Of a stretch of DNA of 64,000 nucleotides, positions 1-64,000 are shown in pieces. The notes under the pieces were generated by a model. That model saw only the letters and a program-made list of their open reading frames with translations, made no database searches and was not told the origin of the DNA. The stretch is from positions 62,001-126,000 of the forward strand of contig JAIQFY010000003.1 in the NCBI GenBank assembly GCA_020072965.1, read 5' to 3'. The DNA is from Terriglobia bacterium (GTDB taxonomy: Bacteria > Acidobacteriota > Terriglobia > JAIQFV01). The translations under genes and the position numbers were made by a program. Position 1 is the stretch's first letter. Each line of letters opens with the position of its first letter.

Positions 1-2645
1 GTTCGCCAGATTCCTGTTACCACGAGGCGATGAGGTATGTCGAAATTCGAAACCGCCCTTTCTCCGCGAAGGTTAAACGGATCTTGCGCGAAGCTGTTGT
101 CGTTGGCCTGGATCGTCGGCCTGAAGTCGGAGCCGTCATCAATTGATTTCGACCAGGAGTAGGAGGCCTGGAACTGCAAACCGTGGGAAAAGGCCTTTCT
201 CACTTCGGCTTGGAGGGAATGAAAGATTGAGCTGCCGCCATCATCGTGAAAGTTCACCTGGTTAAACCGGGGGTCAAGCCTCTTCCCGGTTCCGGGCACT
301 ATCGGATTGATGGGAATCAGGCGGGTCAGGTGGGTGCCTTTGGTCCCCACATATCCCAGACTGAATACATAACTCTTCGGAAATCGATATTCGATTCCCA
401 AGCTGAAGTCCTGAACATAGGGATTGTTCAGCCGAGGGTCCACGCTCGTGATGCTGCCGAAGTTCGTTAAGTTACCAAAACTGCCCACCTGGTTATTTCC
501 TTGGGCCAAAATGGGCGCCGAGCCGTTCAAGAGGTTGGCGAAGCTGTTGGCGCCGGAGATCTGGCAGGGGAGACCGGGCACACAAGCCAGGCTGAAGTTG
601 TAGTTCAAGGGAGGCACCGACCGCGATGCGGTCAGAGACTCAAAGGTGAAGGAGTCCCAGTAAACGCCATAGCCGCCCCGCAGGACGAAGTTGCCGTTTC
701 TAGGATTCCAGGCAAATCCGAGTCGCGGGGCCAGATTGAAGGGATTGCTTTCAACGGCGGAGTTTCCGACGCGGAAACTCCCCAGGGGGCCGGAACCTGC
801 TGCCCCGATGGGCCCCGGGGTTTGCGGATCAAGGACGGAACTGAGGCCTTGGGACTCGCCCAGAGCGCCTTGAATCTCCCACCGAAAACCGAGATTGAAA
901 GTGAGGGTCGGGGTCGCCTTCCAGTCGTCCTGGAAGAAGAACCCGTAGAGCCCGGTGCGGAAGCCTCGCTGCGTATTCCCAAACAGCTGTGTCCAGCTAC
1001 TCGGTTGGCCCGCCAGGAAACCATTCAACGTTGCAAAGGTAAAAACACCCTGGGCATTTTGGGCAAAGAGTGAATTATCCTGTATTTTGCGAATGTCCAC
1101 TCCCGTTTTCAACACGTGAGAGCCCCGGATATGGCTCAGGATGTCGCTCACCTGATACACGTTGTAAGTGCGGCCGGCAGGATTGCTGGGCAGGGCGCCA
1201 AAATTAACCAAGCCCAGTATCTGGAATCTCGGTGAGGTCAGGTTTTGTTGGGGTAGGCTCAAAGCGCTGGCATAACCATACGCCAGGTGAAGTTCATTCA
1301 CCGTCCGGGAACTCAGAACATAGCTGTCGGTGATGTTCATGTTGCGGAGCGCCGAGTGGATGTCCGTATCAAAACCCGGTAACGAGTTTTGCCCGGGGGC
1401 TCTTGCCACAAAGGTGCCTGTGCTGTGAAAGTATCGGAGCGAGAGGGCATGGTGCGCACTGAAATGATGGTCTCCCTTCAACACGAACTGGAAGGCGTCG
1501 ACCGGGGAAGGGATCTGGGTCGTCAGAGTCCCGACGTCAGGATCGCTCGTCGGCCCCGTGGGCAAAGGAAGAAAGCGATTCATCAGGTCGACGACGACCG
1601 GGTCAGTTGCCCGGGATCGGGCGCTTTGCGTGGGCAGAGTGGCTATGCTCGTAAAGGCGCCGCCGCGCACAACTCGTCCCTCATAGGCGCCGAAGAGAAA
1701 GCTCCGGTCCCTGACCACCGGACCGCCCATGGTGAACCCGTACACATTGGATTTGATCGGGGACGGCTTCCCCGTCTGGTCGAAATAGTCTCTTGCATTA
1801 AAGAGATCATTCTGGATGAAATCGTAGGCCGATCCGTGCCAGTTGTTCGTGCCGCTCTTGGTGACCATCATGACTTGCGCATTCGACTTCACCCCGTATT
1901 CCGCCGAAAAGTTACTGGTCAGGAGTTTGAATTCCTGCAACATGTCCGGTGTGATCGACTGCATTCCCAGGGCAAAGCCGCCGAACTCCCAGTCGTTGGC
2001 ATCGGTGTAATCCAGTTGCACCGCACCGGAGGCCTCGCGTCCGCCGTTCGCGGAAAACAACCCCGCTTGAGGTCCCAGAACGAGCACGTAGGAACCTCCG
2101 CCTCCAAAGGTCGAACCCCCGCGCGGGTTGTTCGTGGGCACAACTCCGGCTGCCAGGTGGACCAGAGAAATCATGTTTCGCCCGAGACTGGGCAGGTTGA
2201 CCAATTCCTCGTCCGTTCGCGTGGTGCTCCGTTGTGAGTCGGACACATCGAGTTGACCTGGCGCTGTCCCGACCACTTCCACGACCGTGGACTGCGGGCC
2301 GACCGCAAGGTTGAGATTCAACGTGACCGTTTGATTGGTCACCACCTGGAGACTCACCGTTCTCAGGGCGAACTCTGGAGCTTCCGCCGAGATCTCATAA
2401 TTTCCCGGCGGCACCGCAAAGAAGACATAGAAACCATCATGAGAGGTGACATAGGTGCGCTTGGCATTCGTGCCGACGCTTCGTAACGTAACCGTCGCCC
2501 CCGCAATGCCCTCGTCGCTGGCATCCATTATGGTTCCCTCCACACGGCCCACTGTGTATTGGGCGTGCAGAGCGACAGGGTTTGCCAGGCAGAAACTTAC
2601 GGCGACAAGCCAGGCTGCAAAGTGTAATCTCCAGCCAGATGGCAT
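1..2645 (-). CDS. TonB-dependent receptor, Oar-like, with N-terminal carboxypeptidase-regulatory-like domain (C-terminus outside window)
   Basis: An outer-membrane receptor or adhesin-like barrel. The frame is open from an ATG at 2645 to the window edge, so the C-terminal part is missing. Translation gives a signal peptide (hydrophobic stretch ending HAQ), then a Pfam-CarboxypepD_reg-like beta-sandwich (VEGTIMDASDEGIAGATVTL, later PPGNYEISAEAPEF) and then a plug-like region (LPSLGRNMISLVHLAAGV, a stretch naming NGGREASG, MLQEFKLLTSNFSAEYG and SGTNNWHGSAYDF). Near the edge NFDIPHRLVVTG is seen, a barrel motif typical of this family. These proteins are very numerous in Acidobacteriota and Myxococcota; their substrates are mostly unknown. 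The start is set by a strong AAGGAGG about 6 bases before the ATG. It is the last gene of the leftmost minus-strand block and has a 630-base upstream gap. Family call is firm; substrate is not. Confidence 0.88.
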   Translation of the reverse strand, partial: MPSGWRLHFAAWLVAVSFCLANPVALHAQYTVGRVEGTIMDASDEGIAGATVTLRSVGTNAKRTYVTSHDGFYVFFAVPPGNYEISAEAPEFALRTVSLQVVTNQTVTLNLNLAVGPQSTVVEVVGTAPGQLDVSDSQRSTTRTDEELVNLPSLGRNMISLVHLAAGVVPTNNPRGGSTFGGGGSYVLVLGPQAGLFSANGGREASGAVQLDYTDANDWEFGGFALGMQSITPDMLQEFKLLTSNFSAEYGVKSNAQVMMVTKSGTNNWHGSAYDFIQNDLFNARDYFDQTGKPSPIKSNVYGFTMGGPVVRDRSFLFGAYEGRVVRGGAFTSIATLPTQSARSRATDPVVVDLMNRFLPLPTGPTSDPDVGTLTTQIPSPVDAFQFVLKGDHHFSAHHALSLRYFHSTGTFVARAPGQNSLPGFDTDIHSALRNMNITDSYVLSSRTVNELHLAYGYASALSLPQQNLTSPRFQILGLVNFGALPSNPAGRTYNVYQVSDILSHIRGSHVLKTGVDIRKIQDNSLFAQNAQGVFTFATLNGFLAGQPSSWTQLFGNTQRGFRTGLYGFFFQDDWKATPTLTFNLGFRWEIQGALGESQGLSSVLDPQTPGPIGAAGSGPLGSFRVGNSAVESNPFNLAPRLGFAWNPRNGNFVLRGGYGVYWDSFTFESLTASRSVPPLNYNFSLACVPGLPCQISGANSFANLLNGSAPILAQGNNQVGSFGNLTNFGSITSVDPRLNNPYVQDFSLGIEYRFPKSYVFSLGYVGTKGTHLTRLIPINPIVPGTGKRLDPRFNQVNFHDDGGSSIFHSLQAEVRKAFSHGLQFQASYSWSKSIDDGSDFRPTIQANDNSFAQDPFNLRGERAVSNFDIPHRLVVTGIWR

Positions 2646-3274
2646 GAGCCCCTCCTTACCTCTTGAAACCTGCTCCCTGCCCACATCTTTACCGTTCTTA
2701 GCCAAGCTCAGGGAAATTCAAATGCATGGACTGCTGGCCAAGGGCTAAGGCGCTCCCTTCGGCCAAGTCGATCAAAACCGGTTCCCTTCGAATCACGCTC
2801 ATGCCAACATTCCCCGGACCTCGTAATGCAACGACCTATTCATGGCGCGTAAAATTTCCTCACCGTGCTCTGTCAGGGCGAAGACTTCAACTTCCTCCAG
2901 AGACCGAGACGATTCTGGATTTGTCCTCGGCACAGGCAGGTCCGCCCGTGCGGGTCATTATCGTTAATAGCAAGGAGATGATACAACAGGTCTCTGAAAT
3001 GGAGATTGGCTTTTTTCCATTGTGAAGCATTCGCTGAGGAGGCTGGTCTTACGACCCCATTCAGGGCGAACCACCTCATTCGCACTGAAGGGCCAACACG
3101 GGAAGAGTCGATTATCTGCCGTTCGGCATCAGGACGTGTGAGGCTTGTTCGGTTCCCGGCCGAGGTCTTCGACACTCAAGTACGCCCTCAGGATCAATCC
3201 GCGGGTTCGCCGGGATGGATCCTGAGCGAGGATTGTGGAGCCATCCTCCGAACGACCGGTTTTTGACCAATGAA
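2646..3274. other. Intergenic region, no gene seen
   Basis: About 630 bases between the TonB receptor start and the end of the small protein at 3275. Short open frames exist on both strands but none has a ribosome site with recognisable protein. It probably holds the promoter of the receptor. No repeat or strong hairpin was seen. Confidence 0.5.
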
Positions 3275-3565
3275 TCAGACGGAAACGAGTAACGAGTCGG
3301 TGACGTGGGTCACCAGGCTGTGGAACTTTTCCTTGGCCTTCTTAAAGCCCGAGTCACTGAGAATCTTTTCCAGGGTCGCCAGGGAGTCGAGATCCACTTG
3401 GATCACCCTTTGGGGAGAGGAACCGCCTAGCATGCTCTTGTACTTGCGCACGGCCTTCACACCTTTGTACTTCGTCCAGATGTTCTTCCCCTGCCCCTTG
3501 ATATACTTCTCATATTCGCCGACTTTTCCGGGGCAGATGTCGAACCGGTACTCAAAAGTAATCAT
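3275..3565 (-). CDS. Small conserved protein, possible dimeric alpha-beta-barrel (EthD/NIPSNAP-like) fold
   Basis: A 96-residue soluble protein with no signal peptide. The sequence begins MITFEYRFDICPGKVGEYEKY, a beta strand followed by a helix of the kind that opens NIPSNAP, EthD and antibiotic-monooxygenase-like ferredoxin-fold proteins, and a second strand (SPQRVIQVDLDSLATLEKIL) fits the same plan. No catalytic motif can be named. An AAGGAGGG six bases before the ATG fixes the start. It stands alone between the Pat-like gene and the TonB receptor on the same strand. Fold assignment is by pattern only; function unknown. Confidence 0.6.
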   Translation of the reverse strand: MITFEYRFDICPGKVGEYEKYIKGQGKNIWTKYKGVKAVRKYKSMLGGSSPQRVIQVDLDSLATLEKILSDSGFKKAKEKFHSLVTHVTDSLLVSV

Positions 3566-3908
3566 GATTGCCCTCCTTCTGATGGAGTTCTTCTTACCTG
3601 CGCGCTAGCGTATCAAATGCATTCGATAGCGTCAATCGACGTCTCGCACAACCTCCCCCGACCGTCGTTCCTCCACGGGTTGCCATTGGCATTCCTGGGC
3701 CTGCGCCTCATCAGGGTGAACGCGAATGGTTCTGATTTGGGATAACCCGTCCCAACCTACAATGACCCCGCTGTGTGTCTCAGCCCGAAGACTCCCATGC
3801 TCGGTGACGCCAGCATCCTTAAAGCCCCGGCGGAGATTCGCTTTGGGAGTCCCGCCCACCGCGGACAAGCTCCACCCCTGGGAGGATTCTAATGCAAGGT
3901 GCAAAGAT

Positions 3909-6371
3909 TCACAGCATCCGAATCTCTTGGGCGATAGCTTCGTGATGGGCGAAGCCGAGCCTGACGTCGGCTCCGATTGTGACCGTGCACGGAGCCCCCG
4001 GAGGTTCGATCCGGTGGACACTCGCCTGCATCGCGCAAAGCCAAGGAAGTTCTTCGATGAGTTGTGACACTCTTCCAAGGAGCTCATCAATTCCGCACTC
4101 GAAGGGGACCTGTGCACTTTCGGCGAGTTCCCGGACATCATGATCTGTGAGCGGTGTGATCCGGATGACCGGAGCTTTCCCGGAACGGCACAGCCTGATC
4201 AGAGGCCCGAAGTGGGGATCGGAATGCACTTCAAGGCCGACCTCATCGTGCCGGGTCGAATCAGGGGTTAGCTCTCCAGGCTTCATTCGAATGCCGAAGA
4301 AGCCAAGAATGGTGTGGGCGCGTTCACCGTCGACCCACACAACGTCCCTCCCTGCTTCGGTGGCAGCCAGCATGGCCTGAATCTCTCGACGCGCCGATGC
4401 GGCGTCCACATCTTCGTACCACAGCAGTCGCCCGCCGGGATGTGCGCGATAGGCCGAGTATTGTGCGGCGCGGGCGAGCGCCAGCGCGGCAGATTCGGGG
4501 AATCGATAGGAGGGGAATATGTGTCGCGATGACGACTCACCGCTCGGGCCTTCCATGGCGAACTGCACTGCTCCGGACGCCCCCATCAGGCAGAGGAGTG
4601 CCGGTTTCGAGACTCCGCTATTCCGCTCCGCTCGAATGACCCCTCGGCGGATCGCGCGCCCCACGGGTTGGGGGTCGCAGTCCCCCACGCATGCAAAGAT
4701 GGCAATCAAGGCATCGACTTCGTCATGTTCAAGGGCATGCTGTACCGATTCCTCATAGGCATCGACGGTGGCCAGTGGCCCCAGGTCCGTTACTCCCGGC
4801 CCCGCGATCGTAAGGCCATGGGTCTCGCAGGCGTCCGCACAAATGGTCAGCACCCCCCCCGAATTACTGATGACGGCGACGCGATTGCCTCGGGGCAAAG
4901 GCTGATGGGCGAGGAGCACAGCCACATCGAACATTTCCTCGAGAGTGTCTGCCCGGATGACACCGGCTTGACGAAACAGGACATCCACTTCTATATCGCT
5001 TTGACCCACCGCTCCAATGTGAGCTCGAGCGGCATCGCGGCCGGCCCGGCTACGCGCACCTTTCACACACAGGATCGGTTTCTTGTAGGAGATTCGTCTC
5101 GCAATCCGGGCAAATCGCCGGGGATTGCCGAACGTTTCAAGGTAAAGCAAGGCAATGTCAGTGAAGGGATCTTCTTCCCAGAACTGAAGAAGATCGTTCC
5201 CGGAGACATCAGCCCGGTTCCCGGCGGAGACGAAAATGGAAAACCCGAGCCCCCGTTCTGCCGCATAATTAAGAATGACGAGTCCAAGCGCTGCCGAATG
5301 CGAATAGAAACCGATTCGGCCTCGTGGAGGCATCGATGGGGCCAGGCTGGCATTGAGGTTTACATCCGGATGGGTGTTCATCAATCCCAGGCAGTTTGGA
5401 CCCACCAGTCTGGCCCCGCTGGCCCGTACCAGGTCGACGAGTTTTTGTTGTTGGGCCGCGCCGTCAGGCCCGCTCTCGGCGAAGCCGGAAGTGATAACGA
5501 GGAGTCCCTTCGCCCCGGCGCGAAGGGATTCTTCGGCAACCTCCAACACCTTCGCCGCGGGGACGGCCACGACCACCAGGTCTGCAGGTTCCGGAAGGGC
5601 CTGAACTGAGGGGTAGGCTCGAACGCCGTGGACGGAGACCGCCTGGTTGTTTACAGGGTATACCGTTCCGTTGAAATTTGTTTTTAAGATGTTCCGGAAG
5701 ATCATACTTCCAATCGCGGCAGGATCTCTTGAGGCCCCGACTACGGCGACCGCTCGGGGCGATAAGAGGGGAACCAGGGAGTTGGCGGCTGCAATTCGAT
5801 CGCGCAATTCGACCCTCTCACGCAGGGCGCCGGCGCCGCTGACCGGGAAATGAACGTGGATATTGCTGCCTTCCAGGGCCTTGACTACCTCGAACCCCGA
5901 ATCGCGAAAGACATTGATCATCGCTTGGTTTTCATACAACACCTCGGCCTCAAAACCAACAAATCCATTTGCTGCGGCAATCCCCGCCAAGCGCTCAAGC
6001 AAGAGGGTGCTGATACCCCGGCCCTGAAAGGTGTCCTCCACGAGGAACGCGACTTCTGCTTTTCCTCGCACTCCCAGTCCCATGTAATTCCCCACACCCA
6101 CCACCTGCGCGTCTGCCTCCTGGCCAATGATTGCCAGGAGACAGAGGCGCTCGTGAGGTTCACCCGAACACATGATTTCAATCTTGCCTCGGGGGACCTG
6201 GGCGACGCCCCCCATAAAGCGCATCCGCAGGCTTTCGCGCGAAGCCCTTTTCATGAGGTCTTCAACCAGAGGCATATCCTCGGGCCTGGCCGTACGCAGG
6301 AGCACGCGTTGGCCGTCTCTCAGCAAAACGTATTCGCTGAATTGTTTTCCATCTACAATGATTCTGAACAT
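3909..6371 (-). CDS. GNAT acetyltransferase / NDP-forming acyl-CoA ligase fusion (Pat-like protein lysine acyltransferase) with shortened ATP-grasp
   Basis: An 820-residue protein. Residues about 20-170 are a GNAT domain (RTARPEDMPLVEDLM, acetyl-CoA loop VEDTFQGRGISTLLLERL). Residues about 200-300 are a CoA-binding Rossmann domain (SPRAVAVVGASRDPAAIGS). Residues about 340-500 are the succinyl-CoA-ligase-like domain with a conserved His451 in ARAHIGAV, the usual phospho-histidine position. The C-terminal ATP-grasp is shorter than normal: I see only its last part (SDPHFGPLIRL, ITPLTDHDVRELAES) and not the usual HKSD-GGV segment. Relatives are about 890-910 residues. Homologues such as Pat acetylate and inactivate acetyl-CoA synthetase. 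The nearby AcuC-like deacetylase and CBS-ACT protein support that role here. No clear Shine-Dalgarno sequence precedes the ATG. Ligase activity is doubtful; acyltransferase activity is plausible. Confidence 0.85.
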   Translation of the reverse strand: MFRIIVDGKQFSEYVLLRDGQRVLLRTARPEDMPLVEDLMKRASRESLRMRFMGGVAQVPRGKIEIMCSGEPHERLCLLAIIGQEADAQVVGVGNYMGLGVRGKAEVAFLVEDTFQGRGISTLLLERLAGIAAANGFVGFEAEVLYENQAMINVFRDSGFEVVKALEGSNIHVHFPVSGAGALRERVELRDRIAAANSLVPLLSPRAVAVVGASRDPAAIGSMIFRNILKTNFNGTVYPVNNQAVSVHGVRAYPSVQALPEPADLVVVAVPAAKVLEVAEESLRAGAKGLLVITSGFAESGPDGAAQQQKLVDLVRASGARLVGPNCLGLMNTHPDVNLNASLAPSMPPRGRIGFYSHSAALGLVILNYAAERGLGFSIFVSAGNRADVSGNDLLQFWEEDPFTDIALLYLETFGNPRRFARIARRISYKKPILCVKGARSRAGRDAARAHIGAVGQSDIEVDVLFRQAGVIRADTLEEMFDVAVLLAHQPLPRGNRVAVISNSGGVLTICADACETHGLTIAGPGVTDLGPLATVDAYEESVQHALEHDEVDALIAIFACVGDCDPQPVGRAIRRGVIRAERNSGVSKPALLCLMGASGAVQFAMEGPSGESSSRHIFPSYRFPESAALALARAAQYSAYRAHPGGRLLWYEDVDAASARREIQAMLAATEAGRDVVWVDGERAHTILGFFGIRMKPGELTPDSTRHDEVGLEVHSDPHFGPLIRLCRSGKAPVIRITPLTDHDVRELAESAQVPFECGIDELLGRVSQLIEELPWLCAMQASVHRIEPPGAPCTVTIGADVRLGFAHHEAIAQEIRML

Positions 6372-7174
6372 GGGATGGAAGATCCTTCGTGCACGACAAG
6401 GAGGCCCATCGTGTGATTCGTGCCGCGTGGATAAGAGGTGCTCCCCTGGCTTCTGTTCATCCCAACCTCTTTCACCCTAAACCGGGGGCTGTGACCTTCT
6501 GCCAGGGAGAGGGGGTCTCCGATGGTAGGAAGGGTGCCCGGGGGTTGATTGAACACCTTCGGGTCCAGCAGTCGATGAATGATCTTTTCGTTGCACGTTG
6601 TGGAGAGACCAACGATGAAACTGATTTCTCCGGCAATAGTAAAAATGCCCGGTGTCTTGTGGCGTGCTTAAGAAAGTTATTTGCACTGCTCAGGAGAAGG
6701 AGACCGCGCCGACTTAATTGTCCCCAAGGCGCCGGCCCTTTTGCTACGCCGCTTGCCCACTCGGCCGCACGCGATCGGCTCCGTCAACGGCAGGATGATT
6801 GCGGACACCCAATTCCACTTCGATGGTTCCGATACCACGATGCGCGATGTGGGCATCCTCATGTGCGAGGCCAAACGCCCACATATTGCCACCCCCAATA
6901 CTATGGGCTGAATCGCGGGCAAAGTAAACCCCCTGATTCTCTCCCCGTACTCCGTCCATGTCGCTCCGACTCCCCTGCAAGCGTGGAATGAGTAGGGGGA
7001 AGGGCCGTTTGACCATAGGAATTCCATTCTTCCCTGAGGTGCACCTTCTTCCCCAGGAGAGCAGGACCGCCGCACCCTTCCGGCAGGAGCAGGAGAGCGG
7101 AGTGGGGTCTGATGAAACCATGCCGAGTCCACCCACATTACCGAGGATCATGATGTTCGCAGATGAAAGCAGGT
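6372..7174. other. Intergenic region of about 800 bases without a confident gene
   Basis: Lies between the acuC-like gene and the Pat-like gene, both on the minus strand. Several overlapping open frames of 70-200 codons occur on both strands, but their translations are rich in Arg, Ser and Pro and show no domain, and none has a convincing ribosome site. It may contain decayed coding sequence or a promoter for the Pat-like gene. Not resolved. Confidence 0.5.
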
Positions 7175-8308
7175 TCAGTACCAAAAGCGGCTCGTGGCCT
7201 CCAGAAGCCGGTCGGCCTCCCGTCGATTGTGATGGGAGATCTCTGTGCGTCGGGGCAAATCCGGGTAGCCGGGATTGGGGTCATGGAGTGTGGCCGGAAG
7301 TTTCTGTCCCAACCGCTGACTCCATTTCAACACCCAATCTGCAGGCAAATCATGAACGATCGGCAGGTTGTTAATCAGCAGGTAGAGAATGGCCCACACG
7401 CGCGGGACGGCAACCAGCGAATAACCCCCGCCCAGCGTGAAGATGACCCGGCCGTTGGTGTACAGATCGGCATACTCAAGGATGCGGCGAAAGATCTGTT
7501 CATAGTCCCTTGTCGTCAACATGAGATCGGCCAGAGGATCCGAATAGTGGGCATCCGCACCGGCCTGAACGAGGAGGACGCCGGGGCCGAAACGCTGCAG
7601 GGCCACGGGCAGAATTTTTTCGAACACTTCAAGATAGCTCTCGCCCTCGGTGAACGGCTCGAGTGGCAGGTTTAACTTCAGGCCGCGGCCCCCACCTGTT
7701 CCCAGTTCGTGAATTTCTCCCGTTCCGGGGAATAGATATTGACCTGACTCGTGCAGGCTGATGGTCAGGACATGCTCATCGTTGTATAGAATCTCCTGCA
7801 CCCCGTCGCTATGATGCACGTCGATATCAAGGTAAGCGACCCAGAGGCCCTGCTGGGCCAGGTAGCGGATAGCGACCGCGAGGTCGTTGTAGATGCAGAA
7901 GCCGGATGCGCTTTTCCGGCGGGCGTGATGCAAACCTCCGCCGAGTTGCAGGACCCGCTTCTCCTTGTTCTCGCACACGAGGCGAGCGGCGTGCAGCGTC
8001 CCGCCGACCAGCCAGCGAGCCGCGAGGTCCATTCCTGGAAAAACAGGATTGTCAGGAGTGCCCAAGCCAAAGTTTTCAGAATCGGGGACCTCCTCCCCCA
8101 CGCTCAGAGCCTCCACTCTTCGGACGTATTCCTCGTCATGGACGGTGAGAATATCATTTCGCGTGGCGGGTTCGGGAGCGACGGTCTGAACGGGATGACC
8201 CAGGACTCCAAGCAGCTCCAGAAGCATTTCAATGCGGAGTGGACTGAACGGGTGCTCCGCCCCAAACGCGTATGTCTGGTAGGCCGGATGATAGATCACC
8301 GAAGGCAT
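7175..8308 (-). CDS. acuC: Histone-deacetylase-family protein, AcuC-like acetoin utilization deacetylase
   Basis: A 377-residue zinc-dependent deacetylase of the arginase/HDAC fold. The tandem histidines are in LGGGLHHARR, zinc ligands in YLDIDVHHSDG, a further aspartate in QAGADAH and the late loop GGGYS. These are the standard HDAC landmarks. AcuC in Bacillus removes the acetyl group from acetyl-CoA synthetase. I take the ATG at 8308, which matches the usual family N-terminus; the frame extends to a TTG at 8326. Neither start has a strong ribosome site, which fits translational coupling, since the gene overlaps the upstream CBS-ACT gene by 13 bases. With the Pat-like gene downstream it could form an acetylation-deacetylation switch. 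Confidence 0.88.
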   Translation of the reverse strand: MPSVIYHPAYQTYAFGAEHPFSPLRIEMLLELLGVLGHPVQTVAPEPATRNDILTVHDEEYVRRVEALSVGEEVPDSENFGLGTPDNPVFPGMDLAARWLVGGTLHAARLVCENKEKRVLQLGGGLHHARRKSASGFCIYNDLAVAIRYLAQQGLWVAYLDIDVHHSDGVQEILYNDEHVLTISLHESGQYLFPGTGEIHELGTGGGRGLKLNLPLEPFTEGESYLEVFEKILPVALQRFGPGVLLVQAGADAHYSDPLADLMLTTRDYEQIFRRILEYADLYTNGRVIFTLGGGYSLVAVPRVWAILYLLINNLPIVHDLPADWVLKWSQRLGQKLPATLHDPNPGYPDLPRRTEISHHNRREADRLLEATSRFWY

Positions 8309-8925
8309 GGTTTTTCGGGTGGCCAAAGAACTTCAAACTCATCGCGCCGAAGAGCCTGCGCGAGGGAATGGTTGTCGATGGAGTTCACGCGCAATACCGC
8401 TCGCACAACGCTCTTTCCTTCAGGATAGGTCAGGATTGAATGGATATTCAGATCCCGGTGGCTCATGAAACTCGTAAGTCGGGCCAGCTCGCCCGGTCGG
8501 TCAGAAAGGCGGACCTCCAGGCGGCTCGTCGGTTTGTCCACTCCCGTCATCTGAATCAGGGCATCCAACAGGTCAATGCCGGTGATGATGCCGATCAACC
8601 TGTCGTCTTCAAGCACTGGCAGGCATCCGATCTTGAGCTCGCGCATGGTCCGCGCGGATTCCTCGACAGGATCCCAGGGATCAGCAGTCCGGGGTGAGCG
8701 GCTCATGACTTCAGCCACCCGGGCCCCGGGAGGAAACGGGGTAGGCGAAAGGGCGCTCGTGGCAAGCCTGAGGTCGCGGTCGGTGACGACGCCGACGAGT
8801 CTGCCGCTTTCGAGAATGGGAAGGTGACGGATCCTTTTTTCCTGCATCGTCCGGTAGGCATCTTCCAGCGTGGTTTCCGATGCGATGGCGATGACCGGCC
8901 CTTTGATAATGTCCCGAACGAACAT
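8296..8925 (-). CDS. acuB: CBS-pair and ACT domain protein, AcuB-like
   Basis: A 209-residue cytosolic regulator. Two CBS motifs span about residues 1-60 (DIIKGPVIAIASETTLEDAY, GVVTDRDLRLA) and 70-130 (VAEVMSRSPRTADPWDPVEE, IGIITGIDLLDALI). They are followed by an ACT-like domain at about 136-200 (RLEVRLSDRPGELARLTSFM). CBS pairs usually bind adenine nucleotides and ACT domains bind amino acids or related ligands, so it probably senses energy or metabolite state. A GTGAGG nine or so bases before the ATG supports the start. It overlaps acuC by 13 bases, the same order as in Bacillus acuABC. Its exact biochemical role is not known in the family. Confidence 0.82.
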   Translation of the reverse strand: MFVRDIIKGPVIAIASETTLEDAYRTMQEKRIRHLPILESGRLVGVVTDRDLRLATSALSPTPFPPGARVAEVMSRSPRTADPWDPVEESARTMRELKIGCLPVLEDDRLIGIITGIDLLDALIQMTGVDKPTSRLEVRLSDRPGELARLTSFMSHRDLNIHSILTYPEGKSVVRAVLRVNSIDNHSLAQALRRDEFEVLWPPEKPCLR

Positions 8926-9174
8926 GACATGGCCTCACATTTCTTTTGAGACGTGCAGCCTTCAGCTCCGTGTTGAGTTGTTGCAAATCTAACGCAGGAC
9001 AAGCCGTAAAACTCAATTGACTTGCGAACGAATGGGCGCCGGGAGGTGAGACGGAATGTTCGCCGGGATTACCGGGACAGTGGGCGCCGCTTCCAACGGA
9101 TGACCTGCCTCAACCGGATGAAGCATATCAACACCTGAGCGCCTTCAGCAATCCTGATCGCAGATCCCTTCCTT

Positions 9175-10530
9175 CTATTTATTCTGATCGATTCGGGCCG
9201 CGGCAGGCGGGATGCCACGGATCGACGCGTCCACAAGTTCGATCATGTGAACCACCGGCATTTCGCGCCCGGCACGCTGAAGTCCCCCGCGCAATTGGAG
9301 CAGGCAGCCGGGGTTGCCGGAGACCACCATCTGGGCGCCTGTGGAGAGGAGATGCTGCACCTTCCGATCGCCGAGTTGCCGGGCGGTGTCGGCTTCCACC
9401 AAATTGTAGATGCCGGCGGAGCCGCAACAGATCGCTGCATCCGGAAGATCGATCAACTCGAGGCCGGGGATGGTTCGAAGCACCGCGCGCGGTTGATTTC
9501 TGACGCCCTGGGCATGCTGGAGGTGGCAGGAATCGTGGTATCCCACGCGAAGCGAAATGGAATGACGCGGCGCGCGGGCCGGGAGTTCGGCGAGAACTTC
9601 CGAGATATCCTTGCATTTCGCAGAGAGCGCCCGGGCCCGTTCTGCATATTGAGGATCATCACGCAACAGGTGCCCATATTCCTTCATGGTAGAGCCACAT
9701 CCGGCTGCGTTGATCACGATGGTATCAACCTCCATGCGATCAAACACGTCAATGACCCGCCGCGCCAGCTTGAGTGATTCCTCTTCCTGTCCCGCGTGAA
9801 CCATCAACGCGCCGCAACAACCCTGCTCCCGCGGGATGAGGACTTCGCAACCTTCGGCCGCCAGAACGCGAGCCGTTGCGGCGTTGACGTGAGCAAAGAA
9901 AATGCTTTGCACACAGCCGGTCAGCAGTCCTACTTTTCTGCGGACGGGTCCCTGGGCGGGAAGATGCGTGACCCCGTCCTGCCGCAACGATTTCAAGGAG
10001 AGCTCCGGAAGCAGAGCCTCCATGGTTCGCAAGCTCGAAGGCATTAGCCTTGTTAGACCGATGGATCGGGAAATTCGTTGAAGGCCTGATTTTTGGTAAA
10101 TCAGGGCGGGAATCAACAACAGCCGCATCCTCGAGGGATACGGGAAGATCTCAAAGATCAGTCGACGGAAGGCCCGTTCGAAAAAGGAGCGTGGATAGCG
10201 GCGTTCGATCTGAGCCCGGGTGGCTTCAATCAGCTTGTCATACTGCACTCCGGAGGGACACGCGGGGACACAGGCCATGCATCCCAGACAGCGGTCGATG
10301 TGGGTCACGAAGGTGTCGGTCATGCCGATCTGACCTTCGCTGGCCATCTTCATCAGATAAAGGCGACCGCGGGGCGAGTCCATCTCCTCTCCCCAGAGGG
10401 CATAGGTGGGGCAGGTGGGCAAGCAGAACCCACAGTGGACGCAGTCGTCGATGAGGTCGGGTGGGGGGGCGTGGTGGTCATCGAACGCGCTGACCGGTGG
10501 AACCTCATTTTCAAGAACGGGCGGCGGCAT
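9175..10530 (-). CDS. glcF: Glycolate oxidase iron-sulfur subunit GlcF
   Basis: A 451-residue protein that carries electrons for membrane-associated glycolate oxidase. Two 4Fe-4S ferredoxin motifs are near residues 30-45 (CVHCGFCLPTCP) and 82-95 (CLGCMACVPACPSG). Two cysteine-rich domains follow, with EQGCCGALMVHAG and AICCGSAGIYNL, the CCG signature of heterodisulfide-reductase-like electron carriers. The ATG overlaps the TGA of glcE (ATGA), and GGGAGG lies 7 bases upstream, so the two are translationally coupled. It is the last gene of the glcDEF set. Substrate could also be lactate in related LldF/DLD systems, but the neighbouring malate synthase favours glycolate. Confidence 0.9.
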   Translation of the reverse strand: MPPPVLENEVPPVSAFDDHHAPPPDLIDDCVHCGFCLPTCPTYALWGEEMDSPRGRLYLMKMASEGQIGMTDTFVTHIDRCLGCMACVPACPSGVQYDKLIEATRAQIERRYPRSFFERAFRRLIFEIFPYPSRMRLLLIPALIYQKSGLQRISRSIGLTRLMPSSLRTMEALLPELSLKSLRQDGVTHLPAQGPVRRKVGLLTGCVQSIFFAHVNAATARVLAAEGCEVLIPREQGCCGALMVHAGQEEESLKLARRVIDVFDRMEVDTIVINAAGCGSTMKEYGHLLRDDPQYAERARALSAKCKDISEVLAELPARAPRHSISLRVGYHDSCHLQHAQGVRNQPRAVLRTIPGLELIDLPDAAICCGSAGIYNLVEADTARQLGDRKVQHLLSTGAQMVVSGNPGCLLQLRGGLQRAGREMPVVHMIELVDASIRGIPPAAARIDQNK

Positions 10531-11807
10531 CAGATTCCTCCCACGAATCGCCCCGGATTGAGAATTGCAGCCGGATCAAATTGGTTTTTGACACGATGCA
10601 TCAGACCCTCGGAATCTCCCACCGGTCCCCACACATCGATGTGGGATTTGACGGCGAGCGGGCAGTGCAAGACCCCAAGCGTTCCCCCGAGTGAATTCAT
10701 CTCTTCCCGCAGACGGGTGATGATCGCCAGCCAGTCCGAACCGTCTTCCCCCTCCAGGCGCAAGAAGCCCAAACCCAATCCTTGGGCGACCAGCCGGGGA
10801 GTAAGCCGCGACTGCTCTAAAGCGCGAAAGACTGCGGCGCAGAGCGCCCCCAACTGCGACGGGAGCACGCTGAACTTGCAGAGAAGGTTCGGCTCTTTCC
10901 CCGTCCAGAGCGCTTGGCGTTTGTTCCAGACGTCCGGGAAAGATTCGACTTGCTGGGCCTTTGCAGTGAGAGACAGCAGTTGACGCGCCTGAGCGTCGAT
11001 GCCCCCCGGAGTCCCTTCAAAGCGCACATCGATGCAAGGAGGATCGTGGGAGTCGGCTCGAATTTGTAAACCGGTGTATGCCAATTTGGAATCCTGAACG
11101 GCGAGAACGAGCTCGTTCATGGAGGTGGAGTCCGGGGTGGAGAAACTTAAGCTCCGCACGGCCTGGGGCAAGGGATGAAGCCGGAAGATCGCCTGAGTGA
11201 TAACGCCCAGGGTCCCCAGCGAACCGGTGGCTAATTTGGGAAGGTCGTAGCCAGCCACATTTTTGACCACTTTGCCGCCGCTCTTGGCCAGGGTCCCATC
11301 AGGCAGCGCCAGGGTGATCCCGATGATCAGGTCGCGGAGCGCTCCAAATCGAATGCGATAGCTCCCGCTGTCGTTGGTGGCAAGGATGCCGCCCATGGTC
11401 GAGCGCTCCGGCCACAAGGCGTCGTAAGCGAGGCGCTGGCCATGCTCACTCAGAGTCTTTTGAAACTCTCCCATGAGGCATCCGGCTTCGACAGTCGCCG
11501 TCATGTCCCCCCAGGCATGTTCCACCACGCGGTTGAGCCGCAGCGTCGAAAGAACCAGTTCAGCGTGGCGGGGGAGGTTGCCCCATTCCAGCTTTGTCCC
11601 TTGGCCTCGCGGAACGACGTGGATGCCAAGAGAATTGGCCCATTGCAGCACCCGCGCCAATTCTTCCTCGCTTCCCGGCTCAACGATCCATTGGGGTTGG
11701 ATACCATCGACGGCATCTGCTGAGGTCGCGGGGCGGAGATGATCGGCGCCGACAATGGCGCCCAATTCCGCTGTGGGCACTTCGGTCTGCACTCTTGAGT
11801 TGTTCAC
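10530..11807 (-). CDS. glcE: Glycolate oxidase FAD-binding subunit GlcE
   Basis: A 425-residue FAD-linked oxidase subunit with the VAO/PCMH fold. The FAD-binding part includes PRGQGTKLEWGNLP and WPERSTMGGILATNDSG, and later GKVVKNVAGYDLPKLATGSLG, typical of GlcE. The C-terminus ends in NPGRFVGGI, a normal family ending. The start is a GTG at 11807. There are 92 bases between the glcD stop and this start, and the stop overlaps the glcF start. It acts with GlcD and GlcF to oxidise glycolate to glyoxylate, passing electrons to the quinone pool. Confident family call. Confidence 0.88.
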   Translation of the reverse strand: MNNSRVQTEVPTAELGAIVGADHLRPATSADAVDGIQPQWIVEPGSEEELARVLQWANSLGIHVVPRGQGTKLEWGNLPRHAELVLSTLRLNRVVEHAWGDMTATVEAGCLMGEFQKTLSEHGQRLAYDALWPERSTMGGILATNDSGSYRIRFGALRDLIIGITLALPDGTLAKSGGKVVKNVAGYDLPKLATGSLGTLGVITQAIFRLHPLPQAVRSLSFSTPDSTSMNELVLAVQDSKLAYTGLQIRADSHDPPCIDVRFEGTPGGIDAQARQLLSLTAKAQQVESFPDVWNKRQALWTGKEPNLLCKFSVLPSQLGALCAAVFRALEQSRLTPRLVAQGLGLGFLRLEGEDGSDWLAIITRLREEMNSLGGTLGVLHCPLAVKSHIDVWGPVGDSEGLMHRVKNQFDPAAILNPGRFVGGI

Positions 11808-11899
11808 GGTTAACTCTCAGCTGAAATCCCGGAAGCGGGAGGATGAATCACCCTCCACGCAGTTGAAGAACTGGCGTTCAAAAGTCCGCCCGGGCACCG

Positions 11900-13348
11900 T
11901 TAAAAGTACTCAGCCACGCCGGCGACCTCCAACGGATGAGGCTCATAAATCCCCTGCCTCTCGGCGCAAAGCCGGGGTCGTGGAAACACTTTCTCAGGAT
12001 TAGAAAGATGTTCGGGGTCAAAGGCACATCGGACCAGCTGCATGGTTTCAAGATCAGGTTCAGCAAACATCACCGACATAAACTTCTTTTTCTCTTCTCC
12101 CACGCCGTGCTCCCCGGTGATGGAGCCGCCCGCTTTGACGCACAGCTCCAGAATGTTGAACGACAGCTCCGTGGCGCTTTGTTCCTGGCCGGGGATGCGG
12201 CGGTCGAAGAGGACAAGGGGGTGGAGGTTGCCATCCCCCGCATGAAAAACATTGGCGACGCGGATGCCTGCCGCGGCGCTGAGCCGCTCAATCTCACTGA
12301 GGATGCGAGGCAAGGCCGTTCGAGGGACAACACCGTCCTGGACGATGTAATTGGGCGAGATGCGACCCACGGCGGCGAACGCAGATTTGCGCCCCTTCCA
12401 GATGGCAATGCGCTCCGCTTCCGACTGGGCCACCCGGATCTCCCATGCGCCGCAGGAGTTGCAAATTGATTTCACCTGCTCCATGAGGAGTTCCACTTCG
12501 GCGGCGGGGCCATCGAGTTCGACCAGCAGCAGCCCGCCGCAATTGGGATACCCCGCATGCACCGACGCTTCCGCCGCCTGGATGGCAAGGTTGTCCATCA
12601 TCTCGATGGCGGCGGGCAGCATGCCGGCGCCGATAATCCCGCTCACGGCTGCCCCGGCTTCATTGGTCGAATTGAACGCGGCCAGCAGGGTCTGAATCAC
12701 CTCGGGGCGCTTGACAATGCGCAGAATGATTTTGGTGGCGATCCCGAGCGTGCCCTCGGACCCCACGAAAACGCCGGCGAGGTCATAACCCGGCCGATCG
12801 AGAGTCTTGCCGCCGAGATGTACCAGAGAGCCATCGGGTAAGACGACCTCCAGGCCCAAAACATGCGTGGTCGTAAAACCGTATTTGAGGCAGTGTGCTC
12901 CGCCCGAGTTTTCGGCAACGTTACCTCCAATACTGCAAACCTGCTGTGAGGAGGGGTCGGGCGCATAAAAGTATCCCCGAGGGGAAACCTGCTGTGTAAC
13001 GCTGAGGTTCATAACGCCCGGTTCGACCACAACGCGCGCATTCGGGATATCCACCTTTAGAATGCGATTCAAGCGAGACAGGCCGATCACAATGCCCCCG
13101 CGGACGGGAAGAGCGCCCCCGCTGAGCCCGGTTCCGGATCCGCGCGCCACAAAGGGGATGCGTTCCCGATGGCATACCCGCACGACACCCTGCACCTCTT
13201 CGGTGGTGTCGGGCAGCAGGACAGCCAGGGGCAGGACACGATAATTGGTCAAACCATCGCACTCGTAAGTATGGAGTTGCTCCGGTTCAGTGATCAACCC
13301 ATCCCTCCCGACGATGGAGCGGAACTCCTCCAGGATGCTTGTGTCCAT
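11900..13348 (-). CDS. glcD: Glycolate oxidase subunit GlcD (FAD-linked oxidase)
   Basis: A 482-residue flavoprotein and the catalytic subunit of glycolate oxidase. Landmarks are the FAD-binding segment ARGSGTGLSGGALPVRGG, AENSGGAHCLKYG, VGSEGTLGIATKI and the C-terminal FHAGDGNLHP and SITGEHGVGEEKK, all characteristic of GlcD/D-lactate dehydrogenases. The open frame extends 24 codons further, but an AAGGAGG nine bases before the ATG at 13348 and the family length favour this internal start. It heads glcDEF and follows the malate synthase gene after a gap of about 150 bases. D-lactate is an alternative substrate, but the full glcDEF set beside malate synthase points to glycolate. Confidence 0.9.
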   Translation of the reverse strand: MDTSILEEFRSIVGRDGLITEPEQLHTYECDGLTNYRVLPLAVLLPDTTEEVQGVVRVCHRERIPFVARGSGTGLSGGALPVRGGIVIGLSRLNRILKVDIPNARVVVEPGVMNLSVTQQVSPRGYFYAPDPSSQQVCSIGGNVAENSGGAHCLKYGFTTTHVLGLEVVLPDGSLVHLGGKTLDRPGYDLAGVFVGSEGTLGIATKIILRIVKRPEVIQTLLAAFNSTNEAGAAVSGIIGAGMLPAAIEMMDNLAIQAAEASVHAGYPNCGGLLLVELDGPAAEVELLMEQVKSICNSCGAWEIRVAQSEAERIAIWKGRKSAFAAVGRISPNYIVQDGVVPRTALPRILSEIERLSAAAGIRVANVFHAGDGNLHPLVLFDRRIPGQEQSATELSFNILELCVKAGGSITGEHGVGEEKKKFMSVMFAEPDLETMQLVRCAFDPEHLSNPEKVFPRPRLCAERQGIYEPHPLEVAGVAEYF

Positions 13349-13502
13349 CTTGGTCCACCTCCTTCCGATCGCGCCCCTCGGCTTACAGACTGAGCCGTCG
13401 CGGGAGGATTCCATGCCCACGCCGTCCCTCTCCTGCTCAAGGGCGTCTGATGTGGTTGCCGAGAGCGTCCTTCACTGTGGCGTTACGCCGGAATGCACAC
13501 TC

Positions 13503-15092
13503 TTACACCGGACTGAATTCTTCGCGTGTGATCATTCCCTCGCTCAGGGTCCTGGCTTCGCGATATTTCTGCGCGACGGAAGGATCCGTGCCCGCCGGCA
13601 ATTCGCGAAGGATCCGTTCCAGTTCCTCATCAAAGAGCCGCGTGATGAAAGCCGGCGAATGGGCCACGGGAGCGCCCCGGTCATCGACAATATGGGCGAA
13701 GGCGGAATGGCGCATGCGTTGAGAAATCATCAGGCGATAGATACGATCCGTCGCGAGGTCCTCCATGTATCCATCGAGGAGGCTGGCTCCCTTCCCGTTC
13801 AACACGCCGTTGCGGTAGCGGATGACTGTCCGCACGGCGGCTCGCGTGCCGACGACCGAGATATTCCCGACGCCTGCGGGGAGGGGGCGGAGATCGGGAT
13901 ATCTCACGGGATTGACCGGCCGGGCGCTGAGCTGGTTGGGATAAGGAAACTGATTGACCGCAATTTCATTTTGGTCGGGGTGCCCGGTCCAGGCGCCATC
14001 CATGAGACAGTCGGCTTCATTCTTCTTGTCCTTTTCCAGCACCGCCAGGGCGCGCGCATTGAGTTCCGGATCTTCACGACTGGGATAGAGCGCGGTCATG
14101 CCGCCGATGGCCAGGGCGTTGCGTTTATGGCAAATCTCCGGCATGAGCTCGCGCACATTCTGAAAGAAAGGGACGTTGTAGGGAATCGTGTTGCGGTCGG
14201 GGAGCACCCATTTCGGATCCATGAGATTGAAATGGATCAGGCTGGCCATGTAATCCCAGCGCCCCAGATTTAACCCGAGGATATGGTCCCGAAGGTTGAA
14301 GAGAAATTCCTCCATCTGAAAAGCCGCCGGATGAGACTCGATCAGCGCCATGCACTGGAGATAGTGAGGGGGGAGTCCCCGGGCCTTAGCCAGGGCTTGA
14401 AACAAATCGCGCCACCACAATGCCTCTTCCGCGGATTCGGATTTTGGAATGTAAATCGAGAGCGGATGTTTCAAAATGGCGGGATCGACCTGATAAAAAA
14501 TCATGGCCACATCATAAAGGGATGCGGACATCGCCTCCCCCTTGAATACTCCGGCCTGGTTCAGATGCAATCCGCGGGGGCGGATCCAGATTACGGTTTT
14601 GCTCTCGCTGATGGACACGGTCTTGTTCCGCTTCATGTCGAAGTAAGTCAGGTCCCCGCGCAAGGCTTGAAGGATGTTGTTGATCGCCCGCATGGTGTTC
14701 GGCCAGAAATTGGCGGTCGAATCCTCGGTATCGAGCATGACCCCGGGGGCGCCGGAGTTCAGCATCTTGACCACGAGTTCGGCGTCGTCACCCGGGCCGG
14801 TCATCTGATTCCTCTGGTCCGCACACCAGCCCGGCAACTCAATTCTCCAGGCACTGGTGGTGGCGTCCGAAGACGGGAGATGGCTGGGTAGCCGGCCGCG
14901 ATGAGCCTCGGCCAGGACGGCTGCCCGCTTGGCCACGAGTTGCCGCTGCCGGGGTGTAAATTCCCGATGCAGCGGAACCAGGAATTCCGGAAAGCCCCGG
15001 GGGAGATCCCGGGTGGGATCAAAATCGGGAGGCACACAACTCATTCGGGGATCAATCGGCATCGAAACCTGACTTGTCAAGGGTTCCTCCAT
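13503..15092 (-). CDS. aceB: Malate synthase (A-type)
   Basis: A 529-residue cytosolic enzyme that condenses glyoxylate and acetyl-CoA to malate. Signature segments are present: VMLDTEDSTANFWPN, IWIRPRGLHLNQAG, LNLGRWDYMASLI (family consensus has Cys where this has Leu) and DGAWTGHPDQ. Length matches malate synthase A. The start used is the ATG at 15092; an internal ATG at 15062 with a modest AGG upstream is possible. It is placed between the ABC permease gene (64 bases upstream) and glcD, on the same strand, so glyoxylate made by GlcDEF can be consumed directly. No isocitrate lyase is seen in the window. Confidence 0.9.
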   Translation of the reverse strand: MEEPLTSQVSMPIDPRMSCVPPDFDPTRDLPRGFPEFLVPLHREFTPRQRQLVAKRAAVLAEAHRGRLPSHLPSSDATTSAWRIELPGWCADQRNQMTGPGDDAELVVKMLNSGAPGVMLDTEDSTANFWPNTMRAINNILQALRGDLTYFDMKRNKTVSISESKTVIWIRPRGLHLNQAGVFKGEAMSASLYDVAMIFYQVDPAILKHPLSIYIPKSESAEEALWWRDLFQALAKARGLPPHYLQCMALIESHPAAFQMEEFLFNLRDHILGLNLGRWDYMASLIHFNLMDPKWVLPDRNTIPYNVPFFQNVRELMPEICHKRNALAIGGMTALYPSREDPELNARALAVLEKDKKNEADCLMDGAWTGHPDQNEIAVNQFPYPNQLSARPVNPVRYPDLRPLPAGVGNISVVGTRAAVRTVIRYRNGVLNGKGASLLDGYMEDLATDRIYRLMISQRMRHSAFAHIVDDRGAPVAHSPAFITRLFDEELERILRELPAGTDPSVAQKYREARTLSEGMITREEFSPV

Positions 15093-15156
15093 AACCTATC
15101 TCGCTCTCTGAAAATGAGGGGGTAATCCAAGTGTCCCCATTCGTTCTGATCTTATC

Positions 15157-16005
15157 TCACTTAATCGCTCCCACCGTAAATCCGGCGATGAACCGGTCGA
15201 GAAATAAATTATAGAGGAATGCGATGGGCAGACTGGCAATGAGGCAGGCCGCCATCAGCGAACCCCAGAAGTAGACATCACCCCGCACGAGAAAAATAGG
15301 AATTCCCACTCCGACCATTTGCTGCGACTCCGGCGAGATGAACGTTAACGCATACACGAATTCCTGGGTTACAAGTGTGAACGTGAAAATCACCACCGTC
15401 AGGATACCGGAAATGGAGATGGGAATCACCATTTTCACGAAGGCCCCAAAGCGCGTCAGTCCGTCCACCATGGCCGCATCTTCCAGCTCTCGGGGGATCG
15501 ACTTGAAGAAGGCCATTAAGAGCCAGATGGAGAAAGGAACGGTGAAGCTGGGGTACACCAGCACCACTGACCAGATCGTGTCCTGCAATCCCAACAAGGC
15601 GACCACGCGAGACAACGGGATGAAAAGCAGAGTCGGGGGAACGAGGTAGGTGAGAAAAATACCGATGCCCAGCCGCTGTCCCCATCGACCGGCGAGTCGG
15701 GTCAGTGCGTAAGCGGCCGGAATGGCCAGCAGCAGGGTGATGACCACTACGATCACACCCACCAGGGCGGTGTTGCCCAGCCAGCGCACATACCGGGTTT
15801 CGTTGAAGAGCAGGCGCAGGTGGTCCAGCGTAGGCTTGGCGTTAAGGATGAACGGGTTGTTTTCGACGGTATAAAGATCGAGGTTCTGCTTGAACGTGGC
15901 GATGAGCATCCAGTAAAACGGAAAAGCCAGCAGCACCGTAGAGATGAACAGGACCAACCCCTTCGTGATCCTGGAGCCATGCTCGCGAAAGCCGGTCTTC
16001 ATCAT
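15157..16005 (-). CDS. ABC transporter permease, MalG/UgpE type (carbohydrate-uptake family)
   Basis: A 282-residue inner-membrane protein with six predicted transmembrane segments. The EAA loop that contacts the ATPase is visible as ELEDAAMVDGLTRFGAFVKM. The frame could begin much further upstream, but TGATG overlap with the preceding permease and a GGAGGTGG seven bases ahead fix the start at 16005. It belongs to the CUT1 family, whose members import sugars, glycerol phosphate or related solutes. It follows SBP-ATPase-permease genes in that order and precedes malate synthase, so its substrate may feed C2 metabolism. Substrate not determined. Confidence 0.88.
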   Translation of the reverse strand: MMKTGFREHGSRITKGLVLFISTVLLAFPFYWMLIATFKQNLDLYTVENNPFILNAKPTLDHLRLLFNETRYVRWLGNTALVGVIVVVITLLLAIPAAYALTRLAGRWGQRLGIGIFLTYLVPPTLLFIPLSRVVALLGLQDTIWSVVLVYPSFTVPFSIWLLMAFFKSIPRELEDAAMVDGLTRFGAFVKMVIPISISGILTVVIFTFTLVTQEFVYALTFISPESQQMVGVGIPIFLVRGDVYFWGSLMAACLIASLPIAFLYNLFLDRFIAGFTVGAIK

Positions 16006-16919
16006 CAGACCACCTCCGCGCGATGCGCCATGCGAAGCATCAGATAAGCAATCAACACCAGCACGGGAACCAGGAAAAGCGAGATGGCGGCGCCGGCGGC
16101 GAGGTCGCTGCCCTGAATCCCGGTTGCAAAAGCCAGCGACGGCAGTGTTTGCGTGGAGTCGAAGGGCCCGCCGGCTGTCAAGATGTAGACTACGGTCATG
16201 TCGGTAAAGGTGAAAATCGTGCCGAACAGCACTGCGACATTGATGATGGGCAACATCATCGGGAGGTTGATCTGGAATAACGTCCGCCAGAACCCGGCGC
16301 CATCGATGGCGGCCGCTTCCGGGATCTCCTTGGGAATGGCGGTGCGGCCAGCTAGCATGACGACGGTAGAAAACGGAATCAATCGCCAGCAGTGAACGAG
16401 AATGACTGAAGCCATGGCGAGATGCGGTTCGCCCAGCCACATGGGCGTGTTATACGGTTTGAAAAAATGGAGCCACACCAATACCCAGGTGATCACGCTG
16501 TAAATGGAATCAAGGATCCATTTCCAGCCGATGGAACCCAGGGAAACCGGCGCCACCCAGGGAAGCAGAATAAGAAAACGGACCAGGCCGCGGCCGCGAA
16601 AAGGCTTTTCCAAGGCGATGGAGAGCGTCCCCGAGCAGACGACCACAATCGCTTGCGCGCACACGGTGAAGACGATGGAGTTCTTGAGCGCCGTTCGAAA
16701 ACTGGGGCTTTGGAGGATACTGCGGAAGTTCTCCAACCCCACAAAATGAAGTCCCGAGCTTCCGATGCGGGCATCACTGAAGGCATAGAAGACCGCCAGG
16801 ACAAACGGGGCCCCGATCACCAGCACGATATAGAGAACCGCCGGGCCGAACATAGCAGCGCCCAGGAGCGGACTCTGCGCCGCCCCGATGGACTTGATTT
16901 TTGGGGCGCCTATTGCCAT
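16005..16919 (-). CDS. ABC transporter permease, MalF/UgpA type
   Basis: A 304-residue inner-membrane permease with about six transmembrane helices. The EAA motif is EAAAIDGAGFWRTLFQINLP. It pairs with the permease at 15157-16005, with which it shares a TGATG stop-start overlap, and its start lies 10 bases inside the end of the ATPase gene. Such overlaps show tight co-translation. The family imports carbohydrates and polyols, with occasional other substrates. Nothing in the sequence gives the substrate. Confidence 0.88.
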   Translation of the reverse strand: MAIGAPKIKSIGAAQSPLLGAAMFGPAVLYIVLVIGAPFVLAVFYAFSDARIGSSGLHFVGLENFRSILQSPSFRTALKNSIVFTVCAQAIVVVCSGTLSIALEKPFRGRGLVRFLILLPWVAPVSLGSIGWKWILDSIYSVITWVLVWLHFFKPYNTPMWLGEPHLAMASVILVHCWRLIPFSTVVMLAGRTAIPKEIPEAAAIDGAGFWRTLFQINLPMMLPIINVAVLFGTIFTFTDMTVVYILTAGGPFDSTQTLPSLAFATGIQGSDLAAGAAISLFLVPVLVLIAYLMLRMAHRAEVV

Positions 16920-17950
16920 GTGAGGGCCCTCGCCTCAACACGTTTCTCAGTGCTGCGATCGAAGAACTTCAGATGCCGTTCGGGCACCGCGAACTCATAG
17001 GTCGTCCCGGGTTCATAGGCGTGCCCCAACAGGAGACGGGCAATGACTTCCTTGCCTTCAAAGCGGCCGCCGAGCAACGACCCGGAGAGAATGTACTCGG
17101 CACCCAGATATTCCACGTTTTCCACGTGGAACTTGAAGGTGACCTTGGCTTCGTCGAGAGTCTCCGACAGGCGGAAATGTTCCGGGCGAAAGCCCACAAT
17201 CACGTCCCCGTTCTCGATCAGGTTCATGGGAGGCGAACCCAGGAACGTGGCGACAAAGGTGTCCGCCGGTTCGTCATAGACTTCCTTAGGAGTGCCAAAA
17301 TGGTGGACCACCCCCTTGTTCAAGACCACGATGCGGTCTCCCATGGCCATGGCTTCCACCTGGTCGTGAGTGACATAAATGGTGGTGGTCCCGATGCGCC
17401 GGTGAAATCGCTCCAGTTCCTCCCGGGCCGAGAGGCGGAGTTTGGCATCGAGGTTGGAGAGGGGTTCGTCCAGAAGAAAGACCGAAGGTTCCCGCACGAT
17501 GGCGCGGGCCAGCGCCACCCGTTGCCGCTCACCCCCGGAGAGTTCCCGGGGCTTGCGGTGCAACAGGCTGCTGATGCCCAGGAGAGAGGCGGCCCACTCC
17601 ACCTTTTCCTTGTGTAGCTCTTTTTTTACTTTTTGTGCCTTCAGGGGAAAAGCGATGTTCTTGTAAACGGAGAGATGCGGATAAAGCGCGTAGCTTTGGA
17701 AGACCATGGCGATCCGGCGCTCGCGGGGTGCGAGATGGTTCACCACTTGGTCGCCTATGAGGATTTCCCCCGCCGTGGGCATTTCCAGGCCGGCGATCAT
17801 CCGCAGGAGAGTGGTTTTCCCGGAACCGGAAGGTCCCAGGAAAACCAGGAACTCGCCCTCGCGGGTCTTCAGGTTGACATTGTTGACTGCTCCCAGTTCT
17901 CCTTGTTTGAACACCTTGGTCAGGTTTCGCGTTTCAACGACCGCCATCAT
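16910..17950 (-). CDS. ABC transporter ATP-binding protein, MalK/UgpC type
   Basis: A 346-residue ATPase of the CUT1 import family. Walker A is GPSGSGKTTLLRMIAG, the signature loop is LSGGERQRVALARA, Walker B is VFLLDEPLSNLD and the switch histidine is in YVTHDQVEAM. A C-terminal TOBE-like part follows (IVGFRPEHFRL). It is slightly shorter than typical MalK. It follows the solute-binding-protein gene by 9 bases and overlaps the next permease by 10. Two tandem ATGs (17950, 17947) occur; the first is used, with a G-rich site just upstream. Confidence 0.9.
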   Translation of the reverse strand: MMAVVETRNLTKVFKQGELGAVNNVNLKTREGEFLVFLGPSGSGKTTLLRMIAGLEMPTAGEILIGDQVVNHLAPRERRIAMVFQSYALYPHLSVYKNIAFPLKAQKVKKELHKEKVEWAASLLGISSLLHRKPRELSGGERQRVALARAIVREPSVFLLDEPLSNLDAKLRLSAREELERFHRRIGTTTIYVTHDQVEAMAMGDRIVVLNKGVVHHFGTPKEVYDEPADTFVATFLGSPPMNLIENGDVIVGFRPEHFRLSETLDEAKVTFKFHVENVEYLGAEYILSGSLLGGRFEGKEVIARLLLGHAYEPGTTYEFAVPERHLKFFDRSTEKRVEARALTWQ

Positions 17951-17959
17951 GCCCCCGTG

Positions 17960-19288
17960 TTACTTCCATCTGGCAAAGATACGCTTGTACTCTTCCTCGG
18001 CGGCCTTCGCTGCATTTTCCGGAGTCTCGTCACCCCGCGCGACTTTGGCGAACATGGTGGGGATGACCCAGGTCTTAAAGGCCTCATCAATGGCAGCGGT
18101 TGCGTATCCCGGATACCCGACGTTGGTGGCCCAGTCCAACACGTTTCCCAAAACCTTGTATTTGTCCGGAGGGGTCGCCCGGGGATCGTTGGCAATTTCC
18201 TGTTTCAGGTTCGGCACCAGACTGGGGAAGCATGGAAAATTGTAAAACTGCCCGGCGACAAAGCCGTCATGGAAGGAATCCATGTAGTCAATCAGGAACT
18301 GCTGCGCGCCTTCCTTGTTCTCAGCAAATTCCCAGATCACATAACAATTCATGACGTGCTCTGCGGCAATCCGGCGCACCGGACCCTTCAACGCCGGACT
18401 GATCATGATTTTGCTGTCGATGGGCAAATGCTCTCTCTCGGATTGGCGGGTGACAGAAATGGCGTTCGCCACATAAGACACCCGGCCGGCGAGCATGGCC
18501 TGGTTGTTGGATGGTGGAGTCCAGGTGAACACCTCCGCGGTTTCAGACTCCTGGTACAGCGCCTTCATAAATTTCAGGGCCTCAATGGTATTCTTGGAGT
18601 TGATGGTGACGTTGCCTTGTTCATCCTGCTCGGCTCCCCCAAACGACCACAGCAGGGCACGCATGGCCATGCTGCTATCGAGTTCCTGCGATAAGCCAAT
18701 GCCACAGGGATGGCCGGTCTTGTCACGGATCTTCTTGGCGCCGGCACGCAAATCGTCGTAGGTATCGGGGCCGTTGGGGAATCCGGCCTCGGCCCACCAA
18801 TCCTTGTGCCAGTTGCCCGGGTCGGGGGTATAGGCGTCGGAAAATGCGAAGTATCTCCTGGTTTTGGGGTTGTAAGTGGACCGGTGACCCAGTTCAATCT
18901 TTTTCCCGTGCTTCTTCTCGACCTCCTGGTATACGTGGGTCATGTCGATGGTCTGCTTCTCATAAGCCGCCGGCGGGGAAAGGAACATGAAGAGATCGTG
19001 GCCTTTCCTCGCCGAGACCTCGGACGCGGCCCGTGTGTTCAGGTCGACCAGGTTGATATTGTCAACAGTAACGACGGTATCGTGTTTCTGCCCCCATTGC
19101 TTGGTAAAAGTCCCATTGAACCACGTGTCAAAAGCGGGAACAAAGTGGCTCCATTGAAGAATCTTCAGCGTCTTCTGAGGTGCCTGTCCGAAGTGCATTG
19201 CAGGACCCAGTCCTGCCGCGATCGCTCCCGTTGTGGTCAGTTTGACGAAATCCCTCCGGGAGATTCCCCGACCTCTTCTCTTTGCCAT
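17960..19288 (-). CDS. ABC transporter solute-binding protein with Tat signal
   Basis: A 442-residue periplasmic binding protein of the extracellular solute-binding protein family 1 type. The N-terminus has a twin-arginine signal (GISRRDFVKLTTTGAIAAG) rather than a plain Sec signal, implying export in folded form. The mature part contains ILQWSHFVPAFDTWF and the Trp/Tyr-rich segments normal for sugar-binding members. The frame extends 23 codons upstream, but GGGAGGAG before the ATG at 19288 identifies the real start. It is first in the operon that runs through the ATPase, both permeases and malate synthase. The ligand is unknown; location suggests a compound feeding glycolate or glyoxylate metabolism. 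Confidence 0.85.
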   Translation of the reverse strand: MAKRRGRGISRRDFVKLTTTGAIAAGLGPAMHFGQAPQKTLKILQWSHFVPAFDTWFNGTFTKQWGQKHDTVVTVDNINLVDLNTRAASEVSARKGHDLFMFLSPPAAYEKQTIDMTHVYQEVEKKHGKKIELGHRSTYNPKTRRYFAFSDAYTPDPGNWHKDWWAEAGFPNGPDTYDDLRAGAKKIRDKTGHPCGIGLSQELDSSMAMRALLWSFGGAEQDEQGNVTINSKNTIEALKFMKALYQESETAEVFTWTPPSNNQAMLAGRVSYVANAISVTRQSEREHLPIDSKIMISPALKGPVRRIAAEHVMNCYVIWEFAENKEGAQQFLIDYMDSFHDGFVAGQFYNFPCFPSLVPNLKQEIANDPRATPPDKYKVLGNVLDWATNVGYPGYATAAIDEAFKTWVIPTMFAKVARGDETPENAAKAAEEEYKRIFARWK

Positions 19289-19846
19289 GGTTGTCTCCTC
19301 CCTATTAAGTTGAGTTCCGACCCAGGAACTGCCGGAAGGAATGCTGCGAGTGGACACACCATCCCTCCCGGGGGCTTACCTCGAACAAAACTGCAGGTCA
19401 TCCCTTATGGCACAAAGGCAACAGAGGTCGGTATGTGACTCCGGCCCCTTTATTAAGTATTCAGTGAGTCTCAACTGGTACAGTTCGTTCGGACCCCGCA
19501 CTGGACTGATCACCCCAGTCGGATCTGCTCCATCACGTTCTAATAGGCCAAGGTAGTCTTGTCTCAAGTGGCCATGGTATTTGAGTTGGAGACACGACCC
19601 AAAGAATCTCCCACGTGGGATCCTTGGCCTATCCGAAACGATTTGGACCGTCTTTCTTTGGTAGCCAGAGGGGTTTGAGTGACAGGAAAAACTCACCATG
19701 TCCCATCCCCCTCACGCCTACCCAGGTGAAACGCGTATGTTTATCTGAAGCATACATTCGAATGTCGGCACAGCGGACTTCAATGGCGAGACAACGCTCA
19801 CTGAAGTTCTCCATTCCTATTCATCAGGGGCCCAGTAATTTCTCAG
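19289..19846 (-). promoter_or_regulatory. Upstream region of the ABC/malate synthase/glc operon, with a 12-bp palindrome
   Basis: About 560 non-coding bases between the MFS gene end and the solute-binding-protein start. A perfect palindrome TCCCACGTGGGA lies at 19609-19620, about 320 bases before the start codon, and could be a regulator site. No gene was recognised here. The regulatory role is inference. Confidence 0.35.
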
Positions 19847-21124
19847 CTAGGCTGGAACCTTAACCGCGCTTGGCGCACGGGCCTCTGACGGGATTTGGGG
19901 ACGCTTCGCCAGCATTTCACAAATTAACGCAACCACTGCCAAGCCCGCCGCCCAGTAAAAGGCGGACTGGTAGTCCTTGTATTTGTCGAACAGCTTGCCG
20001 CCGATTCGGGGTCCAATAATCCCTGCCACTCCCCAAGCGGTAAAGAGCAGGCCGTAGTTGATGCCCGCATTCTTTGTCCCCCAAAAATCAGAGGTGGCTG
20101 AACCGTTCACGGAAAGCTGCGTGCCATAGCACCAGTACACGACAAATATCACCACATACATGAACACCGGGACCGCGACAATGCCTCCTGTGTGAGGCAG
20201 GATGACCATGGAGACGGCTGAAATTGCGATCATCAACCGCAAGACGTTGAGGCGGCCGAGGGTATCGGACATCCAGCCGGAAAGGATCCGCCCGGCGGCG
20301 TTGCCTGCCGCCCCGATGAATATACCCGTGGTGGCCAGTGCAAGCGGTACGCCTTTGCTTCGAGCGAACGGGACAAGCTGGCTGATCACCATGAGACCCG
20401 CCGAGCACCCCAAGGCATATGCGACCCACATTAGGTAAAAAGCGGGGGTACGCACCATTTCACCTGGTTTGAATTCGTAGGTGGTGGCAGCAGACTTAGA
20501 GGCCGGAGCTGGGGACCATCCATGTGGCTTGTAGCCCACCGGTGGATTTCTCAACAGGAATGCTCCAAACATCGTCATGACGAGAAAGATGACTCCCAGG
20601 ATCTCGAAGGTCGACCGCCATCCATATGTCGGGATGAGGTAATTGCCGGCGAGCGGGCCGAAAATGGCAGAGCCACCTCCGTAACCCGCCACCGCCAAGC
20701 CGACCGCCAGTCCCCGCTTGTCGGGAAACCATTTCGCCATGACGGGGATGGGGGTGGCATACCCAAAGCCATTGCCCAAACCACCGATCACGCCAAAACA
20801 AACGATCAGGTAGTTTAAACTGCTTGTGTAAGCCGAGAGGAAAAACCCTATACTGACCAGCAATCCCCCGGTGACCGAAATCCAAAAGGGCCCGAATTTA
20901 TCCTGAAGCCGTCCGGCCAAGATGAATGTCAGCGCAAAGACAACCACGGCGATGGTGAAAACCACAGAGGTGTCGGCACGTTTCCACCCAAATTCCTTTT
21001 CCAGAGGCGCGACAAACACACTCCAGGCGTAAAGCGTCCCCAACGCCAGGTTCATAGACATTCCCCCGACCACGTGCCACCACCGATTCAGATGGCCTTC
21101 GGGGGTTGATAAATTTGTTGCCAT
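19847..21124 (-). CDS. MFS transporter, oxalate/formate antiporter (OFA) family
   Basis: A 425-residue inner-membrane carrier with about twelve transmembrane segments. The start MSMNLALGTLYAWSVFVAPL, the loop RLQDKFGPFWISVTGG and GLGNGFGYATPIPVMAKWFP are hallmarks of the OFA family, typified by OxlT of Oxalobacter. Members carry oxalate, formate, and in many cases other monocarboxylates. An AAGGAGG eight bases before the ATG sets the start. It sits between the glycolate/glyoxylate operon and the porin and formate dehydrogenase genes, all on the minus strand, so a small carboxylate such as formate, glycolate or oxalate is a sensible substrate. The exact substrate cannot be read from sequence. 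Confidence 0.82.
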   Translation of the reverse strand: MATNLSTPEGHLNRWWHVVGGMSMNLALGTLYAWSVFVAPLEKEFGWKRADTSVVFTIAVVVFALTFILAGRLQDKFGPFWISVTGGLLVSIGFFLSAYTSSLNYLIVCFGVIGGLGNGFGYATPIPVMAKWFPDKRGLAVGLAVAGYGGGSAIFGPLAGNYLIPTYGWRSTFEILGVIFLVMTMFGAFLLRNPPVGYKPHGWSPAPASKSAATTYEFKPGEMVRTPAFYLMWVAYALGCSAGLMVISQLVPFARSKGVPLALATTGIFIGAAGNAAGRILSGWMSDTLGRLNVLRLMIAISAVSMVILPHTGGIVAVPVFMYVVIFVVYWCYGTQLSVNGSATSDFWGTKNAGINYGLLFTAWGVAGIIGPRIGGKLFDKYKDYQSAFYWAAGLAVVALICEMLAKRPQIPSEARAPSAVKVPA

Positions 21125-21524
21125 AGTGAAGCCTCCTTCTCCTGTTTTTTATTTGATTCCAAGGCTGTCTAATTTGCAGGCAACCACTCCACCCTTGGCT
21201 ATTAAATCTCCCAGGGGCACCGCAATCCTTACGGAGACGATATTCGTCGCCCCCGCGAAGGAAACTCACTTCCCTGAATCCCCGCCTGACAATCAACTCA
21301 ACGGCCGGGTTGATCCAACCCAAAGGCGGGGACGTCTGACCCGACAAAATCAACCCGGTCCAAAAATTGATAGGAACAGCTCATATGCCAGGGGCGAGAC
21401 AAAACGCTGAAAGCCGACTGCAAAAGACGTCCCTATATGTGTTGCTACTCTCAAGTTCAGCCTCCCCTCCAACTGAGGAGCGACGGGAGAAAGGGGATTC
21501 GACCTTCTCCCGGGTTCGCCACAA
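21125..21524. other. Intergenic region, nothing recognised
   Basis: About 400 bases between the porin stop (21525) and the OFA carrier start (21124). It should hold the OFA promoter and the porin transcript end. No clear hairpin with a T-run and no coding potential were seen. Confidence 0.45.
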
Positions 21525-23465
21525 CTAGAAAGTGGTCATGACAGAAAGCTGTTCCCGGCGGTCATGCCAGACATGAGCAGGGAGACCTCTGAAAATGGGA
21601 AGAGCTCCCACGTCGTTAGCCGAACGCGTGCGGTAATACGATTCTTCAAAAGCGAAAGTCAAATACTTGTTGAACTTGTAGTTGAGGTTGGAAAGATACA
21701 AGTCACCGATGGCGCGATTGGCTGGAGCCACATGCCGCACGTCCCGCGGGAATGCTTCGTCAAACCCGTAATGAAACGTCATCGACCAACCCGCGCCCCG
21801 TCCTGCAGGATCCGCTCCCGCGAGACGGGATAACGGCAAGCCGAGCTCAATGAATCCCCCTTTGGCCCTGACAGGACGTTGCGGGGCGACGGTTGGGACT
21901 CCATTTTGGAGGCCAAAAATAACGGTCGAAGCTCCGTCAATGGATAGGGCCGACGTTTGTCCGGTCAATCCAGCGGGATCGTTGAATTCGGAGAAGATCT
22001 GGCCTTCAAAGTAGAACCGCAGATCCTCACCGTTATAGGCCTTCATGAGCAGTGTGAACCAACGGGTGGGAAGTTGCGCCTCCAGGGTTCCGCCATAGCG
22101 GGAGCTATCCACTTGGGCACCGGTTGGAAACGCCGCTTTAAACGCTGCCGGCACGCCCGCGGCTGTAATGACCGCGGCCCGCTGGCCGTACATCCAGCTC
22201 GCAATCAGTTGCGCGGGCGCTACACCCGGCGACTTGTCCAACTGGAACTGGGTCACAAACCGCCCTTGAAGCTCGGGCATACTGGAGTCGGCGCCCTGTC
22301 GCTCGCCGAAGCCGAGTTGGTTCGCAACACCCAGGGCGTTTAATCCCAGATCGGTAGGCAGGTTTCCATAAGCCGGAAGGACCAGGGCAAACTCGGGCTC
22401 GAATTTTAGATTTCGAGAGCCTCCATGAGTGAAAGCAACGCCAAAGCGGAACTGAGGCGCGCGTTCGTATAGTGAACCAAACCCGATTCCCAAACCCGTC
22501 GTCTCAACGAAATAGGGCAAGGTTGAAGAGGCGAAAGGGGTCCAGTCCTGACCAAAGAGGGCAAAGGCACTCGTCTTGTCAGAAAACTTCTTGTCAATCC
22601 GTAACCACCCCAGACGTATCTGGAGCGCATTGGAACGGATCGTAGAAATGTTTCGATTATTCGCGCGGGAGAAGTTTCCTTCAAAATCCGTCTCGATCTT
22701 TCCCGTGATGGTGATGGTCTTGGAAGGGTCCAGCCATTCGAAGTCAGCCCCAACTCGGAGCGCACGGGCATTCAGGTGAAATTCCGGTGAGCCGAATGGA
22801 CCCGTGTCCCCGAGAGCAAACCCCGGGAGAGGAAAGTCGTTGCCCTGGGGGGACGACGTGTCATGGATGAGACTAAATTTAAACAAGCCATAGGGCTTTA
22901 TCTTGATATCGTTTCCAATCTTTATTACCGGCAGCAGACCATCCCGTTTGTAGGCGGCGTCGCCCGCCAGACCCAACGCGCGAATGGGGGCTACCGCGGG
23001 AATCACCGGTGGGGGAGCTGTCTCCGGTGGAGAGGGGGGGGCGCTCGCTTCCGCGCTGGACCAGGGGTCGGCAGGAGCGGTATTTCGCGCGGACATCATC
23101 CCGGGATCAAAACTGCTCCCTGCATCTCTCGGGACTGCAACCCCGGCATAATTTCGGGAGGCCACCATCGTGCGGGGTGCGGTGGCAGCGGCAAGAGCGA
23201 AGGAGGCCGCCATCTCATCATATTCCTTCTGACTGATGAGCCCTTTCGACAACAGAAGCTTTGCCAACTGCATCTGGCTATCGACGGACGACGCGGTCTG
23301 ATTCAGCGAAGTCGCCTCCTCCGGGGTAATAATGCCCTTCGACTGGAGCAAGCGGACCAGAGGATTGGGGGCCGGGGGAGAGCCGTCCTTCGGCTGTGCC
23401 ATGCCCAGACTTGCCATGACGAATAACACGAGCACTAAGAGAATCAATTGCGATGACTTTTTCAT
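21525..23465 (-). CDS. Outer-membrane porin-like protein with N-terminal repeated helical motif
   Basis: A 646-residue exported protein. It begins with a signal peptide (MKKSSQLILLVLVLFVMASLGMAQ). Two copies of a short helical motif follow (LVRLLQSKGIITPEEATSL, then LAKLLLSKGLISQKEYDEMA), then a Pro/Ala-rich linker, then a long region with alternating aromatic/polar strands ending in Phe (SVMTTF), typical of a beta-barrel. It resembles phosphate-selective porin O/P-like proteins of Acidobacteriota. The frame extends 35 codons upstream, but GGAGGAG seven bases before the ATG at 23465 fits best. It lies between the OFA carrier and fdhE and may let small anions into the periplasm. Solute specificity unknown. 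Confidence 0.72.
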   Translation of the reverse strand: MKKSSQLILLVLVLFVMASLGMAQPKDGSPPAPNPLVRLLQSKGIITPEEATSLNQTASSVDSQMQLAKLLLSKGLISQKEYDEMAASFALAAATAPRTMVASRNYAGVAVPRDAGSSFDPGMMSARNTAPADPWSSAEASAPPSPPETAPPPVIPAVAPIRALGLAGDAAYKRDGLLPVIKIGNDIKIKPYGLFKFSLIHDTSSPQGNDFPLPGFALGDTGPFGSPEFHLNARALRVGADFEWLDPSKTITITGKIETDFEGNFSRANNRNISTIRSNALQIRLGWLRIDKKFSDKTSAFALFGQDWTPFASSTLPYFVETTGLGIGFGSLYERAPQFRFGVAFTHGGSRNLKFEPEFALVLPAYGNLPTDLGLNALGVANQLGFGERQGADSSMPELQGRFVTQFQLDKSPGVAPAQLIASWMYGQRAAVITAAGVPAAFKAAFPTGAQVDSSRYGGTLEAQLPTRWFTLLMKAYNGEDLRFYFEGQIFSEFNDPAGLTGQTSALSIDGASTVIFGLQNGVPTVAPQRPVRAKGGFIELGLPLSRLAGADPAGRGAGWSMTFHYGFDEAFPRDVRHVAPANRAIGDLYLSNLNYKFNKYLTFAFEESYYRTRSANDVGALPIFRGLPAHVWHDRREQLSVMTTF

Positions 23466-24181
23466 CTGCATACTCCTCCTCGATTGGTTGTCGTGACGGG
23501 ACTGCGCGGATCGGTTGGACAGGTTGATTTTGATGCGATGTCTCATTAATTCGAAAAAGGTGCATGCCACACTCGCGAAGAACGGTCCGCGCTGATGGTG
23601 TGGTTTGTTGCCTCTGGAAAACCTTTTACGAAATCAATTTCGAGTATGGCAGCGGGCGTGAAATCCTGAGATAGATCAGGTCAACTGAAATTTATGCCAA
23701 AGAGAAATGGCTTGCTCAAGATTTGATTCTGGTTTGCCGGGGGCAACGCAGCTCACCCCGCAGCAACGACTCCCGGTGAAAATGTGCCATTTCTGAGGAT
23801 GAGACCGGTATGAGATGGGATGGGGAATGGAAAACGTGATGAGAAGGAGTTGAAAGAATCAGACGGGTCGGGCCAGTGAGGCTTGGATTGAATACTCTCG
23901 TTAAATTGGATATGAAATAGGAATGAATTGAATTCCGGCTGGGTCAGCCGAAAGGTCGTAGAAAGGATAATATGCCAGGACGACAATTGAGGCTGGGAAT
24001 GGCCGGGAGAGGCCTGTACGCTCTTTCGCGGCGGATCACCAGCAAAAGACGACGCTATCTCCATCGGGCCAGACCCTTTCGCAGGAAAAAAGTCCCGCTC
24101 CCCAAACAAGATTCGATGACTCTACTTAGAGACTCTTACCCTGTCAAGTGAAATCATTGGCGCAAAACTCAAATCTCCAAC
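23466..24181. other. Intergenic region of about 715 bases
   Basis: Lies between the fdhE stop and the porin start, both on the minus strand. Short frames have no recognisable product. It should hold the porin promoter. I found no clear terminator or repeat. Confidence 0.45.
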
Positions 24182-25084
24182 CTACATCCCTGCCAAATTC
24201 AGCTGAATCTTCCGGTACCCTTGATCCTGGGCCCAGAGGTCGAGAGGAATCGCTGCCAGTTCATCCACAAGAGGAACCGACCGGTTATCTTTTGTCAGAT
24301 CTATACACTTGATATAGACCTTGCACGCATCGCAGCAATCAACGCGAATGTTCGGAGAATCCTTGGCTGAATAATAAGGAAGCTTGCGAGGATCTATTTC
24401 AGCGCAGGACACGCACGCGATGCGAAGAAAAGGCCAGACGCTCAGGCAATCGCCGCACATGAGGAAGCGGTGCCCGCCCTCCGCGCTTCCTTCCAGAAGG
24501 CCGGGCATGGAAGTGTCACTTGAAAGAAAGGCGACTTGCGGTTTACGTCCGCAAAAAGGGCAGAAGCGATGGGGCTGCGGCTCTTCGGTCAAAGCGGTTT
24601 GAGCCGTGGCGTTCGCGATGGCAAGCTGCGAGTCGAAGGGGAGGGTCTGAGTGTTGGCAAGGAGTTCCAGATAAGGTTGCAGACAAGCGCGTGCAAAGAA
24701 GACGGATTCTGGAGCGGCTTCACCATTCCAATAACCCATCAACACCTCTCTCCACCTCTCTAATCCAACGCCAAGATCCTCTGCTTGAGCGGCGAGGGAC
24801 TCGGAGCCCTTGTGGCGAGCGAGGTCCTGCAAGGAACCGAACCGATGCAGGAAGAGCGGGTGATCGGCTTCAAAGGATCCCGTGAGCGGTCGATTCCTTG
24901 AGGCCGCGCCAATCTGTTTGAAGAGGTCATGCTGCCACTTCAGGACCTCAGCATAAAACGCCAGGATCAAACGCGCAGGCATTCCCGTTTCAGCCAGATT
25001 CTCCGCGCGTTCAATACGGCAGTCCCAGGTGTATTTTGTCGGCATACGGAACGAATTCAAGACGGCGCTTTCCGTTTTCATCAT
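24182..25084 (-). CDS. fdhE: Formate dehydrogenase accessory protein FdhE
   Basis: A 300-residue cytosolic protein needed for assembly of respiratory formate dehydrogenases. The C-terminal half has four paired-cysteine zinc or iron sites (CPFCGRKP, CGDC, CVSC, CCDACKVY), the FdhE arrangement. It is downstream of fdoI on the same strand, but a terminator (25117-25149) lies between them, so it may be expressed at a lower level or from its own promoter. Start uncertain: the frame opens at a TTG (25120); I use the ATG at 25084, with an adjacent ATG at 25081. No strong ribosome site precedes any of them. Confidence 0.8.
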   Translation of the reverse strand: MMKTESAVLNSFRMPTKYTWDCRIERAENLAETGMPARLILAFYAEVLKWQHDLFKQIGAASRNRPLTGSFEADHPLFLHRFGSLQDLARHKGSESLAAQAEDLGVGLERWREVLMGYWNGEAAPESVFFARACLQPYLELLANTQTLPFDSQLAIANATAQTALTEEPQPHRFCPFCGRKPQVAFLSSDTSMPGLLEGSAEGGHRFLMCGDCLSVWPFLRIACVSCAEIDPRKLPYYSAKDSPNIRVDCCDACKVYIKCIDLTKDNRSVPLVDELAAIPLDLWAQDQGYRKIQLNLAGM

Positions 25085-25116
25085 ACCTGACCAGACCTGT
25101 GCGCCCCTTGGGAGAC

Positions 25117-25149
25117 ACAAAAAATGGCGGAACAGACCGTCCCGCCATT
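25117..25149 (-). terminator. Rho-independent terminator after fdoI
   Basis: Read on the minus strand, AATGGCGG and CCGCCATT form a perfect 8-bp stem around an 11-base loop, followed directly by a T-run. It lies 22 bases after the fdoI stop and before fdhE, so it should end or attenuate the fdoGHI transcript. Confidence 0.85.
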
Positions 25150-25171
25150 CGTAGCCTGTCCCAGAGGAAGA

Positions 25172-25852
25172 CTACTTCTTCTCTCCCGTGACCTCACGAT
25201 ACCAGCGCGGGTGATGCCACTTGGCCCAGTCCTTGGTGACCGTGCCACGCGTCATCGCCCGGAACGTCCCCGGCATGGCCGTGGTGGACATGTAGATGTG
25301 GTAAATGATCCCGATCACGAAGGCGACAAAGGTGATTTCATGCAGCCAGTACGAAATCGTCCTCAAAAAATAAGGAAATACTGTGGGGAACCACATGACA
25401 ATGCCGGACGCCAGAAAGGCAATGGCGCCCCAGAAGACGGCCCAGAAATAAATCTTCTGGCCGGCATTGTATTTGCCCACATTCTGCAGTTCGCTTTCGT
25501 AGCGGATGTAGGGTCCGAAGTTATCCTTCCACTCTTCATCGCCCGCTTCCTTCTTCATCTTCATCTTCCAGTAGCGGTAAAGATAAAGGATGGCGATGGT
25601 GAAGCCCAGGGCAAACCACGGATGCAGGGTCCGCACCATCGGCCCTCCCCCGAATACACTCGCCCAGCCAGCGAAGAAGGGCGTAAAAATCACAAAACCC
25701 GTAAACAGGGAAAGGAAGAAGAAGATCGCGACGAGCCAATGAGTCAGGCGCACCGCGGCGGTGTGGCGGACGATCAGGCCATCCACCGCAAGATCCTCTT
25801 TTTCCCGTGCCAAGGTAGCGAGTTGGGATTGAGTCATCACTTCCTGGCTCAT
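25172..25852 (-). CDS. fdoI: Formate dehydrogenase cytochrome b556 (gamma) subunit
   Basis: A 226-residue inner-membrane protein with four predicted transmembrane helices. It carries heme b and passes electrons from formate to the quinone pool. Likely heme-ligand histidines are in RLTHWLVAIF, RTLHPWFAL, and ISYWLHEITF/IIYHIYMS. Length matches FdoI/FdnI. GGAGG before the ATG and a 2-base gap to fdoH show tight coupling. It is the last gene before the terminator at 25117-25149. Confidence 0.88.
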   Translation of the reverse strand: MSQEVMTQSQLATLAREKEDLAVDGLIVRHTAAVRLTHWLVAIFFFLSLFTGFVIFTPFFAGWASVFGGGPMVRTLHPWFALGFTIAILYLYRYWKMKMKKEAGDEEWKDNFGPYIRYESELQNVGKYNAGQKIYFWAVFWGAIAFLASGIVMWFPTVFPYFLRTISYWLHEITFVAFVIGIIYHIYMSTTAMPGTFRAMTRGTVTKDWAKWHHPRWYREVTGEKK

Positions 25853-25854
25853 GA

Positions 25855-26757
25855 TTAGACCTCCTCTCGGTCAACTTTGCGCATGCCCGGCGCCTCATTG
25901 CGCCCATACCGGACGTAGTGAATGATCGTCCCCAGCAAAGCTCCGATCATCAACAAGGAGCCGATCGGTTTGAGGGCATGCTTCCACACGGAGACGGTCC
26001 AAGGGACGTGTGGGTCATTTGGCAGTCCATACAGCTCGGGTTGATCGCCGAGACCCAGCACATAAATGACCCCGGTTCCTCCCACCCCTGGAGGGTCGTA
26101 GATGGCAGCCTTTTCGTAACCGTTGTGCTTCAACTGCTCCACGCGGGCATTGGCGATCTGGACCAGGTGCTCCTTCGTCCCAAACTGCAGGCATCCGGTG
26201 GGACAAGCCTTGATGCAGGCGGGTTCCAAACCGTAGGCCAGGCGGTCAGTACACAGCGTGCACTTATACACCTTCTTGGTCTTCTTGCTGAGACGCGGGA
26301 TGTCGAACGGACAGCCCGTCACGCAGTATTCGCAGCCGATGCAATGTTCCTGCTGGAAGTCCACGACCCCGTTGGTGTACTGGACGATCGCTCCCGGGGC
26401 GGGACACGCCTTCAGGCAGCCGGGGTCTTCGCAATGCATGCACTGGTCTTTCGCCATCAACCAGTGGAATTTCTCCGACCCATCCGGCCTTTTTTCGACA
26501 TGCTCGTTGAACCGGATCAGGTTCCAGAAATTGGCGGTCAGATCGGGCATCGTCTGGTAAGAGCCGAACTCGGAGGGCGCCTCCAGCGCTATGTCCGCGT
26601 TAAACAGATCGTTCCACTCCTGGCACGCCACCTCGCAGGCCTTGCAGCCGATACAGGTCGTCGTATCGATCATCTTGGCGACCGTGGGTGCGGTGCGCAC
26701 GCCCGTGGCGGGGGAAGGAGTTGCCGAGATTCTTCTAAGTTCCATGTTGCTGGGCAT
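25855..26757 (-). CDS. fdoH: Formate dehydrogenase iron-sulfur (beta) subunit
   Basis: A 300-residue four-cluster ferredoxin subunit. Cysteine clusters are visible at about residues 35-46 (CIGCKACEVACQEW), 98-110 (CMHCEDPGCLKACP), 131-142 (CIGCEYCVTGCPF) and 158-175 (CTLC...ACIKACPTGC). A single C-terminal transmembrane helix (IGSLLMIGALLGTIIHYVRYG) anchors it in the membrane, as in FdnH/FdoH. It links the molybdenum or tungsten centre of the alpha subunit to cytochrome b. AAGGAGG lies about nine bases before the ATG. It sits between fdoG and fdoI. Confidence 0.92.
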   Translation of the reverse strand: MPSNMELRRISATPSPATGVRTAPTVAKMIDTTTCIGCKACEVACQEWNDLFNADIALEAPSEFGSYQTMPDLTANFWNLIRFNEHVEKRPDGSEKFHWLMAKDQCMHCEDPGCLKACPAPGAIVQYTNGVVDFQQEHCIGCEYCVTGCPFDIPRLSKKTKKVYKCTLCTDRLAYGLEPACIKACPTGCLQFGTKEHLVQIANARVEQLKHNGYEKAAIYDPPGVGGTGVIYVLGLGDQPELYGLPNDPHVPWTVSVWKHALKPIGSLLMIGALLGTIIHYVRYGRNEAPGMRKVDREEV

Positions 26758-26775
26758 TTTTAATATCCTCCTTTC

Positions 26776-29700
26776 CTAAGCCTTGTCCAGAGATACGAGG
26801 AAAGCCTTGTACTCTGGAGTTGAAGAGTTTGGATCGAGCGCTGTCGGGGTAAGCGTATTTGCCAAAGGACCGACCGATTTGCCGGCGTATCCCCAGTGTA
26901 TCGGGAAGCCGATCTGCCACACGGTCTGTCCGGCGACCTTGAGCGGACGAATTCGCTTCGTCACCATCGCTTTGCCTTCCACCGATCCGCGGGCCGAAGA
27001 GACCTTCACGCGATCGCCGTGTTTAATCCCTTTTTCCTTGGCCAGCTCCTCGGGAATCTCCACGAAGAATTCCTGTTGCAGCTGGTTGAGGATGGCTTCG
27101 TGTTTGGTCCAGTAATGGAAGTGTTCGGTCAGGCGAAAGGTGGTGCACACGATCGGGAACTTATCCCGCGTGCCATAGACATCCATCTTGGTCTTGAACA
27201 GTTTCGTGACGGGATTGGAACTGACCTTCGGGTGCAATGGATTATCGACGGGCGTCTCGTAGGGCTCATAATGCTCCGGGAATGGGCCTTCATTCATCTC
27301 GACGGCGTAGAGTTTTCCCACGCCTTCGGGATTCATGATGAAGGGCCCGATCATTTCCTCGGGCTTATAATCCGGCTTGTAATCGGGGACGTCGCCGACC
27401 CACTTTTCGCCATTCCACCAGATGCCGGGGCGCTTCGGGTCCCAGGGCTTTCCGTTCAGGTCCGCCGACGCCCGGTTGTACATGATGCGGCGGTTGGCAG
27501 GCCAGTTAAACGCCCAGTTGTGGTATGCGCCGAGTCCGCCGGAATCATCGACCGGATTGCGCCGCATGGCCAGATTGCCCGCCTCCGTGTAATAGCCCGA
27601 GTGCAGCCAGTTTCCACTGAGCGTTTTCCCATCGGCCCGCAGCACGGCGTAACCGGGCACCTGTTGACCTTTCTTGTAATCCACCTTTGTTTTCTCGTCA
27701 GTGAAATCCTCAAGGACTTTCCCGTTGACCTCCTTGGCCACTTCCTCCAAGTTCGGGCTGACAGGATTTGAATAGTTCCACGCCATTTTGACCACCGGGT
27801 CGGGAAGCTTGCCGCCTTCCTTGTTGTAAAGCTCCCTCAGCTTCAAAACCAGGCGACCGATGATCTCCTGATCGGCCTTCGCGTCACCCGGGGGGTCGAC
27901 AACCTTCCACTTCCACTGAAGCCAACGTGAAGAATTAGTGAACACACCGTCCTTTTCCGCAAAATTGGCCGCGGGGAGCATGAACACCTCGGTTTTGATC
28001 TGCGCGGCGGCCGGAGGATCGTATTCCTTGGGCGCCTTCCAGAACGAGGCGGTCTCGGTTTCAAAGTTCTCCGCGACCACAAGCCAGTCAAGCCGGGAGA
28101 GGGCCTGCACCATCTTCTTGGAGTGCGGGCCATTGCCGACTGGGTTCATCCCAAACGAAAAGACGCCCTTGACAATTCCGTTGTACGCGCCGTCGTAGAT
28201 ATAAACCCACGAATAATCGCGGTCCATCTTCGGCAGCCAGGAGTAGGCAAAGTCATTTTCCGTGGTTGCGGCACTGCCCCAGAAGGCCTTCAGCATCGAT
28301 ACCATGAACTTGTCGGTGTTTTCCCAGTAGTTCATGGAGTTCGGACGGAGTTTTTTTGGCGTAGTGGCGTCAATGAATTCCTTGAGCGACTGCCATTCCG
28401 GCTTTGGCATCTTCAAATAGCCGGGCAGCGTGTGGGTCTGATTCATATCCGTCGCGCCCTGGATGTTGGAATGCCCGCGCAGCGCGTTCACTCCGCCTCC
28501 CGGTCGGCCGACGTTGCCCAGCAGCAATTGCATGGACGCCGCGGCGCGAATGTTCTGGACCGCCGAAGAATGGTGCGTCCATCCGAGGGCATACATGATG
28601 GTTCCCGCTTTTTCAGGAGCATATGTGGAACTGATCATTTCCGCAGCCTTCAAGAAATCTTCCTTGGAGCAGCCGCAGATGCTTGCAACCATTTCAGCCG
28701 TGTACCGGGAGTAATGTTTCTTCATCAGTTGAAACACGCATCGCGGGTCCTCCAGCGTCATGTCGACCTTGACGAAATTGTCCGTCCCCATTTCGTAGGC
28801 CCACGTGGACTTGTCGTAGGCCCGTTTTTGCGGATCAAAGCCGGAGAACAGGCCGTCGTTGTCACCCGGAAGCAGGAGACCTTCCTTGATCAGGAAAGGA
28901 GCATTGGTGTAATTGGCAACATACTCTTTGTGGATGCGGTTGTTGGTGAGCATGTAGTTCATCACGCCCGCCAGGAAAGCGATGTCAGTGCCCGATCGGA
29001 TCTGGACAAATTGATCGCTCACCGCCGCGGTGCGATTGAAGCGCGGATCCACACAAATCAGCTTGGCGTTCCGAGTCTTTTTCGCTTCAATGGCCCACTT
29101 GAAGCCGCACGGATGGTTTTCTGCCGGGTTCCCGCCCATCACCAGGATGACGTCGGCATTCTTGATATCGACCCAATTGTTGGTCATGGCCCCGCGACCG
29201 AAGGTGGCGCCCAAACTGGACACCGTGGGGCCGTGTCAAAGTCGTGCCTGATTGTCGGTGTACAAGACGCCGAGGGAACGCAGCCACTTCACCAACAAAT
29301 AATTGACTTCATTGTTGTCGGTGCAGCCGCCGACGATCGCCATGCCGGGACATTGATTCACGGTCTGTCCGGCGGCGTTCTTTTCGATGAAGGTGTCATC
29401 CCTCGTCTTCTTCATGCGCTGCGCGATGGTGTCAATCATCCAGTCCCAACTCTTTTCCTCCCAGTGGTCGGAACCGGAAGCCCGGTACATGGGCTTCGTC
29501 AGGCGCGTGTTGTTGACGATGTCGTGCTTGAGGGTGATTCCCTTGGGACAAAGCGTGCCGCGGTTGACGGGATGGTCCGGGTCGCCTTCGACGTGAACGA
29601 CGGTCGTGCCGGTCACGTTCTTGGATTTGTCGCCCAGGGTGTGAATGATCACGCCACAACTCACCGCGCAGTACGGACATATCGAGCGGGTTTCAGTGGT

Positions 29701-29820
29701 GCGCTCGATCTTTAGTTCGCGTACGACGGCATAAGCGGGCGCGAGATCGAAGCCGAAGGCAACAATTCCAACGCCGCCGGCCGTTGAGATCTTTAAAAAT
29801 TCCCTCCGCGAGACAGCCAT
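26776..29820 (-). CDS. fdoG: Formate dehydrogenase major (alpha) subunit, selenocysteine-containing; in-frame UGA at residue 195
   Basis: A 1014-residue periplasm-facing Mo/W-bis-MGD formate dehydrogenase. The first part (29820-29236) starts with a Tat signal (VSRREFLKISTAGGVGIVAF), then a 4Fe-4S motif CPYCAVSCGVIIH, and stops at a TGA directly after YTDNQARL. The second part continues in the same frame with HGPTVSSLGATFGRGAMTNN, so the full site is NQARL-U-HGPTV, as in E. coli FdoG. The TGA is therefore selenocysteine, not a stop. A SECIS-like hairpin lies just downstream. The rest holds molybdopterin-binding and oxidoreductase domains, ending in the C-terminal dinucleotide-binding domain (FPIVCTTFRLTEHFHYWTKH). 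AAGGAGG before the ATG at 29820 confirms the start. Automatic callers would split it into two genes. It implies that selABCD genes exist elsewhere in the genome. Confidence 0.93.
29188..29235 (-). promoter_or_regulatory. Bacterial SECIS-like hairpin downstream of the fdoG UGA codon
   Basis: The message after UGA (29238-29236) can fold. GGCCCC (29232-29227) pairs with GGGGCC (29193-29188). Inside it, GGUG pairs with CACC and a short CC/GG stem closes an AGUUU loop, about 18 bases after UGA with a G among the first loop bases. These are normal features of a bacterial SECIS bound by SelB. The structure is drawn by eye. Confidence 0.65.
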
Positions 29821-30323
29821 AAGCTCTCTCCTCCTTGAAGAGCCAAAAGCAGGTTGATGGGGTGAACAACTCGGGAACAGGAAAGGCGGCTCTTGAGCCA
29901 CACCAGATTGCCAGAAGAGGGACACAACTCCCTCACTAGATCGTGGCCTGACCATTCCTCGAGTTGTTTGTGCAGCGAGGCCTTCATAGAAAAACCTGGC
30001 AAAGCACGTTCAATCTAAGGATGCAAACTTGCAGGATCAAGGACGAACTTGGAAGCTATGTCGAGTCTGAAGCTCTTGACAACAGAGATTTAGATGAACT
30101 GAGTGTTTGGTTTTGAAACACCCCATCATCTGACCATCCGCCTTCGCCTGTCAATGGAAAAAATTTGCCCGGTGGAATAGTTCCTTTCGTCACAATTGAC
30201 TTGTACCTGGTTTCACAATCACCCCTGCTTTCTTGCCGACGGGGGGTGTTTTCTGTTGACAGAGGGGGGAATCCAGTTCAGATTTTGATGGGAGCGAAGA
30301 CCAAACGACAAGGGAGTTGCCGC
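29821..30323. promoter_or_regulatory. Divergent intergenic region between fdoG and the small protein
   Basis: About 500 bases containing the promoters for the fdoGHI operon (minus) and for the small protein at 30324 (plus). No clear consensus -35/-10 pair or regulator site was recognised. The minus strand AAGGAGG of fdoG is at its left end. Confidence 0.5.
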
Positions 30324-30623
30324 ATGAGAGTCTCTTTGGAAACTGACCGCGGGCAAATCAAGCTGAATCCTTTTGTGGAACGATTGACCGGCAACCTGTT
30401 GAGCGGAGTCCTGGAATCGCTCCACGTTCCTGAAGAGGCCCCGGTGGCCGAATTTGTGGTGAACGGCGGCGGCGCCCGGATCGTGGTGTCACAAAAAGAG
30501 ATCCCCCTGATAAATGCCTTCGTCAAGAATGTGCTGGCGGACATCCTGCATGTCGTGATGAAGAATTTGAAGGGCACAGACGGGGTGACCCAGGCCACCT
30601 TCAGGCTGGACCGCGGCGTTTAA
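30324..30623 (+). CDS. Small conserved-looking protein of unknown function
   Basis: A 99-residue acidic/mixed soluble protein beginning MRVSLETDRGQIKLNPFVER. It has an alpha-beta pattern: strand, helix (LTGNLLSGVLESL), strands (VAEFVVNGGGARIVVSQ) and a helix (INAFVKNVLADILHVVMKNL). I do not recognise a family. The frame opens earlier (30165) but AGGGAG eight bases before the ATG at 30324 sets the start. It is divergent from fdoG and precedes the MobB-like gene by about 110 bases, so a role in formate dehydrogenase cofactor supply is possible but unproven. Confidence 0.62.
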   Translation: MRVSLETDRGQIKLNPFVERLTGNLLSGVLESLHVPEEAPVAEFVVNGGGARIVVSQKEIPLINAFVKNVLADILHVVMKNLKGTDGVTQATFRLDRGV

Positions 30624-30649
30624 ATGATGGACCACTGGATGTTGCGAAG

Positions 30650-30675
30650 GGGCGATCCGTCGTGGCGGATCGCCC
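30650..30675. terminator. Perfect 10-bp GC-rich inverted repeat between the small protein and the MobB-like gene
   Basis: GGGCGATCCG (30650-30659) and CGGATCGCCC (30666-30675) form a perfect stem with a 6-base loop. No T-run follows, so it may be a factor-dependent terminator or a transcript-stabilising hairpin. Similar GGGCG/CGCCC hairpins occur at 38835-38859 and 56187-56209. Confidence 0.5.
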
Positions 30676-30736
30676 GTGTTGTCTACAGCACTTTTTCGCG
30701 GTATGAAAGGCCAGGCTTAGGACCCGGGAACGGAGC

Positions 30737-31396
30737 ATGAAACTCGTACTCGTCGGGGGGCACTCTAGAAACATTGGAAAGACCTCGGTCGTCGAAGGGC
30801 TGATTCGGTCACTTCGAGAATTCCCCTGGACCGCAGTCAAGATTACGCAGTACGGGCACGGGGTCTGCGCCGTCAACGGCGAATCCTGCGGATGTGCGGT
30901 CAGTGAACATCAGTTTGCCATCGTGGAAGAGAAGGAAGTAAGCACGGGCACCGACACCTCGCGATTTCTCGCCGCCGGGGCGCGGCGCTCGCTCTGGGTG
31001 CGCACCAAACAGGGTGAATTGTTTACGGCAATCCCCGCGTTCCAGAAGGAGATCGAGACCGAGCAGTTTGTGATTGTCGAAAGCAACAGCCTGCGTCGAT
31101 TCCTGAAACCGGATATTTACCTGCAGGTCCTCGATCCCCGGCAAGAGGACTTCAAACTTTCGGCACAACAGTACTTTGATCTCGCGGATGCCTATCTCCT
31201 CGTCTCTGGCCCTTCTCACCCCGGGGCGCTCGAGGCGGAGCGCTCGCCCTGGCAGAATGTATCGCTGGCCCGGCAGCTTCGAAAACACACTCCCTGTTTT
31301 GCCGTGAATTCCGAGGAGAGGTTCTTGAATGCACCCGTTGTGGATTTCGTAAGAGCGAAGCTTGAAAGCGCCATTTCGAGCTCAGAGCGGTCGTAG
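30737..31396 (+). CDS. P-loop NTPase, MobB-like (possible molybdopterin-guanine dinucleotide synthesis adaptor)
   Basis: A 219-residue cytosolic protein. The N-terminus has a Walker A motif (GGHSRNIGKTSVVEGLI) on a Rossmann-like strand, and later segments (FVIVESNSLRRFLKPDIYLQV) match the pattern of MobB and related small GTPases. MobB helps the MobA guanylyltransferase load the molybdenum cofactor used by formate dehydrogenase. A Cys-rich stretch (NGESCGCAVSE) is unusual for MobB and could bind metal. The gene lies next to the formate dehydrogenase operon, which fits. The exact role is inferred; it could be an unrelated P-loop protein. Confidence 0.6.
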   Translation: MKLVLVGGHSRNIGKTSVVEGLIRSLREFPWTAVKITQYGHGVCAVNGESCGCAVSEHQFAIVEEKEVSTGTDTSRFLAAGARRSLWVRTKQGELFTAIPAFQKEIETEQFVIVESNSLRRFLKPDIYLQVLDPRQEDFKLSAQQYFDLADAYLLVSGPSHPGALEAERSPWQNVSLARQLRKHTPCFAVNSEERFLNAPVVDFVRAKLESAISSSERS

Positions 31397-31424
31397 AGGC
31401 TGACCCCTATTCAAAATCGACAAG

Positions 31425-31616
31425 CGCCAATATCCAAAATCCAAATAAGTTCCAAATTCCAATCCTCAAACTCCAATCGAATTTCACATGTCGGCCACTC
31501 CACAACAAATCTTCTGGGTTCCGGTCGTAATCGCCCACAGGGAATTTGTTTGCTGACTGGGACTTGGATTTTGGAATTTATCTGGAATTTGGATTTTGGG
31601 ATTTGGAATTTCTCTC
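31425..31616. repeat. Intergenic inverted repeat of CCAAATTCC-type motifs (copy 1)
   Basis: The left arm (about 31429-31478) is built of CCAAAATCCAAAT and TTCCAAATTCCAA units. The right arm (about 31559-31612) is their complement, with TTGGATTTTGG and GGAATTTGGATTTTGGG units. The spacer is about 80 bases. It lies exactly between convergent genes (MobB-like end 31396 and NFACT end 31624). A close relative is at 51418-51612. Confidence 0.75.
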
Positions 31617-31623
31617 CAGCCCA

Positions 31624-33366
31624 TCATTCATCCCCTTCCTCCGGTGGCACGCCTGATTCGGGGAGCTTTGGCTCCACCAGGAGGGATTGAAATCTGGAGA
31701 GATTCACCAGTCCTGGTTTGGCGTGCTTGGGCTTCTTGACAAATTTTCTGTGGGTCCAATGGACGAGGGCCTTCCGGGCGTTGCGGGTCTGGCTGAAGTA
31801 AGCGGCCAGTTGTGCGGCCTCCAGAAAATCCTGCGTCTCTTCCAGGTTCTCGCGGTGGGGATTCCGGAGGACGACGTGCGAGCCGGCGTAATCGGCGGCG
31901 TGAAACCAATAGTCGTCCGGTTGTGCATAGCGGGTGGTGACGAGGTCGTTCTCCTTGCTGTTCCGTCCGACCAGGATTTCAAAATCATTCTTGCTCCTGA
32001 AGAGGCGACACTTCTTCCGCATCCTCTCCGGGGCGCGCGCTTGAGGGCTTATTCCCGCGCGGGGAGAATTCGTGTTCCCCGTTATTTCTCCGGTATTCGA
32101 GGCTTCCTCCCCCCACGTGGTAGTGATCCGCTTCAGCTCGGCCAGGGACCGGGCTTCCGACACCTGGTCCAAAGACGATTCGAGTTTTTCCACCAGTCGG
32201 TGGATCGAAAACGCCCGCGCCTTAATCTTCTCAATCCCCCGGCGCGCGCGCTTGGCTTTTTCGTGAAATCGCTGGGCGTTGGCAGCAGGGCTTAGCCGCG
32301 CATCGATCACAACGGTGATCTTGCGCGGCGCGGGTTCATACACATCAACCAGTTCAAGCCGACCCCCGTGCGGATGCAACTCGCCCGGCTGGGCCAGAAT
32401 TAGATCGGCTACTCTTTGGAGCTCTGCCTCCTTCAAGAACCCGTGCGCTTCTTTTTCGAGCTTTTCCTCGATTCGCTTGAATTTCTTCAAGGCGGCCCGC
32501 GCGTCCTTTCGAAGCGCTTTCCTTTCTTTTTCCAGGAGAACAGTTTCCATACGCCGCTCAAAAAGAGATTCCACGGCCTGGTTCACGGAATCAAAAATCG
32601 TCGCGGGGTGCTGTCTTAGAGATTCGAGTTCGATTGGAGAGACAAAGAGATCCTTCGCCGGCCCGGGGAGTTGGTAGATTCGGGGTTGCCATTCCCCCTG
32701 AGCAATGGCCTTGAGAATATCCGACAATACTCGTGGCGCGGCCTCATGGCCGCCGCGTGTTCGAACCAGGACTTCGCGGGCATAAACGGGACCCAGCCCT
32801 TGAACGTGCTTTGTCAGTTCATCCGGATCGTCAGGCAAGGCAGGAAGGGAGACCTCTGAGGAAATAAAATTCACCAGGGAGCACTCTCCATGTCTGCTGG
32901 GCGGAGTGTACCGGCTTCCCACGGTCAGGTTCCGTCGCTCTGCATGCGGTATCAAAAGCGCTCCGAGAACCGCTCGCTCCTCATCCAGAAGATAGAGATT
33001 CCCCCACCGGGGCATACACTCCACCACCAGTTCGAGAGCGGCAAAGTGCGCATCGGGTCGGGCGCCTCGAAACTCAAAATGGACCACGCGTTCGTCCATT
33101 TTTTTAGTTATACCAGCCAGCACTGTTCCGGTCAGCCACTTTCTCAACACCGCGACGAAAGAGGAAGGCACCTCCGAGGTCCACGTCTTTCGTGTAAGGA
33201 AAAGCAATGGAGGATCTGTCACGTCAAAGAGAAGGCGGCCGGACGGCTTGCCGGAGAGTTCGAGGGTGACAGCGGTGGAATTGACTTGAGCCACCTGCAA
33301 GCAGGAGAGGCTCAGAATGCTTGGCTTCAATTCATTGACGAGCGCTTCGATGGTCAGGTTGTCCAT
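31624..33366 (-). CDS. NFACT-domain protein (RqcH/FbpA-like ribosome quality control factor)
   Basis: A 580-residue protein. The N-terminal NFACT-N region spans roughly residues 1-220 (LQVAQVNSTAVTLELS, MPRWGNLYLLDEERAV). Two coiled-coil stretches follow (SLFERRMETVLLEKERKALR, and RFHEKAKRARRGIEKIKA). The C-terminal NFACT-R RNA-binding domain holds FEILVGRNSKENDLVTTRYA and DDYWFHAADYAGSHVVLRNP. RqcH homologues add alanine tails to stalled nascent chains on 50S subunits. The ATG at 33366 is chosen by family fit; the frame opens at a TTG at 33408 and neither has a strong ribosome site. It follows the RDD gene on the minus strand. Confidence 0.85.
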   Translation of the reverse strand: MDNLTIEALVNELKPSILSLSCLQVAQVNSTAVTLELSGKPSGRLLFDVTDPPLLFLTRKTWTSEVPSSFVAVLRKWLTGTVLAGITKKMDERVVHFEFRGARPDAHFAALELVVECMPRWGNLYLLDEERAVLGALLIPHAERRNLTVGSRYTPPSRHGECSLVNFISSEVSLPALPDDPDELTKHVQGLGPVYAREVLVRTRGGHEAAPRVLSDILKAIAQGEWQPRIYQLPGPAKDLFVSPIELESLRQHPATIFDSVNQAVESLFERRMETVLLEKERKALRKDARAALKKFKRIEEKLEKEAHGFLKEAELQRVADLILAQPGELHPHGGRLELVDVYEPAPRKITVVIDARLSPAANAQRFHEKAKRARRGIEKIKARAFSIHRLVEKLESSLDQVSEARSLAELKRITTTWGEEASNTGEITGNTNSPRAGISPQARAPERMRKKCRLFRSKNDFEILVGRNSKENDLVTTRYAQPDDYWFHAADYAGSHVVLRNPHRENLEETQDFLEAAQLAAYFSQTRNARKALVHWTHRKFVKKPKHAKPGLVNLSRFQSLLVEPKLPESGVPPEEGDE

Positions 33367-33457
33367 GAAAGGAGGTACGGGAGAGCGATGTTCGGCGCTT
33401 GCAGTCAAGGGTCACTGCGCCCTGCTGGTGTGGGGCCCGGGAGGAACTGGCGCGCCG

Positions 33458-34612
33458 CTAGGGATTCCGCGCCAATACCGGAGTGCGGGTCGGATAGGTG
33501 CGGGAGATTCGGTCGTGCCACGCCAGGGAATCGACGTCGAATAGCACCCAGGCGAATCCGAGCAGGAGCGATCCTGCCGACACCAGGTACCCAACCGTGC
33601 GAAGGGCAGCCTCCTCCAGAGAGGGTGATTCGCCTGAAAAATTGACCAGTGACAGTCCCCGCAGATTCATGCCCAATGTCCTGCCCGTCGTTGCTGTGAA
33701 CAGGAGGACATAGCCAAGGGCAAAGATCAGGAGCGTAATGAGAACGATCGCCACCGACCGCGGGGCCAGATTCAGACTCCACCCTTTCGCGTGCAAGAGG
33801 GCCAGGACCGGAAGGGCGCTGATAGTCTCAACAGCAGCAATCACCGAAAGATCGACGCACGCCGCTAGAAACCGTTCGCGCGCAGAGGCCACTGGAACCG
33901 GGAGTCCGGCGTGATCGGTCCCTGGCATCGGGCCCCGTTGCACCGCTGAGGCTTCGAATAACAGGGGTTGCTGGAAAAGCTCGGACCGCCGGGGGGGGTG
34001 GCGTTGCTTGATTTTCTGAACGGATTCCGGAAGCTCAAATCTTTGGGCGCCTACGAGAGGCCGCGGCGTCCCGACGCTCGCCCGCGGTTTCGCTGAAATA
34101 GACGACGCTTTTAGTTCTTCCTTTTCAAATTCAAACCCCGAGGGATGAACCCCAGGGTGAAGCTTGAAAGCTTCATCCAGGGCAGCTGCCAAATCGTTGT
34201 TCGGGGAGGGTGACACACATCGGGGGTCCACTCTTTGGCCCGTTTCCTTCATCCCGGGATCGTGCAATTGTTCTTTTCTTTCCCCACCGCGTCGCGCCCT
34301 GTACTGGCGGAGCTTTTCCTGCAATTCCTCGCGCCATTCGAGTTCGGACGTTGCAATCGGAGTTCCGCCCGATTTCCCCCTTTCATCAAATAAAGGGAGG
34401 CTGATTTCTGGAAGTGCCGACTCGTGGTGAGAGGGCGGTTTCCCAGCTACCCGATTCTTGAGGGGAAATTCGATGAGCTTGTGATCCAGTGGTTTAAGCG
34501 CAGGGTGACCGGTCTTCAGGGCCGCACGGGAATGAAATCCGCAGACAGCACATCCGGAGTGTTCATCATATTCAAGAAAACCGCATTGGGGACACTGAAC
34601 GATATCGGTCAC
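33458..34612 (-). CDS. Zinc-ribbon and RDD-domain membrane protein
   Basis: A 384-residue protein. A zinc ribbon lies at residues 7-25 (CPQCG...CAVCG). A long polar, probably disordered, region of about 220 residues follows. The C-terminal RDD domain has about three or four transmembrane segments: ARERFLAACVDLSVIAAVET, GRTLGMNLRGLSLVNF and a last part with LAWHDRISRTYP. RDD proteins are membrane proteins of uncertain function, some linked to ion or solute transport. The start is a GTG at 34612. It is divergent from lptD across a 450-base gap. Confidence 0.72.
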   Translation of the reverse strand: MTDIVQCPQCGFLEYDEHSGCAVCGFHSRAALKTGHPALKPLDHKLIEFPLKNRVAGKPPSHHESALPEISLPLFDERGKSGGTPIATSELEWREELQEKLRQYRARRGGERKEQLHDPGMKETGQRVDPRCVSPSPNNDLAAALDEAFKLHPGVHPSGFEFEKEELKASSISAKPRASVGTPRPLVGAQRFELPESVQKIKQRHPPRRSELFQQPLLFEASAVQRGPMPGTDHAGLPVPVASARERFLAACVDLSVIAAVETISALPVLALLHAKGWSLNLAPRSVAIVLITLLIFALGYVLLFTATTGRTLGMNLRGLSLVNFSGESPSLEEAALRTVGYLVSAGSLLLGFAWVLFDVDSLAWHDRISRTYPTRTPVLARNP

Positions 34613-35062
34613 TTATTAACGTGATCCTCACCACCTCAGACCCGGGGTGTGCTTATCGAAAATTTCAGAAACCGGGTCTCAAAGCGAGACAGGGTTCCAT
34701 GACGCTCGACTCCCGCGATTCTACAGGATATCCCGCACTGAATCAAACGATCCGTCGGGGTGATGCCGACACGGAACGCACGAAGGACTGCGATGACGCA
34801 GGAGGAAAACACAATGCCTCTATATTTTCCGGAGAACGATGGATACGACGGTCGGCTCTGCCGGAATGCGGTTGAAAAGCCCATTCAGTCATGTTAACTT
34901 AGTGACGATCTGGAAACAGGTGAGAATTTAACGAAGAAGCCGTCGAAACAAAGGTCCCTGCCATCTCCCCGGTTCTTCAACAGCGGGGAGGACTGGCGAC
35001 TGCAGACCGTCGAACCGTCGATTGAGCTCATCCCGCTTTAGATTTTATCCGGGCCTTTCCGC
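34613..35062. promoter_or_regulatory. Divergent intergenic region between the RDD gene and lptD
   Basis: About 450 bases expected to hold promoters for the RDD protein (minus) and lptD (plus). No gene and no clear promoter pair was recognised. Confidence 0.45.
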
Positions 35063-37363
35063 GTGTGCATCAAACTCGCATCATTCACAGGAACTCCTGG
35101 CATTGTACAGGTTCAATTAAAGCGGCGTCCCTCGCCACGCCTGATTCAATTCTCCATATTTCTCGCGCTGTCTTTCCTTTGCGGTCCGAGGGGTGAACTC
35201 CTCCTGGCCCAGCCGGCTCCTACCGCCAAGGCGGAGGCCCCCGCTCCTCCCGTCCAACTCTTAGTGGGAGAAGATGTCCTCACCGTTAAGGCAGTTCATC
35301 AGGAGCAAACGGAGAAACATAAGTATTTATTGCGCGGGAAAGCGGAAATCGATTACCGCGACATGAAGTTTTTTGCGGATGAGATGACCTATGATGATGA
35401 AACAGGCGACGTGGAGGCCACCGGTCACGTCCATTTTGAACGGGAGGTGGAAACCATAACGGGCTCCCGTCTGAAGATGAATGTCATTTCGAAGACCGGC
35501 GTGATCTATGAGGCCAAGGGAATGGCCACCCCGAATTTCTTTTTCGAAGGCGCCGAGATCCAAAAGATCGGGGAGGACAAATACAAAGTCATAAACGGGA
35601 CGGTGACGGCATGCAAGGGAGAGGTCCCCAAGTGGTCGTTCCATACCCAGGTCGCCGTCGTCAACGTCGAGGAGTCGGTTTTTCTGCAGCATGCCACCTT
35701 CAAGATCAAGAGCATCCCGCTCTTCTACTTCCCTTACGCCGCCGCGCCCGTGACCAAGCGCGAGCGGCAAACCGGGTTTTTGATTCCAACCACCGGATCG
35801 TCTTCGCAGAAGGGTCGGACCTTTGGCGACGCCTTCTATTGGGCCATTAACCGTTCTGCGGATCTCCTTCTTACCGGGGAATACTTTTCGTCCCGGGGGT
35901 GGGCTGAAGAAATGCAATTCCGCGCGCGCCCCAGTGAAACCAACTACATCAACGTGTTTGGTTTTCACGTCAACGATCGGAAAGACCAGGGCGGGCAGAG
36001 CGCCAAGGTCGGGGCGAGCTATGTTTTCTCCAATGGATTTCGCGCCGTTGCTGATTTCAATTATGTGAGTTCCATTACGTTTCGCCAGGTGTTTGGAGAT
36101 TCCTTCAATGCCATTGTGCTGCCTGACCAGACGTCGCAGGCCTTTGTGGGGCGCAACTACGATTCGTATAGCCTGAACTTTGACATTTTCCGGAACGAAA
36201 CCTTTTTCGACCAGGGCTCGGTAATTCTTCGACGGTTTCCCGCCGCCGAGTTCTCGGTGATGCCACGAGAGATCAAAGATCTCCCGATTTACTTCTCTTT
36301 CGATTCAGCCGTGGACGGAATCCATCGACTGGATCCAGGGCTCTCGACCCCCAATGTCTCCCAGCGGATCGACTTTGCGCCACGCATCACCTTCCGCCTC
36401 CCCGCGATTCTGGGGACGTACTTCACACCGTCAGTTGAATTTCGGGAAACGGGCTACCGCAACCGCGTCCAATCCCCCAATACCACGCCCGAAGCGCTCA
36501 ACCGGACTACGGGAGAGTTCCGCCTTGATTTCAGGGGACTCGGACTGGAGCGCATCTATGAACACAAGGGAGGATGGTGGGGGGATCGCTTCAAACATGT
36601 CATCGAACCCGAAGTGACTTACCGGCTGGTGCGCGGGGTCAGCGACATCGATCAGATTATCCGTTTTGATGAACGCGATGTCCTGGTCAACACCAATGAG
36701 ATCGAGTATGGCATTACCAACCGGATCTTCATGCGGCGCGACGAGGGGGCCGGTTCGGACCAGGCGCGCGAGTTGCTGAGCTGGAGGATCTCGCAAAAAT
36801 ACTTTTTTGATCCCACGCTGGGAGGCGCCATCGTTCCAGGGCGGCGCAATGTGTTTGATGCCCTGCAGGACTTAACGGGCTTCGCATTCTCTGACGGCCC
36901 ACGGCGTTTCACACCGATCGTCTCGCTGCTCCGTTTCAGTCCGCGGGACGGGTGGAGCGGAGACTTCCGGGTCGACTACGACACGGGACTCCATCAAATC
37001 AGAAACTCAAGCGTCACAGCGAATGTTTCAAACCCTGGGCGTTTTCTCTCCTTCACGTATTTTTTGACGCGCCAGCATGATCCTCTGACCCTCGCCTCAA
37101 ACCAGCTGCGCGCCACATTTGGCGTGGGCAATTTCAACAAACCCGGAATATCCTCGGCTTTTTCCATCAGCTACGACTTGAAGGGGTCCACGATTCAGAA
37201 TAGCGTGGTCCAGCTCGGCTACAACTGGGACTGCTGCGGGATCATGCTGGAGTTCAGGGAGTTCAACATCGGCCTCCGGGATGAGACCCAATTTCGTTTT
37301 TCCTTTTCACTGCTGAATGTGGGATCATTCGGAAACTTGAAACGCCAGGAGCGGTTGTTTTAA
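35063..37363 (+). CDS. lptD: LPS-assembly protein LptD (OstA)
   Basis: A 766-residue outer-membrane protein that inserts lipopolysaccharide into the outer leaflet. A signal peptide is followed by an OstA/LptA-like beta-jellyroll domain at about residues 65-190 (KYLLRGKAEIDYRDMKFFAD, GDVEATGHVHFEREVETITG) and a long beta-barrel to the C-terminus with many aromatic strands. The barrel begins around SIPLFYFPYAAAPVTKRERQ. The paired Cys residues of proteobacterial LptD are mostly absent; a Cys-Cys pair (NWDCCG) occurs near the end. Start is a GTG at 35063; an in-frame stop lies 24 bases upstream and no later start precedes the signal peptide. Its presence shows a diderm cell with an LPS-type outer membrane, in line with gmhA and the heptose adenylyltransferase later in the window. 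Confidence 0.88.
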   Translation: MCIKLASFTGTPGIVQVQLKRRPSPRLIQFSIFLALSFLCGPRGELLLAQPAPTAKAEAPAPPVQLLVGEDVLTVKAVHQEQTEKHKYLLRGKAEIDYRDMKFFADEMTYDDETGDVEATGHVHFEREVETITGSRLKMNVISKTGVIYEAKGMATPNFFFEGAEIQKIGEDKYKVINGTVTACKGEVPKWSFHTQVAVVNVEESVFLQHATFKIKSIPLFYFPYAAAPVTKRERQTGFLIPTTGSSSQKGRTFGDAFYWAINRSADLLLTGEYFSSRGWAEEMQFRARPSETNYINVFGFHVNDRKDQGGQSAKVGASYVFSNGFRAVADFNYVSSITFRQVFGDSFNAIVLPDQTSQAFVGRNYDSYSLNFDIFRNETFFDQGSVILRRFPAAEFSVMPREIKDLPIYFSFDSAVDGIHRLDPGLSTPNVSQRIDFAPRITFRLPAILGTYFTPSVEFRETGYRNRVQSPNTTPEALNRTTGEFRLDFRGLGLERIYEHKGGWWGDRFKHVIEPEVTYRLVRGVSDIDQIIRFDERDVLVNTNEIEYGITNRIFMRRDEGAGSDQARELLSWRISQKYFFDPTLGGAIVPGRRNVFDALQDLTGFAFSDGPRRFTPIVSLLRFSPRDGWSGDFRVDYDTGLHQIRNSSVTANVSNPGRFLSFTYFLTRQHDPLTLASNQLRATFGVGNFNKPGISSAFSISYDLKGSTIQNSVVQLGYNWDCCGIMLEFREFNIGLRDETQFRFSFSLLNVGSFGNLKRQERLF

Positions 37364-37375
37364 GAACAGCAAAGA

Positions 37376-37566
37376 CAGGGATCAGGTGATAGGGATCAGC
37401 TTTAGCTATCAGCCGTAAGCTTTCAAGTATCAGCACTGGAACTTCAGCTCCTTGATTGGGTAGATCGAATGAGGCACAGGCGTCGGTTTCCATGTAAACT
37501 TAGCCTGCCAGGTCACGGTTCTTCTGCATTTGCTTACTGACAGCTGATCGCTGACGGCTTAGTCTG
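37376..37566. repeat. Imperfect inverted repeat of GATCAGC/CAGCCGT-type units
   Basis: The left part (about 37376-37440) contains GGGATCAGCTTTAGC and TATCAGCCGTAAGC. The right part (about 37535-37566) contains the complement of a related unit (CAGCTGATCGCTGACGGC). The arms are about 100 bases apart. It lies between lptD and the next gene, both on the plus strand. It resembles the dispersed intergenic repeats at 31.4 and 51.5 kb in layout but uses a different motif. Confidence 0.55.
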
Positions 37567-37608
37567 ACAAATGCTTCACGACACCTTTCTCTATCCAAGG
37601 AGACAGCC

Positions 37609-38340
37609 ATGTTCTGTCAATTCTGTGGGGCTCAGATCGAACCCAATAGCCGGTTTTGCCAAAAGTGCGGACGCGCCCAGTCAGTGGGCGGAGCGGGGAG
37701 TATGCCTCCTCCCGGGATGCCCCCCGGTTATCAAGCGCCGCTCCAATCCCCGCCTCCGTTTATTCCACCGCCGGGCGCTCATGCACAAATCGGGCATTGG
37801 ATTGGCTCCGGCTGGCATCTGGTCAAGGAAGAACTGGGCGTGTTCATGTTGTTAAGCCTGCTTTTTGTTCTCCTCAACGGGCTTGTCCCAATCATCTTGC
37901 AGGGACCGCTCATTGCGGGCTTTTACATTGTTTGCACCAAGAAGCTTCTATACGGCCGCTTTGAACTCGGCGATTTTTTTAAAGGCTTCAATTTTTTTGT
38001 GGCGGCCCTGGTGGCGAGCCTGATCATTACCGTGTTTACGTTTATTGGGACGATCTTTTGTATTATCCCCGGCTTGGTAATTGCCGCCATGTACCAGTTT
38101 ACTTATTTATTCATTATCGATAAAAAGATGGATTTCTGGCCTGCCATGCAGGCGAGCCATGCCCTGGTGAAGAGCGATTACTTCGGATTCACCCTTTTTT
38201 TCATCGCGGCCATCTTATTAAACATCATTGGCCTGATTTGCTGCATCGTCGGGGTTCTCGCGACGCTGCCGATTCTGTACGCCGCCGTGACGGTGGCGTA
38301 TAAAGAGATGGTTGGTTTCGAACCCACCACAAATTTTTAA
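37609..38340 (+). CDS. Zinc-ribbon membrane protein with multi-helix C-terminal domain
   Basis: A 243-residue protein. Residues 3-24 form a zinc ribbon (CQFCGAQIEPNSRFCQKCG). A Pro/Gly-rich linker (PPPGMPPGYQAPLQS) spans about 30-60. The rest has about four or five transmembrane helices (LLSLLFVLLNGLVPIIL, VAALVASLIITVFTFIG) and resembles DUF975-type integral membrane proteins. AAGGAGACAGCC precedes the ATG. Function is unknown; zinc-ribbon/membrane fusions are common in Acidobacteriota. It follows lptD and precedes a DUF2752 protein on the same strand. Confidence 0.7.
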   Translation: MFCQFCGAQIEPNSRFCQKCGRAQSVGGAGSMPPPGMPPGYQAPLQSPPPFIPPPGAHAQIGHWIGSGWHLVKEELGVFMLLSLLFVLLNGLVPIILQGPLIAGFYIVCTKKLLYGRFELGDFFKGFNFFVAALVASLIITVFTFIGTIFCIIPGLVIAAMYQFTYLFIIDKKMDFWPAMQASHALVKSDYFGFTLFFIAAILLNIIGLICCIVGVLATLPILYAAVTVAYKEMVGFEPTTNF

Positions 38341-38400
38341 ACGGATGGACCTTGCCCTTGAAGAGCGGTCTTCTGCTCGTCTGGCGGGCTCATTGAGATT

Positions 38401-38826
38401 ATGTATACTGATGCCAAAATGACTCCGCACAGGATTCATCGCGATAGGGCTGGAGCGGTCTGGCAGGTTGCCGTCGCTGGCCTGGCACTCCTGTCCCTCC
38501 GGTTTTACGCCGTGCCCTTACAGCCGAAGTTCACGGTGTGCGGATTTCACTGGCTGACCGGCCGGCCCTGCCCGCTCTGTGGCATGACCCGTGCGCTGTC
38601 CCAGCTGGCAAAGGGGCACGGGATCGCGGCGATCCATTTCAACGCTCTCGGCCCGCTCGTGTTTGTCGTTTTGGGCGCGGCGCTGGTGGGTGGGATTCTG
38701 CAACTCGCCGGGTGGGATTTCTGGGATCGGGTGATTCCCGCGTCGGGCCGCAAGAAGTTTTGGTCGGGGTGTGTTGTTTTGTTCTTGGGATATGGGTTAC
38801 TGCGGTTTTTCCAGATCGTTCCTTGA
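38401..38826 (+). CDS. DUF2752-family small membrane protein
   Basis: A 141-residue protein with three predicted transmembrane helices. The family motif CPLCGMTRAL is present after HWLTGRPC, with an aromatic helix and a C-terminal helix (FWSGCVVLFLGYGLLRFF). DUF2752 proteins are short bacterial membrane proteins of unknown function. The first ATG (38401) is used; a second at 38419 is possible. It is convergent with gatB; a hairpin (38835-38859) lies between them. Confidence 0.72.
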   Translation: MYTDAKMTPHRIHRDRAGAVWQVAVAGLALLSLRFYAVPLQPKFTVCGFHWLTGRPCPLCGMTRALSQLAKGHGIAAIHFNALGPLVFVVLGAALVGGILQLAGWDFWDRVIPASGRKKFWSGCVVLFLGYGLLRFFQIVP

Positions 38827-38834
38827 GGGAGTTA

Positions 38835-38859
38835 CAGGGCGACCGGGCGGGTCGCCCTG
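38835..38859. terminator. Perfect 10-bp GC-rich inverted repeat between convergent DUF2752 and gatB genes
   Basis: CAGGGCGACC (38835-38844) and GGTCGCCCTG (38850-38859) form a 10-bp stem with a 5-base loop, GGGCG. It is positioned to end both converging transcripts. It has no T-run. It shares GGGCG/CGCCC stems with the hairpins at 30650 and 56187. Confidence 0.55.
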
Positions 38860-38884
38860 CGCATGGGGCCTGCTGCGCGGTCGC

Positions 38885-40327
38885 TTAGTTTTCCTCCAAG
38901 ACCTTCTTCACCACCTCATTCACCAGTTGCGGGTTAGCTTGCCCCTTCGTCGCTTTCATGACTTGTCCGACAAACCAAGCCAGGTTCCCCGTCCTGCCGC
39001 CCCGGTATTTGGCGACATTCTCCGGCGAGGACGCGGCAACCTCCCGCGCAATCTTCTCCAAGGCAGTCACGTCGCTGATCTGAACGAGGTTCTTCTCTTC
39101 GACGATTTTGCGGGGAAACTTCCCCGTGGCGAACATTTCCTCAAAGACGACCTTGCCCATTTTTCCTGAGATGACTCCCCCCTCAATCAACCCGACCAAC
39201 TCGGCGATGTGGGCGGGAGAGATCTTGCTCTCTTGGAGGCCAAGGCTGGTGTTGTTAAGCGCTGCCGTCAATTCGCCCTTCAACCAATTGAGGGCCGGCC
39301 TGGGCTTTTTACAAATCCGGACGGTCTCCTCGAAGAATTCAGAAAATGTTCTTGAAGACGCCAGCCAGTCCGCATCGCCCTCGGGGATGCCATACTGTTC
39401 GATCAAACGGTCTTTCTTGGCGTCCGGAAGTTCCGGCATGGTTTTCAGGGTCTCTTCGACAAAGGCATCTTCAACCACCAGGGGCAAAAGGTCAGGTTCT
39501 GGAAAATACCGGTAGTCGTGAGCCTCTTCCTTGCTGCGCATCGAGTAGCTCTTTCCTTCGTCTGCGTTCCACAGGCGCGTCTCCTGCACAATATGACCGC
39601 CCGATTCCAGGATTTCCACCTGCCTGAGTATCTCGTACTCCATGGCCCTTTGCAGAAAACGGAAGGAATTCAGGTTCTTGAGTTCCGTGCGTGTTCCGAA
39701 CTCAGACGACCCCGCGGGTCTCACGGAAACATTGGCGTCACATCGCAGGTTCCCTTTCTCCATGTCGCAGTTGCACACTTCGGTCGTCTCGAGAATGGCC
39801 TTCAATTTCGAGAGATAGGCGTAGGCCTCCGTGGTTGAACGGAGATCCGGTTCCGAGACGATCTCCACCAGGGGGACCCCACTGCGATTGAGGTCGATGT
39901 AACTCTTTTCGGAGCTATCCGGAAATCCGTCATGAAGGGATTTGCCGGCATCCTCCTCAATGTGCAACCGGGTGATTCCAACCCGCTTGGCCGTGCCGTT
40001 CACCTTGATGGCAATCGCCCCGTGCTCTGAAATAGGCTTGTCATACTGGGAGATTTGATAACCCTTGGGCAGGTCGGGATAAAAATAGTTCTTTCGCGCA
40101 AACTGCGAGATGCGGTTGATGTGACAGCCGAGCGCGAGGGCAGCGCGCACAGCCAGCCGCACTACCTCGCGGTTCAGCACCGGCAGGGCCCCGGGCAATC
40201 CCAGGCAAACGGGGCAGGTGTTTGAATTCGGGGAAGCACCAAACTCCGTCGAACAGGCACAAAAGCATTTCGTCCGGGTCAGCAATTGCGCATGGACTTC
40301 CAAGCCAATGACAGGTTCGTAGTTCAC
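38885..40327 (-). CDS. gatB: Aspartyl/glutamyl-tRNA amidotransferase subunit B
   Basis: A 480-residue subunit of the GatCAB complex, which converts Asp-tRNA(Asn) or Glu-tRNA(Gln) to the amide forms. It begins VNYEPVIGLEVHAQLLTRTK and contains zinc-site cysteines (CFCAC, CPVCLG), KNYFYPDLPKGYQISQYD, RLHIEEDAGKS and DYRYFPEPDLLPL. These are fixed GatB motifs. The open frame reaches 40450, but family alignment and GAGGAG seven bases upstream place the start at a GTG at 40327. No gatA or gatC is adjacent. Confidence 0.93.
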   Translation of the reverse strand: MNYEPVIGLEVHAQLLTRTKCFCACSTEFGASPNSNTCPVCLGLPGALPVLNREVVRLAVRAALALGCHINRISQFARKNYFYPDLPKGYQISQYDKPISEHGAIAIKVNGTAKRVGITRLHIEEDAGKSLHDGFPDSSEKSYIDLNRSGVPLVEIVSEPDLRSTTEAYAYLSKLKAILETTEVCNCDMEKGNLRCDANVSVRPAGSSEFGTRTELKNLNSFRFLQRAMEYEILRQVEILESGGHIVQETRLWNADEGKSYSMRSKEEAHDYRYFPEPDLLPLVVEDAFVEETLKTMPELPDAKKDRLIEQYGIPEGDADWLASSRTFSEFFEETVRICKKPRPALNWLKGELTAALNNTSLGLQESKISPAHIAELVGLIEGGVISGKMGKVVFEEMFATGKFPRKIVEEKNLVQISDVTALEKIAREVAASSPENVAKYRGGRTGNLAWFVGQVMKATKGQANPQLVNEVVKKVLEEN

Positions 40328-40492
40328 AGATTCTCCTCGGTAGGGAGTCCTTAGTGTACCACAAGGGAGCGGGGAGGACCTTGGCCAGAGAGGGGAGGGT
40401 TTATCCCCAGCTGCAACTGGTTCGGAACAATTGTGACCGGCAACACACACCGAATTCTGTATCTAATGTAACTTGGGCATGCTCCAGCAAAC

Positions 40493-40720
40493 GTGGTCAT
40501 CTCCCTGGGGCCTGAAGAGATATCCGCCATGACGCCCGATATGTCGATACTGCTCGAATGGTTGACGGGGAGGCGCATGGAAATGCATTCCCTGAACTCC
40601 CATTGGGGGCCATCTCACATCTTGACCTGTGTGGTCGCCTGCTTTGCAAACATAATGGGCTACACTTGGTTTCAATCCGACCTCCGGAACTTTCCCGTCT
40701 ACGCACAAGTCAAGGGCTTC
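40493..40720 (+). pseudogene. Possible decayed PilZ-domain gene, copy 1
   Basis: In one plus frame from about 40558 I read VDGEAHGNAFPEL and later SHLDLCGRLL, which look like the core of a PilZ domain (V-G-D-x-x-G-x-x-F, then hydrophobic strands). Adjacent frames carry neighbouring pieces, so frameshifts would be needed to join them. The segment resembles 41217-41560 at the DNA and protein levels (for example ACFAN and WF-DLR in another frame). No intact frame or ribosome site exists. This is pattern reading by eye and weak. Confidence 0.3.
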
Positions 40721-41216
40721 CTCGAAAGTGTCGAAAAATCCTTCATTCGAAATTCTGCTCCCCGGCACCGCTGATCGCAGGTGGAATTGTCTACCAAGAG
40801 AGTAAATGGGCTTGGAGCGCCTGGGTCGCCTCGTCTCCCCGATGAGGCTTAAGGAATCGACTTTAGGAAGCGCCGCCACTCACATGTCCCCCCTTGATCT
40901 GGTCGAATTTCCACGCCGGAAGAAAACAGAAATTTCCTTAGTTCTCCCGGCATATGGCGTGGAGACAGGACAGCTCCCCTTGGAATCGGCCTATTCAGCA
41001 AAGTTTTAAAGCGGTTCTGAACTCTTTGAGAGATGGATAAGCAACACCATGCACCTTGAAAAACCAGCAAGAGAGGGTCGAGCTTTTTGACTTGATCAAC
41101 GATGTGGCTGACCGGGGAGCAACAAGAATGCCACTGGTAGTGGCGCCGCCTACAAGGGGCGAGTCTGATGAAATGGGCGGGCAGGTCATGCGCTCGAGGG
41201 GTGGAACCTGGATTTC

Positions 41217-41560
41217 TTGTTTTTGGGATTGTCAAGAAATTATGACAAGAGAGGTGATTTGGAGCACACACAGTTCTTCCGCGTCATCGTATGCTCCCAA
41301 TCGCACCAGCATCCGCTGGTTCGAGATTGGATTACGAAAACTGGTGGCGGCCATGGGGATCAATGTGGCGATGCTTTCTGGATGGCTGACTTCGAAACGG
41401 GTCGGATTAGAACTCTTTCGTTCCCAAGGAGAGCCTTTGCACATCTTGATCAGTGCTGCCGCCTGCTTCGCGAATACGATTGGATTTATTTGGTTTCCCT
41501 TTGACCTGCGTGCGCTATCGGGGTTTGCTGGTGTCGGGAGAGGGTTGGTCAGAATTTCCA
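41217..41560 (+). pseudogene. Possible decayed PilZ-domain gene, copy 2
   Basis: A plus frame from about 41340 reads GDQCGDAFWMADFETGRIRTLS and then AHLDQCCRLL, matching copy 1 and a PilZ-like layout. The preceding part of the domain (NRTSIRWFEIGLRKLV) is in a different frame, suggesting frameshift decay. It lies just upstream of the minor-pilin operon. The two copies may come from an old tandem duplication. PilZ proteins bind cyclic di-GMP and often sit near pilus genes, which makes the idea attractive, but it needs a profile search. Confidence 0.3.
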
Positions 41561-41680
41561 GACGGGTCATCCGACCCATCGCTCAGGAAGCTTGTGAAGT
41601 GAGGAGGCAGTCTTTTACGCGGAGGTTTTCACGCTCAGTGTGATGGTCTTGGAAAACAGAAAAATGGGGGGAGGGCAACA

Positions 41681-42241
41681 ATGAACATGAAACGTAGAGA
41701 TTCTTTGAATGGCCGAAAAGGCTTTTCCATGCTGGAGGCCGTCGTGGTCGTTGCTATTTCCCTGACCTTGGGCACGATTTCTGTCCCGCAGATATTCAAG
41801 ACCCTTCAACGACAACGTCTGGCCTCAACATCGCGGGAGCTGATGACGACGCTGGAAGCAGCAAGATTCGTTGCGGTTCTTCGTCAAGATGTGTTCGGGG
41901 TTCGGATCAATGATGCAGATCATACCGTGGAAGTGGTGCATTGGGACGGGAATGCCTGGCAGGGGCTCACCATCAATGGCGGTTATGATACCTTTTCGAA
42001 CCGAAAACAGCTCAGCCCAGATGTCACGATTTTGGCAACTGGCTTGGGAGAGGCGAACGTTCTGGCGTTCAATGGAAAGGGAGAGCTCCTGAGCTCCTCC
42101 AGCTCATCCCCGGCACTTTATAAATCGGGCACCACAACGCCCGCATTCACCCTGACGTCTCCGACCGGAAGTTGTGATATCACCGTCAACCGGTTCGGAA
42201 GTGTCAAGTTGGTACCGCACGGAAGTTCGGTTCAATTGTAA
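41681..42241 (+). CDS. Type IV minor pilin / GspH-FimT-like pseudopilin
   Basis: A 186-residue prepilin. The leader ends at a type III signal site (RKGFSMLEAVVVVAISLTLG) with cleavage after Gly and the Glu at mature position 5. The hydrophobic helix continues to about residue 40, and the globular part has strands and a Ser-rich loop (LLSSSSSSPALYKSG). Such proteins prime pilus assembly as FimT/FimU or GspH. GGAGGG before the ATG supports the start. It opens a four-gene run with PilV, PilW and PilX-like proteins, spaced by about 35, 73 and 104 bases. Confidence 0.82.
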   Translation: MNMKRRDSLNGRKGFSMLEAVVVVAISLTLGTISVPQIFKTLQRQRLASTSRELMTTLEAARFVAVLRQDVFGVRINDADHTVEVVHWDGNAWQGLTINGGYDTFSNRKQLSPDVTILATGLGEANVLAFNGKGELLSSSSSSPALYKSGTTTPAFTLTSPTGSCDITVNRFGSVKLVPHGSSVQL

Positions 42242-42276
42242 CTCGTACCCATCCGGGTACAACGGGGAAAACCGCG

Positions 42277-42738
42277 ATGACTCCAATACCTCCACTTATT
42301 CCGTTGCATCCTCCAAAGGACCGGGGGATGTCCATGCTGGAAGTAATCATCGGGGTGATGCTGGTGATGATTGTTTTTCTCGGGATCGCCCAGCTCATGC
42401 TCGTCGGTGTTCGCGCAACCGGCCGAACTCGGCTCGCCACTTCCACGGTGACGCTGGCCCAGCAGGGGATTGAATCTGTTCAGAGCCTGTCCTTTGATAG
42501 CATTGTGACGCCGGCATCGCCGGAATACCTGGACCAGTTCGGCAATGCAGCCGATCCGGTGAACAAGACGCATTATGTCGCCACGGATCCCTCCGTGCGC
42601 TTCATCCGGACTATGGCGGTCAGCTCGATTGGCGCCAAAGAAAAGGAGATCTCGGTGACGGTGCAAGCCTCGCGTTCTGTCTACGGCAGGGTAGCCGACA
42701 GCACCAGTTTCGTTACGCGCCGGTTGAAGTTCGATTAA
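42277..42738 (+). CDS. pilV: Minor pilin, PilV-like
   Basis: A 153-residue prepilin with a short leader ending RGMSMLEVIIGVMLVMIVFL; Glu is at mature position 5 and the hydrophobic helix is about 20 residues. A small globular domain follows. In type IVa pilus systems PilV joins PilW, PilX and FimU in a tip complex that primes assembly. Start at 42277 is preceded by GGGGAAA. The gene starts 35 bases after the FimT-like stop and ends 73 bases before the PilW-like start. PilV assignment rests on gene order and size; sequence alone only says type IV prepilin. Confidence 0.72.
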   Translation: MTPIPPLIPLHPPKDRGMSMLEVIIGVMLVMIVFLGIAQLMLVGVRATGRTRLATSTVTLAQQGIESVQSLSFDSIVTPASPEYLDQFGNAADPVNKTHYVATDPSVRFIRTMAVSSIGAKEKEISVTVQASRSVYGRVADSTSFVTRRLKFD

Positions 42739-42811
42739 TGACCGACTTTGGTTGCACCTCTCTGGGCAGTGAGTCCCCGTGGGTTTACAAGTCTCTTGGC
42801 AGGGGGAAAAA

Positions 42812-43822
42812 ATGAAGAAAGAGAAGCTCCACAATCCGAGCAAGGCAAGTTCCCCGGCCTCCCGGGGTTTCTCAATGCTGGAACTCCTCATGGCGGCCCT
42901 GCTGTTCACGGTGATCGGCTCTTCCATCGTGACGCTCTTCACACGGAGCCAGAAAGTATTTGTCTCCCAGCAGCAATTGGTTTCGGCGCAACAGAATGCC
43001 CGCAAGGCGCTCGATTACATAACAGGAACGATCGGTCTGGCCGGATATGGCGTAGCCTCGCCCCAATTGTTTCAGACTGTAATGCATAGGGATCCTCTTG
43101 TGCCCGGAAACTATCCGGTGGATAACCCTATGACCTCCGCCTTTGCGGACTTCGGGAGCTTCAACCCCGTTTCGAACCCCATCGATTCGACAAACGTTTT
43201 TATGAAGGGATGCTTCAGAAAAGTTTATGGCGCCCTCTCGGCTGGTTTTTCGATTCCCAAGGGGAGTACTTCCTTTGTGCCCACGACCCAGACTCTCCGA
43301 ATCAGCCAGGTCGCCGGAGCCTTTGAGGACGGCGATCAAGTCATGATGTACGACACTAATCCGGATTTAGCGATTGACTTTTTCTGGGTGTACGGAACCA
43401 TTTCCTCGGTCGCGACGGTCAGTTCCACCCCCCCTCAGATTGATGCCACCATTCTGTTCGCAGACGGCACTATTCCTGGCACCGGTCCATTGGCGGGCTA
43501 TAGTTTCGGATCAGGCACGATGATTTATAAGGTGGAGACCCGTGAGTTCCGTCTGAATGGCGACATCCTCGAGGTCTCCGATAACGGGAATCCCTATGAG
43601 ACTTTGATAGACCACGTCAACCAGCTTTCATTCCGATACTTTGACAGCTCGAACACTGAAATTGCGTCACCTGTCTCCACCCTGCGCGACTGCGCCCGCA
43701 TACAGACAGTTCAGATTCAAGTCACGGCTCAGAGCGTGAATAACGATATGCAAACAAAGCAGCCGCTGAGGGTCACTTACTCCTCAACGGCCACACCTCG
43801 CAATTTTCAATTTTGGCATTAG
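42812..43822 (+). CDS. pilW: Minor pilin, PilW-like
   Basis: A 336-residue prepilin. Its leader ends SRGFSMLELLMAALLFTVIG, giving Glu at mature position 5, then an amphipathic helix (LVSAQQNARKALDYITGTIG) typical of PilW. The large C-terminal domain is beta-rich. The frame opens at 42779, but GGGGGAAAAA before the ATG at 42812 gives the better start. It lies third in the minor-pilin run. Confidence 0.78.
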   Translation: MKKEKLHNPSKASSPASRGFSMLELLMAALLFTVIGSSIVTLFTRSQKVFVSQQQLVSAQQNARKALDYITGTIGLAGYGVASPQLFQTVMHRDPLVPGNYPVDNPMTSAFADFGSFNPVSNPIDSTNVFMKGCFRKVYGALSAGFSIPKGSTSFVPTTQTLRISQVAGAFEDGDQVMMYDTNPDLAIDFFWVYGTISSVATVSSTPPQIDATILFADGTIPGTGPLAGYSFGSGTMIYKVETREFRLNGDILEVSDNGNPYETLIDHVNQLSFRYFDSSNTEIASPVSTLRDCARIQTVQIQVTAQSVNNDMQTKQPLRVTYSSTATPRNFQFWH

Positions 43823-43926
43823 TGCGATTCGAGCGCGGGATTCTCTCTCGGTCGTGGCTCACATCTGGAGCGGATGAAGCAAGAATAAAATAAGTATAAC
43901 GGTGGTCCCGGACAAGGGGAATGCAC

Positions 43927-45168
43927 ATGAGAATCAGAATAGTCTCAAACTCTCCGTGGCATCCAAGTTGGATTGAAGCAAATACTTGTGATCGGCGCGG
44001 GTCCGCGATTCTGCTGGCGCTGTTCCTGACTCTGATTTTGTCGCTGCTGGGTCTTGCCTTTGCGATGGCCTCGATCACCGATACGGCGATCCATACCAGC
44101 AACCGGGAGGCCCTGGGGACTTACTACGTGGCGGAAGCGGGAAATGAGGAGGCCATCAGCCATACTGTGACTACACCGCGAAGCCAATTCAATCCCGACA
44201 AGCTCAAATCCTACACGGGGACCGTCCCGGTCGAAGTCACCAAGTGCTTCTACCGTAGCAGTTCAGATTCAGTCCCCGCCTGCCCTGTTACTTCGGGGGG
44301 GGGCGGTGTAAATCTCCCGGTCTCCGTCGGGTCTGGTAAATACAATGTTCGGTTGTGGTATTTGGGCGCTACAGGCACCGGTGCCGGTGAGACGCCAATA
44401 TACAAATATTTTGTTTCATCGACCGCAACGTCGAACTCTGCCGCAGTCAACAGTTCACAGTCGGCGGAGAGTCAGTTTAATGCTGAAGTCGTTGAAAATG
44501 CATTTCCTCCACACCCCCTGACCTCCTGCCTTGAACCTATAGGCAGTGGAACCAACAATCCCTTTGGTCTAACGGAAATGCAAGGTGCAAATACTTGCAA
44601 AGGCAATGTGAAAGGGACCCTTGATCCGACCTCGCCCCCCACCTGGCCGGGCTCGCCTCCACCGGGAGAAGAAAATTGTGGTGTTTACCCGATGTGCAAC
44701 TTTCCGACGCAGGCTCGGATCAAACAGGTTATGAGTACGAATGCGGATTTCAGTTACTCAGGCGCGATTACTGACTCCGTCCAACTCCCGACCAAGTTTT
44801 GGAAAGTTGATCCCACTATTGATCCGGCTACTGGCAAAATTGATCCCACTACCGGTCAGGCGTACATGGTTTATATAGACGGATCCTTTACCGTGAATGG
44901 CAGTGCGACGGTCTACGGCGTTTACTACATAACGGGGGATGTCAAATTTGTGGGACCTGCCCAAATACAAGGAGTCATTTTCGCGCCCAATGGAACGATG
45001 TTCACCGGCAAGGGCGGGGGCAGCCCCAATGTTCCTGATGCTGTTGGCGGTGTTTATGTTCACGGCGTCACAGCGACCGGGAGCCATTATAAAGCGTTAT
45101 ATAATTCGGACTACGTGAATGCTTTTCTTGGTCAGATACCCAAACGCATGTCCCGGGCGGGACGGTGA
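43927..45168 (+). CDS. PilX-like pilus assembly protein with beta-helical C-terminal region
   Basis: A 413-residue protein with a prepilin-like hydrophobic N-terminus (RRGSAILLALFLTLILSLLG) but no Glu at position 5, as in PilX. After ITDTAIHTSNREALGTYYVA comes a long globular part. Near the C-terminus repeated short strands (GSFTVNGSATVYGVYYITGD, VKFVGPAQIQGVIFAPNG) look like a polymer-forming or beta-helix region seen in PilX/DUF7305-type proteins. The ATG at 43927 has AAGGGGA seven bases ahead; an ATG at 43921 lies too close to it. It ends the operon; a terminator follows at 45252. No PilY1 gene is present. Confidence 0.72.
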   Translation: MRIRIVSNSPWHPSWIEANTCDRRGSAILLALFLTLILSLLGLAFAMASITDTAIHTSNREALGTYYVAEAGNEEAISHTVTTPRSQFNPDKLKSYTGTVPVEVTKCFYRSSSDSVPACPVTSGGGGVNLPVSVGSGKYNVRLWYLGATGTGAGETPIYKYFVSSTATSNSAAVNSSQSAESQFNAEVVENAFPPHPLTSCLEPIGSGTNNPFGLTEMQGANTCKGNVKGTLDPTSPPTWPGSPPPGEENCGVYPMCNFPTQARIKQVMSTNADFSYSGAITDSVQLPTKFWKVDPTIDPATGKIDPTTGQAYMVYIDGSFTVNGSATVYGVYYITGDVKFVGPAQIQGVIFAPNGTMFTGKGGGSPNVPDAVGGVYVHGVTATGSHYKALYNSDYVNAFLGQIPKRMSRAGR

Positions 45169-45251
45169 AGAGAAAGGGAGATCGGGCTAAAGAAAATCTC
45201 TTTCGCGTCGTGTGACTGACCCCGTCAAGTTGTCTTCAAGGTTGTCGACCC

Positions 45252-45295
45252 AAGGGTAAGGGCACGATTCAAATTGGGCCCTTGCCCCTTTTTTT
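45252..45295 (+). terminator. Strong rho-independent terminator after the minor-pilin operon
   Basis: GGGTAAGGGC (45254-45263) pairs with GCCCTTGCCC (45278-45287), one G-T wobble in ten pairs, followed by CTTTTTTT. It lies 84 bases after the PilX-like stop and ends the pilin operon. Confidence 0.88.
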
Positions 45296-45461
45296 GCCGA
45301 CGCAGCATCGCATTTCTCCCCCCTGCGGCACGATCAAAACCAGCGGACCCGGATTTCCAAACTCTCTCCTTTCTCCTTCCTCCTTCTGGATTAAGGCCCA
45401 AGCATAGTGTTTTGCTCTTTGCCCGCTTTCTATTTGTAGTTTTCGGACCCGATTCGGAGAA

Positions 45462-45489
45462 TTGACAAGCTTCGGAGCGTGCGTATAAT
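45462..45489 (+). promoter_or_regulatory. Consensus sigma-70 promoter for the SurA-like gene
   Basis: TTGACA at 45462-45467 and TATAAT at 45484-45489 with a 16-base spacer match both consensus boxes exactly. It lies about 55 bases before the ATG at 45545, so transcription would start near 45496. An open frame that starts earlier (45479) overlaps this promoter and is therefore not the true start. Confidence 0.85.
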
Positions 45490-45544
45490 GCTCGAAGGTT
45501 TATTACCTGTTAGGAATCAACTTGAATGTGAGGCGGTAAAAAGC

Positions 45545-46567
45545 ATGAGAAAAAATTGGATCCTGGCGGCCAGCCTGTTCGTTGTGTTGGCGACGATGTG
45601 CCGGGCAGAACAGAAGGTTTTGGAAGAAATCGTGGCGCGGGTGAATGACGATATAATCACCCGGTCGGACTTCGAAAAGAGCAAACAGCAGCTACGTCAG
45701 GAACTGGGACAACAGTTCTTTGGTGCGGACCTGGAGCGCGAGATAGCAGCCAAAGAGCAAAATGTGCTGCGTGATCTCATCGACCAGCTTCTCCTGATCC
45801 AGAAGGCGAAGGAACTGGGAATCAGCGTGGACACGGAACTCGTCAAGACCCTTGATCGTTACCGGGATGAGAACCATTTGAAAACTCTTGACGATCTGGA
45901 GCGCGAGGTAACCCGTCAGGGAATCAACTACGAGGACTTCAAGAGCAACATTCGGAACAGCCTCTTCACGCAGGCCGTAATTCGGCAGGAGGTCGGACGG
46001 CGAATTCAGATCACGCAGGAGGAAATCAACAAGTTCTATGAGGCTCACAAGAAGGAATTTGAGCGGCCGGAAGAAGTGAGATTCCGCGAGATCCTGATTT
46101 CCACTGAAGGCAAAGAGGATGCCCAGGTCAAGGAAGCGGCCAAGAAAGCAGGTGATCTCGCAGCGCGCGCGAAGAAGGGGGAGGACTTTGCAGATCTAGC
46201 CAAGAAGTTTTCGGATGGGCCAACGGCGAAAGAGGGAGGCGAACAGGACTTCATCCAGCGCAACTTGCTTCTCAAAGAGATCGCCGATGTCGTTTTTGCA
46301 CTGAAGCGAAATCAGGTGAGCGACCCGATCCTCACAAAATTTGGATATAAGATCATTAAGCTGGAAGACAAACACGAGTCCGGGATCCCGACGGTTGACA
46401 AGGTCAATGACCAGATTACCAATATCCTGTACATGCAACAGCTCGCCCCGGAGTTGAGAGTGTTCCTCGGCCAGTTACGGCAGGAATCCTACCTGGAAGT
46501 CAAATCGGGCTATGTGGATACCGGAGGGGTGTCTTCCGAAGTCAAATCAGAGGCCAAGTCGAATTAA
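45545..46567 (+). CDS. SurA-like periplasmic peptidyl-prolyl isomerase/chaperone
   Basis: A 340-residue exported protein. A signal peptide (MRKNWILAASLFVVLATMCRA) is followed by the SurA N-terminal chaperone domain (VLEEIVARVNDDIITRSDFE, LIDQLLLIQKAKELGI), then one PPIC/parvulin domain at about residues 175-275 (EEVRFREILIST, GEDFADLAKKFSDGPTAKEG). SurA helps outer-membrane proteins fold. GAGGCGG nine bases before the ATG and the consensus promoter just upstream set the start. It leads an apparent plus-strand group (S4 protein, YhaM-like, BlaI, M16 pair). Confident family call; it has one parvulin domain, against two in E. coli SurA. Confidence 0.85.
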   Translation: MRKNWILAASLFVVLATMCRAEQKVLEEIVARVNDDIITRSDFEKSKQQLRQELGQQFFGADLEREIAAKEQNVLRDLIDQLLLIQKAKELGISVDTELVKTLDRYRDENHLKTLDDLEREVTRQGINYEDFKSNIRNSLFTQAVIRQEVGRRIQITQEEINKFYEAHKKEFERPEEVRFREILISTEGKEDAQVKEAAKKAGDLAARAKKGEDFADLAKKFSDGPTAKEGGEQDFIQRNLLLKEIADVVFALKRNQVSDPILTKFGYKIIKLEDKHESGIPTVDKVNDQITNILYMQQLAPELRVFLGQLRQESYLEVKSGYVDTGGVSSEVKSEAKSN

Positions 46568-46636
46568 CTCCATAACGCGTTTCCACCAGGGGACAGCCGG
46601 CGGCCCCAGCCTATCGAGTGTATTGAGAGTGGCGGC

Positions 46637-46948
46637 GTGAAAGAGGAAGATTCATCGAATCCCGACCCGACGCGCCTGCGTTTGGATTTATTTCTCAAAT
46701 GGAGTGGCTTGATCCGGCGTCGTACCTTGTCCAAATGGTTGTGCGAGCGGGGGGCGATCCGGGTAAATGAGCAGGCTGCCAAGCCGGGACGAGCCGTCTC
46801 GGTGGGGGATCGCATCGCCATTCTGCGTGGGGACCGGCGTTTGATGGTCGAAGTCCTTGATCTGCCGACCCGGGTTCTAAATCCCCGTTCTGATCCGGCG
46901 GATCCTCAAAAATCACCCGAATGGTACCGCGTCATCAATCCGTCGTAA
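46637..46948 (+). CDS. S4-domain RNA-binding protein
   Basis: A 103-residue protein with an S4 domain at about residues 14-65 (LRLDLFLKWSGLIRRRTLSK, WLCERGAIRVNEQAAKPGRA). S4 proteins of this size bind RNA or ribosomes, for example RqcP/Hsp15 in stalled-ribosome rescue. The start is a GTG at 46637. The window also carries an NFACT protein of the RqcH type, so an RqcP-like role is possible, but the two are not adjacent. Confidence 0.75.
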   Translation: MKEEDSSNPDPTRLRLDLFLKWSGLIRRRTLSKWLCERGAIRVNEQAAKPGRAVSVGDRIAILRGDRRLMVEVLDLPTRVLNPRSDPADPQKSPEWYRVINPS

Positions 46949-46981
46949 GGATTATTGCCGACCGGTCCCAGCAGCGAGACT

Positions 46982-48028
46982 ATGAAACAAAAATTCATCC
47001 GGGACTTCGAAGCCAATTCCATCATCACGGAAACCTTTCTGGTCCGTTCCAAGGAGCTGCGCTCCAAGAAGTCAGGTGAGCCCTATCTCTCCCTCGTTTT
47101 GTCGGACAAGACCGGCGATCTCGATGCGAAAATGTGGGATAACGTAGAGGAATTCGATCCCCTCTTTGACAAAGACCACTTCATCAAGGCGAAAGGTCTG
47201 GTTCAGATCTACCGCAACAAGCCGCAGATGACCTTGCACAAGCTGCGGCGCCTGGAAGACCATGAAGTCGACTTCATGGACTTTTTCCCTTCTACGTCTA
47301 AGGATGTTGAACAGATGTATGCGGAACTGTTGGACGTGGTCGCCGGATTCACCCAGCACCCGCTCCGTGCAGTCATGCAGGAACTGCTCCTGGATGATGA
47401 GGTGAGGTGTCGATTGAAGCGGGCGCCCGCAGCCAAAAGCATGCATCACGCTTACCTGGGTGGCCTGTTGGAGCATATCGTTTCATTGTGCCGCCTGGCG
47501 CGCCTGGTGGTTCAAAATTATCAGGACATCAACATCGACCTGCTGTTGACCGGGGCGATTCTTCACGATATTGGAAAAATCTACGAACTGTCCTACGAGC
47601 GGGGCTTTGGCTATTCGACCAAAGGGCAACTGCTGGGACACATGGTCCTGGAGCTGGAAATGATCAGCGGTGTCATCGCCCGTCATCCCGACTTTCCGGC
47701 GGAACTCAAGACCATGATCGCCCATCTCATCATCAGTCACCACGGAGAATATGAATTCGGTTCGCCCAAGCTCCCGATGACGGTGGAAGCGCTGATCCTT
47801 CACAAGCTGGATGATTTGGACTCCAAGGTCCAAGCCATGCAGTGGATGATTGAGCGCGACAGCAATCTCGAAGGGGAGTGGACAAGTTATAGCCAGATCC
47901 TGCAACGGCCGATCTTTCGAGGCTCGCGGAAGCAGCCGGATTCCGAGACGGCTCCTAAAACGAGCCCGAAGCCCACCGAGGAGATGACACCGGCCATCGG
48001 CCCCGAGAGCGTCAAAAACAAATCTTAA
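46982..48028 (+). CDS. OB-fold and HD-domain 3'-5' exoribonuclease, YhaM-like
   Basis: A 348-residue protein. An OB-fold lies at about residues 15-85 (TFLVRSKELRSKKSGEPYLS, KTGDLDAKMWDNVEEF). An HD domain at about 150-290 carries the metal ligands HHAYLGGLLEHI, GAILHDIGKIYEL and LIISHHGEYEFGSP. The C-terminal tail is Pro/Ser/Thr-rich and extended. YhaM degrades RNA in Firmicutes. The start is the ATG at 46982 by family fit; a TTG at 46955 with AAGG four bases ahead is an alternative. It follows the S4 gene by 33 bases and precedes a BlaI repressor. Confidence 0.83.
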   Translation: MKQKFIRDFEANSIITETFLVRSKELRSKKSGEPYLSLVLSDKTGDLDAKMWDNVEEFDPLFDKDHFIKAKGLVQIYRNKPQMTLHKLRRLEDHEVDFMDFFPSTSKDVEQMYAELLDVVAGFTQHPLRAVMQELLLDDEVRCRLKRAPAAKSMHHAYLGGLLEHIVSLCRLARLVVQNYQDINIDLLLTGAILHDIGKIYELSYERGFGYSTKGQLLGHMVLELEMISGVIARHPDFPAELKTMIAHLIISHHGEYEFGSPKLPMTVEALILHKLDDLDSKVQAMQWMIERDSNLEGEWTSYSQILQRPIFRGSRKQPDSETAPKTSPKPTEEMTPAIGPESVKNKS

Positions 48029-48046
48029 GCCCCGTGAACGGTTTTC

Positions 48047-48523
48047 ATGCGTGGGCCGGTCTGGACGATACCCAACACCGTGGCTGAACCCGCCCCGATC
48101 CATCATAAGCTGACTCCCAAGCCGACCCGTGACCGACGCCATCGCGAGCACGCGATGTTCCTCACGGTTCAAGAACTGGAGTTAATGAAGATTGTCTGGG
48201 ACCTGGGAGAAGCCAGTGTGGCCCAGGTGCGGCAGCGTTATCAACCTGAGCGCAGCCGTGCCTACACGACGATCATGACAGTTCTTTCCCGCCTCGAGAA
48301 AAAAGGGATGCTCAAACAACGCAAGTCCGGGAAGGCTTTTTTTTACTCGGCGGTCCATTCACGGGAGGTGATGACCGAGGCGGTAATCGATGAGCTGGCC
48401 CGAATTTTCTTCAACAGCTCACGGGATTCACTCGCCGAATTCTGCCGCCGGAACCCTTCCGTTTCCTCCCCGCCTGCGAGGTCGGCTCCGAATCCCGGGT
48501 CAATCGACGAAACCCTCCTTTAA
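48047..48523 (+). CDS. BlaI/MecI-family transcriptional repressor
   Basis: A 158-residue DNA-binding protein. The winged-helix domain spans about residues 37-115 (LTVQELELMKIVWDLGEASV, RAYTTIMTVLSRLEKKGMLK, RKSGKAFFYSAVHSREVM), with a dimerisation helix and a Ser/Pro-rich tail. BlaI/MecI/CopY repressors are often inactivated by proteolysis by a membrane BlaR1-type sensor. No BlaR1 gene is seen here; instead two M16 peptidases follow. Its TAA overlaps the next ATG (TAATG). The ATG at 48047 is used but an internal ATG at 48155 (start of the core domain) is possible, and neither has a clear ribosome site. Confidence 0.82.
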   Translation: MRGPVWTIPNTVAEPAPIHHKLTPKPTRDRRHREHAMFLTVQELELMKIVWDLGEASVAQVRQRYQPERSRAYTTIMTVLSRLEKKGMLKQRKSGKAFFYSAVHSREVMTEAVIDELARIFFNSSRDSLAEFCRRNPSVSSPPARSAPNPGSIDETLL

Positions 48524-49923
48524 TGCTGCTTCGCCCCCTAACCCTCGCGCACCACCCTGTTGAGAACGGAATTCAGTTTGACAAATTTCCGGTTTTCGAT
48601 TTCAATCGGGGCTTTCCTACAGCGATGAGACTTGCCATGACTGAGCGAACGACCGGTACGAGTTCGTCCGCCGCCCCGTTGCAGCGTCGGCCCATCATCA
48701 AGACCGTGATGCCGAACGGTCTGACGGTGTTGACGAAGGAAATTCCACACTGTCCCGTGGTGTCGACGATCATTTTTTATCGCGTCGGATCACGCAACGA
48801 AGAAGAAGGACAAACCGGCAAGTCCCATTTCCTTGAGCACATGCTGTTCAAGGGAACCACCCGTTACCCGAAGGGGTCGATCGATCACACGACGCTTGTC
48901 AACGGGGGCGCGAACAACGCCTTTACCAGCGAAGACTGCACCGCCTATTACTTCGACTTTTCCGCAGATCGTTTTGAGGTCGCGCTCGACATCGAGGCGC
49001 AGCGAATGGTCGACACCCAGTTTTTTCCTGAGGAGTTTGAACACGAGAAGCAAGTGGTCACTGAGGAGTTGAAGATCAATCTGGATTCACCCTGGGGGGC
49101 GCTGGGCCAGGAGGTTCGTGCGACCGCATTCAAGGTCCATCCTTATAGACATCCTGTAGTGGGATGGATTGAGGATTTGACACGCGCGTCACGCCAGGAA
49201 ATGGAGGCTTACTACCGGCGATTCTATCATCCCAATAACGCCATCCTGGTCCTGGTGGGAGGGTTTGCGCCGGACCGCCTCCTGCAAATGGTCGAATCGA
49301 CCTTTGGATCGATCCCCCGAGGTCCTGATGTCCCGCCGGTGAAGATTGCGGAGCCGCCACAGCGTGGAGAAAAACGGGTCACCCTGAAGCGCCCGGGTCA
49401 GATCGAAAGAATTCATATGGCCTATCACGCCCCAAGCGTGTCCGAGGCTGATGCCTATGCGCTGCGCCTGGCCGCACTCACGCTCTCGGGAGGCAGGTCT
49501 TCCCGGCTTTACCAGCGTCTGATCGAACACGAACGATCGGCCGTAAGTGTGTCCGTGGAATTCTCCGAGTCCATCGACCCGACGCTTCTTGAGGTTCGGG
49601 CTGAAGTGGTTCCCGAGAAGACCCTTGATGGAGTGGAGGCAGCGATCAGCGAAGAGGCCTCCCGGTTGCAGGAGGAACTCCTGACGCGAGAGGAACTGGA
49701 AAAGACAAAGAACATGATTGAAGCCCACTTCGAGTTTGGCCGGGAAAGGGCCCTGAATGATGCCATCCAAACTGGCTATGCCGAGGCGATTATCGGCTAC
49801 GAACATCTGGATACGTATGTGGACCGGATTCGGGCCGTGACGGCGCAAGAAGTGCGGGATGCAGCACAGAAGTATTTGGGAATTGATAATCGCACGGTCG
49901 GGTGGTTGCGATGCAAACAATAA
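48523..49923 (+). CDS. M16 family zinc peptidase, catalytic subunit
   Basis: A 466-residue peptidase of the pitrilysin/insulinase family. The inverted zinc site is HFLEH, with the distant Glu in KQVVTEELKIN. The N-terminal half is catalytic and the C-terminal half is the matching structural half. The N-terminus has about 55 extra residues before PIIKTVMPNGLTVLTKE, and no signal peptide is clear, so it may be cytosolic. The start overlaps the BlaI stop (TAATG), suggesting coupling; a start at 48625 or 48640 would remove the extra residues. It forms a pair with the next gene. Confidence 0.85.
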   Translation: MLLRPLTLAHHPVENGIQFDKFPVFDFNRGFPTAMRLAMTERTTGTSSSAAPLQRRPIIKTVMPNGLTVLTKEIPHCPVVSTIIFYRVGSRNEEEGQTGKSHFLEHMLFKGTTRYPKGSIDHTTLVNGGANNAFTSEDCTAYYFDFSADRFEVALDIEAQRMVDTQFFPEEFEHEKQVVTEELKINLDSPWGALGQEVRATAFKVHPYRHPVVGWIEDLTRASRQEMEAYYRRFYHPNNAILVLVGGFAPDRLLQMVESTFGSIPRGPDVPPVKIAEPPQRGEKRVTLKRPGQIERIHMAYHAPSVSEADAYALRLAALTLSGGRSSRLYQRLIEHERSAVSVSVEFSESIDPTLLEVRAEVVPEKTLDGVEAAISEEASRLQEELLTREELEKTKNMIEAHFEFGRERALNDAIQTGYAEAIIGYEHLDTYVDRIRAVTAQEVRDAAQKYLGIDNRTVGWLRCKQ

Positions 49924-50122
49924 AACAGATGATAGGGGCGCCGCATTTTCCCGGGGTGAAGGAGCGTGAGGAGTTCGCTCCCCCCATTCGACAGGGTTGG
50001 GGGCTTCAAGGGTCAAATCGTGCGCAGAGCGAGTTCCTTAAGTACTATTTTATTGGGAGGCGTTGTGTCCATGTATGTGAAGTCGATTGGGCACGTTTCT
50101 GGGGGAAGTCGGATTGCGGCCA

Positions 50123-51415
50123 ATGAATCCATCGACCGTTGACAAAAGACCTCTGGCCTTTAACACCTCGGACATCGTTAAGAAGGTCCTACCGAACGGG
50201 TTAACCCTGCTTGTCTGTGAACGCCACAACACGGCTACCATTTCGATAGAGGTGTCGCTCCTGGCAGGATCCCGTCTCGAGACCGACGAAGTGGCCGGAC
50301 TCGCGTCCTTGACAGGGCGGTTGCTGACCGAGGGTACTACCTCCCGGAGCGCGGAGGAGATTGCGCTCACCATCGAGTCGGTGGGGGGCTCACTGGACTC
50401 GGGTACAGGGACGGAAGGCGCCGTGGTTTCCGCTTCGACCCTCTCCCGGGATTTTGACCTGGGTATGGAGCTCTGCGCCGACGTTCTCCTGCATCCTGCC
50501 TTTGAAGTGGATCGCGTGATCCACGAACGAGACAAGACCATTTCGGAAATTCGAAGCGCACAAGACCGGCCCCGAACCGTGCTCGACTGGAAATTCAATG
50601 AAATGATCTACGGGACCCATCCGCTGCATCGTCCTGCCGTGGGTTATGAGGGCTCCGTGGCGAAAATCGATCGGGAGCAGGTCGTTGATTTCCACCGAAG
50701 GTTCTTCTTCCCGGCGAATTGCTTTGTTTCCGTCGTGGGTGACTTTGAGAGGGAAGTCATTGTGCCCAAATTGGGGGAGATCTTCGGATCCTGGGTCGCC
50801 ACCGCTCCGCCCATCCCTGAAACCCCCGGGGTTGAACGGCAGACCGCTTCCACTGAAGTATTTGTGCCGATGGACAAGGAACAAGTCAATATCTACGTCG
50901 GTCATCTCGGGATTCGACGCTCCAACCCCGATTATTACCCTCTGAATGTCCTTGATGTAATCCTGGGAAGTGCCCCGGGGTTCACATCCCGCATTCCAAA
51001 GCGGCTGCGGGATGAGCAAGGATTGGCCTACTCCACCTTTGCCAACATCACCCAATCCTCCGGACTCGACCCGGGCCGCTTCATCGCCTACATCGGGACC
51101 TCCCCCGAACACCGGGAGCGGGCGATTGAAGGAATTCTTGGGGAGATTCGGAAGATCGTGGAACAGCCCGTGGCGCCGGATGAACTCCGCGACGCCAAAC
51201 AGTACCTGACCGGTAGTTTTGTATTCCAGTTTCAGACCAATTCTCAGATCGCACACTTCATGATTCTGGCAGAACGCTACGGGTTGGGTTTTGATTACGT
51301 GGAGAAATATCCCGGGCTGATCAATTCCGTTTCGGTCGACGATATTGCGAGGGTGGCAAAAACCTACCTGCATCCTGAGGCCGCGACAGTTGTAGTGGTA
51401 GGACCGAAGCGCTGA
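50123..51415 (+). CDS. M16 family peptidase-like protein, non-catalytic partner
   Basis: A 430-residue M16-fold protein (VKKVLPNGLTLLVCERHNTA, later IYVGHLGIRRSNPDYY, SRIPKRLRDEQGLAYS). At the place of the HxxEH motif it has ASLTGRLLTEGTTSR, so the zinc ligands are missing. Such partners supply the Arg/Tyr substrate-binding residues in two-subunit M16B enzymes. It lies about 200 bases after the catalytic gene. The ATG at 50123 is chosen; a TTG at 50087 opens the frame earlier. The pair is probably a heterodimeric peptidase. Confidence 0.83.
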   Translation: MNPSTVDKRPLAFNTSDIVKKVLPNGLTLLVCERHNTATISIEVSLLAGSRLETDEVAGLASLTGRLLTEGTTSRSAEEIALTIESVGGSLDSGTGTEGAVVSASTLSRDFDLGMELCADVLLHPAFEVDRVIHERDKTISEIRSAQDRPRTVLDWKFNEMIYGTHPLHRPAVGYEGSVAKIDREQVVDFHRRFFFPANCFVSVVGDFEREVIVPKLGEIFGSWVATAPPIPETPGVERQTASTEVFVPMDKEQVNIYVGHLGIRRSNPDYYPLNVLDVILGSAPGFTSRIPKRLRDEQGLAYSTFANITQSSGLDPGRFIAYIGTSPEHRERAIEGILGEIRKIVEQPVAPDELRDAKQYLTGSFVFQFQTNSQIAHFMILAERYGLGFDYVEKYPGLINSVSVDDIARVAKTYLHPEAATVVVVGPKR

Positions 51416-51417
51416 AG

Positions 51418-51612
51418 CCCCAAAATCCAAATCCCAAAGTCCAAATTCCAAACAAAACCCAAAATCCAAACGCCTCATATCGAGTTTAGTAAGGCGAAAT
51501 CAGCCTCTATACACCCAGCCGTCTGATCTGCCGAGGTGGAATTGCCCATCTTTGGAACACGAAAATTGCTTTGGGATTGGTTTTTGGAATTTGTTTGGAA
51601 TTTGGACTTTGA
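51418..51612. repeat. Intergenic inverted repeat of CCAAATTCC-type motifs (copy 2)
   Basis: The left arm (51418-51476) contains CAAAGTCCAAATTCCAAAC and the right arm (51570-51612) contains its near-exact complement, GTTTGGAATTTGGACTTTG; the spacer is about 90 bases. It lies between convergent genes (M16 partner end 51415, parvulin end 51614) and could form a long hairpin in either transcript. Copy 1 is at 31425-31616. Confidence 0.8.
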
Positions 51613-51613
51613 C

Positions 51614-52597
51614 TTATTGTTCTCCTGTCCTTTCGGTGCTGTAGTTGAATCCGAGATTCTGAAACCGGATCACGATTAAGGTGGATTTTTGCAGCCGGGC
51701 GATCTCCTGCGCCAACGCTTCCTTTCTGTGCTCATTGGTGAGGAGGGTTTGAATTCTTTGTCGGGCCTCTTCAAAGGGAATCACACGGCCCGGCCGAATT
51801 GCCATCAATTTGAAGATGTGGAAGCCATAGTCGGTCTGAACCACTCCCGAGTGTTGCTCCGGCTTCAACCGCATCACTACCCGTTCGAATTGCTCGGGCA
51901 ATTCGCCTCGACCAAACCATCCTAGGTCACCTCCCTTGACAGCCAATTCATTCTTTGAGTATTTCCGAGCGAGCGATTCGAATGATTTCCTCTTAGCCAA
52001 CATGCCCTCAATGCCGCGAGCCAGGGGTTCGTCTTTTACCAGGATTTCAGCGACGTGGTAACGCTCGGGCTCCTGGAATGATCCCAGATGAGAATCGTAA
52101 TATTTCCTTTCTTCGAGCGGAGAGGCGTCGAACCGGGCGGGAACAATCGATTGAAGGTAGCGATTAATGATCAGGTTGTCCCGAGCGTGCTCGAATCGCT
52201 TATCATCCCGGGTGATCACAGGCTTATTCTGGTTGGAGTCACCCAGGAGGGCGCTGTTGGCCAGAAAGTCCTGAACATCCCGATCAGATGCCGTCACCTG
52301 ATGTTGCCGGGCGGCCTGAAGCAACAGCCGCTCGTCAATAGCACGGTCAAGAAGTTCACTCAGCACCCCGTCATTCCGGTGGTTGGGACCGGCAGAATCG
52401 GGGAACCTTTCCTGGAGGAAAACCTCGAATTGGGCGGCGGTGAAGTCTTCATTTCCAATTTTGGCCAGGGTTCGATTTGGATCCAGATTTTGACCCGCCG
52501 AAGGCCGGCCTGAGGGCCTTCCACATCCTACTGCAATCGCCATTCCCAGGACCAGCAGCAGAATCTCCGGAGGGAGGATGCGGAAGTGGCGACCCAT
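51614..52597 (-). CDS. Lipoprotein parvulin-type peptidyl-prolyl isomerase (PpiC/SurA-like)
   Basis: A 327-residue exported protein. The signal peptide ends in a lipobox (GMAIAVGC), so the mature protein is lipid-anchored. The N-terminal chaperone helices are followed by a PPIC domain at about residues 175-265 (EPERYHVAEILVKDEPLARG, VKGGDLGWFGRGELPEQFER). The ATG at 52597 is used; GGAG lies about 11 bases ahead, inside the end of mfd. It starts one base after the mfd stop, so the two genes are probably co-expressed. It may assist folding of exported or outer-membrane proteins. This is the second parvulin in the window. Confidence 0.83.
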   Translation of the reverse strand: MGRHFRILPPEILLLVLGMAIAVGCGRPSGRPSAGQNLDPNRTLAKIGNEDFTAAQFEVFLQERFPDSAGPNHRNDGVLSELLDRAIDERLLLQAARQHQVTASDRDVQDFLANSALLGDSNQNKPVITRDDKRFEHARDNLIINRYLQSIVPARFDASPLEERKYYDSHLGSFQEPERYHVAEILVKDEPLARGIEGMLAKRKSFESLARKYSKNELAVKGGDLGWFGRGELPEQFERVVMRLKPEQHSGVVQTDYGFHIFKLMAIRPGRVIPFEEARQRIQTLLTNEHRKEALAQEIARLQKSTLIVIRFQNLGFNYSTERTGEQ

Positions 52598-52598
52598 T

Positions 52599-55500
52599 TT
52601 AGTGAACTCCAACGGGACTCATGAGTTCGAGCAGTACCTCGCGCGTTCGCCCCAGAATATAAGACGGCATGGTCTTCTCCATTTGGATTTTTATGCGGCC
52701 GGTGGGAGAGATCCCGACCCGCGGATCCCGCTCCAGGAGGGCTACCAGCGCCTCCGGGGAAGTGGGGGGGTGATCATGGAACTGCACATAAACGGTAGTC
52801 CGGTCCCGATCGATGGATTTGGCCTGCATCGATTCTGCCAGCGACTTCAATTGTGCGTAGGTGAGCAAGTTTCGGACGGATTCCGGCAACGTCCCGAACC
52901 GGTCAATTAACTCCTCGCGGATGCGCACCGCCTCCGCGTCGGAACGGATGTTGGACACTCGCTTGTAAGTTACCAGCCGCAGGTTTTCGTCGGCAATATA
53001 GGAGGGGGGGATCTTAATGTCCAGGAGGAGATTGATCGTGGTGCGGATCTCAGGCGGCACCTCTTCGCCTCTCAGCTCTTGAACCGTCCTTTCCAGGAGC
53101 TGGCAATAGGTTTCAAATCCGATGGAGTTGATGTATCCGTGCTGTCGATGCCCCAGAAGCGTACCGGCGCCTCGAAGTTCCAGATCCAAGGCGGCGATTC
53201 GGAAACCGGAACCCAGATCACTGAATTCCTTAAGCGCATTGAGGCGGCGCCGGGCGATCGGCGAGAGCCCCTGGTCAGGGGGAACCAGCAGGTAGGCATA
53301 GGCCCGCCGATTGGAGCGGCCGACCCGTCCCCGCAGCTGGTACAGTTGAGCGAGTCCAAACTTGTCGGCTCGATTGACAATGAGCGTGTTGACCAACGGG
53401 ATATCCAGCCCGTTCTCAATAAGGGTAGTGGCAACCAGAACGTCGTACTCGTGGCGCATGAATTTCAACATCACCTGCTCCAAATCATGTTCGCCCATCT
53501 GTCCATGCGCCACCGCCACACGGGCACGAGGGATCTGACGCGTCACCAGCGCGGCCACAGAGTAAATCGACTCGACCCGGTTGTGGACGAAATAGGCCTG
53601 GCCGCCGCGCTCCAACTCGTGCTCCAGGGCGGTCTGGATCAGCTTGGGATCGAATTTGGTCACCACCGTATTAATGGTCAAACGATCCTTCGGAGGGGTT
53701 TCGATGACACTCATGTCGCGAACACCCATCAGCGACATTTGCAGGGTGCGGGGGATGGGCGTTGCGGTCAAGGTCAGGCAATCGATGGACTTCGTGATTT
53801 GCTTGAGTCTCTCCTTGTGTGCGACGCCAAAGCGCTGCTCCTCATCGACGACCACCAATCCGAGATCCAGGAACTCGACGTCCTTGGAAAGCAGGCGGTG
53901 GGTGCCAATCACGATGTCGATCTTTCCCGCAGCGACTTGTTCGAGAATCTTCTTCTGCTCCTTCTTGTCCCGGAAGCGGCTGAGCATTTCAACCGAGACT
54001 GGAAAGGGCTCAAAGCGGGTCCGAAAGGTGACATAGTGCTGATAAGCGAGGACCGTGGTGGGTGTCAGGACGGCCACTTGCTTGTGATCCACCACAGCCT
54101 TCAGGGCCGCCCGCATGGCCACTTCGGTTTTACCGTATCCGACGTCCCCGCACACCAGCCGGTCCATCGGCGAGGGCCGCTCCATGTCCCGTTTGACGTC
54201 ATCGATCGTTTGTGCCTGGTCCGGGGTTTCCGTAAACTCAAACTCTGCCTCAAACTCCCGCATCCACTCGGAGTCTGCCGAGTACGAAATCCCGGGCTGG
54301 ATCTTCCGCTCTGCATACAGCTTGAGGAGATCCTCGGCAAGGTCTCGGATGCGCTGCTTGGCCTTCGATTTGGTGCGTTGCCATGTCACCCCGCCCAGTT
54401 TATCCAGGGGCGGCAATGTTCCACCCGCCCCTGAATACTTTTGAACCAGGTCCAAACGCGCCAGGGGAAGATACAGCTTGGCATCGTCCTGGTACTGTAA
54501 CACCATGAACTCCTCGGTGGCCTCCTGAAGTTCCAGGGATTTGATCCCCATGAATTTTCCGATGCCGTGGTCAACGTGGACCATCAGGTCCCCGATTTTC
54601 AAGTCGCTGAAATCAGAAATGAATGCCGCCCGCTTGGAGCGGGAGGGACGAGCCGCCACGCGATATTCCACCTCTTCGAAAATGTCCGAATCGCCGAATA
54701 CAGCCAGATGCTGGTCCGGCAATAAGAATCCCGTATTCACCTCACCAACGAAGACGGGAATGGGGGCGGTCAAAGAGAGAGGGAGATCCGTGGAGAGGTC
54801 CGCCGCTCGTTTCTCGACGGAACCATGATCATGGGAGGAGGGGGGCTGATGCAGGTACTCTCGAAATACATCTTTCAGGATCTCCGCCTTGGCGCGGGTG
54901 CGGACAATGGCTGCCATTTGAAAGTGGCGTGACTCCAGCCCGGCGGTCTCGCCGATGAACTGGCTGAAGCGACTGTGAAACTTCCGAACGGGCTGGGAGA
55001 CCATGAAAACAGTCCCCTCCGCCTCGGTCGAAGCCGGCAGCGCGAGCGTACTCAGGCGCATCTGGGCCGTCGAGGCAAATACTGATCCTGCTTCAGCTGG
55101 CCCGTAGAGAAGCTCTTCGGGGCGAACCAAAGCGTCAAACGTCGAACTTTTGTCATTAAACTCACTGTCGGTCTTTCGCCAGAGGCCATTCCACTGGTTT
55201 TCGATCTCGCCGGGGTCGTCGAGAACGAGGATGGGATTCCGGAAATAAGAGAGCAGGGTGTGCTGGTAAGGATGAAGAATCGGGAGCTGAAATTCAATCC
55301 CCGCGAACGGTTCACCCCGTTGCGCCACTTGAATCTTATCCTCCCAAACCCCGCGACTCTCCGGGGAAAGCCTCCTTTCTGCCGCATTGGCCCAGCGTTT
55401 GAGCAGGGCGGCGGTGACGGGGATATCGCGGACGGCCAGCAGAGTGAGGGAATCCAGTGTCCGCAGGGAGCGCTGCGTCTCCACACTGAACTGGCGGATG

Positions 55501-56138
55501 GATTCAATATTATCGCCGCAAAACTCAATGCGCAGGGGCTGCTGTTCTGAGGGCGAAAAGACATCGAGGATGCCGCCCCGGATCGAAAACTCACCCACGC
55601 CGCTGACCGGCTCGACGGCATAGTAGCCGCTTGAAACAAGCCAGGTGCGAAGCTCCTCGAGTTCAAGGGCCTGGTCTTTGTATAGGTGTCTTGATAGTCC
55701 GATGAAGAATTCCGGATCAGGCCATCGTGACTGCAGCACGGCCGGAGAAGTCACCGTGAAGTATGCGGTGCCGGAGTGGATCTTGGCCAATGCCAGGGCA
55801 CGCTGTTCAGCAATTTCCGAGTGGGGGGAGAGATGGTCGTAAGGCCCGCAATCATAAGCGGGCAAGGCCACGGCGTGAGTTGCCTTCCGTTCCGTGCGCT
55901 GGCGGTAGTAAAAATCAAGGGAGGCCGCGACGTCTTCGAGAGCCTTTTCCTGGACGCTGACGATCACTAACGGCCGTTCTAAAAGGGCCGCCATTGCCGC
56001 CAGCACCGGAGCCTTAAAGCCGTCCGTGAGGCCCTCGGTGACACACGTACACACCTCGGCTGCCCGGAAACGTGCGAGCAGCGATTTGAAACCCGGATCG
56101 GCTTCGATCGCGCCGAACAATTCCTCAAAACGAGTCAT
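52599..56138 (-). CDS. mfd: Transcription-repair coupling factor Mfd
   Basis: A 1179-residue DNA translocase that releases stalled RNA polymerase and recruits UvrA. The UvrB-like N-terminal half contains the UvrA-interaction region. The RNA-polymerase-interacting domain is about residues 480-560 (FSDLKIGDLMVHVDHGIGKF). The helicase motifs include Walker A CGDVGYGKTEVAMRA, DEEQRFG (motif II) and LTATPIPRTLQMSLMG, plus a C-terminal TRCF domain. Length matches the family. It sits upstream of the parvulin gene and downstream of the heptose adenylyltransferase gene. uvrA is about 3 kb further along the same strand. Confidence 0.95.
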   Translation of the reverse strand: MTRFEELFGAIEADPGFKSLLARFRAAEVCTCVTEGLTDGFKAPVLAAMAALLERPLVIVSVQEKALEDVAASLDFYYRQRTERKATHAVALPAYDCGPYDHLSPHSEIAEQRALALAKIHSGTAYFTVTSPAVLQSRWPDPEFFIGLSRHLYKDQALELEELRTWLVSSGYYAVEPVSGVGEFSIRGGILDVFSPSEQQPLRIEFCGDNIESIRQFSVETQRSLRTLDSLTLLAVRDIPVTAALLKRWANAAERRLSPESRGVWEDKIQVAQRGEPFAGIEFQLPILHPYQHTLLSYFRNPILVLDDPGEIENQWNGLWRKTDSEFNDKSSTFDALVRPEELLYGPAEAGSVFASTAQMRLSTLALPASTEAEGTVFMVSQPVRKFHSRFSQFIGETAGLESRHFQMAAIVRTRAKAEILKDVFREYLHQPPSSHDHGSVEKRAADLSTDLPLSLTAPIPVFVGEVNTGFLLPDQHLAVFGDSDIFEEVEYRVAARPSRSKRAAFISDFSDLKIGDLMVHVDHGIGKFMGIKSLELQEATEEFMVLQYQDDAKLYLPLARLDLVQKYSGAGGTLPPLDKLGGVTWQRTKSKAKQRIRDLAEDLLKLYAERKIQPGISYSADSEWMREFEAEFEFTETPDQAQTIDDVKRDMERPSPMDRLVCGDVGYGKTEVAMRAALKAVVDHKQVAVLTPTTVLAYQHYVTFRTRFEPFPVSVEMLSRFRDKKEQKKILEQVAAGKIDIVIGTHRLLSKDVEFLDLGLVVVDEEQRFGVAHKERLKQITKSIDCLTLTATPIPRTLQMSLMGVRDMSVIETPPKDRLTINTVVTKFDPKLIQTALEHELERGGQAYFVHNRVESIYSVAALVTRQIPRARVAVAHGQMGEHDLEQVMLKFMRHEYDVLVATTLIENGLDIPLVNTLIVNRADKFGLAQLYQLRGRVGRSNRRAYAYLLVPPDQGLSPIARRRLNALKEFSDLGSGFRIAALDLELRGAGTLLGHRQHGYINSIGFETYCQLLERTVQELRGEEVPPEIRTTINLLLDIKIPPSYIADENLRLVTYKRVSNIRSDAEAVRIREELIDRFGTLPESVRNLLTYAQLKSLAESMQAKSIDRDRTTVYVQFHDHPPTSPEALVALLERDPRVGISPTGRIKIQMEKTMPSYILGRTREVLLELMSPVGVH

Positions 56139-56186
56139 TGAATCTCAGTCGGACACCCGATCAACGCCGAATGGCGTTTCCCGGGA

Positions 56187-56209
56187 AGGGCGTCCAGCCT
56201 GGGCGCCCT
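56187..56209. terminator. GC-rich hairpin downstream of the heptose adenylyltransferase gene
   Basis: AGGGCGTCC (56187-56195) and GGGCGCCCT (56201-56209) pair over nine bases, with one G-T wobble on the plus strand, around a 5-base loop. It lies just after the stop at 56215 of the minus-strand gene. No T-run follows. It shares GGGCG/CGCCC stems with hairpins at 30650 and 38835. Confidence 0.45.
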
Positions 56210-56214
56210 ACGGT

Positions 56215-56721
56215 CTACTTTTTACCATAATTCCGGGAAATCGTTTCAATGATTGCCGTAGTCGAGAATCCCGGAAGAAAATCGATGGATACAACATGGC
56301 CGCCGGACACCTCAACTTCGGACCGGCCTACGATCTCATCGGGCGGCCAGTCACTTCCCTTCACGAGGATTTCCGGAAGAAGGGCCTGAATAATTTCGCG
56401 GGGCGTTTCCTCCGGGAAGATTATGACAAAATCCACGCATTCCAGGGCCCCCAGTATTTCAGCCCGCTCTTCCTGAGAGACAATCGGCCGCGCATCCCCC
56501 TTCAGTGCTCTCACGCTCTCGTCACTGTTGATGGCCACCAGCAATCGGTCGCCCAGCGCGCGCGCCCGCTCCAGGTAGTCCACATGGCCGGGATGCAGAA
56601 GGTCGAAGCATCCGTTCGTAAAAACCAGTTTCAATCCTGCTTCCAAGAGCTTCCTCCGCACAGGAAGAAACTGCTCCCGCGTATATACTTTGGAGCGCGG
56701 GGGCAGGGTTTGAACTTTCAT
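56215..56721 (-). CDS. D-glycero-beta-D-manno-heptose 1-phosphate adenylyltransferase (RfaE2/HldE C-terminal type)
   Basis: A 168-residue nucleotidyltransferase that activates heptose phosphate for LPS inner-core synthesis. The HxGH-type motif is in FTNGCFDLLHPGHVDYLERA and the second signature is ILVKGSDWPPDEIVG. It matches the C-terminal adenylyltransferase domain of HldE, without the kinase half, as in the separate RfaE2 form. The ATG at 56721 overlaps the TGA of the CPBP protease (ATGA). The frame extends upstream to 56811 but that part is shared with the CPBP gene and is not typical. GmhA is nearby on the same strand. Confidence 0.88.
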   Translation of the reverse strand: MKVQTLPPRSKVYTREQFLPVRRKLLEAGLKLVFTNGCFDLLHPGHVDYLERARALGDRLLVAINSDESVRALKGDARPIVSQEERAEILGALECVDFVIIFPEETPREIIQALLPEILVKGSDWPPDEIVGRSEVEVSGGHVVSIDFLPGFSTTAIIETISRNYGKK

Positions 56722-57560
56722 CGGAGCACCTGGGGACTGTGCGCCATCGCCTTGTAGAGAACAACCGCCATCACCAGCGTCGTGTTGTAAACGAGGTGGA
56801 CGATCCAGCATGGAGTCAGCAGGCCGCTCACAGCGCGGGTCAGGGAGAGCACAAAACCGACAATGACGATAAGGCCGATGGCGGGCCAGCTCCCCCAGAG
56901 CTGAAAGACGTGCAGGCCGGAGAAGATCAGCGCGGTCACAGCCACAGCGACTGATCGGCCGCCGTGATTTTCGAAGATCGGATACAAGAATCCGCGAAAG
57001 ATCAACTCTTCAGTGAACGGCGCGATGACAATCGCGAAGGCTGCAAAATAATAAATGGCATGCCCCTGGCCGAGGATTTTTTCGAGCGGCGTTTCCCGAG
57101 TCGATGGGAATCGTGAAGAGAGGACCATGGCCATCAGGGCGACCAGAAGACCGAGCACCCCATAACTTCGCATCGCGCCTGAGGGAAGCTTCACCAGGCC
57201 CAGAGAATGTCGAAAATTGAGCCCGTATTTTCGCGTGATCAGGAAATACAGGAAGGTGACCAAAAGGATATAAACCAGGAGCTGGGCGATCAAAGCGATG
57301 TAAGGGTTGGTCCCGAGGTCCATGGGCTTCAAGGGCGGCCAGTGGTAAAGACCCTCTAAAGCGAGGTAACCCATCTGGCAGAGGAGGGTGGCAAACAAGG
57401 TTCCGGCGATAAAGAGTGCCAGCAGGACCAAGGCGTCCCAACCCGTCCAGAAAGCCGGCTTGGCCGGGGGTTCCTCCGGAATGCGCCGCGGGCCTTCAAG
57501 CTCAGGCGTTTCATGAGACGGAGGGGAAGCAGGACTTGAGGAAAACGGTTCTTCTGCCAT
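56718..57560 (-). CDS. CPBP-family intramembrane glutamic endopeptidase
   Basis: A 280-residue integral membrane protease (CAAX protease/bacteriocin-processing family). The Glu-Glu motif is TEELIFRGFLYPIF and the conserved histidines are in FSGLHVFQL and WIVHLVYNT. Six or more transmembrane helices follow a Pro-rich cytosolic N-terminus of about 40 residues. Bacterial members process peptides or prenylated proteins, or act in bacteriocin immunity. Its TGA overlaps the start of the heptose adenylyltransferase (ATGA), so the two are translated together, which is an odd pairing. Substrate unknown. Confidence 0.83.
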   Translation of the reverse strand: MAEEPFSSSPASPPSHETPELEGPRRIPEEPPAKPAFWTGWDALVLLALFIAGTLFATLLCQMGYLALEGLYHWPPLKPMDLGTNPYIALIAQLLVYILLVTFLYFLITRKYGLNFRHSLGLVKLPSGAMRSYGVLGLLVALMAMVLSSRFPSTRETPLEKILGQGHAIYYFAAFAIVIAPFTEELIFRGFLYPIFENHGGRSVAVAVTALIFSGLHVFQLWGSWPAIGLIVIVGFVLSLTRAVSGLLTPCWIVHLVYNTTLVMAVVLYKAMAHSPQVLR

Positions 57561-57657
57561 GAATATGGAAATTTTCTTCTATGGGTTCATTTCAAAAGAG
57601 GCGCAAGTTCGGTCCGCTCGCCTGGCTTCTGTGGACCCCAAAGGATTTCATCCCGAC

Positions 57658-58704
57658 TCAAGCAACCAGGGCAGCCGCCAGGAGTGGAAGCATCAACTCA
57701 TGATGCCCCGTGATTGAATAGCCATGACCTGCCCCGTTTTGGGTTGGCCGCCTGACGATGTTCTGGATCCCCCGATAGTGTTGGATGAAGTCAAAGTTGG
57801 CCGTCGTAAAATCCCGCAGGGGAAGCCCCTGGTTCCGGATCAGACTCACCGCTTTGAGGAACACCTCCGGTATCAAGACGGCAGAGCCAAAATTCAAAAA
57901 GACCCCGCCCTTATTGAGTGAAGCCACGCTCGACACGAAAGTTCGATAATCACGCATCGCCCCTTCGCCCAGCATGCGACCATTGGTCGAGGGGTGGTTG
58001 TGGATGATGTCAGTTCCCACGGCGAGATGGATGGTCGTCGGGATTCCCAAACGGAAGGCCGTCGCAAGAAGAGAGTGCTGAAGATATTTTGGAGAGCGGA
58101 TGATGGATTTCGGATTGTGGATTTCAGATTTCAGATTCAACCGGGCAACCCGAAGCCGCTTTGAACTCCCCTTCCTTTCCATCCCGAATCCTTCGACCAG
58201 GCCTTTGCCCACGGCGGCGGCGAGACCGCTGCCGGTCACAACATAGCGATTGATGGCCGCGTTAATCCACTCACCGGTTTCACGCGCCATGCCAAACGCG
58301 CCACTGCCGATAGACGCCTCTACATCCTCGCTGGTCGATCCGGCCAGGGCGATTTCGAAGTCATGAATCAGGCCGGCGCCATTCAGGGCCAAGTGCTGAA
58401 CGTATCCCTGGTTCATCAAATGGATCAGCAGGGGCGACAGTCCGCACTTGATCACATGGCCACCGATCGCCCAAATGATGGGTCGGTCCCGTTTTCGGGC
58501 CCGGTGGCACGCACCGACCACCTGCCGGAATTCCTTTGCGGCGAGGATATTGGGGAGGGAATCCAGGAACCTGGAGATGCCATTCGGCCGGGTTGCCACT
58601 CGTGCAAAGTCCCGCACCGTGACCTTGCTCTTACGGCGGGCCAACGGATAAGTACGCACTTTGGAAAAATCAATTGGCATGGCGTCTAAAGATTCAATCG
58701 GCAT
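57658..58704 (-). CDS. Conserved protein of unknown function (weakly deoxyhypusine-synthase-like), carrying an in-frame repeat-derived insertion
   Basis: A 348-residue soluble protein. Conserved-looking parts are PIIWAIGGHVIKCGLSPLLI, LNGAGLIHDFEIALAGSTSE, SGAFGMARETGEWINAAINR, GIPTTIHLAVGTDIIHNHPS and NFTTANFDFIQHYRG-like text. From memory such proteins are widespread and uncharacterised, and some databases call them deoxyhypusine-synthase-like; I cannot check this. Between KGLVEGFG and LLATAFRLGIP lies a segment (LNLKSEIHNPKSIIRSP) that is the translation of a dispersed intergenic repeat type (58098-58140). The gene lies between gmhA and the CPBP/heptose genes. The ATG at 58704 is used; one at 58680 is possible, and neither has a strong ribosome site. 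Confidence 0.72.
   Translation of the reverse strand: MPIESLDAMPIDFSKVRTYPLARRKSKVTVRDFARVATRPNGISRFLDSLPNILAAKEFRQVVGACHRARKRDRPIIWAIGGHVIKCGLSPLLIHLMNQGYVQHLALNGAGLIHDFEIALAGSTSEDVEASIGSGAFGMARETGEWINAAINRYVVTGSGLAAAVGKGLVEGFGMERKGSSKRLRVARLNLKSEIHNPKSIIRSPKYLQHSLLATAFRLGIPTTIHLAVGTDIIHNHPSTNGRMLGEGAMRDYRTFVSSVASLNKGGVFLNFGSAVLIPEVFLKAVSLIRNQGLPLRDFTTANFDFIQHYRGIQNIVRRPTQNGAGHGYSITGHHELMLPLLAAALVA
58098..58140. repeat. Repeat tract (GGATTTC/GAAATCC units) inside a coding region
   Basis: A tract of GATTTCGGATTGTGGATTTCAG-like units, read on the minus strand as GAAATCTGAAATCC, matches the kind of sequence usually found between genes. It is in frame within the unknown protein and adds about 15-20 residues. 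It is a probable insertion of a repeat fragment without frame loss. Confidence 0.7.
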
Positions 58705-58740
58705 ACCCTGGCCGAACCTCAATGAAGCCCACTCCAGGCC

Positions 58741-59382
58741 CTAAACCGGATTCTTTTGTGAGGAGACCGTTCCAGAGGGTCGGATAGCCTCGTGCTCCAA
58801 TCGGATCATTTCCAGATCGACGATCTCGCACAGCAGGTGAATGAGAAGCGCATGAACTTCCTGAATGCGCGCCGTACTGTTCGCCTCTACGGTGAAACAT
58901 GCCTCTACCAGTCCCGCCAGCTTGCCCCCGTCCCGGCCGGAAAGAGCTACCGTCATCAGGCGGCGCGCCTTGGCCTCTTCAACCGCTCTGAGCACGTTGG
59001 GGGAATTGCCGCTGGTTGAAATCGCAACGGCCAAATCACCCTCCTGGCCATGGGCGGCAATCTGGCGCGCGAACACCCATTCAAATCCAAAATCGTTGCT
59101 CACTGATGTCAAGGTGGAAGTGTCCGTGGAGAGGGCAAACGCTGAGAGGGCGGTCTGTCGGCGGGAGTCGTTCGAAAATCGACCGACTAACTCGGAAGCC
59201 ATGTGCTGAGCATCGGCGGCACTTCCTCCATTCCCGAAAACAAGAAGCTTCTTCCCCTGTCTGAAGCGTTCTGCCATCTCGAGGGCGACTTCCTCGATTC
59301 GTTCAGAGTGCGCCCTGAAGAATTTTTGTTGGAGCGAGAGGCCCTCAGCCACCGACTGTTGAATGAATTGCTGATAACTCAT
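58741..59382 (-). CDS. gmhA: Phosphoheptose isomerase GmhA
   Basis: A 213-residue SIS-domain enzyme that converts sedoheptulose 7-phosphate to heptose 7-phosphate, the first step of ADP-heptose synthesis for LPS. The phosphate-binding loops are FGNGGSAADAQHMASELVGR and ISTSGNSPNVLRAVEEAK. Family length is about 190-200, so it is normal with a short C-terminal tail. It lies upstream of the unknown protein and heptose adenylyltransferase genes, all on the minus strand. HldA kinase and GmhB phosphatase are not in the window. Confidence 0.92.
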   Translation of the reverse strand: MSYQQFIQQSVAEGLSLQQKFFRAHSERIEEVALEMAERFRQGKKLLVFGNGGSAADAQHMASELVGRFSNDSRRQTALSAFALSTDTSTLTSVSNDFGFEWVFARQIAAHGQEGDLAVAISTSGNSPNVLRAVEEAKARRLMTVALSGRDGGKLAGLVEACFTVEANSTARIQEVHALLIHLLCEIVDLEMIRLEHEAIRPSGTVSSQKNPV

Positions 59383-59454
59383 AGGGAAAAAAACAGCAGG
59401 GAAAAGCGGGATTCCTCGCGCTGCTCAACGCCCCCTCTGACGGCCCCCCTGGGA

Positions 59455-62340
59455 TCAGTTGGAAGTCTTTTGTCCGCGGGCGTCGGCATTGAAGTCGGAG
59501 GGCGTTTCAGCCGCTTTCAACTTGGAGCCGTTGGAGAAAAACGCTGCCAGCGCCCGGCCGGTATAAGACTTTTGAATACGGCCAATGTGTTCTGGAGTTC
59601 CCGCGGCCACCACGCGCCCACCTGCTTCGCCCCCTTCCGGCCCCAGGTCGATAACCCAATCGGCAGTTTTAATGACGTCGAGATGGTGCTCGACGATGAT
59701 GACGGTGTTTCCAAGGTCTGTCAAGCGGTTGAGGACGGCCAAAAGCTTCCTGACATCGTCGAAATGGAGGCCCGTCGTCGGCTCATCCAGAAGGTATAGA
59801 GTCCGGCCAGTCTGCCGGCGTGAGAGCTCTTTTGCAAGTTTAATGCGCTGGGCCTCTCCACCCGAAAGCGTGGTTGCCGACTGCCCGAGTTCAAGATAAC
59901 CGAGACCCACGTCGTTCAGCGTTTGCAGTTTCTGGGCGACCTGTGGAATGTTCTCGAGCAGAGGTAGGGCATCGGCCACGGTGGTGGCCAGCAATTCGGA
60001 AATGGAAAGTCCCTTGAATTTTACAGCCAGGGTTTCGCTGTTGTAGCGCTGGCCGCGACAAACATCGCACGTGACGAAGACGTCCGGCAGGAAATTCATT
60101 TCGATCCGCCGCAACCCATCACCCTGGCAGGCCTCGCAGCGGCCGCCTTTCACATTAAAGCTGAACCGGCCGGCCTTGTAACCCCGCTCTCGGGATTCCG
60201 GAAGCATGGCATACAACTGGCGGATGGGAGCAAACAGTCCGGTATAGGTGGCCGGGTTGGAACGCGGAGTACGTCCGATGGGAGAGGCATCAATCCGGAT
60301 CACTTTATCGATATGCTCGAGCCCTTGGATCAACCGGCTTGCACCCGGTTCCTCGATCGATCGGTACAGCATTTTCGCTAGGGTCTTGTAAAGGATGTCG
60401 TTCACCAGGGTCGATTTGCCGGCACCCGACACGCCTGTTACCACGATCATCAAGCCCAGGGGAAAATCCACGTCGATATTCTTCAAGTTATGGTGACGAG
60501 CCCCGAAAATTTTAATGGCCTTGCCGTTGGGCTTCCGATGAGTATCCGGCAGGGGGATCTGCTGTTTTCCGGCGAGGTATTGACCGGTGAGGGAGCGGTC
60601 ATTCCTTGCAATGTCCTCCGGATCCCCGGCTGCCACCAGGTAACCCCCGTGGGTGCCCGCCCCGGGACCGAGATCGATGACATGGTCAGCATGACGGATG
60701 GTTTCTTCGTCGTGCTCGACGACCAGGACCGTATTGCCCAGGTCGCGTAGTTGCTTGAGCGTCGAGATGAGCCTCAGGTTATCGCGCGGATGAAGTCCGA
60801 TGGAGGGCTCATCCAGCACGTACAGGACCCCGCGGAGCTTCGAGCCAATTTGGGAGGCGAGGCGAATTCGCTGGCCTTCGCCCCCCGAAAGAGTCGCTGC
60901 GCTGCGATCGAGGCTCAAATAATCCAGACCGACCGCCGAGAGAAATTCGAGGCGGTCACGGACTTCCTTCAACAGCCCGGAAGCGATCTTTTCCTCGCGG
61001 TCCGTCAATTGTAAATTGCCGATCACGTCGCGTGCCCGGCCCGTGGGGAGAGAAGTGAACTCAGCGATCGAAAATCCCCCTACTTTGACGGCGAGACTCT
61101 CCGGTTTCAGCCGCTGTCCCTTGCACTCGCTGCAGGGGATCGAAGACATGTAAGGCATCAGCCATTCGGTGGAGCCATTCCCGAGCGATTCCCGTAATTG
61201 GGGAATAAGCCCCGGAAACAGTTTCCGCCCGTTCGCCTTCCTCCGGCCCACGGGTGTGTTTCCATCCGCTCCATGCCCTCCGTTCTTCCTACTCTCTCCG
61301 TATAGCACGACCGACTGGACCTTTTCGGGCAAATCTCCAAAAGGGACATCCAGGGGAAGATCCTTTTCCTTGAGGAGCTCATGGTAGCCCTCTTCAAGGG
61401 CCCGGTTCTCGGCCCACGAGGAAAGTCCCCCGCCAAACAAAGGTTTGGACCAATCGCCAATGACCTTGGAAGGGTCAAAGTCGAAAATGGAACCTAACCC
61501 GGTGCATGTTTCGCACGCCCCGTACATGCTATTGAAGGAAAAGGAGCGGGGTTCAAGCTGGGGCAAATTCAAACTACAATCTACGCACGCGAGCTTCTCA
61601 GAATACAAATGCTCCTCACCATTGACAATCGCCACCTGAATGATTCCCGACGTCAGTCGCATGGCCGTCTCAATGGACGCCCTTAATCGCTGTTTGATCT
61701 CCGGCTTGATGAGCAAGCGATCGACGACGATCTCGACCGTATGATTTTTTTTCTTATCCAGATGGATCGATTCATCCAGATTGCGGAGAACCCCATCGAT
61801 GCGGGCCCTCACGAACCCGGTCTTGTTGAGGGATTCAAGTTGCTTCTTGAATTCCCCCTTGCGTCCGCGCACGATGGGGGCAAGAATCATGACGCGCTCG
61901 TCGGGCGGGTGTGACAGAATGGTGTTGACGATCTGGTCGCTGGATTGACGTGAGATCTTCCGGCCGCACTGGGGACAGTGCGGCACCCCGATGGTCGCGT
62001 AGAGGACGCGAAGATAGTCGTAGATTTCAGTAATCGTGCCCACCGTCGACCGGGGGGATCGGGAAGAGGTTTTTTGCTCGATCGAGATGGAAGGTGAGAG
62101 CCCTTCGATCGAGTCGACATCGGGCCGCTCCATCTGGTCCAGGAATTGCCGCGCGTAGGTCGACAGCGATTCCACATAGCGCCGCTGACCTTCCGCGTAA
62201 ATCGTGTCGAAGGCCAATGACGATTTGCCGGAACCGCTGAGACCCGTGATCACGGTGAATGTGTGGCGCGGAATCGTAACATCGATGTTCTTGAGGTTGT
62301 GTTGCCTTGCGCCATGGACTGTAATCTGTTCGATCGACAT
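59455..62340 (-). CDS. uvrA: Excinuclease ABC subunit A
   Basis: A 961-residue DNA damage recognition ATPase. The two ABC modules have Walker A motifs [16 protein letters not shown] and [16 protein letters not shown], signature loops [16 protein letters not shown] and [16 protein letters not shown], and zinc-site cysteines ([21 protein letters not shown]...[10 protein letters not shown]). It partners UvrB/UvrC in nucleotide excision repair, and Mfd (52.6-56.1 kb) recruits it to stalled polymerase. It is divergent from the SWIM-exonuclease gene with a 110-base gap. No strong ribosome site was seen near the ATG. Confidence 0.96.
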
Positions 62341-62450
62341 GGGGTGGGTGCTATAGTCGCTCCTGACGTGAGATAATAAATTCTTAATTTTAGCCTACCG
62401 GCAAGGACGCGTCAAGGCATGCTTCTGTCCGTGCCCGGGGAGTTGAACCG

Positions 62451-63308
62451 TTGAAGAATCGCGAAGAGGAAATCGAAAAAAGAAGGCAGCGCGCCCGGGG
62501 GGAAACGTTTTCAGTGGCCCCGGTGCACAGCACGGTGGTCAAGAAGTTCCTGGTCAAGGGGGCCAGCGGACGGGCCTACCAAATTGTGCTCGATCGCGAC
62601 ATCAATTTGAAGTCCTGCGAATGCCACGATTTCCTGAGCTCGGGACTGGGGACGTGTAAACACATCGAGGCGGTATTGATACAACAACAAGACCGAGGAA
62701 ACGTCCCGCCAGGAGGCCTCTTCGACTCCGAGGCTCAAGCAGGGCAGTCGCCAGATCCACATCCCGAGAAGGCACCGCGACACCTGGTCTGCTTTGACGT
62801 CGAGACCCAAAATTCTTTTGATGACGTCGGGGGACGCTCGAACTTCGACAAGCTCCGCATTTCGGTGGCGGTCCTCTACGATGAATCCCTGGACCAGTAT
62901 TTTGTTTATAACGAAGCCGAGGCCTCCCAACTCGTCGATCATCTCTTCACGGCGGACCTGGTGGTGGGTTATAACCTGCTGGGTTTTGATTATGCGGTCC
63001 TTCAGCCTTATTCCAACCGGAAACTCGGGAAACTGCCCACGCTCGATTTGATGCGCGAGCTTGAAAAAAAACTAGGGTTTCGTGTGAAACTGGATAGCGT
63101 TGCCAATGCCACGCTGGGCGCCCGTAAGAGCGGTCATGGATTGCAAGCCATAGAATGGTTCCGCGCGGGCGAAATAGAAAAGTTAACCCGCTATTGCCAG
63201 GACGATGTGAAGCTGACCTACGACCTCTTCCGGTTTGGTGCGACCCAGGGTTACGTCTCGATTGACACCCGCGGATCCCGCCAGCGTGTCCTGGTCGATT
63301 GGAAATGA
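62451..63308 (+). CDS. SWIM zinc-finger and DEDD-type exonuclease fusion protein
   Basis: A 285-residue protein with two parts. Residues about 25-80 form a SWIM zinc finger (CECHDFLSSGLGTCKHIEAVL), which binds DNA or protein. Residues about 115-270 form an RNase H-like DEDD exonuclease: the first acidic motif is VCFDVETQNS, the second VVGYNLLGFDYAVLQPY and the last YCQDDVKLTYDLF, giving a DEDDy-like set. The start is a TTG at 62451 with GGGGAG eight or nine bases upstream. It is divergent from uvrA, so a DNA repair or processing role is plausible. Substrate and role unknown. Confidence 0.78.
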   Translation: MKNREEEIEKRRQRARGETFSVAPVHSTVVKKFLVKGASGRAYQIVLDRDINLKSCECHDFLSSGLGTCKHIEAVLIQQQDRGNVPPGGLFDSEAQAGQSPDPHPEKAPRHLVCFDVETQNSFDDVGGRSNFDKLRISVAVLYDESLDQYFVYNEAEASQLVDHLFTADLVVGYNLLGFDYAVLQPYSNRKLGKLPTLDLMRELEKKLGFRVKLDSVANATLGARKSGHGLQAIEWFRAGEIEKLTRYCQDDVKLTYDLFRFGATQGYVSIDTRGSRQRVLVDWK

Positions 63309-63383
63309 AGGGCAATCCAGTACGGGGCGTTGGCACTGTTCCTGAAGTTGTGGCTCTTGAATCTGAGAATGTCGAGGACGATG

Positions 63384-63974
63384 ATGAACAGCCGTAGATT
63401 CAAGCCGACTGAAGCGCATCGTCTTGAGGATCCGGAACGACTCCTCTGGCTTCCCCCATCCGAGGTCCTCTCACTGCTTCCTCTGAGATCCGGCATGAGG
63501 GTGGCCGATATCGGTGCGGGGACCGGTTACTTTACCCTTCCCATTGCACAGGAAATCGGTCCATCGGGAAAGGTGTGGGCCTTGGACGTCGAACCCGAAA
63601 TGCTCGCCAAACTCAAAAAGAAGATTGAATCTGCAGGAGGGTTTCAGAATGTCGAATTATTTGAGGGGGAGGCAACGAATACGCGCCTGCCCCCGGGGGA
63701 GCTGGATTTGCTGTTGATGGCGAACCTGTGGCATGAACTCGATGATCCGGAGGGAGCACTTCGGGAAGCGAATCGCCTTCTCCGCATCGGGGGCCGTCTT
63801 GCCATTTTGGATTGGAGGCCGGATGTGGACCGTCCGCCGGGGCCCCCACTGGAACACCGGATCCCTCCGGCGGAGGTCAAAGGATTTCTGGAATCCAACA
63901 AGTGGTCGGTCGAACGCACGTCCCAAGTCGGGCGGTACAGTTACTTTCTGTTGGCTGTTTCACCTAAGCAGTGA
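63384..63974 (+). CDS. Class I SAM-dependent methyltransferase
   Basis: A 196-residue protein. The SAM-binding motif I is VADIGAGTGYFTLPIA, motif II acidic residue in VWALDVEPEML, and later motifs LDLLLMANLWHELDDPEGAL and LRIGGRLAILDW. The family methylates small molecules, RNA or proteins; the substrate cannot be told. The frame opens at 63330, but GAGG six bases before the ATG at 63384 favours that start (63369 and 63381 are alternatives). It follows the SWIM-exonuclease gene by about 75 bases on the same strand. Confidence 0.8.
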   Translation: MNSRRFKPTEAHRLEDPERLLWLPPSEVLSLLPLRSGMRVADIGAGTGYFTLPIAQEIGPSGKVWALDVEPEMLAKLKKKIESAGGFQNVELFEGEATNTRLPPGELDLLLMANLWHELDDPEGALREANRLLRIGGRLAILDWRPDVDRPPGPPLEHRIPPAEVKGFLESNKWSVERTSQVGRYSYFLLAVSPKQ

Positions 63975-64000
63975 TTCCGATCTCAACTTAGTCCGGTCTC

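Follow-up and report, generated by a model that had tools for sequence, protein, structure and literature searches.

The in-frame UGA at positions 29236-29238 of the window (the whole stretch of 64,000 nucleotides of DNA analysed here) is almost certainly recoded as selenocysteine (Sec), judging from sequence, in the alpha subunit of an FDH-N/FDH-O-type respiratory formate dehydrogenase. This reading was advanced in a preliminary description of the locus and is now supported by a full set of sel genes, a SECIS element scoring above its gathering threshold, the alignment of the UGA with the Sec residue of FdnG and the conservation of the codon. The gene, the hairpin, the insertion machinery and the conservation were all computed directly, and incorporation of Sec through an internal UGA in formate dehydrogenase is known from E. 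coli and from numerous further bacteria. The locus comprises the following features:

29236..29238, minus strand: in-frame UGA, predicted to be read as selenocysteine, aligned to the Sec of FdnG in 1KQF
26776..29820, minus strand: fdnG/fdoG-type formate dehydrogenase alpha subunit, 1014 aa, predicted Sec at residue 195
29183..29241, minus strand: bacterial SECIS element, Rfam RF01989 SECIS_3, 64.1 bits, E 1.2e-12
25855..26757, minus strand: formate dehydrogenase beta subunit (4Fe-4S, FDH-N transmembrane segment), TIGR01582 and PF09163
25172..25852, minus strand: formate dehydrogenase gamma subunit (cytochrome b), TIGR01583 and PF01292
24182..25120, minus strand: FdhE-like accessory protein, PF24860 over the cut-off

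The plus strand reads TCA at 29236-29238, hence TGA on the minus strand, where the frame runs as ...YTDNQARL-UGA-HGPTVSSLGATF... (UGA at 29238-29236), with GTCTTGTACACCGACAATCAGGCACGACTT directly preceding the TGA and CACGGCCCCACGGTG coming after it. The frame had been described as stopping right after YTDNQARL and resuming in the same register, and this is indeed its only interruption: beginning with the ATG at 29820 and ending at 26779, the alpha gene counts 1014 codons with one TGA at codon 195, and a scan of all of them revealed neither TAA nor TAG. The two partial genes anticipated from an automatic annotation also appeared, as the mechanical list of open reading frames splits the alpha gene into 29236-29955 and 26776-29223. 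An AGGAGG motif sits just 5' of the ATG at 29820, a better start than the one at 29955, and the N-terminus of the subunit carries a twin-arginine-like SRREFLKIS sequence.

The identity of the read-through protein was established through searches in which the TGA was entered as Cys. A match with NCBIfam TIGR01553 (formate dehydrogenase-N subunit alpha) covered residues 3-1013 with 1447 bits, over a cut-off of 814 bits, and the Fe4S4, molybdopterin and dinucleotide-binding domains of the alpha subunit were all present (PF04879, PF00384 and PF01568). Moreover, E. coli FdnG (1KQF chain A) aligned end to end with the protein (1157 bits), and the UGA, which corresponds to residue 195 here and to 196 in FdnG, fell on the modified residue X (Sec) of the NQARV-X-HGPTV stretch in 1KQF, in keeping with the earlier proposal of an NQAR(V/L)-U-HGPTV site. 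The gene at 26776..29820 is the only full-length copy of the alpha subunit in the genome. Should the UGA terminate translation, or be subject to ordinary suppression (by Trp, for example), two polypeptides or a non-Sec residue would result, an outcome with which the two frames of the automatic list would agree. Such an outcome has, in our view, next to no probability: the position is that of the catalytic Sec/Cys of the family and not of a Trp, the downstream piece would be left without the Fe4S4 domain and the signal, and both a SECIS and a tRNA-Sec are found in the genome.

Regarding the signal that would direct selenocysteine to this codon, the SECIS-like hairpin claimed in the preliminary description was scored with the SECIS_3 model at 29241-29183, where its 64.1 bits are only just above the gathering score of 63. 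The match begins three bases ahead of the UGA and ends 53 bases past it, and is both the sole Rfam match in the window and the sole SECIS_3 match in the 5.9 Mb genome; the z-score of the hairpin fold is -2.1. The apical stem-loop is intact, and 3 of the 16 pairs of the model are non-standard (A-C and C-C in the outer stem, G-G in the inner stem). Compared with the Rfam family, the hairpin shares its position relative to the UGA as well as the apical stem and loop, and differs in those three pairs and in one apical pair, U-G here and usually G-C. It might thus be regarded as a somewhat divergent SECIS, perhaps reflecting a co-adapted SelB in this lineage, a suggestion in which we place very little confidence. 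Among 48 distinct UGA-containing sequences, pair 24/30 covaries from C-G to A-T, and pair 21/33 varies as G-C, A-T, G-T and C-G. Both bases of each of these pairs are third codon positions, and no broken pair occurs in the 48 sequences, although the covariation counts do not represent independent events because the sequences are related. Compensatory change is a feature of the apical pairs, the outer stem being weak in this respect, and a comparison of synonymous-site constraint between the whole hairpin and the rest of the gene, with 7 sites only, showed no significant difference (p = 0.11).

Selenocysteine insertion also demands attention to the remaining genes of the genome, whose completeness is listed as 100%. 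A search for selA, selB, selC and selD had been proposed, a missing selB or selC being regarded as evidence against the selenocysteine reading; such an absence was looked for and did not occur. The matches to selB (382 bits), selA (557 bits) and selD (377 bits) are each above the curated cut-off, and the tRNA-Sec encoded by selC scores 69.8 bits and carries a UCA anticodon. Those lower-scoring RF01852 matches that were inspected proved to be serine tRNAs. A reassignment of UGA throughout the genome would predict many genes with in-frame TGA codons, whereas selA, selB and the other matches inspected are devoid of internal stops, so that there is no sign of such a change and this explanation was rejected. 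An in-frame TGA does appear in selD, at the catalytic position within an AAG-U-AAKI motif (L018:1531-1533, G000 contig C68), and a strong hairpin, GGTCCAAAGGATTTGGACC, lies behind it. Because of these two elements selD itself is a probable selenoprotein, the second of this genome. SelD is a known selenoprotein family, described as the second most widely distributed in bacteria, after that of the formate dehydrogenase alpha subunit (FdhA) (PMC13188914).

The conservation of the codon was followed at several distances. In the one other genome of the same genus used for comparison, the alpha gene shows 96% protein and 91% DNA identity and keeps the TGA, with 63 of 63 nucleotides identical along the UGA-SECIS stretch; over the whole gene, 216 of the 1014 third codon positions (21%) have changed. 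Among 80 relatives, in which the site was counted with a strict regular expression, 79 carry a TGA and the remaining one a TGT (Cys) codon. At the level of the class, a strong match was obtained in 40 of the 121 genomes sampled, and the matches covering residue 195 show one TGA. A large number of the closest-matching relatives carry the label Acidobacteria, so that the DNA probably originates from within or close to this phylum, a group listed with selenoproteins as early as 2006 (PMC1794560). The lone relative with Cys is Telmatospirillum siberiense (L066:5586-5588), a distant one.

These data bear on the possibility that the UGA arose by nonsense mutation or through an error of sequencing, either in a pseudogene or in a formate dehydrogenase of the Cys type, for which the TGT codon of Telmatospirillum, one base away from TGA, could be invoked. 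That the congener and 79 of the 80 relatives share the TGA argues against a sequencing error and led to the rejection of both pseudogene and error, to which we would concede only a minute chance. The rest of the frame is moreover intact, the operon partners are present, the SECIS is correctly placed and the genome holds a complete Sec machinery.

The partners of the alpha subunit follow it in the order alpha, beta, gamma and FdhE-like, which is also the order in many relatives. The beta and gamma subunits score over their cut-offs with TIGR01582 (397 bits) and TIGR01583 (153 bits), respectively, and the FdhE-like protein reaches 65 bits with TIGR01562, under the 188-bit cut-off of this model. 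Two genes on the plus strand diverge from the operon: the first (window 30327-30620) encodes a protein of 98 aa with a weak resemblance to the C-terminal end of a MobB/FeS-domain protein, and the second (window 30737-31393) a P-loop-like protein of 219 aa whose only match, to MobB, stays below the threshold (E 0.04). Both are possibly related to the molybdenum cofactor, and neither was seen next to fdh in those related loci that were searched. Downstream of the operon, on the minus strand (window 21525-23570), lies a protein of 681 aa that probably bears a signal peptide and resembles a porin by eye, for which only a sub-threshold SHOCT match was obtained.

From what is known of the family we infer Sec insertion, metal coordination, export and localisation, and enzyme activity. 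SelB, together with Sec-tRNA(Sec) and GTP, would dock on the SECIS hairpin immediately downstream of the UGA, handing Sec to the ribosome at this codon, the residue then serving as the selenium ligand of the active-site Mo or W. Bearing a Tat-like signal, the alpha subunit would join the Fe-S beta subunit and the cytochrome b gamma subunit, in an assembly probably aided by the FdhE-like protein, and the resulting enzyme would oxidise formate and deliver the electrons to quinone. For annotation, the gene should be given as one selenoprotein of 1014 residues instead of two fragments, and the locus would document the use of selenium, and probably the respiratory oxidation of formate, in a lineage about which little is known.

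By its sequence, the locus is a standard FDH-N selenoprotein operon, a textbook bacterial Sec formate dehydrogenase of a kind already known. With E. coli FdnG/FdoG it shares the NQAR(V/L)-U-HGPTV site, the domain content, the beta and gamma partners and a SECIS after the UGA, and the lengths of the proteins are close (1014 aa here and 1015 aa in E. coli). On the other hand, the sequence is divergent, as are the gamma and FdhE-like proteins, and the FdhE-like gene lies directly behind gamma, unlike in E. coli. The fdhA loci of Acidobacteriota (such as L025, L027, L029, L032 and L036) share the UGA site, the hairpin and the alpha-beta-gamma order, often with an FdhE-like gene as well, and differ in that their proteins show about 58-63% identity to the one in the window.
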